Shown here: positions 1 through 32,278 of the stretch, piece after piece
Layout of the letters: each line of letters begins with the position of its first letter
Numbering within the stretch: the first letter of the stretch is position 1
IMG/VR virus record: IMGVR_UViG_3300021432_000030
Coordinates: 1-32,278 of that record
Reading direction: 5' to 3' (one strand)
From: a virus
Length of the DNA: 32,278 nt
Notes under the pieces: model-generated
What the model was told of the DNA's origin: nothing
What the model saw: only the letters and a program-made list of their open reading frames with translations
Database searches by the model: none
Made by a program: the position numbers and the translations under genes

Positions 1-472
1 GATCACACATACCCGTTGGTTCAGTAGAGGTGTAACCGTTAACGGTCCAGTATTCTGCATCTAGAATAACACCATCAAAACCACCCTCGGTGTTAGTTGA
101 GTTATTTGCGCAGTAAGCTTGATATTGGGCAATGTTCTTAACAACATTTGCCATAACCCATTGTTGATTGTGTCCCCAATCAGTATTTCCGCCAAGTGCT
201 AGAACACGAATGCCTGAAGCGTGAGCAAAATGAATAAATTTCTGGAAAGTTTGTGCGTGTGTAGTAGAGAAATTTCCACCACCCAAGTAAACCCAGATAT
301 CCAAGAAAAGTACGTTGATTCCGTTGTTAGTACACCAGTTTAGCAGATTCTGCATATTGGTGTCGGAACTTAATGGATCACTTGCTCCACCCACCTGTGG
401 TATCCATACGAACATAGCACGATCTAGATTGCTATTTGGTGGAGTTGGAATGGTAACTGCTGTAACTGTCAT
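1..472 (-). CDS. TIM-barrel glycoside-hydrolase-like protein, GH18-type motif (partial, C-terminus outside window)
   Basis: The reading frame opens with ATG at 472 after an AAGGGG ribosome binding site and stays open to the window edge, giving 157 residues. The visible part alternates strands and helices like the first half of a TIM barrel: strands near residues 19-24, 52-60, 88-93 and 133-138. FDGVILDAE at residues 132-140 fits eight of nine positions of the chitinase family 18 signature; the fifth position is Ile where Asp or Asn is expected. Glu140 would be the acid catalyst. It is the last visible gene of the fibre cluster, so the inference is a virion enzyme that degrades a surface polysaccharide or peptidoglycan-like glycan. 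It could also be a catalytically inactive glycan-binding barrel. The missing C-terminal half prevents a firm family assignment. Confidence 0.6.
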   Translation of the reverse strand, partial: MTVTAVTIPTPPNSNLDRAMFVWIPQVGGASDPLSSDTNMQNLLNWCTNNGINVLFLDIWVYLGGGNFSTTHAQTFQKFIHFAHASGIRVLALGGNTDWGHNQQWVMANVVKNIAQYQAYCANNSTNTEGGFDGVILDAEYWTVNGYTSTEPTGMCD

Positions 473-514
473 GCTTTTCCCCTTAGTTGAAGTTTGCGTC
501 CGACTTTATTATTT

Positions 515-527
515 CAACTATATGCTG
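515..527 (-). promoter_or_regulatory. CAGCATA-type promoter-like motif
   Basis: The transcript-sense sequence is CAGCATATAGTTG, 42 bases before the start codon at 472. It matches the motif seen before several other genes here (7479, 9483, 14098, 19285). No sigma70-like -35 box is evident at the usual spacing, so a phage-specific single-block promoter is inferred. Confidence 0.4.
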
Positions 528-541
528 AATTGTTAGTAGAA

Positions 542-1285
542 TTAGAATTGAATATATTCAAATGATGCGTGAGTTGTAGAGGCAGTAACAGCTGCCGGTC
601 TTTCGTTGAGAAATATGATAGCTGGTCCCACAATAGGATTTGCCGCTTGAATTTCTTTATCTACAGGAGGAAATCCGGCAGTAGTTTGATTGCCATGTAA
701 ATAAGTAGAGACTACCTGTAATTGTGGTCCCTGGGGGACGGATGTTGGATTAGCAATCTGTAGAATGCTTACTTGTCCATTAGTGGCGGTCGCAGCGGCG
801 GTAACAGCCGCTATGTAGAACGTTTTCCCAGTGATCACATAGTGATGACACCAAAATGTTTGACCATCACCAGTGGCAATAGAGCCCCAGATAGAGCCAG
901 CTCCAGCAAGTCCAGTAAGAAAATTTATAGTTCCAGCATTGCCTCCACTACTTCCACTAGTAGCTACGGTCATTTTTTCAATCAAAGCTATATCTGTTGC
1001 ATTGGTGTTAACAGCTGTAGTCCCATTCAAAGTGACGGTGTCTGTTTTATAGGATGCCATGTCTGTGCTTAAATATGTAATCAAAATAGTTCTTGCACCA
1101 GTTCCCGCTGCCGTATCATTAACATTGGTTGATACAATACTACGTTGTGCATTAGCGCCTTGTGGAGTATAAATTGTTGCACGAACAGTCACTGATGTCG
1201 TAGCAGATGTGGCGATATAGCCGCTCACAGTTCCACTTTGCACTTCGAGGTGCTGTGATAATGAAAGTAAATCGCTAATACTCAT
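542..1285 (-). CDS. Fibre-like protein carrying the shared NAQRS/HHY module
   Basis: This 247-residue protein starts at ATG 1285 with AAGGGG upstream. Apart from a short N-terminal helix (residues 1-20) it consists almost entirely of a beta-rich module that also forms the C-terminus of the proteins at 2257-3222 and 3224-6196. Shared landmarks in order are RAT-x-Y, NAQRS, DTAAGTGAR, a TVTLNGTTAVNT stretch, IEKM, HHY-x-x-TGKT and a final VGPA strand. Here the module stands alone without the long repeat shaft of the 990-residue protein. The inference is a tail-fibre, head-fibre or receptor-binding component. The composition is rich in Thr, Ala, Ser and Gly, as is typical of phage adhesins. No enzyme motif was seen. 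Confidence 0.55.
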   Translation of the reverse strand: MSISDLLSLSQHLEVQSGTVSGYIATSATTSVTVRATIYTPQGANAQRSIVSTNVNDTAAGTGARTILITYLSTDMASYKTDTVTLNGTTAVNTNATDIALIEKMTVATSGSSGGNAGTINFLTGLAGAGSIWGSIATGDGQTFWCHHYVITGKTFYIAAVTAAATATNGQVSILQIANPTSVPQGPQLQVVSTYLHGNQTTAGFPPVDKEIQAANPIVGPAIIFLNERPAAVTASTTHASFEYIQF

Positions 1286-1295
1286 TTACAGCCCC

Positions 1296-2255
1296 TTATT
1301 CATATACAACGGTTATGTCGGGTGTACCTGCAATAACTACAGTTAAACCGACGTTAAAATCTAAATCATAAATGAAAGAACCAGGATTAGCAGCATTAAT
1401 CACGCCGATAGCGGTTCCACCTGCGGCTGTATTATCTGTAATCGTAACGGTGGCTGCTAATGCTCCGTTATTAACCATTATTTTGCGCAAAGTTCCCGGA
1501 CCTCTTTTTACTACTGTAGTAGCCGCCGCATTCAGACGAACAAATCTTGATCTGCGTCCTAATATTCCATGCCCATCTACTCCGACCGATCTAACTAAAA
1601 GAGTTTGATTGGTTGCTAATCCACCAGAGTTGTCATTTTCTAAACGAATAGGTAAGTTATCATTGGCGGTAAGAACGGCAGCCGGATTCATTGTCAGAGT
1701 AACTACTACAATTCCATCAACAGATGCGACCGCTCCCATACCATTGTACACAATTTTATATCTATGGAAATTAGTATCCAAGGTAAATAAAGTAATGTTA
1801 GTGGTACTATCGACAGTTGCCTTGCGCGTTACGAATTGTAAGGTCGTACCTGCTAACTTGAAAAAATATCCGTTATTGGCATCAAAAACACCCCACAAAC
1901 GATTGTTATTAGCGACTCCTGTATTTCCTGTTTGCACGTCCGCTTGAAATGCATTTGTGGTCGCCGGCAGAAGACGAGAAATAGGACTCTGTAAAGAAAC
2001 TGTGGAATTAGCCGTGGTACCAGTAGATAAAGTTCCAACACCACTACCTTGAGTAGCCGTTCCTGTTCCTACCACAGTGCTGGTCCAAAATTGAGTAGTA
2101 TCTAACGTACCATCTGACTGATTAAAAGCATAATCAAGCCATGAGGCACTCTGAGAAATTGGAATATCTTCAGTTGGTGAGTTAAAACTAGTAAGTTGAT
2201 TACCGTTCTCATCATATATGATTATATTTTCTATTGATCTATCGCCAATTGCCAT
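1296..2255 (-). CDS. Fibre-like protein with LamG-like middle and beta C-terminal domain
   Basis: I chose ATG 2255 rather than the in-frame ATG at 2282. It follows a GAGG element and starts just after the TAA stop of the upstream gene, whereas 2282 would overlap that gene by 26 bases. The 319-residue product begins with a short module (IIIYDENGNQL) resembling the N-termini of neighbouring fibre-like proteins. The central part, roughly residues 85-215, resembles a concanavalin/LamG-type jelly roll, with a run like RLWGVFDANNGYFF followed by a YKIVYNG strand. The C-terminus (about residues 240-319) is another beta domain ending in DITVVYE. The inference is a carbohydrate-binding or adhesin component of the virion. 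The jelly-roll assignment rests on visual pattern only. Confidence 0.5.
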   Translation of the reverse strand: MAIGDRSIENIIIYDENGNQLTSFNSPTEDIPISQSASWLDYAFNQSDGTLDTTQFWTSTVVGTGTATQGSGVGTLSTGTTANSTVSLQSPISRLLPATTNAFQADVQTGNTGVANNNRLWGVFDANNGYFFKLAGTTLQFVTRKATVDSTTNITLFTLDTNFHRYKIVYNGMGAVASVDGIVVVTLTMNPAAVLTANDNLPIRLENDNSGGLATNQTLLVRSVGVDGHGILGRRSRFVRLNAAATTVVKRGPGTLRKIMVNNGALAATVTITDNTAAGGTAIGVINAANPGSFIYDLDFNVGLTVVIAGTPDITVVYE

Positions 2256-2256
2256 G

Positions 2257-3222
2257 TTAAGCCTCGTAATATCCCATACCAACGGACCAATTTAGATTTC
2301 CAGTAGATGCGTCAGAACGACCATACACCAAAACTAAAGCTGGTCCGGCAACCATAATTGGAGAATTAAAACTCAAAGTTCCAGATGAATTAGTGGTAAT
2401 TCTATATTTGGGAGCAATCGTTAATTCTGTCTTTGTTGTGTCAGTGGGAACCGTACGATGGACTTCCATGGCACCACTATTTTGTCCTTGAATAGTTCCT
2501 ATGACAGAAACAAGATTCATGGTTTTACCGGTAGCCACATAGTGATGGCACCAATTAGTAATTCCATCACCCGCCGCAATAGTTCCTATAGTTCCACCAG
2601 CTCCACCAGTTGATATGGTTAAAGTAATAGTTCCCACATTAGAAAGTTGATTTCCTACAGAGGTACACTCCATCTTTTCTATAAAACAGATATTGGTACC
2701 TACAGTATTAACGGCAGTAATACCATTCAAACTAACAGTCTCAGTGAAGGGTCCAGCTAAAGTTTGATCATAATATGTTATTTTAATAGATTGTGCACCC
2801 GCACCTGCTGCCGTATCGGAAGCACTGCTAGATACTAAAGATCTTTGAGCATTAGTGGTCTGTTGAACATAAGCTGTAGCACGAATAGCAGTTAATGCGC
2901 TACCAACAGAAGTAGTGTACCCTAGATTTACCTGGCTTTTAGGAGTTAAAGTTTTATTGGCTTGGGCTTTATAGTTATTTTCAAAATCTGCTTTGTCGGT
3001 GTCATTTTGTGCTTGTGAATACCCACTATTAATTACACCATCTGGTACGGTCCCCTTCCAGATAATACACGTATAGGCAATTGATAAATCAATGGCAAAA
3101 ATAGTATAGATGGAACCGTCATCTTGATACTGGACCAATAAAGATTTACCAGTGATGGCACTAGACTTAAAAACAGTCCAAGTAGATGATAAGATAACGG
3201 GATTGCTAAAAGTTACTGGCAT
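2257..3222 (-). CDS. Fibre-like protein with C-terminal NAQRS/HHY module
   Basis: The 321-residue product starts at ATG 3222, one base after the stop of the upstream 990-residue gene. Residues 1-95 form a distinct N-terminal domain with predicted strands and a helical stretch (QAQNDTDKADFENNYKAQA), which may attach the protein to the virion. Residues from about 100 to the end are the shared module, with NAQRS, SDTAAGAGAQ, a LNGITAVNT strand, IEKM, HHYVATGKT and VAGPALVLV. This copy is closest to that in the 990-residue protein; both contain ITYYDQT followed by AGPFTE. The same receptor-binding-like end is thus mounted on different N-termini in neighbouring genes. The exact role is unknown. 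Confidence 0.5.
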   Translation of the reverse strand: MPVTFSNPVILSSTWTVFKSSAITGKSLLVQYQDDGSIYTIFAIDLSIAYTCIIWKGTVPDGVINSGYSQAQNDTDKADFENNYKAQANKTLTPKSQVNLGYTTSVGSALTAIRATAYVQQTTNAQRSLVSSSASDTAAGAGAQSIKITYYDQTLAGPFTETVSLNGITAVNTVGTNICFIEKMECTSVGNQLSNVGTITLTISTGGAGGTIGTIAAGDGITNWCHHYVATGKTMNLVSVIGTIQGQNSGAMEVHRTVPTDTTKTELTIAPKYRITTNSSGTLSFNSPIMVAGPALVLVYGRSDASTGNLNWSVGMGYYEA

Positions 3223-3223
3223 T

Positions 3224-6196
3224 TTATGTCTCCGAGTAGTCGAATGAAGCGACTAAAGTGCTGTTGTTACCAGTTGGGTTTCCCAAAACCAAAATTCGGG
3301 CGGGACCAGCAATTTTAAGAGGAATTCCCAAGGCTCTTACCGTAGAAATATTGGATGGTAAGAAGTCGCTGATCTGAAGGTCCGAACTAGTAGCACTTGT
3401 TGGATCTTTAGACCTCATTAAGAAAGTAGCATTAGAGGCGCTGGAGTTGGTTGATCCAATTACTAGGGTTGCCAACTGAGCAGTTTTTCCGGTAGCAATA
3501 TAATGATGAGCCCACAATGTTTGTCTATCTCCTACTCCAGATACGACGTTACCGGTTCCAATAGTACCAATAGTTCCTCCACCGCCCGCAGTACTGACAA
3601 ATAATGTAATTACTCCGGCATTAGTACCTCCTGATCCAACGCTAGTAACTTGTATTTTTTCGATAAAACAAATTGTAGTACTAACAGTATTTACCGAAGT
3701 AGTACCATTCATAGTAACCACTTCAGTAAAAGGACCGGCGCAAGTTTGATCATAATAGGTAATAGTTATTTGTCGGGCGCCCGTCCCCGCAGAGGTGTCG
3801 CTGGCACTAGCAGAAGAAACGGAACGTTGAGCATTGGTAGTCTGTTCATTATAAGTGGTAGCACGAATGGCATTCAATGATCCTCCGGTACCTCCACCCA
3901 GGATAACTATTCCTTGAACAAGACCCACTCTAGCTCCAGCCGGAGCAGAAATGGAAACTGGAATAGCAGATTGATCAGAAGCAATGGTGACTGGCACAGA
4001 GTTAGCCATGGTTTTCTGTCCCACAGTGGGAGCTGTAGAACCTAGCCAAGAGGTAACATCTTCACGCAGACGACCGGATGTGTCTAAAGATAAGGCGTTA
4101 GCAGTACCAGTTACATAAGTTGGAGAGGCAGTGGTTACTGAACCTCCTACCTGAGCAATGGTTGGAGGGAGAGCAGCACCCGCTGAACTATCATACATAT
4201 TAGACGGATCTTGCATGGCGGTAGCACGCAAATTACAAGTAGCAGTGCCAGAAGTGAAAGCAGACACCCTAACACGAACATGTGATGTGCCACCAACACC
4301 AACAATAGCTCTAGTAGTAGCGGTGTTACTAGAGCCAAAAACGATACTGGAAACTTTATTTTTAGTAGTTGGATCTGAGAAAAAGGTGGCTGCCCAAGTA
4401 GTACCACCATCAATAGAAATTTCCGGCACTATTGTGCCCACCAATGTACCGGCTACTAATTGCATACCAGCATCATTTTCGCCTTGAATAGCTAGTTGAA
4501 CAGTAGCGTTAAGAGCATTTAAAGTTCCAGTAGCTGTTACGTCAGAAACAGCAGCGTTGATAACATTGTTAGGACTAATGGCAACGACTAGAGCCGGATC
4601 AGTAGCAACGGCAGCGGTAGATGCCGCTTTGACGGCGACCGGACCATTGGTAGCATCTGTAATTTTGGTAGACCAAGCATTAGCTAGAGAGGCAGCAGTG
4701 CCTTGATTAACGATACCTATAGTATTAGCACCTGTTGGCAATGGAGAGTTAGGTGAGAAGCCGACTACCAGTGATGGATCGGTTGCCACAGCGGCAGTGG
4801 AAGCCGCCTTGACGGCAGCTGTATTGGTACCATCGGTAATTTTCTCGAAAATAGCCCTACCAACTGCATCGCCAGTTGGCATGGTATTAGTTCCGTCCGT
4901 AACTTGAACTGGCCACTTATTGGCAAGTGTGTTTGGAGTTCCTTGATTATCGGTAACAGTCCAAGAACCAGATTGTGTTGCCAAAATATTGGAATCATTG
5001 GAAACAGTAACTCTTGGAATACCAGCGCCACTAGCTCCAGTACCAGTAGAAATATTAGTTCCACCAAACTGAGTGATATTATCTGCCCAAGGAGAAGTGC
5101 TCTGTGTAACTGCTACCGTACCACTAACGGGCACTACAGTTCCCCCAGAGACTCCCTGAATAGTTACCACTCCACCAGATGGCGTGCCAGCTACTCCTGG
5201 ACCCACAATGATTGGATGACCGGAAGCATCTGTAAGCATAGCTCTAAGATTACTACCATCATTACCTCCCATTTGCACGATAGTTGGTGGTAAAGCTGCT
5301 CCAGCAGCGCCCGAAAACAAAACTGGTGGTTCTATTAATGTGGTGGCGCGGATATTACAATTCGCAGTTCCCGAAGTGAAAGCAGAAACTCTAACACGAG
5401 CATGAGATGCACCAGCGGGCGCTACAATAGTTCTGGCAGTAGCAGTGTTGTTAGCTCCGAAAACTATGGTAGCAACTTTATTTCCCGTAACCGGATCGTC
5501 AAAAAAGGAGGCGACCCAGGTGGTCCCGCCATCATAAGAAATTTCAGGAGTGATAGTGCCTTGCAAAGTACCAGCCAATAACTGCATACCAGCGCCATGA
5601 TTGCCAGTTAATGAGACCGAAACAACAGCATTCAAGGCATTCAAAGTTCCAGAATTTATTGTATCTGGAACTTGAGTAGATATAATTCCACCAGAGGGCG
5701 CGCCCGCGCCGCCTAATCCAACAACCGTAGCATTTAAGCTAGAAGCGGTAGCTTGTCCCACTACCCAAGGAGAGGTACTTTGTGTAACGGCTACAGTTCC
5801 TGAGACTGGTTGGATAGTTGTGCCCGTTGGATCTATTCTAATTGGATGAGCGGCGGTACCCAAAATATTAGTACCATCGGTCACTTCTATTGGCCAAGAG
5901 TTAGCTATAGTGTTAGCGGTTCCCTGATTGGCTGTAAGGGTTCCGCTGATAGGAACGACTGTACCACCAGAGATACCTTGAATAGACAGTACTCCACCAG
6001 CAGGCGTTCCCGCCACACCAGCTCCAACCGCAACTGTGCGACCAGAACCATCAACTAAGATGAATCTAGAATTAGCACCATCTGAACCAGCCATCATTAA
6101 AGCTGGAGTAGAGGTAGGCGTTGCTGATCCGCTCTGTACGGCTAATGGATTTCCATTAATATCATACAGTACTGACTCTGGATTTGTTCCTGACAT
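3224..6196 (-). CDS. Long modular fibre-like protein (990 aa) with internal repeats
   Basis: ATG 6196 follows GAGGAG, and a terminator hairpin separates it from the upstream gene. The N-terminus (SVLYDINGNPLAVQSG) is a module also found at 6293-7435 and, more weakly, at 7495-7992. The body is made of repeats. A beta domain of about 130 residues occurs twice (DNA 5263-5660 and 4140-4540), with shared landmarks GMQL, AGTL, PEIS-x-DGGTTW, RVRVSAFTSGTA and ALPPTI. VSGTVAVTQSTSPW and AVKAASTAAVATDP also recur. The C-terminus, about the last 235 residues, is the NAQRS/HHY module. The inference is an elongated trimeric tail-fibre or head-fibre protein with a repeat shaft and a C-terminal tip. No chaperone or enzyme motif was recognised. 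Confidence 0.6.
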   Translation of the reverse strand: MSGTNPESVLYDINGNPLAVQSGSATPTSTPALMMAGSDGANSRFILVDGSGRTVAVGAGVAGTPAGGVLSIQGISGGTVVPISGTLTANQGTANTIANSWPIEVTDGTNILGTAAHPIRIDPTGTTIQPVSGTVAVTQSTSPWVVGQATASSLNATVVGLGGAGAPSGGIISTQVPDTINSGTLNALNAVVSVSLTGNHGAGMQLLAGTLQGTITPEISYDGGTTWVASFFDDPVTGNKVATIVFGANNTATARTIVAPAGASHARVRVSAFTSGTANCNIRATTLIEPPVLFSGAAGAALPPTIVQMGGNDGSNLRAMLTDASGHPIIVGPGVAGTPSGGVVTIQGVSGGTVVPVSGTVAVTQSTSPWADNITQFGGTNISTGTGASGAGIPRVTVSNDSNILATQSGSWTVTDNQGTPNTLANKWPVQVTDGTNTMPTGDAVGRAIFEKITDGTNTAAVKAASTAAVATDPSLVVGFSPNSPLPTGANTIGIVNQGTAASLANAWSTKITDATNGPVAVKAASTAAVATDPALVVAISPNNVINAAVSDVTATGTLNALNATVQLAIQGENDAGMQLVAGTLVGTIVPEISIDGGTTWAATFFSDPTTKNKVSSIVFGSSNTATTRAIVGVGGTSHVRVRVSAFTSGTATCNLRATAMQDPSNMYDSSAGAALPPTIAQVGGSVTTASPTYVTGTANALSLDTSGRLREDVTSWLGSTAPTVGQKTMANSVPVTIASDQSAIPVSISAPAGARVGLVQGIVILGGGTGGSLNAIRATTYNEQTTNAQRSVSSASASDTSAGTGARQITITYYDQTCAGPFTEVVTMNGTTSVNTVSTTICFIEKIQVTSVGSGGTNAGVITLFVSTAGGGGTIGTIGTGNVVSGVGDRQTLWAHHYIATGKTAQLATLVIGSTNSSASNATFLMRSKDPTSATSSDLQISDFLPSNISTVRALGIPLKIAGPARILVLGNPTGNNSTLVASFDYSET
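4140..4540 (-). repeat. Fibre shaft domain, second internal copy
   Basis: This encodes the second of two similar domains of about 130 residues within the 990-residue protein. It shares PEIS-x-DGGTTW, RVRVSAFTSGTA and ALPPTI with the copy at 5263-5660. Boundaries are approximate. Confidence 0.7.
5263..5660 (-). repeat. Fibre shaft domain, first internal copy
   Basis: This is the first of the two similar domains in the 990-residue protein, running from a GTLNALNA strand to ALPPTI followed by QMGG. The protein-level similarity is clear, while synonymous positions have diverged, so the duplication is not recent. Boundaries are approximate. Confidence 0.7.
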
Positions 6197-6204
6197 TTTC
6201 TCCT

Positions 6205-6224
6205 CGTCTAAATGCTGGATTATA
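6205..6224 (-). promoter_or_regulatory. Promoter-like segment with TATAAT and CAGCAT
   Basis: On the minus strand TATAAT (6224-6219) is followed by CAGCATTTAGACG (6217-6205), 8 bases before ATG 6196. The segment lies directly downstream of a terminator hairpin, as expected of a new transcription unit. Which of the two elements is functional is unclear. Confidence 0.35.
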
Positions 6225-6232
6225 GATAAAAT

Positions 6233-6266
6233 AAAAGAAGCTTGCTATTTCTAGCAAGCTTCTTTT
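6233..6266 (-). terminator. Rho-independent terminator after the 380-aa fibre gene
   Basis: The arms 6233-6247 and 6252-6266 pair perfectly over 15 base pairs around a four-base loop (GAAA in the minus-strand transcript). The transcript runs on into a T-rich tail, TTTTATTTTAT. It lies between the stop at 6293 and the next start at 6196. Confidence 0.8.
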
Positions 6267-6292
6267 TCATTTTTATCCACCAATCAATCAGA

Positions 6293-7435
6293 TTATGGAG
6301 TTAGCTCAGTTACAAGAACGTTTCCAGATGCGCCGGCTGGAGAGAATTCATCAATGTTACCGGTGTAGTCGTTTGGAACTTCCCAATAAGAACCAGTAAA
6401 CAACTGAATTGTATAACTGGTTAAGCTGGCAGTAGTTCCCAATTTAATGTAAATGGTCTTGTTAGAGCCGTTGAATATAGAGGCGAAAATTCTGCTAGCG
6501 TTAGAAGCCAACAAAGTAGTGTTAGTGCTGGCTGTGACGGCAACAGAAGTAACAGCGGAAGTTGCTGCCTTATTAGTAATTGCCGAAACACGTAGATTAC
6601 CAGCAGTATCCAAAGATAGGGCGTTAATCTGACCAGTAGTATAGGCTGGAGCAGCAGTAGTAACGATACCACCTACCTGCATCATATCAGCAGAGTTAGC
6701 GGTAGTAGTAGCTTTTGGATAAGCACCATCGATACGCAACTGACCACCTAATGTCAAAGACAACGCATCTAGAGTGCCAGTGGTATAAGTTGGAGCAGCT
6801 GTAGTTGCAATACCACCAACCTGAGTATCAGAAGTAAGAGAAGCACCGCCATCAGTACCTACGGACGGGTTAGTTGATGTAACTGTTCCGTTAATAGTCT
6901 GAGTGGATGGAGTGTTCTTAGTAGTGATCGTAGCGTAAACGCCAGTGAAGCTTGGCGTAGTACCAGTAATGGTCCAAGTAACCTTGACCATAGAGCTGGT
7001 GGTCACATTCAAAATGGCTGTAAACACACCGGTACCAGTAATAGAGCCGGTAGAGGCGGTGCTACCATAAAGTGTAGTGCCGTTGCCAGGATCAACTTCC
7101 TGAATAGAATATGATAGTGTTGGAGTAGTACCGGTTGGAGCCACTGTAACGTTAACAATCAATGCAATTTCGTGAGTACCGAAATAGTTAGCGGTGACTA
7201 AAGTAGAACCGCTGGCTATTAACGTAGCGTTAGACTGAATCGAGAAATCGTTGGACATCTCGGCAGTACCAAAAGCACCATGTAAAGATGATGGTACATA
7301 AGTAGCGTTACCGCTTGGATTTTGACCAGAAATTAATAGTGCCCTGGTACTAGTTGGGATCGCACTACCACTTACAACGGCTAATTCTGTACCGTCTGAG
7401 CTAAATAAAACTGATGCTGGGGATTCACCTGACAT
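6293..7435 (-). CDS. Modular fibre-like protein (380 aa)
   Basis: ATG 7435 follows GAGG. Residues 1-40 (SVLFSSDGTELAVVSG, then IPTSTRALL) match the start of the 990-residue neighbour. A repeat of about 30 residues with the pattern QVGG, then TAAP-x-YTTG, ALSL and G-x-LR occurs twice here and once in the 990-residue protein. The last 80 residues (TLLASNASR, YIKLGT, YWEVPNDYTG, VTELTP) match the C-terminus of the 165-residue protein at 7495-7992. The protein therefore combines the head of one neighbour with the tail of another. The inference is a virion surface or fibre-attachment protein. A strong terminator follows it. Confidence 0.5.
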   Translation of the reverse strand: MSGESPASVLFSSDGTELAVVSGSAIPTSTRALLISGQNPSGNATYVPSSLHGAFGTAEMSNDFSIQSNATLIASGSTLVTANYFGTHEIALIVNVTVAPTGTTPTLSYSIQEVDPGNGTTLYGSTASTGSITGTGVFTAILNVTTSSMVKVTWTITGTTPSFTGVYATITTKNTPSTQTINGTVTSTNPSVGTDGGASLTSDTQVGGIATTAAPTYTTGTLDALSLTLGGQLRIDGAYPKATTTANSADMMQVGGIVTTAAPAYTTGQINALSLDTAGNLRVSAITNKAATSAVTSVAVTASTNTTLLASNASRIFASIFNGSNKTIYIKLGTTASLTSYTIQLFTGSYWEVPNDYTGNIDEFSPAGASGNVLVTELTP

Positions 7436-7478
7436 ATGATTGCCTCTTGTAAGTTAGAAGTATCTTTCTACATTAATA

Positions 7479-7491
7479 TAATTTTATGCAT
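7479..7491 (-). promoter_or_regulatory. GCATA-type promoter-like motif
   Basis: The transcript-sense sequence is ATGCATAAAATTA, 43 bases before ATG 7435. It is a weaker member of the motif family, keeping GCATA and ATTA but lacking the leading CA. Confidence 0.3.
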
Positions 7492-7494
7492 TGT

Positions 7495-7992
7495 TTAAGG
7501 AGTAAGTTCATCAATTCTTGCATGACCAAGAGCTGATGACCAAATTCCATCTATTTCACCAGTATAACCATACGGAATTTCATAATAACCTAATGGAAAC
7601 ATTTTAATAGTAAAATCAGTTGTACTAGCCGTAGCACCAAGCTTCACATACAATAAAGCAGAAGAATCATTATAGATGGTTGCGCCTAAACGAGTAGTAT
7701 TAGAGGCTAAAAGAACTACGTTGGTGGCAGAGCCGACCACGCTATGAGTGGTAGAAGTAGCCGGACGAGCACTAGATACCGTAATAGGGTTATTGGGAGA
7801 AAAAGCTACTACTAGAGCCGGGTCGGCAGCAACTGCGGCAGTATTAGGTGGTTTGACAGCGGCTGGACCATTGCCCGAAGTGTCAGTAATAATGGTTTCA
7901 ACTTGCAAACGATAAACGTAACCATCCAGCATAACCCCAACTGGATTACCAAGCTCATCAAATAAAATTGCCGCTGGTGAATCGGTTGACAT
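7495..7992 (-). CDS. Short fibre-like or adaptor protein (165 aa)
   Basis: The ATG at 7992 shares one base with the TAA of the upstream gene (TAATG), which suggests translational coupling. The N-terminus (AAILFDELGNPVGV) resembles the first module of the two larger fibre-like proteins. A middle stretch, AAVAADPALVVAFSPNN, repeats a motif of the 990-residue protein. The C-terminal 80 residues form the domain shared with 6293-7435 (VLLASNTTR, YVKLGATAS, YYEIPYGYTGEIDGIW, IDELTP). Its small size and shared ends suggest a minimal version of the same architecture, possibly an adaptor or a short decoration fibre. No biochemical function was recognised. Confidence 0.5.
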   Translation of the reverse strand: MSTDSPAAILFDELGNPVGVMLDGYVYRLQVETIITDTSGNGPAAVKPPNTAAVAADPALVVAFSPNNPITVSSARPATSTTHSVVGSATNVVLLASNTTRLGATIYNDSSALLYVKLGATASTTDFTIKMFPLGYYEIPYGYTGEIDGIWSSALGHARIDELTP

Positions 7993-8753
7993 TAGCTAAT
8001 AGTCCTTATTCTAGTTGCTTCAAAAGCCGTACTATAAGTAATATGGTCAGTGACCGTATGAATCAAAGTTACACCATCATAATCATACATATCCCATTGA
8101 ATAGTAATAGGAAATTTATTGATACCATAAGTAATTGTTTTGGCCACTAATTTTTTAGTCTTACCTACATCTAAATACCAAATGATTGAGGTTGGAAAGG
8201 GACTGCCCAACGGCAAATCTTCTTTGAAAGCACCCGAAGCAAATCCATCACCAGGACCCTGATCAACGAAATGAATAAGATCTCTTAATGTCTTATGTTG
8301 TTTCTCGGTGATGTATCCATCATCATTGTCACCACCAGAATTGATCTGTCCCTGAGTGTATCCATCCAATTCATCCCAGCCAATCTGAACACCTTCGCCA
8401 AATCCAAATTTTTGCAAGAAAGCACGTTGCTTATCGCTAAACTGAAGAAGATCAATATTACTAGAGACTAGAGCAATATCACCACATAAAAACTTGTGTC
8501 TAAGTACACCCTTAAGAAGAGATGATCTAATGTCTTCCTCTTGAACTCCGGGAATCTGTAATAAATCTCTGGTTTCACCAGGATTAATTGGATAAAGAAA
8601 AATATTGATTACTTTACGGGTAGATCTAACCTCAAAAGGAATAAACAAATTTTCTTCTGCAAGAATTTGGGCGTCGGTATAACCCGTAATGTTTTTTACG
8701 ATAAAGTGCGTATTGTACTTTAAAGAATATGCAAAATTGCTCTCGCTACTCAT
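7992..8753 (-). CDS. Conserved-looking phage virion protein of unknown function (253 aa)
   Basis: ATG 8753 follows GGAGAAG and lies three bases after the stop of the gene upstream. Residues 64-106 contain DLLQIPGV, EEDIR-x-SLLKG and IDLLQFS, a pattern I associate from memory with proteins near the neck or fibre region of large tailed phages, though I cannot name a family. The middle carries a Gly/Asp-rich loop (QINSGGDNDDGY, about residues 135-146). The C-terminal 60 residues look like a beta sheet (ITIQWDMYDYDG). Position at the head of the fibre cluster and coupling to the 165-residue gene suggest a structural or attachment protein. Confidence 0.45.
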   Translation of the reverse strand: MSSESNFAYSLKYNTHFIVKNITGYTDAQILAEENLFIPFEVRSTRKVINIFLYPINPGETRDLLQIPGVQEEDIRSSLLKGVLRHKFLCGDIALVSSNIDLLQFSDKQRAFLQKFGFGEGVQIGWDELDGYTQGQINSGGDNDDGYITEKQHKTLRDLIHFVDQGPGDGFASGAFKEDLPLGSPFPTSIIWYLDVGKTKKLVAKTITYGINKFPITIQWDMYDYDGVTLIHTVTDHITYSTAFEATRIRTIS

Positions 8754-8756
8754 GAC

Positions 8757-9461
8757 TTACTTCTCCACAAACTTGTCTTTGATCGTAATCGTGACCGTTC
8801 TCTCCACTTCAGGGTTTTCTTGAGTTGCACGGACACCTCCGAACAACTTTTCCATCAAAGTGTCATAAGTTTGAGAACCCACATCACTCTTAGTAATTTC
8901 TAAGGCGCGATTAACATCTTTGCGAGTCATCTCTTCATCTTTAGATAGAATTACTTTCTTCAATTCAGATTTACCAAGCCTTGTTAAATCATCCAGACCA
9001 AGTCTATATCTAACATGCAATAGCTCTTCAATGTAATCAATGCTGCCTTGAGACGGCTGGGCATCGGAGTAGTCACCATCTTTTTGAAGAGTGCGCATAC
9101 CCTGATCAAGTGTAGATAAAAGAACACGAGCATTACTGTCTTGCCATTCATGTTCTTTACCAAATTCTTGCTTCAAATCATCTAGCACTCCCTTGAGTTT
9201 AGATAGATGAATAAGTTTTTGTCCCATAGCTTCGGAAAGAAAAGCTTCACTTCGATTGTAATTCTGTAAACCACGACGAGGATTATATTCAGTTTCTTGA
9301 TCAATACGTCTGGTATCAAAAGCTACTTTATTAAAACCTGTGCCAGACACATGAGCAGCAAGACCCGCTTTTCTTAGCAGAATAGATTGTTTTCTAGCTG
9401 GAAGATTTTGAGTTCCGCTAGAAATTAATTGATATAGCTCTGAAATGGTGTCTAGTTTCAT
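8757..9461 (-). CDS. Hypothetical helical protein (234 aa)
   Basis: I chose ATG 9461, preceded by AAGAAG at good spacing, over a longer frame that begins with TTG at 9485 and lacks a binding site. The protein is mostly helical and charged, with a central run rich in Leu and Lys (KLIHLSKLKGVLDDLKQEF), a second helical region (IDYIEELLHVRYRLGLDDL) and a Lys-rich C-terminus. No transmembrane segment or catalytic motif is visible and I do not recognise the family. It is the first gene of the leftward unit that continues into the fibre cluster, with a CAGCATA motif immediately upstream. Confidence 0.45.
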   Translation of the reverse strand: MKLDTISELYQLISSGTQNLPARKQSILLRKAGLAAHVSGTGFNKVAFDTRRIDQETEYNPRRGLQNYNRSEAFLSEAMGQKLIHLSKLKGVLDDLKQEFGKEHEWQDSNARVLLSTLDQGMRTLQKDGDYSDAQPSQGSIDYIEELLHVRYRLGLDDLTRLGKSELKKVILSKDEEMTRKDVNRALEITKSDVGSQTYDTLMEKLFGGVRATQENPEVERTVTITIKDKFVEK

Positions 9462-9482
9462 GCTCTTCTTTCGGGTGTAGTT

Positions 9483-9495
9483 CAATATTATGCTG
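9483..9495 (-). promoter_or_regulatory. CAGCATA-type promoter-like motif
   Basis: The transcript-sense sequence is CAGCATAATATTG, 21 bases before ATG 9461. It lies in the divergent gap between the leftward unit and the plus-strand CCA-adding enzyme gene. Confidence 0.4.
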
Positions 9496-9512
9496 TATTA
9501 TTACACTTGCCC

Positions 9513-9526
9513 CGGATAAATATCCG
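9513..9526. promoter_or_regulatory. Palindrome in divergent intergenic region
   Basis: CGGATA and TATCCG form a perfect inverted repeat separated by AA, midway between two divergent genes. It could be an operator controlling one or both directions; a short palindrome can also arise by chance. Confidence 0.25.
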
Positions 9527-9536
9527 CAACCCTTGA

Positions 9537-9549
9537 CAGCAATTTTTAA
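9537..9549 (+). promoter_or_regulatory. CAGCA-type promoter-like motif for the plus-strand gene
   Basis: CAGCAATTTTTAA lies 18 bases before ATG 9568, in the orientation of the only plus-strand gene. It keeps CAGCA and an AT-rich tail of the minus-strand motif. It overlaps a TTGACA at 9533-9538 that lacks a good -10 partner. Confidence 0.3.
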
Positions 9550-9567
9550 AGATTTACGTTCGGTGAC

Positions 9568-10809
9568 ATGCTAAACGTACAAATTTCGCAACAACACGTC
9601 AATCCTCAAGCTTTCGAGGTGTGCCGCGTCCTGAGCGCGGAAGGTTACCAAGCCTTCATCGTAGGTGGGTGTGTGCGCGACTTACTGCTTGGTCAAACCC
9701 CCAAGGATTGGGATATTACCACGGATGCTAGCCCGCAAGAAGTCATTGGATTATTTCCTAAGACCATTCCCACGGGTTTGCAGCACGGAACTGTCACGGT
9801 AGTGATGGGTCCAGGTGTCGAAAATCATTTCGAAGTTACCACCTTTCGCATCGAAGGAGAATACAAGGACGGACGACGTCCAGAAGAAGTCTTCTTTGTG
9901 CTCAATGTGGAACAAGACTTGGCAAGACGAGACTTGACCATCAACGCTATCGCCTACGACCCTATTGCAGATCGTTTAGTCGATCCTTATGGTGGATTAG
10001 AAGACCTACACAAAGGAATTATTCGAGCAGTTGGAAATCCAGAAACTAGATTCCAAGAAGACGGACTCCGAATCATGCGAGTTGCACGATTCGCCGCTCG
10101 TTTTGGTTATGCGGTGGAATCTCCTACTTTTACTGGAATGAAAAGCAGCCTTGAAACCTTGAAGAAGGTTTCCAAGGAACGTATTCAAGATGAGTTGTGC
10201 AAAACCTTGATGACGAAGGATCCTTCGTATGGGATTCAACTGCTTCAACAATCGGGTGCATTGGCAGTGGCTTGTCCATTCCTCTGTAGCCGAGATGTCT
10301 ATATGCACTTCTTGCCCTTCTTAGATAAATGTCAAGAGGAACTAGAAACTCGCTTGGCATTTATGTATGGCATGTGCCCAGTCGAACAGGTACAGGCAGA
10401 ACTGTTATTCTTAAAGTTTCCTAATAAAGAAATCAAAAGAGTCACTTTCTTACTGAGCCTTTTGGACAGGTATAATGAATTCCTTAAGAAGGACACGCCT
10501 TTGGCTTATAAGAGCTTTATGGCGGTCATTAAGAACCATGCCCCTGACCCCTGGGACTATACCTTTGACCAATTTATACGATTGACTGAGGCTATGGAAA
10601 TCAACTCTAGGGTGCAGTTCGGCAAATACGTTAGCGAAACTGTCTTCGCCAAGCGCGAAATGCAATTAAATGGAGACGATTTGCTGGTTATCGGCATCAA
10701 GCCGGGACCGCAAATTAAATCCATTTTGGAAGCTTGTTATTTGGAAATTCTGAGAAATCCGGACAACAATAACAAGAGCTTCTTGCTGGACTTCGCGGCA
10801 GGACAGTAG
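9568..10809 (+). CDS. cca: CCA-adding tRNA nucleotidyltransferase (class II)
   Basis: The enzyme adds or repairs the 3' CCA end of tRNAs using CTP and ATP. The 413-residue product has the class II head domain: GG-x-VRD at residues 33-38, the metal-binding pair in DWD (Asp47, Asp49), RRDLTINAIA at 120-129, and EDGLR at 164-168, matching the nucleotide-selecting motif D. The C-terminus (NGDDLLVIGIKPGPQIKSIL) also matches bacterial CCA enzymes and gives full length. That C-terminus and the EDxxR motif favour CCA addition over poly(A) polymerase. It is the only plus-strand gene, bounded by a divergent gap and a bidirectional terminator. Its third codon positions look richer in G and C than those of its neighbours, suggesting separate acquisition. 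The ATG has only a weak GGTGA upstream. Confidence 0.93.
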   Translation: MLNVQISQQHVNPQAFEVCRVLSAEGYQAFIVGGCVRDLLLGQTPKDWDITTDASPQEVIGLFPKTIPTGLQHGTVTVVMGPGVENHFEVTTFRIEGEYKDGRRPEEVFFVLNVEQDLARRDLTINAIAYDPIADRLVDPYGGLEDLHKGIIRAVGNPETRFQEDGLRIMRVARFAARFGYAVESPTFTGMKSSLETLKKVSKERIQDELCKTLMTKDPSYGIQLLQQSGALAVACPFLCSRDVYMHFLPFLDKCQEELETRLAFMYGMCPVEQVQAELLFLKFPNKEIKRVTFLLSLLDRYNEFLKKDTPLAYKSFMAVIKNHAPDPWDYTFDQFIRLTEAMEINSRVQFGKYVSETVFAKREMQLNGDDLLVIGIKPGPQIKSILEACYLEILRNPDNNNKSFLLDFAAGQ

Positions 10810-10815
10810 AAATAG

Positions 10816-10850
10816 AAATCCCCTCTTAGCTTTCGCTAAGAGGGGATTTT
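10816..10850. terminator. Bidirectional rho-independent terminator between cca and capsid genes
   Basis: Arms 10816-10830 and 10835-10849 form a perfect 15-bp stem around TTTC. The outer A/T pairs give a T-run for either strand. It sits between the convergent stops at 10809 and 10873 and would insulate the two transcripts. Confidence 0.85.
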
Positions 10851-10872
10851 GAACTTTATTCAATCAGGCTTA

Positions 10873-11886
10873 TTAGGCTCCGATTACGACAGACTTACGA
10901 CCTGCTGCGCAACCACGTGGGTTAACGATAGCAATACCGATGATCTCGGAAACTACCCATCCAAGCTTCAATTGCTTTGGCTCGTCTGCTGGTAGCACTT
11001 CAATGTCCTGTCTGATTGGCATAACACCAACGAACTCAGGGTCTGCGGCACCGTAGATGGTTCCTGGTGGAACGATCTTGGAAACCATGATGTCAGTACC
11101 CCAGATGTGGGCGTAAAGACCAGTTTGTAGAACTTCTCTCATAGTGACAGGATCGAAATCTCCGCCGCCTACGCCTTGTCCACCACCTGAACCCCACTTA
11201 AGGATATCAGTGAACTCATTGATGTTCATGAAGTACTTAGTAGTAACTAAGTCCCAACGATCAATTTGTTGCTTGATTTCGACAAGGTCTCTCTTTAGAA
11301 GACCTGCATCTGCGATGTCGGTTAGGACGTTTTCAACAGAAGCTGCTGCATCAAGAGCTGCGAAGATGTTAGCATCTTCCTGAGCCATGATTTCTTGACG
11401 AGCCTTCTGAACTGCTCTGTCAATTACGTTAAATCTACGTCTCTTAACTTCAGCGATTCTCACCGTTGGGTTTGCATAGATTTCGAATTCTGGAACGACA
11501 ACTCTGTCGCCGAATACTCTGGACTCTGGACCAGTACCGTTGCTTGAGATAACAACAGCAGCAACATCGATATCTCTATCGTAAGTTGGCATTGCACCTT
11601 GTGGTAGTGGGTCAACGACCAAGGCACGACGTGCGATACCGTGGTAATCCAAGTTTCTACGGATTGGGTTTGCCATAGCCTGAGCTAGAGCAATCTTGCC
11701 ATCTTGAGTCATAATAGCGCGAGAAATCAATTCATCGCGCTTATCATCACTTAGGGCAGTTTGTCCTGCAAGACCCATGTTAGATGGAGTGTTCTCTTCA
11801 AGAACGGCTGCATACTTAACAAGAGTTTGTAGTGCATCCTTAAGGGATGAGGCATTCATTTGGCCTTGGTTGCTAAACATATTCAT
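10873..11886 (-). CDS. Major capsid protein, HK97-like fold (inferred)
   Basis: I chose ATG 11886, preceded by AGGAG seven bases upstream, over a GTG at 11931. The 337-residue length suits an HK97-fold capsid protein. The pattern also fits: an N-terminal helical region, then AMANPIRRNLDYHGIARRALVVDPLPQGAMPTY (split here: AMANPIRRNLDYHGIAR at about residues 70-86), a strand VVVPEFEIYANPTV like the E-loop to P-domain transition, a long helix (NVIDRAVQKARQEIMAQED) resembling the spine helix, a glycine-rich loop (GSGGGQGVGGGDF) and a terminal beta region. The long structured leader, strong ribosome binding site and terminator after the gene suit a highly expressed product. The assignment is from pattern and context, not from a search. 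Confidence 0.75.
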   Translation of the reverse strand: MNMFSNQGQMNASSLKDALQTLVKYAAVLEENTPSNMGLAGQTALSDDKRDELISRAIMTQDGKIALAQAMANPIRRNLDYHGIARRALVVDPLPQGAMPTYDRDIDVAAVVISSNGTGPESRVFGDRVVVPEFEIYANPTVRIAEVKRRRFNVIDRAVQKARQEIMAQEDANIFAALDAAASVENVLTDIADAGLLKRDLVEIKQQIDRWDLVTTKYFMNINEFTDILKWGSGGGQGVGGGDFDPVTMREVLQTGLYAHIWGTDIMVSKIVPPGTIYGAADPEFVGVMPIRQDIEVLPADEPKQLKLGWVVSEIIGIAIVNPRGCAAGRKSVVIGA

Positions 11887-11927
11887 AAATCGTCTCCTAG
11901 TGGAATTATTTGCCAGTCTTACCAGCG

Positions 11928-11941
11928 ACACACTTGCGTGT
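11928..11941 (-). other. Small hairpin in capsid-gene leader
   Basis: CACAC and GTGTG flank TTGC, giving a 5-bp stem. It lies between the larger inverted repeat (11946-11978) and the ribosome binding site of the capsid gene. A role in transcript stability is possible but speculative. Confidence 0.3.
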
Positions 11942-11945
11942 GATA

Positions 11946-11978
11946 GAGCGTTTTGTGAAAGTTAATCCACGAAACGCT
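11946..11978 (-). other. Inverted repeat in capsid-gene leader
   Basis: AGCGTTT-x-GTG (11946-11956) pairs with CAC-x-AAACGCT (11968-11978): ten base pairs with one mismatch around an 11-base loop. No T-tract follows on the minus strand, so it is a poor terminator. A stabilising, processing or regulatory hairpin in the capsid mRNA leader is more likely. Confidence 0.4.
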
Positions 11979-11999
11979 TGAATTATTTAAGCAACTAAC

Positions 12000-12716
12000 T
12001 TAGGCAACTGGTGGGTTGAAGTAGAAGGTTGCGAAGGCGAACTGACGAGGACCGACAGAGCTGACCAAACCAGATGGGCTGTTTAGAGCGGCAACTAGTC
12101 TGTTTGGAGTGGTTACCAAAGATCCGTTGGTTTCGAAGTCGACTAGACGAGCAACAACAACAGTGTTACCTGCGGCTGCGGTGCTACCCACTGGAGTCAA
12201 TTGACCACCAAGGGCTAGAGCAGGAACGAAGGTCAAAGCAGCGCCAACATCAAGAGTGGTGTTGGTTGGTTGCAAACCAGTTACTGCATCAGTGTCACAT
12301 GCATCAAGAGAGACGGCATATAGACCTGGCTTTTCCCAGCAAGTTACCTTGCCAGAACCAGTTGCAGTGTGAGGTCCTAGAAGCGCACCAGTAAAGGTGG
12401 TTGGTCCATTTACTTGCTGACCAACAGTTCCACCAACAACGGCTCCGAATAGAGTACCGTAGCCAGTAATACCATCATCAGAAAGCATCAAAGGACGCTT
12501 GGTGGTTGCGACGTTACGAGTCACAACTGGACGTTTTTGCACGCTACCTGGGTTGACGTATCCGTCAAAAGAGTCAGCAGCTGCGTGATCAGTGCCTGGC
12601 ACTGGAACGGAAATGAGTGTAACAATCTCACCGCCCTTAAGAGTCAAGAAATCGGAGTCATAACCGTCAAATTGACCTAGTGGTTGGACGCCTGGTTGCA
12701 ATAGTTTTAAAGACAT
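12000..12716 (-). CDS. Beta-rich virion protein, possible capsid decoration protein (238 aa)
   Basis: ATG 12716 follows TTAGGAAACTAAA. The gene directly precedes the major capsid protein gene in transcription order, the usual place of head-stabilising proteins. The sequence is rich in Gly, Thr, Val and Ala with many predicted strands (GGEIVTLISVPVPG, VVARLVDFE) and almost no long helices. It ends in FAFATFYFNPPVA. Its general make-up resembles the protein at 19350-20039, although I could not align the two convincingly. A decoration or cement role is inferred from position and composition only; a short fibre or minor capsid protein is possible. A TATAAT (12735-12730) and a weaker motif copy (CAGAATATGCTTT, 12802-12790) lie in the 109-bp gap upstream. 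Confidence 0.45.
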   Translation of the reverse strand: MSLKLLQPGVQPLGQFDGYDSDFLTLKGGEIVTLISVPVPGTDHAAADSFDGYVNPGSVQKRPVVTRNVATTKRPLMLSDDGITGYGTLFGAVVGGTVGQQVNGPTTFTGALLGPHTATGSGKVTCWEKPGLYAVSLDACDTDAVTGLQPTNTTLDVGAALTFVPALALGGQLTPVGSTAAAGNTVVVARLVDFETNGSLVTTPNRLVAALNSPSGLVSSVGPRQFAFATFYFNPPVA

Positions 12717-12825
12717 TTTAGTTTCCTAAATTATAATATCGAGACCTTGTCTGCGATAAGTTACTTACACTTTTTCTTACTAAATCTACAAAGCATATTC
12801 TGTTATTACCAGATTTTGATAAAAA

Positions 12826-14073
12826 TTATCTCATCCCAGCCGGAATAAGACCCTTTAAGTCCTCTTCTAGCTTACGAACATGAGATTCTGGCTCTTTTTC
12901 ATGGGATTTATCATCCCAACTGGTAGTAGCGCCACTGCCATATTCTTCTTTAGCCTTAGATTGAGCGGCTAGTAATTCGGCACGCGCCTTAGCTTCTCTG
13001 GATTTAGCTTCCTTCAACATATCAAGAAGCGATTTAACGTTTTCTTTGAATGGAGGAATGGCATTCATTACGTCTTGGAAAGGATCGGCAAACAAAGAAG
13101 TAGTTCCGCCCTCTAAATGAGCCCATTCTAAACCTTTGGTTAGAACTCCCGTATCTTTAGTGTGACGAGTCTTATAGAACTCTGACTTAAAATCAGTCTC
13201 AATCTTATCCATATAGGCAGACATATTCGTGATTAGCTCATACAATTTATTGTATGCAGCTACCACTTGTTGTGATTCTGGTTGAGCAGCAATCTGCTTT
13301 AACTCAGTTGCATCCTTTGGTCTTTCTAGTTCTCTGATAATAGCTTCCAATGATTGATATGTTTGAGAAAACAAATCGATTCTGTCTTTTAATCCTTGAA
13401 CATCTGATTTAAGATCTTGATCATATTCATGACCTACACCCCAATCTACACTGCTACTTGCAAACTTACTAAGAGTTGATTGTAAATTTTGCGTTGCTTG
13501 CATCATTCCATGATTAGCATCTGCTAAATGTTGATGCGCATAAATTGCACCAATAACAGCGGCTGCAATTAAGGCAATAGCTAATGGACCGATAGCTTCT
13601 TTCTTGAAGCCTTCAGAGTTTTTTTTTAGTTGTAATAGGCAAGAATCTGCCAATACACGCAATTGATCTTCATCACGATTATCTAGATCATTACCGATAC
13701 GTACCAAAGACAGAAGCAATTCTTGTTCCGCATATTTACGTTGAGTCTGCAATCCGTCTGGAGTCTTTTGAACAATGTGAAGAATGATGTTCTGTCTTTC
13801 GATATTGTTCTCGACTAGACCGTTAAGCTTGTCGTAAGATGGTGCTACCACTACCGAGTTTGGATGGGCAGCTTCCATAATATTGTCTTTATAATCAGAA
13901 CCCTTAGGTGTATTAGGTTTCACACCATATAAAGCCTCAATGGCAGAAATATCCAAAGAGTCTGCACGACCTGTCTGTTCTAGCTTCTTTTTGGAGTCGC
14001 TGGAATCATTGGAGATCATGCCCTTTTCTTGGGCTATTTTGACAAATGCATCAAAAATTTCGCTTCTGCTCAT
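12826..14073 (-). CDS. Large helical virion-cluster protein with one hydrophobic segment (415 aa)
   Basis: ATG 14073 follows GGTGAG. The N-terminus (FVKIAQEKGMISND at residues 10-23, then AAHP at 68-71) resembles that of the 420-residue protein at 17997-19259, so the two are probably distant paralogues. Residues 161-180 (GPLAIALIAAAVIGAIYAH) are long and hydrophobic enough for a membrane helix. The rest is helical and charged, with a C-terminal coiled-coil-like region rich in Lys, Glu and Ala (about residues 335-375). No enzyme motif was found. Because the cluster lies among head genes, an internal or ejected protein that contacts the host membrane is one reading; a structural connector is another. 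Confidence 0.5.
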   Translation of the reverse strand: MSRSEIFDAFVKIAQEKGMISNDSSDSKKKLEQTGRADSLDISAIEALYGVKPNTPKGSDYKDNIMEAAHPNSVVVAPSYDKLNGLVENNIERQNIILHIVQKTPDGLQTQRKYAEQELLLSLVRIGNDLDNRDEDQLRVLADSCLLQLKKNSEGFKKEAIGPLAIALIAAAVIGAIYAHQHLADANHGMMQATQNLQSTLSKFASSSVDWGVGHEYDQDLKSDVQGLKDRIDLFSQTYQSLEAIIRELERPKDATELKQIAAQPESQQVVAAYNKLYELITNMSAYMDKIETDFKSEFYKTRHTKDTGVLTKGLEWAHLEGGTTSLFADPFQDVMNAIPPFKENVKSLLDMLKEAKSREAKARAELLAAQSKAKEEYGSGATTSWDDKSHEKEPESHVRKLEEDLKGLIPAGMR

Positions 14074-14097
14074 TATATTCTCACCATATGGAAAGTG

Positions 14098-14110
14098 TAA
14101 TTATATGCTC
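14098..14110 (-). promoter_or_regulatory. AGCATA-type promoter-like motif
   Basis: The transcript-sense sequence is GAGCATATAATTA, 24 bases before ATG 14073, in a 50-bp gap. It contains a perfect TATAAT without a recognisable -35 element. Confidence 0.4.
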
Positions 14111-14123
14111 TCATATCACCTGA

Positions 14124-15194
14124 TTAGGGAGCTTTTTCCGCCACGTCGTCGATGAAGTGGTCAACCAACATTTTTTTAGAACTAAACATGGGCGGAATAA
14201 AAACAATAGGTCCGCCAGCAGAAGTATGATTGTGCCATAGAATATTATCTACAATGGCTTGAAATCCAGCCGTACTTCTAATAACACCATCCATACTACC
14301 GGTATCTGGATATACTTCTTTGGTAAATCTAGTTAACATATCCTGAATACCTTCTTTAGTATTAGAAACATTTTCTATCCAATTACCTCCCTTAGGAGTA
14401 TCATGATAAGATGGACTAACCTTAAACTTGGTCTGCTTAGAAATAACCGCAGGAGCGGTAGCTTGTTCACCCACCGGCTTACCATGTTGCATGGTGTCAT
14501 CCAGCGCATTAGGTCTTCCTAAAAATTTGTTGATGACATCTCCGGCTACCATGGCAGCAGCAGAGGCTAAAGCCACCTTGAAAAATAGACTGAGCACCCT
14601 AGACAAAATAGAGGCTGTCTTTGTTTTTTGAGAACTGAAAATGTCTAAAATTCCAGACTGTTTAATAATGCCGCACTCTAACAAAGCATAATCTGCTAAT
14701 GCTAGTTTCAACATCTTAGCATCTCGAAAATTAACCGATTGTAGTTGATAAGTTTGAGAGGCTTTTTCAGCCTCTTCTTGGGTAGCTGGTTTAGTATGAG
14801 TTTCTACTGCACTATTGACGATATTATCTACTTGAGCAGAAGTCATTTGCTTCCCGCCACTCAATTCACTTTTCAAAGAATTCCAAATAGATTCAATAAT
14901 ACTGGCAACGTCAATATGAAATACCCTCATAGCGATACCAAACAAAAATCCTAACCAACCCAAACCTAATGCTCTAAAAAGAACGGTAATGGCACCTGGA
15001 GCCAGCATGTTAAGTAAACTGCCAGTTTTATCTTCTGGATTAATGTTGTTACTAACGTAACTATGAACTTTACTAATCAATTGTGAAGCGACACCCTCTT
15101 GTGCCGTTTTAGACAAACCATTGGTATCTGATAGGATAATTTCTGCTATCAGGATATCATTATATAGTTTGATTTCACTATTGGTTAGGGTCAT
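14124..15194 (-). CDS. Hydrophobic helical virion-cluster protein (356 aa)
   Basis: The ATG at 15194 directly abuts the TAA of the upstream gene (TAAATG), so translation is probably coupled; a weak GGAA is the only upstream purine run. Two strongly hydrophobic stretches stand out: residues 60-92 (APGAITVLFRALGLGWLGFLFG core) and 195-222 (VLSLFFKVALASAAAMVAG core). Either could span a membrane. The intervening region is polar and helical, and the C-terminal 120 residues are more mixed. The first has glycines spaced through it as in membrane-inserting phage proteins. I do not recognise a family. An ejected or pore-forming role is inferred from hydrophobicity and context only. Confidence 0.5.
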   Translation of the reverse strand: MTLTNSEIKLYNDILIAEIILSDTNGLSKTAQEGVASQLISKVHSYVSNNINPEDKTGSLLNMLAPGAITVLFRALGLGWLGFLFGIAMRVFHIDVASIIESIWNSLKSELSGGKQMTSAQVDNIVNSAVETHTKPATQEEAEKASQTYQLQSVNFRDAKMLKLALADYALLECGIIKQSGILDIFSSQKTKTASILSRVLSLFFKVALASAAAMVAGDVINKFLGRPNALDDTMQHGKPVGEQATAPAVISKQTKFKVSPSYHDTPKGGNWIENVSNTKEGIQDMLTRFTKEVYPDTGSMDGVIRSTAGFQAIVDNILWHNHTSAGGPIVFIPPMFSSKKMLVDHFIDDVAEKAP

Positions 15195-16718
15195 TTAGGT
15201 TACAGTTCCAGAGGTTCTTAAGGTTTCAAGGGCGTCCGCATTTCTACTATAGATAGAGCTGTCATTTGGGTTTCTGCCGATTTGACCCAGAATCTGAGCC
15301 TGTTGACCAGAATTGACCTTGTCGCCATAAGCGGACCAGAAAGCCTCCACTACTGCACGAGTCTCATCTAGAATTCTATCTAAAGCTGAGATCAATGGAA
15401 ATACTTGTTTGCCCGGCTCTTGTTGATTGCTTAGTCTGCCTGCAAATTGATGAACTCTTTCGCCCAATGGGATGATACCATCTTTAACAGCTAGCAAATT
15501 GAAAGCTTGTGGTATCAATGTTTCTTCCACATTAGTCATGTGTGCCATGGCGGCTTCGTTGTTTGGTACATTTTCCATGAGAGGTTTAACGACTTCAAAG
15601 AATTTCTTAATTCTGTTGAAATTGATATCTCTAATGTTAAATGGCAGAGTGCTGATGGCTTGCGCAATAGCGGGAGCATTAACTTGATTTGGCTGAGCAC
15701 CTGGTTGCGGAGTCGCCCCAGCTAATTGACAAGCTTTGCCATTGGCACCGGTAATAGTTGGAGCTAGCTTTTCCATTTGACGCTTATAAACAACAAACTT
15801 CTTTTTCTCTGCATCACTTGGTGCACGAGTAGACCAGACATTAGCTCTGGTCCATAGAACTTTAACGATAACACACATATCAAACTCATTGCTGGGCGGA
15901 TATGCGGGAACGTCTTTGTCTTTGGTTTTCATAAATGTCATTGGCGCATTCTTGAGCCATGCATTAAGTGCGGTGTCAGACTGGATGTCCTTGAAAAATA
16001 GTTGCTTAGCACCATTATTCATTGGGTTATTCCCATCGATAACACCAGGTAGTTCATCAATAAGTGTATTTGGTGACAGGGTTGCTTCTGGAGCTTTATA
16101 CTCTGGACTAATTTTAGTACCCAGGAGTCTATTAGCATCGGCAATCAATTTACCTAACTGTACTTTTTCTACCATGTTTGGTTTTTGAGATAGAACAGCC
16201 AGTCTCCACGTAATGAATTTTACCAATAAATCTTTATTGATGTAGAACCCCTGCTTAACGACAGACCTATCACCGACCTCTAATAAACCAGCATTCGGCT
16301 CAAGCCTATATAGTTGATAATCTTCTCCTGGGGCGTCCTGCACTTCGTTTGAAGAAAAGGCTATACGCTTTCCATCTACAGTAATAGCATTGCCCGCTGC
16401 CCAACTTGCTAATGCACCTAAGCCCTCTAAATTGGCACTGGTAAGTTTAGGATCCTGTGATCCAGGTTTGCCAGCACCAACATGTGAAATTTCTGGAAGA
16501 GCATTAGGATCTGCCTCATCTCCGGGAGCTGCTGCTGGAGTAGCACCGGCTGGCGAAGGCATTGCTTTTTGAAGGTTGTCCAATACAGTAGTGATGTTCT
16601 GAAAATCTGAATTAGCAGCAGCCGTAGCTTGACCCTCCTTAGTGAATTTGGATTCAAAATCCAAACCACTTTTGATCAGATCGCTAATAAGATTTGAGTC
16701 ATCATAAATAAAAGACAT
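15195..16718 (-). CDS. Unknown virion-cluster protein (507 aa)
   Basis: ATG 16718 follows GGAG at good spacing, and the next start abuts its stop. The N-terminal 110 residues include a Pro/Ala/Gly-rich linker (about 55-90). A middle region (about 100-330) is mixed alpha/beta with the run GEDYQLYRLEPNAGLLEVGDRS split by short loops, followed by a second Pro/Gln/Ala-rich linker (about 338-358). The C-terminal 140 residues are helical. The architecture is therefore two or three globular parts joined by flexible linkers. No enzyme motif was recognised. The neighbours on both sides are also large unknown proteins in a tightly spaced unit, suggesting shared assembly. Confidence 0.5.
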   Translation of the reverse strand: MSFIYDDSNLISDLIKSGLDFESKFTKEGQATAAANSDFQNITTVLDNLQKAMPSPAGATPAAAPGDEADPNALPEISHVGAGKPGSQDPKLTSANLEGLGALASWAAGNAITVDGKRIAFSSNEVQDAPGEDYQLYRLEPNAGLLEVGDRSVVKQGFYINKDLLVKFITWRLAVLSQKPNMVEKVQLGKLIADANRLLGTKISPEYKAPEATLSPNTLIDELPGVIDGNNPMNNGAKQLFFKDIQSDTALNAWLKNAPMTFMKTKDKDVPAYPPSNEFDMCVIVKVLWTRANVWSTRAPSDAEKKKFVVYKRQMEKLAPTITGANGKACQLAGATPQPGAQPNQVNAPAIAQAISTLPFNIRDINFNRIKKFFEVVKPLMENVPNNEAAMAHMTNVEETLIPQAFNLLAVKDGIIPLGERVHQFAGRLSNQQEPGKQVFPLISALDRILDETRAVVEAFWSAYGDKVNSGQQAQILGQIGRNPNDSSIYSRNADALETLRTSGTVT

Positions 16719-16720
16719 CG

Positions 16721-17986
16721 TTATGCTCCAGCTTTCCCAGACATTTCTGTCCTTTGTTGTGCCATTCCTTGTTCTTGTTTTGCTTGATCTGCTGCTTCTT
16801 CTGCCACTTCTTTATTGTATTGTTTTTTTAGGTCTGGATTTCTCTTGAAAAATTGCTCTCTATCAGTTGGAGAAAGAGTGTCTTCATATCTTCTTGGTAG
16901 TGGCTTAATTGGACGTCCAGCCAATCTATCTTTAACTTGTTCTATAATTTTAGCCGGATCTTGATTTGTTTGTTGCTTATACATCCATCCTTGAAATGCA
17001 TCTGGGCTAACTAAATCTTGCACAAAAACTAGTACGGTTTTACCTTTGTTTGTTTGTGGATCAGTAAACAAGATTGGAAAACCATCTTTAAATCTAGTTT
17101 GTAAGGAGGCAATAGCTTGTGGTGTAAGTGGTTGAGGAGCTTGTTCTGGTTTGGCGCCTGGCTTTTCCTTGCCTTTTCCAATAACAGCATATGGAGTATC
17201 ACCCTCAATAGAGGCTTGATGCTGAGGATTCTCTAAAATGTTTTCTTTGATTTCATGAAACATGTTAGTAATAGCTCGAATGTGCTGAGCCAATACTGAA
17301 GCTGACTTAGCACGATCTTGTGGCGATAGGTCAGTTTCTTTATCTGGAAGTGCGAAGTTTTTTAGGTCAGATAAAGTATATGACTTAACTGGCGTCTCAA
17401 AGTCTTTGGATAATTTTAGCATGGCTTCTGCAAAGGCTTTTGTATTATGAAGAGCTTGATTAGTTCTTGGTCCCCAGACACCATCTGGTTTAAATTCAGC
17501 TTTTGGTCCGCCAATTCTTGACATGGTATTCATGATAGAATACATTCTGGTTGGTGTAGAAGGTTGCTTTTTGGCAACATCAGTTACCCTTTCACTTGGA
17601 TCAAACTCTTGGGCTCCGCCACCCGCAGGTCTTAGATAGTTTTTAACGACGAAATCTCCGAACGAATCTCGATGAGCGGCTTCGCCAGCTTGACGCAAAT
17701 CATCTTGTTTAGCGATGTTTTCAATATTAAGCTGAGATAAAACTAACTTAGATAAACCAACTAGCTTTTCTTGCATGTCTTTGATCGCAGGACTACTTGC
17801 AGATCCGCCACCAGATGGCACATGTTGTCCAGGTTTTGGAGGAGCATGCGTTGCACCCGCTGGAGCTTTAGTAGATGGTGCTGGTGTAGGGGACGCCACA
17901 TAACCTGCCCCCGGCTTCGGAGGTGGTCTGCCTCGACCATACTTTTCAATATAGTCCAATATTTCTTTGGCGGATGATTTTGACAT
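16721..17986 (-). CDS. Virion-cluster protein with peptidoglycan-binding-like motif (421 aa)
   Basis: I chose ATG 17986, with AAGGG seven bases upstream and just after the previous stop, over an ATG at 18016 that would overlap that gene. Residues 18-65 are a Pro/Ala/Gly-rich linker. Residues 168-179 read DGVWGPRTNQAL, which fits the core of peptidoglycan-binding repeats (D-G-x-x-G-x-x-T-x-x-A-L). The surrounding segment of about 40 residues looks helical, as that domain should. The rest is helical with a second proline-rich linker near residues 275-290. The inference is that this protein contacts the cell wall during infection or anchors to the lytic protein at 28131-29375. The domain call rests on one short motif. 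Confidence 0.5.
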   Translation of the reverse strand: MSKSSAKEILDYIEKYGRGRPPPKPGAGYVASPTPAPSTKAPAGATHAPPKPGQHVPSGGGSASSPAIKDMQEKLVGLSKLVLSQLNIENIAKQDDLRQAGEAAHRDSFGDFVVKNYLRPAGGGAQEFDPSERVTDVAKKQPSTPTRMYSIMNTMSRIGGPKAEFKPDGVWGPRTNQALHNTKAFAEAMLKLSKDFETPVKSYTLSDLKNFALPDKETDLSPQDRAKSASVLAQHIRAITNMFHEIKENILENPQHQASIEGDTPYAVIGKGKEKPGAKPEQAPQPLTPQAIASLQTRFKDGFPILFTDPQTNKGKTVLVFVQDLVSPDAFQGWMYKQQTNQDPAKIIEQVKDRLAGRPIKPLPRRYEDTLSPTDREQFFKRNPDLKKQYNKEVAEEAADQAKQEQGMAQQRTEMSGKAGA

Positions 17987-17996
17987 ATCTTTACCC

Positions 17997-19259
17997 TTAG
18001 GCACTAGGTTTAGCACTAACCCAGTCTGCTTGGAACTGATTAATATTTTGAGCCTCTTCGTTTACTTCTTTGCCCATTTCACTAGCAGCGCCGGCTTCTT
18101 GATCTTCTGGTAGAGCGTCATATCTTTTATCAATATCATCAAGAGCAGCAATCTCTTCTGCAATCCATTTCATTGCTTCTGGATTCTGGGAAATTGAACG
18201 GAACGCTTTCCAAGTATTGAGCTGAGTCTTTAATTTTGCAATTTGACCAAAATACGAACTTAATGGTCCTGCCTTTATTTCAACAGTTGGAATGGTAAGT
18301 GGTGCATTTTTCTTGGCTGCCATTTCTTTTACTTCGGCATCAGCTTCACCACGCATAAAAGCACGGGCTTTTTTCGCCGCAGCCTTAGCTTTATTTACGA
18401 AGCCGGTCATTTTATCTCTTAGGGCTTGATCCCAATCTCCCGTAGCCATGTCAGTAAAATCACCGACATGTTGTAGCAATGAAGCAAATCCAATTCCTGG
18501 AATCAGAACTCCTAAATCTTTCCAGTTGAAGAAATCAATAGAGTTTTGGATGTCACCTAAATCTCCAATAACACTGTCAATACTTTTAATGCTAATGGTC
18601 TCTGGAGTGAGAGCGTTAACTACATTAGCAATCTCATTGTAGTTGGTATCAAAAGATTTAGCCAGGGTGGTAGTATTCATCTTGTTCAAAATAGTAGTAC
18701 GAGACTGACCAAGTATGCCAAGAACAGATTTTAATTGCTCGATGGCTCTCTCAGCACGTACTGGGATTAGTTGCTCTTCCGTTACTTCTTGAGCTAAAAC
18801 AAATTTGACAGCTCTTAAAATATCACGAGAAGATGACAATTTGCCAGTTGGTTTTTTCTCTACTACCTTAGTATCCTTTAGGTGTTGGTCCAAAATGGTC
18901 TCAATGACAGCTTCATCGCTATCAAGACCCTCAAGATGATGGCTACCCTTTGGATGAGCGGCATCTACTAAATCTTTTCCTTCTTCAGGCGAGGTTTCAT
19001 AAAGAGTAGCAGCCGCAGCTTGCTTGTAAACGACGAATTTATCTTCTAGTTCATCGGCATACTTGTTGAAACCTTGATGTCTCAAACCTTCGCACAACTT
19101 GAGGATGTTCTCCGTCAAATTGGTAGTAGGAAACAAATCAGTTTGTTTGGATGCGGTTTTCTTGAGAGGATCGGACTTAACCAAACCTTTTTGGGAGGCT
19201 ACCTTTTCCAGGGAGCGCATTACCGCAGAATCCTCAAATTTCACGTGTTTAAAAGTCAT
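17997..19259 (-). CDS. Large helical virion-cluster protein (420 aa)
   Basis: ATG 19259 follows GAGGATAAAA. The N-terminus has LEKVASQKGLVKSD at residues 17-30 and AAHP at 100-103, paralleling the 415-residue protein at 12826-14073. Residues 51-79 (LCEGLRHQGFNKYADELEDK) form an amphipathic helical pair. The remainder is almost all helical, with a moderately hydrophobic stretch near residues 245-265 and a positively charged Lys/Ala segment near residues 290-305 (NKAKAAAKKARAF). It is the first gene of the five-gene block and has a promoter-like motif upstream. No known family is recognised; an internal virion or scaffold-associated protein is inferred. Confidence 0.5.
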   Translation of the reverse strand: MTFKHVKFEDSAVMRSLEKVASQKGLVKSDPLKKTASKQTDLFPTTNLTENILKLCEGLRHQGFNKYADELEDKFVVYKQAAAATLYETSPEEGKDLVDAAHPKGSHHLEGLDSDEAVIETILDQHLKDTKVVEKKPTGKLSSSRDILRAVKFVLAQEVTEEQLIPVRAERAIEQLKSVLGILGQSRTTILNKMNTTTLAKSFDTNYNEIANVVNALTPETISIKSIDSVIGDLGDIQNSIDFFNWKDLGVLIPGIGFASLLQHVGDFTDMATGDWDQALRDKMTGFVNKAKAAAKKARAFMRGEADAEVKEMAAKKNAPLTIPTVEIKAGPLSSYFGQIAKLKTQLNTWKAFRSISQNPEAMKWIAEEIAALDDIDKRYDALPEDQEAGAASEMGKEVNEEAQNINQFQADWVSAKPSA

Positions 19260-19284
19260 TTTTATCCTCTATCGATAGATTCGT

Positions 19285-19297
19285 CTATAATATGCTG
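19285..19297 (-). promoter_or_regulatory. CAGCATA-type promoter-like motif
   Basis: The transcript-sense sequence is CAGCATATTATAG, 25 bases before ATG 19259 in a 90-bp gap. A 10-bp palindrome (CTATCGATAG, 19269-19278) lies between the motif and the ribosome binding site. Confidence 0.4.
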
Positions 19298-19349
19298 GAA
19301 TATAGAAAGCTTCTCTCTAAATAAAAGGATATGCAGTAATATTGAGGGT

Positions 19350-20039
19350 TTAAAACCAAAGAACTTCGATCATCGGATTCATAGGAGTAGGTGGTGCCGT
19401 TACCATTGCCACTGCCGGATGAATAGCGCTAGGTCTTCTAGTCGTCAAAAATCCTACCTCACTAACATACAAATTAGCTCTGACAGGATACTGTTGATTA
19501 GTCTCATATTGATCAGTCTGGAAAAACATTCTGTTAAACCAAACGGTCATTCTACCAGAGCCTTGAGTACTATCATCACCAGGAATATTAGCTACTTGAT
19601 AAGTATAATTAACAATAGTTCTAATGGCATTTGGTTGTCCAGTACCCATTAAATCGAAATTCAAAGAGGTACCAGCTACGAAAGTAATAACACCATTATT
19701 TGGATTCAACACTACGTTAACGGTAGAGTTGAAACTGGATGGAATGATATTAGGTTTCTTTAATTCTGATTTGATATCAACCGGAGTAACTAATGTGCCG
19801 CCCGGACCCGGAACACCTACGGCTGGGACGATAACAACTTCGTTCCAAGAGACGTTAGTAAATGCTTTGGTTTTGATATCGTCAATGACACCAATAGGGG
19901 CAGTACCGTTACTAACGGTTGCCATCACTTGGTTGCCGATAACGGTTAATTCAGCAATCTGTCCAGGCTGAAATTCAGCGGATGGATCAACGATAAAACT
20001 GGCTGGAAGTGTATTACCTACTTGTACTAGTCTGAGCAT
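19350..20039 (-). CDS. Beta-rich virion protein, decoration-like (229 aa)
   Basis: The start is ATG 20039. The first 75 residues have a compact beta pattern (GQIAELTVIGNQVMATVSNG, then APIGVIDDIKTKAF) of the kind I associate with head-decoration or capsid-stabilising proteins of large phages. Later residues add strands around VNVVLNPNNGVITFVAG and a segment (RMTVWFNRMFFQTDQY) followed by a C-terminus ending MIEVLWF. There are no long helices or enzyme motifs. It follows the small tandem paralogues and precedes the five-gene helical block. A head-surface or connector role is inferred. A GTATAGTT sequence 12-25 bases upstream is a poor version of the promoter-like motif. Confidence 0.45.
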   Translation of the reverse strand: MLRLVQVGNTLPASFIVDPSAEFQPGQIAELTVIGNQVMATVSNGTAPIGVIDDIKTKAFTNVSWNEVVIVPAVGVPGPGGTLVTPVDIKSELKKPNIIPSSFNSTVNVVLNPNNGVITFVAGTSLNFDLMGTGQPNAIRTIVNYTYQVANIPGDDSTQGSGRMTVWFNRMFFQTDQYETNQQYPVRANLYVSEVGFLTTRRPSAIHPAVAMVTAPPTPMNPMIEVLWF

Positions 20040-20079
20040 GGATGCCTTTTTCTAACTATACCTACTCAGTATATAACAA

Positions 20080-20505
20080 TTAGTCACTATCCTCAAAGGT
20101 TTTCTCGTAGGAGTTTTCGCCCTCGGCAACCTCTAACCCTTTGTCATCTATATCAATATTAAGTAGGTCATCAGCTGCACCATCATCTACCATATTAAAC
20201 ATAGAACCATGGTCTTTTAGATTAGCTACCATCTTTTCAGAGGTTAATCCTTTAGTATGTCTATCACTGACATTAGCAGGATTCTTTGGATGAGGAGGGG
20301 TTTTTTCTTGACCAATTTTAAGTAGAATTTTCAATACTTGGTCGGCTTTAGCTGTCATGCCAGTCTCTTCGAAAATTTCTGCCGCAGCTTGAAGATAGTC
20401 CACTGCCTTATCAAGGTTTTGCATACCTTGTTTTTTATCATGAGCTTGCAGTTCTCTCTGCATCCCGGCAATTAAATCATCTTCGAAAACGCTTTTCTTG
20501 ATCAT
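20080..20505 (-). CDS. Small helical protein, tandem paralogue 3 (141 aa)
   Basis: ATG 20505 follows AGGAACC. The N-terminal 70 residues share a helical motif with the 75-residue neighbour: AVDYLQAAAEIFEETGMT here and AADYLNAAAEIFDQAGMT there. Both begin with a short helix of the pattern F-E-x-x-I/L-x-x-x-M. Residues 71-141 are an added polar, acidic and probably disordered tail ending in FEDSD. The helix-turn-helix-like pair with a conserved GMT could be a protein-binding hairpin. The gene belongs to the unit downstream of the protease/scaffold gene and may encode an accessory scaffold or internal head protein. No family name is known to me. Confidence 0.55.
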   Translation of the reverse strand: MIKKSVFEDDLIAGMQRELQAHDKKQGMQNLDKAVDYLQAAAEIFEETGMTAKADQVLKILLKIGQEKTPPHPKNPANVSDRHTKGLTSEKMVANLKDHGSMFNMVDDGAADDLLNIDIDDKGLEVAEGENSYEKTFEDSD

Positions 20506-20516
20506 GGTTCCTCAAA

Positions 20517-20744
20517 TTAAGAAGTCTTGCCGGATAGCTGTTGAGCCAATCCCTGCAAGACCTCTGTTACTTCTTCAGATTGTTCGGTCATACCAGCTTG
20601 ATCAAAAATTTCAGCGGCAGCATTAAGATAGTCGGCAGCTTGAGCTAGCCTAGTAAATCCATGCTTCTCTTCTAATTGGTTTGACACCAATTTCTTTTCC
20701 ATTGAACGATAGATCTCTTCTTCGAAACTGGCTGTTTTAAACAT
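20517..20744 (-). CDS. Small helical protein, tandem paralogue 2 (75 aa)
   Basis: ATG 20744 follows AGAGGATATC, nearly identical to the binding site of its upstream neighbour. The whole protein is the helical unit of the paralogous set: SFEEEIYRSMEKKL, then AADYLNAAAEIFDQAGMT and a final amphipathic helix with VTEVLQGLAQQL. It therefore looks like the minimal version of the domain, without the extra tails of the two flanking paralogues. Its regular Ala/Leu spacing suggests oligomerisation through helix packing. The function is unknown. Confidence 0.55.
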   Translation of the reverse strand: MFKTASFEEEIYRSMEKKLVSNQLEEKHGFTRLAQAADYLNAAAEIFDQAGMTEQSEEVTEVLQGLAQQLSGKTS

Positions 20745-20767
20745 GATATCCTCTTATTGGAAGTTAA

Positions 20768-21652
20768 TTACTTCTTAGAAGAAGATGATTTTGCCTTCTC
20801 TTTGGAAGCTTTATCTTTAGCAGCTTGAGCATCAGCCTTGTCTTTATCTGCTTTTGCTTTAGCCTTTTCCTTCTCTTTTTCCTTGGCAGCCTTATCCTTA
20901 GCGGATTGAGCATCAGCCTTCTCTTTTTCTTTCTTCTTCTTTTCGGCGGCTAGCTCTTTTTCTTTCTTTGCCTTGGCTTTATCCTTAGCATCGTTAGAAT
21001 CGCTCTTGCTCTTCTTAGAATCCTTGTCCTTCTTCTTGGCTTCAACAACCAAAGAAGCAAGCTTCAAACTGAATGCAGAAGACTTTTCCATACCGACAGA
21101 GTCAAGAGCTGCGGAAGCAGTCAATAGGCTGTCGATAGCAACATCAAATGCTGCGGAAGTTTCCAAATCATCTGCGCTAGAAGAATCGCTGGAGCTAGAA
21201 GATTCTTCCTTCTTTTTGCGAGCATCGTTATCATCTGCACTAGAAGAATCACCAGAGGAGTCCTTCTTTTTACGGGCGTCATTGTCATCCCAAGCGCTGG
21301 CTGAATCGCTGCTGGAAGAGGAAGAATCCTTCTTCTTACGAGCATCGTTGTCATCCCAAGCACTGGAAGAATCACCAGAAGAGTCTTTCTTTTTCTTGGC
21401 ATCTTGATCGTCCGCACTAGCAGAGTCACTCTTATCTTTTAGCCAAGGTGGCATCTTCTTTTTTGCTTCATTGTCATCTGCCATACCGGTGTCACCGCAT
21501 GAGCAAGCATCCTTGCCACACTTTGAACACTTTGCATCGTTTTCATCCGAAGCATATTTGTATTGGGTGCCGAACAAAGCCTTGTGCTCTGCGCTCTTTA
21601 GTACTGCATCCATGGTTGCAGCGACAAAATCTGATACACTTTTATTAGTCAT
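20768..21652 (-). CDS. Low-complexity repeat protein with Cys cluster, tandem paralogue 1 (294 aa)
   Basis: ATG 21652 follows AGAGGATACT. Residues 42-52 hold four cysteines (C42, C45, C50, C52) that could bind a metal ion. Residues 58-165 are about five tandem repeats of a unit like ADDNDARKKK plus a Ser/Asp run, some with Trp after the Ala. Residues 168-204 (AIDSLLTASAALDSVGMEKS) match the helical motif of the next two genes. The last 85 residues are almost only Lys, Ala, Glu, Asp and Ser. Most of the protein is probably disordered and strongly charged. Next to the protease/scaffold gene, it may be an internal, DNA-condensing or scaffold-associated protein; this is inference. The real frame was chosen by its ribosome binding site and operon spacing. 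Confidence 0.6.
   Translation of the reverse strand: MTNKSVSDFVAATMDAVLKSAEHKALFGTQYKYASDENDAKCSKCGKDACSCGDTGMADDNEAKKKMPPWLKDKSDSASADDQDAKKKKDSSGDSSSAWDDNDARKKKDSSSSSSDSASAWDDNDARKKKDSSGDSSSADDNDARKKKEESSSSSDSSSADDLETSAAFDVAIDSLLTASAALDSVGMEKSSAFSLKLASLVVEAKKKDKDSKKSKSDSNDAKDKAKAKKEKELAAEKKKKEKEKADAQSAKDKAAKEKEKEKAKAKADKDKADAQAAKDKASKEKAKSSSSKK
21158..21481 (-). repeat. Tandem Ser/Asp/Lys coding repeats
   Basis: About five imperfect units of 18-22 codons encode ADD-x-DA-(R/K)-KKK followed by Ser/Asp runs. They lie within the 294-residue protein. Unit number probably varies between related phages by slippage or recombination. Confidence 0.8.
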
Positions 21653-21678
21653 AGTATCCTCTATTAGTTGTTTAGTTC

Positions 21679-24060
21679 TTAGAAACTTCTCTTGGAAGTC
21701 TTAGAAAATGCTGCCGACAATTGTGCAAACATATCACCATCAGACTGTGGTGTGGTGCTTAGGTCACCAGAACCGATCATACCAACTTGTGGCATTCTTC
21801 CACCTTCCTTACGAAGGTTGGTTACTGGGTGTCTTGCAACAACTCTCTTTAGAGAATCGAAAGACTCGTCATTGAACTTCATGATTTCATCTACCTGGGC
21901 AGAAACTGCGTTTCTGTCGTGGTGACACAAACCACGGTCAACCATGTCATATGCTAGTTCGTAAGAACGTCCTAGCTTTACTCTGTACTTGTTAAGTTCT
22001 GCCTCAAGGTCTGCCTTGACGTGCTCCTTGACCAATTCACTGGCGAATTCTCCGCCACCTTCAGTCTGAGCCCAGTACTTCTTGTAGTAAGCTACTGCAT
22101 CCTTATCCAAACCTTCTGCTACTAGAGCGTCTAGGTCGGATGGGTGAAGCTTGCCTTCAGAGATTAGGTTATGGATAGCTTCTGCTTCCTTACGGACCTT
22201 TGGTGGAGCTTTTGCAAGATCCATCATAGCCTTGTTAACTTCTGGAAGAGTTTCAACATATCCTAGATTGTCAGATGGCTTGGTATCCAAGTCAGTTTGA
22301 CCATCAGTAAGCTTGTCAGCTTGGTCTAGCATGTCGCTAAACTTTTGCTTAGACATATCGGAGATTTCTCCGTCGTCTTGCTTGCCAAGAGCGTCAGCGG
22401 CTAGCTTGGCTCTCATTGCTTGACGACCTTCTTTGGTATCAAAAGATGCATGAGACATCATTGCTGGGTCTAGCATAGTTTCTGGCTTCAAATCACCGGC
22501 TTTAAGATCATTTGCATCATCTGCTGGCATGTCTAGTAAGCCCTCTAGTGCCTCGTCATGTGGCTCTTCGCCGGCATGAGCGTTGTCATCTGCCATAAGA
22601 CCATGGATAGCATCCAAATCTGAATTGGTATCGCTGATCATAGCCATTAAATCATCGCCATTGTTGGCGTCTTGTTCGCCTGTCATAGTCTCTCCCTCAG
22701 CTAATGCCTCTAGTTCTGCCTCGATTTCTGCACGCTTGACGATGGCAGTAGTACCACGGGCGTACTTCACAAATGCGCTCATCAATTTGAAACCATCTGC
22801 AATTGCAGTCTTGGCTTCGCTTAGTGCATCTTCAACGATAGAGCCAACGAACTCTTGGTTAGAGTCAGTTACTGCGCCCTTATCATATAATCCAGAAATC
22901 ATATTAAGTTCTTCAACATGATCGTTAATGGAAGCAATGGATTCTTGCATAGCGTGAGTTAGCGCGCCATTAAGTTCCTTCCTCAAATTGTTGAGTGTTT
23001 GTGTACTAAAGGAGGCTGAAGCACCCATTTCTGGAGCTGCTGCTGGTCCGCCTTCCATATCGCCCATTTCGGATTTCTCACCGACCATAGCCTTGACTGC
23101 TTCGTTAAGGTCGGAGCTAAGCTCGACACCCTTCTCTGCTAATGCAAGAGCTTGATCTTTTGGATCACCGGATTTACCAGTATCTTCGGCTGGAGGACCG
23201 GCATCGCCACCTGCTGGTGGAGCGCCTGCGTCACCGCCTGGAGCTGGAGGAGCACCGCCTGGAGCTGGTTGTCCACTCTTTACTAAGGAGCGAATCTTGT
23301 CTGCACCATGAGTCTTAATCTTCTCAATTAGTTTGCCACCGAATTCACGGGTTGCAATGCTGTCATGTAATACTTCAGCACGTCCACCAGATAGTTCATT
23401 GACAGAGGCAGTAAGAAGTAGCTTGTCACCAAGATAAACTTCCCAAGCACTATTACCTAGATTGGCAGTACCATCATTATTGGAAGCACGAACGAATCTG
23501 GCTATTAAACCAGCTCTACGTAGCATTTCCTTACGCTTTAACTCATCAGAGGTGTCAGCGGATTGTGGAGATGGATGAAGACCATCAACTGGACCAACAC
23601 CTGGGAAAGGCTTCTGTCCAACCATCTGCTTATCTTCGTGTTCACGAAGTACATACTCTAGTTTATCAACTGGGTATTTTGGTTTACCTGGAGTTGGGGT
23701 TCCTGGGTTGTTGCCATCACCATTTTGAAACCAAGCGGTTTTTTTGTTTTCAATAGTTCTCTTAGCTAAATCAACAATCGCTTGACGACGTTGGGCTCTC
23801 TCTTCAGACTCAGCACGAGCAAGCATCTTTTTACGCTCTAACTCATTAGACTGGTCAGCAGATTCTGGGGATGGATGCATACCATCGACTGGTCCTACAT
23901 CTGGAAATGGAGGTTGACCCACCATTTGTTTATCCTCTTTTTCACGGAGATGCTCTTGAAGAGGATCCTTTGGATATTTTGCCTGACCAGGGGTAGGCTC
24001 ATTAACGCCACCGGCGCCTTGGTAATAACCCTTTTTTACAGTTTCATTTGATCCAGACAT
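21679..24060 (-). CDS. Nested scaffold protein from internal start (predicted, 793 aa)
   Basis: An in-frame ATG at 24060 (Met396 of the 1188-residue protein) is preceded by AAGAGGAAAAT. This is as strong a ribosome binding site as those of the neighbouring genes (AGAGGATATC, AGAGGATACT). It falls exactly in a low-complexity linker (TSTTNKQEEN) after the protease-like region. The product would contain both 62-residue repeats and the acidic helical part but no protease. Nested scaffold genes read from inside a capsid protease gene are established in phage lambda (C and Nu3). Here the internal initiation is inferred from the sequence only. The codons GAG GAA also encode Glu-Glu, so the site could be coincidental. 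Confidence 0.5.
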   Translation of the reverse strand: MSGSNETVKKGYYQGAGGVNEPTPGQAKYPKDPLQEHLREKEDKQMVGQPPFPDVGPVDGMHPSPESADQSNELERKKMLARAESEERAQRRQAIVDLAKRTIENKKTAWFQNGDGNNPGTPTPGKPKYPVDKLEYVLREHEDKQMVGQKPFPGVGPVDGLHPSPQSADTSDELKRKEMLRRAGLIARFVRASNNDGTANLGNSAWEVYLGDKLLLTASVNELSGGRAEVLHDSIATREFGGKLIEKIKTHGADKIRSLVKSGQPAPGGAPPAPGGDAGAPPAGGDAGPPAEDTGKSGDPKDQALALAEKGVELSSDLNEAVKAMVGEKSEMGDMEGGPAAAPEMGASASFSTQTLNNLRKELNGALTHAMQESIASINDHVEELNMISGLYDKGAVTDSNQEFVGSIVEDALSEAKTAIADGFKLMSAFVKYARGTTAIVKRAEIEAELEALAEGETMTGEQDANNGDDLMAMISDTNSDLDAIHGLMADDNAHAGEEPHDEALEGLLDMPADDANDLKAGDLKPETMLDPAMMSHASFDTKEGRQAMRAKLAADALGKQDDGEISDMSKQKFSDMLDQADKLTDGQTDLDTKPSDNLGYVETLPEVNKAMMDLAKAPPKVRKEAEAIHNLISEGKLHPSDLDALVAEGLDKDAVAYYKKYWAQTEGGGEFASELVKEHVKADLEAELNKYRVKLGRSYELAYDMVDRGLCHHDRNAVSAQVDEIMKFNDESFDSLKRVVARHPVTNLRKEGGRMPQVGMIGSGDLSTTPQSDGDMFAQLSAAFSKTSKRSF

Positions 24061-25245
24061 ATTTTCCTCTTGTTTGTTTGTAGTAGAAGTGTTTGCTAAC
24101 TTGTCCAAGCTTTGTTTCATTTGGCTCAGCTTGGCTTCAATGGTTCTAGTAACCTCATGAAGTTCAGCAATAGGATCCACCCCTACTTCAGCGGATGCAT
24201 ATCTTGCGTGTGGGGGAGCCAATCCAGAATCAGCGGCTGGTATCACAGTACCTAGCTCTTGATTAGATGCCGTATCATTAGTAGTATCTTTTCCAGAATT
24301 TTTAATTTCACTCAATTTCTGAAAAGCTGCCTCGACGTCTTCTTTGAATTTAGCAAGGTCCGTCGCATTGACTGTAACTTGTGTGCTATTTCCACCTTCA
24401 TGTCCTTGAGGGTCATTTACAGTCAAAGTAGCTGAGTAAGTCAAGTCTGCTAGCTTGTCGAGTTCCTTTTGTTTGTTCTCGACATAAGTATTAAGGGTGT
24501 TAGCGGCAGCAATAATATGCTTGATATTAGCCTTTGGATCGGCTCCGTTAACAACAATGGATAATTCAAGTGGATTTAAATCTACGTTAATTTCACCATA
24601 GCAGCTCTTGCGGCGCATATGGTCACAGAAGTCTTGTTCCGTGCGGGCGACTCGGGCACAATCGGTGCAAATTGCTCTTCCAACAGCGGTACCCATGGAC
24701 ACGCAGCTAGAAACTCCAGTGGAGATTTGTCTTGCTAATTGAGGATATCCAGCCTTATCTAAAGCACATAAAGCTATAACTCTCTTAAGATTACGATCAT
24801 AGTAGGTATCAACAATAAAGCCTCTTACATGGTCAACCGAACTCGATTTATGATCCACGCAAAGAGGCTTACCCACCCACTTCTTATATGCTTTTACCAG
24901 TTCTTCCTCTGGAAATATATCTCCATTAGAATTCTTATAGGGTTTAACACTAGAGTCGTTGCTCATCCAGCGATAAGTACCACCAGATTTATCCCAACCT
25001 ACTTCTACCGTCTCTCCTCTAGCCGTTAGCTTAGGAGTCCCGTCGTCATTGAGGGCGGCTGCTTCAGCAGCATGCATCATAACAGCAGAGAAATATAAAA
25101 AGTCTTCTGCTTTAGGGGCAACCTTCTTAAGATTGATTGCAAACTTCCTAAAGTTCTCTAGAATTTCAGGACTCACAGCAGGGAGGCACGAATCCATGCT
25201 CTCTAACTTAATCTCCTGTGCTTCGCCTAGTTTAATAAATGTCAT
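21679..25245 (-). CDS. Capsid maturation protease-scaffold fusion-like protein (1188 aa)
   Basis: ATG 25245 follows GGGAG. The N-terminal 250 residues look like a herpes/phage-type prohead protease: GKPLCVDHKS with His132, RGFIVDTYYD at 141-150, and GVSSCVSMG with Ser183. His132 and Ser183 are candidate catalytic residues, with Asp236 or Glu227 as a possible third. C193-x2-C196-x10-C207-x-H209 follows and could bind zinc. Residues 260-390 are a linker with coiled-coil character. Two 62-residue repeats lie at 417-478 and 517-578. A further conserved-looking stretch (WEVYLGDKLLLTASVNELSG) lies at 601-620, then a Pro/Gly/Ala-rich linker and an acidic helical C-terminus, as expected of a scaffold. 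The known pattern is a protease that processes scaffold and capsid proteins inside the prohead. An internal start at 24060 may give the scaffold alone. Confidence 0.7.
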   Translation of the reverse strand: MTFIKLGEAQEIKLESMDSCLPAVSPEILENFRKFAINLKKVAPKAEDFLYFSAVMMHAAEAAALNDDGTPKLTARGETVEVGWDKSGGTYRWMSNDSSVKPYKNSNGDIFPEEELVKAYKKWVGKPLCVDHKSSSVDHVRGFIVDTYYDRNLKRVIALCALDKAGYPQLARQISTGVSSCVSMGTAVGRAICTDCARVARTEQDFCDHMRRKSCYGEINVDLNPLELSIVVNGADPKANIKHIIAAANTLNTYVENKQKELDKLADLTYSATLTVNDPQGHEGGNSTQVTVNATDLAKFKEDVEAAFQKLSEIKNSGKDTTNDTASNQELGTVIPAADSGLAPPHARYASAEVGVDPIAELHEVTRTIEAKLSQMKQSLDKLANTSTTNKQEENMSGSNETVKKGYYQGAGGVNEPTPGQAKYPKDPLQEHLREKEDKQMVGQPPFPDVGPVDGMHPSPESADQSNELERKKMLARAESEERAQRRQAIVDLAKRTIENKKTAWFQNGDGNNPGTPTPGKPKYPVDKLEYVLREHEDKQMVGQKPFPGVGPVDGLHPSPQSADTSDELKRKEMLRRAGLIARFVRASNNDGTANLGNSAWEVYLGDKLLLTASVNELSGGRAEVLHDSIATREFGGKLIEKIKTHGADKIRSLVKSGQPAPGGAPPAPGGDAGAPPAGGDAGPPAEDTGKSGDPKDQALALAEKGVELSSDLNEAVKAMVGEKSEMGDMEGGPAAAPEMGASASFSTQTLNNLRKELNGALTHAMQESIASINDHVEELNMISGLYDKGAVTDSNQEFVGSIVEDALSEAKTAIADGFKLMSAFVKYARGTTAIVKRAEIEAELEALAEGETMTGEQDANNGDDLMAMISDTNSDLDAIHGLMADDNAHAGEEPHDEALEGLLDMPADDANDLKAGDLKPETMLDPAMMSHASFDTKEGRQAMRAKLAADALGKQDDGEISDMSKQKFSDMLDQADKLTDGQTDLDTKPSDNLGYVETLPEVNKAMMDLAKAPPKVRKEAEAIHNLISEGKLHPSDLDALVAEGLDKDAVAYYKKYWAQTEGGGEFASELVKEHVKADLEAELNKYRVKLGRSYELAYDMVDRGLCHHDRNAVSAQVDEIMKFNDESFDSLKRVVARHPVTNLRKEGGRMPQVGMIGSGDLSTTPQSDGDMFAQLSAAFSKTSKRSF
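23512..23697 (-). repeat. 62-residue repeat, copy 2
   Basis: This encodes residues 517-578 of the protease/scaffold protein, with PTPGKPKYP, REHEDKQMVGQ, PFPGVGPVDG and HPSPQSAD as landmarks. It begins exactly 100 residues after copy 1. Confidence 0.85.
23812..23997 (-). repeat. 62-residue repeat, copy 1
   Basis: This encodes residues 417-478, with PTPGQAKYP, REKEDKQMVGQ, PFPDVGPVDG and HPSPESAD as landmarks. It starts about 20 residues after the proposed internal start, so it would lie at the N-terminus of a separate scaffold. Confidence 0.85.
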
Positions 25246-25248
25246 GCG

Positions 25249-25404
25249 TTATCTCCCTGATTTCTTCATCTCTGAAGGATCAGTTTCCTCTGATGTCTTG
25301 ACGACTTTCTTAGATAGATCACGAGCAGCTTTCTTTTGCTCTTCCGTCATCTCCTCAGTCTCAACAACTGATAATATTTTTCCGTCACCGTGTTTGATAA
25401 ACAT
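25249..25404 (-). CDS. Small charged protein (51 aa)
   Basis: ATG 25404 follows GGAGAG, and the stop at 25249 lies three bases before the protease/scaffold start. The product begins MFIKHGDGKILSVVE and continues with a Glu/Lys-rich helix (TEEMTEEQKKAARDL) ending in KKSGR. The binding site, start and tight spacing make it a convincing short gene. It is the first gene after a 117-bp gap and is probably co-translated with the protease. Its function is unknown; a small protein beside a prohead protease could be a regulator or internal head peptide, but nothing in the sequence proves that. Confidence 0.6.
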   Translation of the reverse strand: MFIKHGDGKILSVVETEEMTEEQKKAARDLSKKVVKTSEETDPSEMKKSGR

Positions 25405-25408
25405 CTAC

Positions 25409-25424
25409 TCTCCAATTGGGGAGA
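25409..25424 (-). promoter_or_regulatory. Hairpin that could hide a ribosome binding site
   Basis: In the transcript TCTCC pairs with GGAGA across CCAATT. GGAGA is the ribosome binding site of the 51-residue gene, so folding would mask it. The stem has only five base pairs; its strength would need a folding calculation. Confidence 0.35.
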
Positions 25425-25521
25425 ATCACAATCTTTTTACAATTATTATAATGGATTATTGCCACATTGTGACAGTAACTTTACCTTTATATGGCATTAT
25501 TACTATTCCGTAACAATAAAA

Positions 25522-26175
25522 TCAATTGCCAGGCTGTGAGGTTCTCTCCTTTATCATGTCATTTAATTGGTCTTGTCGTCTATTAAAAAGGTCCAAAATG
25601 AGTGGAGTTTTCTCCTGAACCTTCTCCTGTAACTCTTCACTTACGTTATCTACCCAACTAGTAGCCAAGATATTGTTCTGAATATGATTTTTGATTCTTT
25701 CATCAATAATCTCAGTAATATCATCGCATTGCTCTTGAATGGCCTCAATTTCCTTGACAACATTGGTGGCGAAGTCTTTCACTTCTAAATCATCAAAGAT
25801 GTCAGCAAACTTATTGACCTTGACTTCCAGATCATCAATAGCAGAGATAAAAGATTTCATTAGTTTGAGAGTCTGGGTATCGGAAGCGAAGTTCTGCATT
25901 ACGTTAACGCATTTAAAAGCTGTCTTCTTGAACTCATTAAAATTATCGATAGCCTTATCTCTGAAGCGTCTGATAGAAACTCTAGCCTTCATAACCTCTT
26001 CAGGAGACATTTCTGGGTTATTCTTGAAAGGTGTCTTCATAATGTTAAGATGGTCGGAAGCTAAATCCAACTGTTTCAAGGTGAAATTAAACAATATCAA
26101 TGCCTGTTGCGCCTGAGTCTTTTCAGCATCAGAAACATCATAGGTCATTTGTACTGCATACGCCTTCTTAATCAT
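25522..26175 (-). CDS. Helical protein of unknown function (217 aa)
   Basis: I chose ATG 26175, which overlaps the end of the phosphatase gene by eight bases and has GGTGG upstream. A longer frame from 26277 would overlap that gene by 110 bases. The product is almost all helix, with heptad-like spacing through residues 20-130 (LKQLDLASDHLNIM, FISAIDDLEVKVNKF) and a C-terminal helix near residues 185-215. It has no membrane segment and no catalytic motif. It ends at the 117-bp gap that precedes the protease unit. A coiled-coil structural or assembly protein is inferred. Confidence 0.5.
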   Translation of the reverse strand: MIKKAYAVQMTYDVSDAEKTQAQQALILFNFTLKQLDLASDHLNIMKTPFKNNPEMSPEEVMKARVSIRRFRDKAIDNFNEFKKTAFKCVNVMQNFASDTQTLKLMKSFISAIDDLEVKVNKFADIFDDLEVKDFATNVVKEIEAIQEQCDDITEIIDERIKNHIQNNILATSWVDNVSEELQEKVQEKTPLILDLFNRRQDQLNDMIKERTSQPGN

Positions 26176-26941
26176 AAATGAATCCACCATTGTTTTCCGC
26201 AGGTCCAAAGCCTCTGCCACCCGCATCATTATCGTAAACGCCGACCATAGGCACAACGTCTTCCTCTTGAGATTCATGCTCTTTTATTGGCTTGCCATGG
26301 TGATAATTCTCACGGGTTGGAGATTGATCAACCACAAAATTGTAAAGAGCATCTTGCGGATTCTGACGAGTAACATTCAAATAAGGCGCAAAAGAACCCT
26401 GATGTCCCTCATCCAAAAACGAGTCTCGATTATCACTAATGTATTCTCGTTCGTTTGAAACTATATCAGCATGATTAGTATCTTTGTCTTTGGCTGGCTT
26501 GCAAGCCTTAATTAGCTTCTCAAAAACATGAATAGGCTTAGGGTCAACATCCAAACCAAATCCCAAAGACTTAGCTTCTTCTAAAGCGTCTTCTGGACTT
26601 TTACCTAGATATTTACATTGAACTAAAGCTACTGCTAATCCAGTTCTATCTTTACCAGCCTGACAATGAACATAAGTGGGTCCGCCTTCTAACAATAACT
26701 CTTTTAAATCATGTTTCAGAAAATGCAATAGAGAGTGTTTAAAATTAGGATGACCAATAGGACATATAATATGTTTGATACCCAATAACTTAGTAGTCCT
26801 ATCAATTCTATCACCGGCTATTTTATCTAAACTGACTATTTTTTTAATGCCTAAATTTTCTTTCAACCAAAGAACATCCTTGGGAGACGGAGCGCTCCCT
26901 CGATACAGTTGGTCAGTTACCTTGCGAAGCCTGTGTATCAT
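26168..26941 (-). CDS. Tyrosine/dual-specificity-type phosphatase
   Basis: Protein phosphatases of this superfamily remove phosphate through a cysteine thiol in a HC-x5-R loop. Residues 92-101 read HCQAGKDRTG, giving Cys93 and Arg99. The form AGKDRTG is typical of atypical bacterial tyrosine or lipid phosphatases. Upstream, LYRGSAPSPKDV (12-23) and GIKKIVSLDK (31-40) fit the usual first strand and helix. No general-acid Asp is obvious in the usual place before the P-loop. The catalytic domain ends near residue 150; residues 150-257 are polar and probably disordered. The start ATG 26941 lies one base after the preceding stop. Its position among head genes suggests a packaged enzyme acting on host or virion proteins; the substrate is unknown. 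Confidence 0.8.
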   Translation of the reverse strand: MIHRLRKVTDQLYRGSAPSPKDVLWLKENLGIKKIVSLDKIAGDRIDRTTKLLGIKHIICPIGHPNFKHSLLHFLKHDLKELLLEGGPTYVHCQAGKDRTGLAVALVQCKYLGKSPEDALEEAKSLGFGLDVDPKPIHVFEKLIKACKPAKDKDTNHADIVSNEREYISDNRDSFLDEGHQGSFAPYLNVTRQNPQDALYNFVVDQSPTRENYHHGKPIKEHESQEEDVVPMVGVYDNDAGGRGFGPAENNGGFIYD

Positions 26942-26942
26942 G

Positions 26943-27695
26943 TTATAAATTGCTCACAATGTTGTTGAGCACCTCGCGGATATACACGGCGTCATGATTG
27001 AAGAGAACGTGTTTGACGAAAGTAATAGATTGACCAATAGCAGAGGTGGGCGGCAAATCCTTCTGCGCAATTTCGTTGGCATTAAAAGAATAGAATTTAT
27101 GTCTTAAACTATCAAGAGCATTTTGTCTCTTATCAGCTGGCACTCTATTAAGTGTAAATCTAACAATATCAGCTAAGTATTTTCCTACCATAGCTGGATC
27201 GCCTAGCTCACTAACAGCCGCATTCTTTACTAATTTCTTTTTGCACTTTACCTTATGTCTCTTGTTGAATTTAACCAAAGAATTTTGTAAAGCCACTTTT
27301 TCTGGTTTTTGAAGTTTCTTCTTTACTGCATTATCAAATTCTTTTTTGAACATAGTTAAAAATAAACGAACTTGTTCTTTGTCTGCTTCTTTTCTCATTT
27401 CACGCATAATGGCGGAATAAGAGAAATCTACAGCACCAGTTAGGTCAATAACCTTTTCTTCTGAAGAAGAATCCTTGGCATTAGCTTGGTCAACGTTTTT
27501 GAAATACTCAACTTGCTTAAGTCTTTTTTCGGCTGCTTCACGAGAGTCGTAAGTGCCCAGATTTTTGCCCTTCATAGAGAGCACACGATACTTTCCACCC
27601 GGTAATTGCCTGATGCGGGCAATTTTAGATAAGCCTTGAACACAATCTTGATAATATGTGTCGGCTAATTTGAGTAGTTGATTGGTATCGTGCAT
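26943..27695 (-). CDS. Unknown basic protein with KYRVLS N-terminal motif (250 aa)
   Basis: The start is ATG 27695. Residues 34-66 (GKYRVLSMKGKNLGTYDSRE, then a helix AAEKRLKQVEYFK) form a compact beta-hairpin plus helix that I have seen in small phage and bacterial proteins of unknown role. Residues 100-160 are Lys-rich and helical (KKKLQKPEKVALQN, KRHKVKCKKKLVK), giving a strongly basic middle that could contact nucleic acid. The C-terminal 80 residues are helical. Its tight spacing with the phosphatase gene (one base) suggests co-expression. No catalytic motif was found. Confidence 0.5.
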   Translation of the reverse strand: MHDTNQLLKLADTYYQDCVQGLSKIARIRQLPGGKYRVLSMKGKNLGTYDSREAAEKRLKQVEYFKNVDQANAKDSSSEEKVIDLTGAVDFSYSAIMREMRKEADKEQVRLFLTMFKKEFDNAVKKKLQKPEKVALQNSLVKFNKRHKVKCKKKLVKNAAVSELGDPAMVGKYLADIVRFTLNRVPADKRQNALDSLRHKFYSFNANEIAQKDLPPTSAIGQSITFVKHVLFNHDAVYIREVLNNIVSNL

Positions 27696-27701
27696 GATTC
27701 A

Positions 27702-28121
27702 TTATTTTTTGGGAGACAGTTTAACTGGAACGCCATCGAGAAAATGTGCTTTGATGTCTAAAGATTCTTTGCTTCTTAAGAACATATCTTCCATAATTCC
27801 TTTACCATCAATTTCATTAAGTCCTCTAATAGCTCTTTCACTGATGAACATTAGATTACCCAACTCCAGTTTATTGGTAGAACTATTAACAAATACAGAG
27901 TTCAACACTAAGCACTCTCTATAAGCAGAAACTACCTTGCCACAAAAAACGGCAGGATAAGCCGTGGAGATTTGTTCAGTGCTAACTTCTTCATAAGAGT
28001 CGCCAAGATAAATTTCAATGAATTTATCGTGAAAAATGGCAGCAATAAACTCGGCAAAAGTCCTAGTTCTATCTTTATTGGACTCCTGCACTACCTCTAA
28101 TACCTTTTGTTCTGTTACCAT
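27702..28121 (-). CDS. Unknown small virion-cluster protein (139 aa)
   Basis: ATG 28121 follows AAGGAC. The protein begins with a helix (EQKVLEVVQESNKDR) and then has mixed strands (FIEIYLGDSYEEV, PAVFCGKVVSAY, LELGNLMFISERAI). The pattern of short strands suggests a small barrel or beta sandwich. It lies between the lytic transglycosylase-like gene and the basic protein in a tightly packed unit. I do not recognise the family; a head-completion or connector protein is possible from its position after portal-proximal genes. Confidence 0.45.
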   Translation of the reverse strand: MVTEQKVLEVVQESNKDRTRTFAEFIAAIFHDKFIEIYLGDSYEEVSTEQISTAYPAVFCGKVVSAYRECLVLNSVFVNSSTNKLELGNLMFISERAIRGLNEIDGKGIMEDMFLRSKESLDIKAHFLDGVPVKLSPKK

Positions 28122-28130
28122 TTCATGTCC

Positions 28131-29375
28131 TTAAATGAATTTTAGCAGGAATTTCCTGTAGTGGTTGTTGGCAGCCTGAAGGCTGATTTGTTGATAAGAT
28201 GACTTTTTATTGGTAATGAATTGAGTTTTTACTTGGATGCCGCCCACTTTAGTGGTAGCAAAATGAAAAGCATCTGCCATAGACTCGGTTAATTGCTTGA
28301 CAGTTTCAAAACATTCATATTCCGGTCCAGGAATACAGCACTCTACTTCTACCTCTTGACCATTAGTATGGGTATACGCTTTAGCCATTAACTCTTCATC
28401 CAGAGCCGTACAAAGAACACGAGAAAATTCGACAGCGTCTGTCAAGTTTCGTGCTTGAACCTTAATAGTCAGATAGTTATTAGGCAAGAATTGTTTATAC
28501 AACTTCTTGTTAGATCTTTCAGTAGAAGCGGCAAGTTGCAAATACTTGCCAAGAATCTGATCATAATCGTTAGTACTGGCTGCTGGAGCCGCGCCAGGAG
28601 CAGGTGCCCACTTGCTACCCATTTCTTGATAGATATCTTCTTCCTTGCCCCTCATTTTATCATAATATCTCTGGAAAATGTTATCTTTGTCTTGAGTAGC
28701 TACCATAGTTGGCTCCTCTTTGCCTGGCGTATAACCGGCTGAATCTCTCATAGCTACTAAAGCTTTTTGATAAGCTGGGTTGCGTTTATTCTTTTCTACC
28801 TGTTTCATCATATCACCATAAGTAATAGCCCCAGGTACTGAACCGTGAAATAAAGGGTTATACTTATATGCGTTACTTTCCATTTCTGGACTAATTTTGT
28901 AGCCTAGATTAAAATACTTCTTGCTCCAAGCTTTACCCGTTTTAGGATCAGTAGTGGTTTCCGGATGTTCTTCAATAAACACTGTACTAGGATTACCTTG
29001 ACGAATGCCGGGCAACCTCAAAGCAACAGGCCATAAATTAGCGACATAATATTGGGCAGCAGAAGTAAAGGGTCCGCCATTAGTTTGAGCAAACCCCTGC
29101 ACTAGCTTTTTGACATAATCAAGTTGTGCTTCGCCCGGTAAATGAGCAAAGTCCTCCCAACTACCCTTGTATCCTAGTCCTCTTAGTGTATCTGGCATGA
29201 ATCCTACCAAACCTGCACCATGAAATTTTTCTTCATAGGCTCCAGGATTGATACCGGATTCCGAGACCATAACAGCTAATAAATCCTCGGGTCTAATACC
29301 GGCTTCAGCAGATATTTGAACTAGTTTGGGATAGAAGTTAGCGCCTAAATTAGGGTTGCGCGTGACGGTTGCCAT
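28131..29375 (-). CDS. Virion lytic transglycosylase-like protein (414 aa)
   Basis: Lytic transglycosylases cleave peptidoglycan between N-acetylmuramic acid and N-acetylglucosamine. Residues 1-110 resemble a soluble lytic transglycosylase domain: MVSESGINPGAY with candidate catalytic Glu39, then GAGLVGFMPDTLRGLGY corresponding to the usual G-L-x-Q-x-x-P-x-x-x-x-x-x-G element. There is no signal peptide, which suits a virion-borne enzyme rather than a secreted endolysin. Residues 225-275 are a linker with Pro/Ala. The C-terminal 140 residues are a separate mixed domain. The start ATG 29375 follows GGGGGTG, one base after the upstream stop. The inference is local wall digestion during DNA entry. 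Confidence 0.7.
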   Translation of the reverse strand: MATVTRNPNLGANFYPKLVQISAEAGIRPEDLLAVMVSESGINPGAYEEKFHGAGLVGFMPDTLRGLGYKGSWEDFAHLPGEAQLDYVKKLVQGFAQTNGGPFTSAAQYYVANLWPVALRLPGIRQGNPSTVFIEEHPETTTDPKTGKAWSKKYFNLGYKISPEMESNAYKYNPLFHGSVPGAITYGDMMKQVEKNKRNPAYQKALVAMRDSAGYTPGKEEPTMVATQDKDNIFQRYYDKMRGKEEDIYQEMGSKWAPAPGAAPAASTNDYDQILGKYLQLAASTERSNKKLYKQFLPNNYLTIKVQARNLTDAVEFSRVLCTALDEELMAKAYTHTNGQEVEVECCIPGPEYECFETVKQLTESMADAFHFATTKVGGIQVKTQFITNKKSSYQQISLQAANNHYRKFLLKFI

Positions 29376-29376
29376 T

Positions 29377-30660
29377 TCACCCCCTAATAGATTTGGCTAT
29401 TTTGAATAGTTGGATTGCGGTGTCAGGATCACTAATTTGTACTGAACGAGCATACTTGTTAATGTAGCTAGCTAATAACAACGGACTCTCATTCGACAGT
29501 GATTCTAAAGATGCAAAGAATTTTCTGTGTTGTGTTTTTAGCAACTCTTCTGGTGCCTTTTCAGGTCTCTTACCCTCAATAGGTGGAGATTGTACTGAAG
29601 GATCTCTTAAAGTAACTGGGGCTTCTTCCTCTTCTACTGCGTGAGGGGCAGGAGCAAATGGAGGACCCGCTCCTGGTGGAAGATTCCCTGCCGGTCCGGT
29701 CATTACAGTTGGCGCGGGGACAGTTGGTGCTGGAGCTGAAGGTGTTGGAGCAGGAGCAGGTTCAACTGCAATTTCTGTCTTGCCCAAATTAGTTGCCCCA
29801 GGAGCTGGAGCAGTAGGAGCAGTGGTCTCTGGTGGAGGAGCAGATGTCGTTTGTTCTAAACGTGCCATCTTGTCAACCCAATTTTTTAGAGTACCATTGT
29901 AAACATCTTTAAATCCACCTTTGCCATTTTCATAGATTTCAAAAGACTTTTTAACTCTACCAATTTCTTTTATGTAGGTATTAAGATCTCTAGTGGAACG
30001 AGCACGTGCCATTTCTTTTAATGAAGAGATGAGTGTGTCGAATAAGCTTTCAGATCTTTGTAAAATAGAGCTAACGCCACTTTTGATCTTGCCAACTTCT
30101 TGAGGATATCTTTTTTCCCAAGCAGCTAAACCACGACCTCTGGTATTAAAAGTCTTCAAAAAATCTACAATGTCAGATACGCCAGCCTCTTTAACTAGTA
30201 GTGCATCACGAGCTGCCTTTTTGGTTTCCCAACGCTTCTGTAAATCTAATAGTTCTTCTTTATGTTCTGGACCTAAATCTTTGAATAAAAACTCATGATG
30301 AACTTCATCAACATTATCGCTAATGGCATTCAACACTTTAATAACTTCGGTAATTTTACGATGAAATCTGGCAAGCTCGGCGGTGGCTGTCATGTACTCG
30401 CGTCTATTGAAATTAGACTTAGCCATTTTTAATAGATCTTTGAGTGACTTAGGGTCCATGCCAGGGTCACCAGATCCAATAGTAGTGCCAGTAACGATAG
30501 ATCTAACCTGATCATCATTCTTTCTTAACTCTTCCATAATCTTTTGAAATTGTGGATTGAAGAATTTTTCGGCAGCAATGCCGCTAACATTGGTCATCTC
30601 ACGTAATTTATTGAGAAGACCTCGTCCTGTTTGTCGTGCACTTTGAGCAGTTTTCTGCAT
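29377..30660 (-). CDS. Helical, proline-rich portal-proximal protein (427 aa)
   Basis: ATG 30660 follows AAGGG. Residues 1-265 are helical with coiled-coil-like stretches. Residues 270-350 are a Pro/Ala/Thr-rich linker, probably disordered. The last 53 residues (HRKFFASLESLSNE, LLASYINKYARS, DPDTAIQLFKIAKSIRG) form a compact helical tail that looks like a conserved docking domain. The gene directly follows the portal gene, whose product ends in a similarly Pro-rich tail. The inference is a portal-associated or internal protein whose C-terminal domain binds another head component. No enzymatic motif was found. Confidence 0.5.
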   Translation of the reverse strand: MQKTAQSARQTGRGLLNKLREMTNVSGIAAEKFFNPQFQKIMEELRKNDDQVRSIVTGTTIGSGDPGMDPKSLKDLLKMAKSNFNRREYMTATAELARFHRKITEVIKVLNAISDNVDEVHHEFLFKDLGPEHKEELLDLQKRWETKKAARDALLVKEAGVSDIVDFLKTFNTRGRGLAAWEKRYPQEVGKIKSGVSSILQRSESLFDTLISSLKEMARARSTRDLNTYIKEIGRVKKSFEIYENGKGGFKDVYNGTLKNWVDKMARLEQTTSAPPPETTAPTAPAPGATNLGKTEIAVEPAPAPTPSAPAPTVPAPTVMTGPAGNLPPGAGPPFAPAPHAVEEEEAPVTLRDPSVQSPPIEGKRPEKAPEELLKTQHRKFFASLESLSNESPLLLASYINKYARSVQISDPDTAIQLFKIAKSIRG

Positions 30661-30741
30661 TGTTAACCCTTCACTTGGTGGAATCAGTAAAATAATACGT
30701 AATTATCCCTAAGTGCCGGGGTAATAGCTATTTGATTTCAA

Positions 30742-32278
30742 TTAAGCTGGAGGTGCTCCGCCTGCTGGTGGAGGCGCTGCTGGAGGTGCTTCTCCGCCTC
30801 CTGGAGGGGCTCCACCTGGTGGTGGAGGTGGAGGAGGTGCTCCGCCTGGTGGCATTCCCATATCTAATCCTGGCATTGCTCCCGGAGGTGGAGGTCCGCC
30901 GCCTGGAGACTCACCTGGTAGTGGTGGCGCGGATCCTGGTGGAGCTTGACCTGGTGCCAATTCTGGTTCTGGAATTTCATCCTCTTCATCCAATGCACGA
31001 AGAGAGTTCAAATCCATGGCATCTAGTGCTACCGCTTCTTTTTTGTTAATAGCATTTTGGATAGCTTCTTTACGCATCTTTCTAACTTCGTCTTCGAATT
31101 CTAGACCCAAAGAACGATACAAAGTATGAATAGAAGCTCTCTTAGCAGGACCATCGCCCTGAGTAAGAGTTACCAAGCTATTGATGTAGTCGCCTGCATC
31201 AAACAAAGACATATGGTTCCAATCGATTTCTGGAACGATAAGTTGTTTCTCACCGCCTGAGTAATCGTAGAAGCCCTGAATCTTAGAGATTGGAGCAAAA
31301 ATCTTTCGCTTCAACCAAGTAGACATCATATTACGGAATTGCATGTAACGCTGACGAAGAACGTCAAGAGCCACACCACCGTTGGCATAGGTAGTGTCGG
31401 CGCCGCCATCCATTAGAACCGGTGGAACTTGCAAACCGACATAGATTTCCTTGATAATCTGAGTGATATCACCCGAAATGTCATAAATACCTTGACCATA
31501 ACCGACTCGCTCAACAGCAATACCGGCATGCGTAAAGATCTTGAAGTCCTTATCATATTGTGCTTCTTCAAATACATTCCTCCAAGATTCCAGGTCGGCA
31601 AAGGTTGGATGCAAACCATCGGCGCCATCGGTTCCAATCTTCACTAAAGTAAGTGGATTGATCATACCATCAGCCTGAGCATACTTAGATTCTCTTAGCT
31701 TGTCGAATAACATCAACTGACGGAAGATACAGACTGGAAGACCAGTGCCACGGATTTCGTAAGGGCTGATTCTACGAGCTAAATGAGACACATGGAAGTT
31801 ATCTAATGGAATATTCTCGCCACGCTTGACAGAGTCAATGATATGATTATTTAACTGCTTGCGCTGTTCAATATCAGTTGGACGATTAGAGAAAATGATT
31901 TTCTTAAGGTTTTCGTCGGGGCGTAACATAATGATAGGCTCATTGGCAACTACTGTACGCTTGACAATCATGTAGTCTGGATTCTGAATCAACAGACGGC
32001 TCCATTTACCACGGCTTTCATCAAGCTCAGCATAAACGAAAGATTCTCCAAGTAGCCAATATTCCTGGGCGATTTGCACGCAGATGTTCATCAAATCAAT
32101 TTCTTCAATCATATCATTGAAAAACTTTTCGATGTCCTTGTTAGGACACTTGATGTTAAGCTTACTAATTGGATAGGTGCTATGAAGATTGATAGCATTA
32201 TGCACGAAAGGATTCAAAGCATAAAAGCTTCGGCACCAAGCATTGATAGTAGCTCTATCTCGTGGTAAATTAAGATTG
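30742..32278 (-). CDS. Portal protein (partial, N-terminus outside window)
   Basis: The frame is open to the window edge with no convincing start inside. The most upstream residues read NLPRDRATINAWCRSFYALN, followed by PFVHNAINLHSTYPIS. This pattern is typical of portal proteins of large tailed phages, which form the dodecameric ring through which DNA enters and leaves the head. The body contains alpha/beta segments (YWLLGESFVYAEL, ISPYEIRGTGLPV, VGLQVPPVLMDGG) and the helix-rich stem expected of the family. The last 75 residues (DNA 30745-30975) are almost only Pro, Gly, Ala and Glu, an unusual disordered tail. A TTG-initiated frame at 32217 is not the true start, because the coding signal continues upstream. 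Confidence 0.8.
   Translation of the reverse strand, partial: NLNLPRDRATINAWCRSFYALNPFVHNAINLHSTYPISKLNIKCPNKDIEKFFNDMIEEIDLMNICVQIAQEYWLLGESFVYAELDESRGKWSRLLIQNPDYMIVKRTVVANEPIIMLRPDENLKKIIFSNRPTDIEQRKQLNNHIIDSVKRGENIPLDNFHVSHLARRISPYEIRGTGLPVCIFRQLMLFDKLRESKYAQADGMINPLTLVKIGTDGADGLHPTFADLESWRNVFEEAQYDKDFKIFTHAGIAVERVGYGQGIYDISGDITQIIKEIYVGLQVPPVLMDGGADTTYANGGVALDVLRQRYMQFRNMMSTWLKRKIFAPISKIQGFYDYSGGEKQLIVPEIDWNHMSLFDAGDYINSLVTLTQGDGPAKRASIHTLYRSLGLEFEDEVRKMRKEAIQNAINKKEAVALDAMDLNSLRALDEEDEIPEPELAPGQAPPGSAPPLPGESPGGGPPPPGAMPGLDMGMPPGGAPPPPPPPGGAPPGGGEAPPAAPPPAGGAPPA

Follow-up and report, generated by a model that had tools for sequence, protein, structure and literature searches.

The window analysed here is the whole of a virus record of 32.3 kb (32,278 nucleotides) and carries a head gene cluster on its minus strand. 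Within this cluster, downstream of the portal protein gene and upstream of the major head protein gene, lies a single open reading frame (ORF) of 1188 codons that runs from 25245 to 21679, exactly as a first-pass annotation made from the sequence had placed it. The ORF, its subdivisions and the neighbouring head genes are located as follows.

30742..32217, minus strand: portal protein (PHROG 16240, E 1.9e-45), upstream of the ORF in the head cluster of the same strand
25252..25259, minus strand: ribosome binding site (RBS) of the full-length protein, CAGGGAGA
21679..25245, minus strand: full ORF, 1188 residues; fusion of a prohead protease, a linker and a putative scaffold
24466..25245, minus strand: protease domain, residues about 1-260, with His132 and Ser183
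24061..24465, minus strand: variable linker, residues 261-395, poorly conserved with many insertions and deletions, acidic (net charge -10)
24065..24071, minus strand: internal RBS, AAGAGGA; purine-rich site kept in 86 of 86 representatives
21679..24060, minus strand: nested gene with its ATG at 24060; 793 residues, 85 kDa, pI 4.9; putative scaffold
23788..24027, minus strand: repeat 1, residues 407-486
23488..23733, minus strand: repeat 2, residues 505-586, 61% identical to repeat 1 (E 2.7e-32)
10873..11931, minus strand: major head protein (PHROG 2522, E 1.3e-77), downstream of the ORF

Several neighbouring genes deserve mention in their own right. The gene directly downstream of the ORF (20768-21652, minus strand) has the same AGAGGA start signal as the internal start of the protease ORF; its product, rich in Ser, Lys and Asp, contains repeats of a DNDARKKKDSS unit and a lysine-rich tail, and may bind DNA or belong to the core. 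The head gene cluster also includes a tyrosine/dual-specificity phosphatase-like gene (26168-26941, minus strand; PF13350, E 7.4e-8), which overlaps its downstream neighbour (25522-26277). The longest plus-strand ORF of the window (9568-10809) is a gene for a CCA-adding tRNA nucleotidyltransferase (PHROG 2244, E 9.5e-70) and adjoins the major head protein gene. No Rfam family was found at gathering scores. A copy 100% identical to the ORF is present in a record of 144,800 bases (L002, IMGVR_UViG_3300050821_010764), which would provide a wider genome context for the window.

The N-terminal half of the ORF resembles head proteases. Residues 1-395 matched PHROG families 18299, 'head maturation protease' (E 1.9e-14), and 2774 (E 5.7e-18), and the protease half aligned with gp19 of phage G, a protein annotated only as gp19 (hhalign E 3.3e-26). 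His132, within a DHKS motif, and Ser183, within VSMG, are invariant in all 36 aligned sequences including the window, suggesting that they form the catalytic pair; both residues, like Met396, occupy the positions in the translation that the first-pass annotation had given. The protease half matched no Pfam family above cut-off and the window protein matched no NCBIfam protease, while two intein-bearing relatives matched NCBIfam NF045541, a prohead protease/capsid fusion, far below the family cut-off. The predicted fold of the protease is of low confidence (pLDDT 61, pTM 0.40) and returned no Foldseek match at E<=0.001. When this low-confidence model was given a second look with VIA, T4 gp21 (Z 5.0) and herpes pUL26N (Z 4.3) appeared among unrelated rows, the best of which reached Z 5.8.

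Inteins were found in the protease of five relatives, four of them 373-376 residues long (L040, L042, L062 and L228) and one of 180 residues (L058). They are inserted after the residue aligned with window residue 106, inside the conserved KNSNGDIFP motif. The four long inteins match LAGLIDADG endonuclease and intein splicing models, and L058 matches splicing models only, as expected of a mini-intein.

The nested part has the same frame and the same stop as the protease ORF, in the window as in the 100 distinct ORFs described below. It is low in cysteine and aromatic residues (1 Cys and 35 aromatics in 793 residues), and its net charge of -45 is carried mostly by residues 831-1010 (net -30, pI 4.05). 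The long acidic tail noted at first is indeed acidic over this section, but charge is close to neutral across residues 1011-1188, of which the final 49 form a slightly basic stretch. The two repeats are likewise real, although each spans about 80 residues and the 62 residues originally given to them cover only the core. A strict repeat-core motif occurs twice in 31, once in 32 and not at all in 23 of the 86 representatives; the repeats drift, and we rejected them as a hallmark of the nested part. The structural model is mostly helical after the repeats, with low confidence (pLDDT 61, pTM 0.27), and returned no Foldseek match at E<=0.001. Sequence searches with the nested part yielded no PHROG family, no match in the PDB at E<=0.1 and, by tblastn at E<=1, no relative in named phages; a profile comparison with T4 gp22 found no similarity either. 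About 55 residues near its C-terminus weakly resemble gp21 of phage G, with an hhalign probability of 51% and an E value of 1.5e-4 that refers to a single comparison. Gene order, the adjoining protease, the scarcity of cysteine and aromatic residues, the predicted helices and analogy with known systems together suggest that the nested product is a scaffold.

We consider it very likely that this one frame gives rise both to a head-maturation protease-scaffold fusion and to a separately initiated scaffold of 793 residues. The reading frame would then yield two 3'-coterminal proteins. Initiation at 25245 would produce the fusion of 1188 residues, made up of an N-terminal serine protease of the head-maturation type, a flexible linker and the scaffold, and initiation at 24060, directed by an AGAGGA site in an A-rich, unstructured stretch, would produce the scaffold alone. 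In this simplest, lambda-like account, free scaffold, present in excess, would drive assembly of the shell. A minority of fusion molecules would join it through the scaffold part common to both products, bringing into the prohead a protease that would later cut the scaffold and itself. For the scaffold identity, the excess, the co-assembly and the cleavage, this proposal draws on gene order, on the protease family and on analogy.

It is distinctly unlikely that the nested protein is made but serves as an internal head protein or an ejected core protein processed by the protease. Such a role would suit its large size, its repeats and its lack of likeness to known scaffolds, and abundant inner head proteins are described for jumbo phages in the accessible part of PMC7411985. 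The position of the gene speaks against it, directly behind the head protease and between the portal and major head protein genes, as does the weak likeness of the 55 residues from the C-terminal region to gp21 of phage G, which is encoded two genes behind the G protease. In the T4 gene order that we read, the scaffold gene occupies a comparable place. The scaffold genes of lambda and Mu are found at comparable positions as well.

For the analysis of the internal start, relatives were taken from the best 80 of 128 IMG/VR loci in a first search (43-100% identity), from two further searches (best 80 of 242 and best 80 of 92) and from one contig of a metagenome-assembled genome (MAG). In total, 100 distinct ORFs contained both halves, the window included, and four further ORFs contained one half (two protease only, two scaffold only), each of them cut by a contig end. 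A protease and nested part encoded as a split gene pair was not seen among the relatives read (best 80 per search); the search that kept the best 80 of 242 used protease-half patterns alone, so split genes among those 80 would have shown. Reduction of the 100 ORFs to less than 90% identity left 86 representatives, window included, and the counts of 36, 40, 60, 62, 86 and 100 sequences in this work all include the window sequence. The identical copy L002 was merged as a duplicate among the distinct ORFs and left out of the site alignment and of the codon, Met-column and ATG-strength analyses. In the alignment around the internal start, 78 of 80 rows cover the site, the exceptions being L070 and L072. 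The one match in a genome, L160, belongs to a Chitinophagales MAG and may be a binned phage contig.

Upstream of codon 396, the DNA reads CAAGAGGAAAATATG, with AAGAGGA at 24071-24065 and the ATG at 24060-24058, just as the first-pass annotation had described. Its statement that this signal matches those of neighbouring genes is true of the genes at 21652-20768 (AGAGGATACTATG), 19259-17997 (AGAGGATAAAAATG) and 20505-20080 (GAGGAACCATG), but the other genes have different sites or no clear ones. Across 60 scored sequences, window included, an equally strong site precedes 14% of 2016 other in-frame ATGs, so that one sequence alone could not prove an internal start and the case is made by conservation: in a single sequence the signal is within chance, and across the relatives chance is rejected.

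In all 86 non-redundant sequences, an ATG preceded by a purine Shine-Dalgarno core occurs at the aligned place; the core was sought 4-14 nucleotides ahead of every ATG lying no more than 8 codons from that place. An ATG is also the best-scoring nearby start codon in 85 of the 86; in L185 the best is a GTG elsewhere, and the aligned ATG passes the core test. In L075, two adjacent ATGs follow the purine run, leaving the start ambiguous. Among 19 conserved Met columns, Met396 is the sole one with a uniform site (-5.98 +/- 0.08 kcal/mol), found in 58 of 58 sequences, which are those of the 62 representatives with a residue in this column. At Met columns 727, 854 and 964, strong purine stretches are also present, but patchily, in 67%, 86% and 81% of members, which indicates that Glu/Gly coding by itself produces purine sites, albeit with less uniformity. 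Over 60 nucleotides, the predicted folding energy of the mRNA averages -3.0 kcal/mol at the site, compared with -10.2 kcal/mol when codons of these genes are picked at random, and only 2.9% of positions are as open as the internal start site. At the full-length start, the window likewise has a strong RBS (-8.2 kcal/mol), and one of -5 kcal/mol or better was found in 64 of 73 measurable sequences when each was scored at its best candidate start no more than 6 codons from the aligned position. With strong sites at both starts, both products are expected.

There is a slim chance that the scaffold is expressed from its own internal promoter and transcript, in the manner of UL80.5, and not by internal initiation on the long mRNA. 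Some 220 nucleotides upstream of the internal ATG, at 24282, lies a block conserved at the nucleotide level with a consensus of about ACTAATnnnnnnGCATnTAATCAATC, and its core, AATnnnnnnGCA, is present in frame in 60 of the 86 representatives, where its codons are among the most fixed of the gene. This block also encodes a recurring peptide, however, and a search of the window that allowed up to 4 mismatches found it just once, so that it is not a repeated operon signal there. A promoter, an RNA signal and a conserved peptide are all conceivable roles for it. A separate transcript would use the same RBS, which makes this alternative compatible with the two products that we propose.

It is less probable still that the QEEN-Met sequence is a feature of the protein, for instance a self-cleavage site that releases the protease from the scaffold, and that there is no use of a second start. 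The most frequent form at this place is QEEN (43 of 86), and T4-type head proteases cleave on the C-terminal side of Glu. Against such a reading, divergent members replace QEEN with KDEQ, EETN, RETN, ESRD, NGDN or KKEDIDK, and the purine site and ATG stay; around the site, both the length and the letters of the linker vary between relatives. The first-pass annotation had proposed asking whether homologues keep AAGAGGA and ATG where the encoded Glu-Glu is free to vary, and the purine site and ATG were found in 86 of 86. Codon choice argues in the same direction. Of 62 representatives analysed, 60 have the site and 59 have Glu at the first Glu position before the ATG, with L075 having GAC there; the codon is GAG in 56 of these 59, versus a GAG use of 24% in the same genes. 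This share is the highest of 41 conserved Glu columns, the next reaching 58%, and in the three GAA cases (L033, L042 and L064) the purine run lies one codon earlier. The constraint thus acts on nucleotides, and the unusually unstructured mRNA at the site is a further point against a protein feature.

That only the fusion is made, with protease and scaffold travelling as one polypeptide like P2 gpO, a single protease-scaffold protein, and with the internal site unused, would suit the lack of a split gene pair among the relatives read but does not account for the conservation of site and ATG at the nucleotide level, and we regard it as highly improbable. The two-start anatomy and its conservation instead lead us to infer that the second start is used, a conclusion that the sequence data strongly support.

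A similar layout was encountered in actinobacteriophages. The protease matches 289 named records, including 209 from actinobacteriophages of Mycobacterium, Gordonia and Rhodococcus (near-copies included), and 18 regions among these 289 were read, together with T4 as a control. The actinobacteriophage relatives have ORFs of 852-1511 residues, each annotated as a single protein. Our set comprised 10 named phages and the metagenomic L232, and in all 11 of these genes an internal ATG with an RBS (-4.6 to -8.0 kcal/mol) is found 10-33 codons before a conserved RNDQG-type motif. In 8 of the 10 named phages, ATG and RBS fall at one alignment column, while Finch and Phrappuccino need an alignment shift. 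The residues encoded over the RBS vary (MKG, RKG, TRG, EKG, TRS, RKD), and in 8 of 8 tested cases the mRNA at the site is more open than 90-99% of random positions, in genes of 65-67% G+C. The case is weaker than that of the window clade, because an RBS of -5.3 kcal/mol or better precedes 29% of 216 in-frame ATGs in these genes and because the sequences, few in number, are not independent (Alice, Kamryn and Tonenili are close).

Myrna gp97, Alice gp90, E3 gp77 and Stormageddon gp13 thus share with the window a related protease N-terminus, a long fused tail and an internal ATG with an RBS. Their nested part spans 387-447 residues versus 793 in the window, and between the two there is no detectable similarity (hhalign probability 0.2%), a value that leaves homology of the nested parts of the two clades unsupported; a comparison of phage G gp21 with the actinobacteriophage nested part likewise found no similarity. 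In public annotations, Skog gp158 (L089) appears as a LysM-like endolysin, Myrna gp97 (L092) as a tape measure protein, in a note, and Alice gp90 (L083) as hypothetical. Sequence and position suggest that these three are head proteases with a nested tail gene, and a minor capsid gene adjoining the protease is common to these actinobacteriophages and Myrna according to the accessible excerpt of PMC7150772.

Other named relatives have a protease without the tail. PaBG, GR11A, RHEph12, BcepSauron, JA29 and Lu11 encode stand-alone proteases of 254-297 residues, indicating that the protease does not need the tail, and D69 has a protease ORF of 471 residues. In phage G, the protease gp19 (300 residues), gp20 and gp21 are separate genes. 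A protease tree places the window clade (support 93/99) and the actinobacteriophages (94/89) each in one group, with phage G beside them, and fits one or two origins of the nested layout; its long branches to D69, RHEph12 and BcepSauron are unreliable. It seems unlikely, though conceivable, that a protease-scaffold fusion accompanied by separate initiation of the scaffold is an ancient and widespread condition of this protease family and not a peculiarity of lambda and Mu. It would then predate the split between these jumbo phages, actinobacteriophages and phage G, would have broken into separate genes in G, and would be the bacterial counterpart of herpesvirus UL26/UL26.5, operating through an RBS and not a promoter.

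Annotation would have missed the proposed nested gene in one clade of large phages. Unexpectedly, the same would apply to the ten actinobacteriophage genomes that we read, whose ORFs of 852-1511 residues are now labelled hypothetical, protease, tape measure or endolysin. The layout is probably present and unannotated in actinobacteriophages, and with 209 of their records matching the protease, the nested gene may be common there. It would supply a candidate for the missing scaffold of these heads, including that of Myrna, whose capsid structure has been published (PMC7150772, in the accessible excerpt). The arrangement is also relevant to the question of whether herpesviruses and phages owe their protease-scaffold fusions to shared ancestry or repeated invention.

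Precedents for such an arrangement come from several systems. In lambda C/Nu3, an in-frame start within the protease gene gives rise to the scaffold, which has the same C-terminus as the protease; C is a ClpP/SppA-like protease, of a different family from that of the window, and Nu3 is much smaller than the nested part of the window. Among the named matches read, the closest protease is gp19 of phage G (33% identity over residues 34-236), where gp19, gp20 and gp21 are encoded separately. By eye, T4 gp21 has an N-x-N motif followed by His85 and Ser140, which we take to be its catalytic residues, in the same order and at similar spacing as His132 and Ser183 of the window; gp21 and gp22 are separate genes in T4, and neither gave a significant profile match to the window. 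An in-frame scaffold start inside a protease gene is described for Mu I/Z and proposed for gene 27 of PaMx73 in the accessible part of PMC4378225, where the putative PaMx73 start is codon 177 (Val), compared with codon 396 (Met) and a site constrained across 86 sequences in the window clade. For HCMV UL80, the accessible part of PMC9732275 gives an N-terminal protease (1-256), a linker and a scaffold (336-708) that is also made alone. This is the domain plan of the window protein, but UL80.5 arises from its own transcript, whereas the signal in the window is an RBS. In the open-licence literature, represented mostly by titles and the beginnings of abstracts, no description of this arrangement in jumbo phages or actinobacteriophages was found. 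The remark of the first-pass annotation that no example with this layout had been described was nevertheless too strong, as Mu and PaMx73 (PMC4378225) and UL80/UL80.5 (PMC9732275), as far as the accessible parts of these sources go, precede it. What is unusual here is only the size of 793 residues, the repeats and the protease family. The use of two starts is an already known trick, of which the window probably represents a new and very large case.
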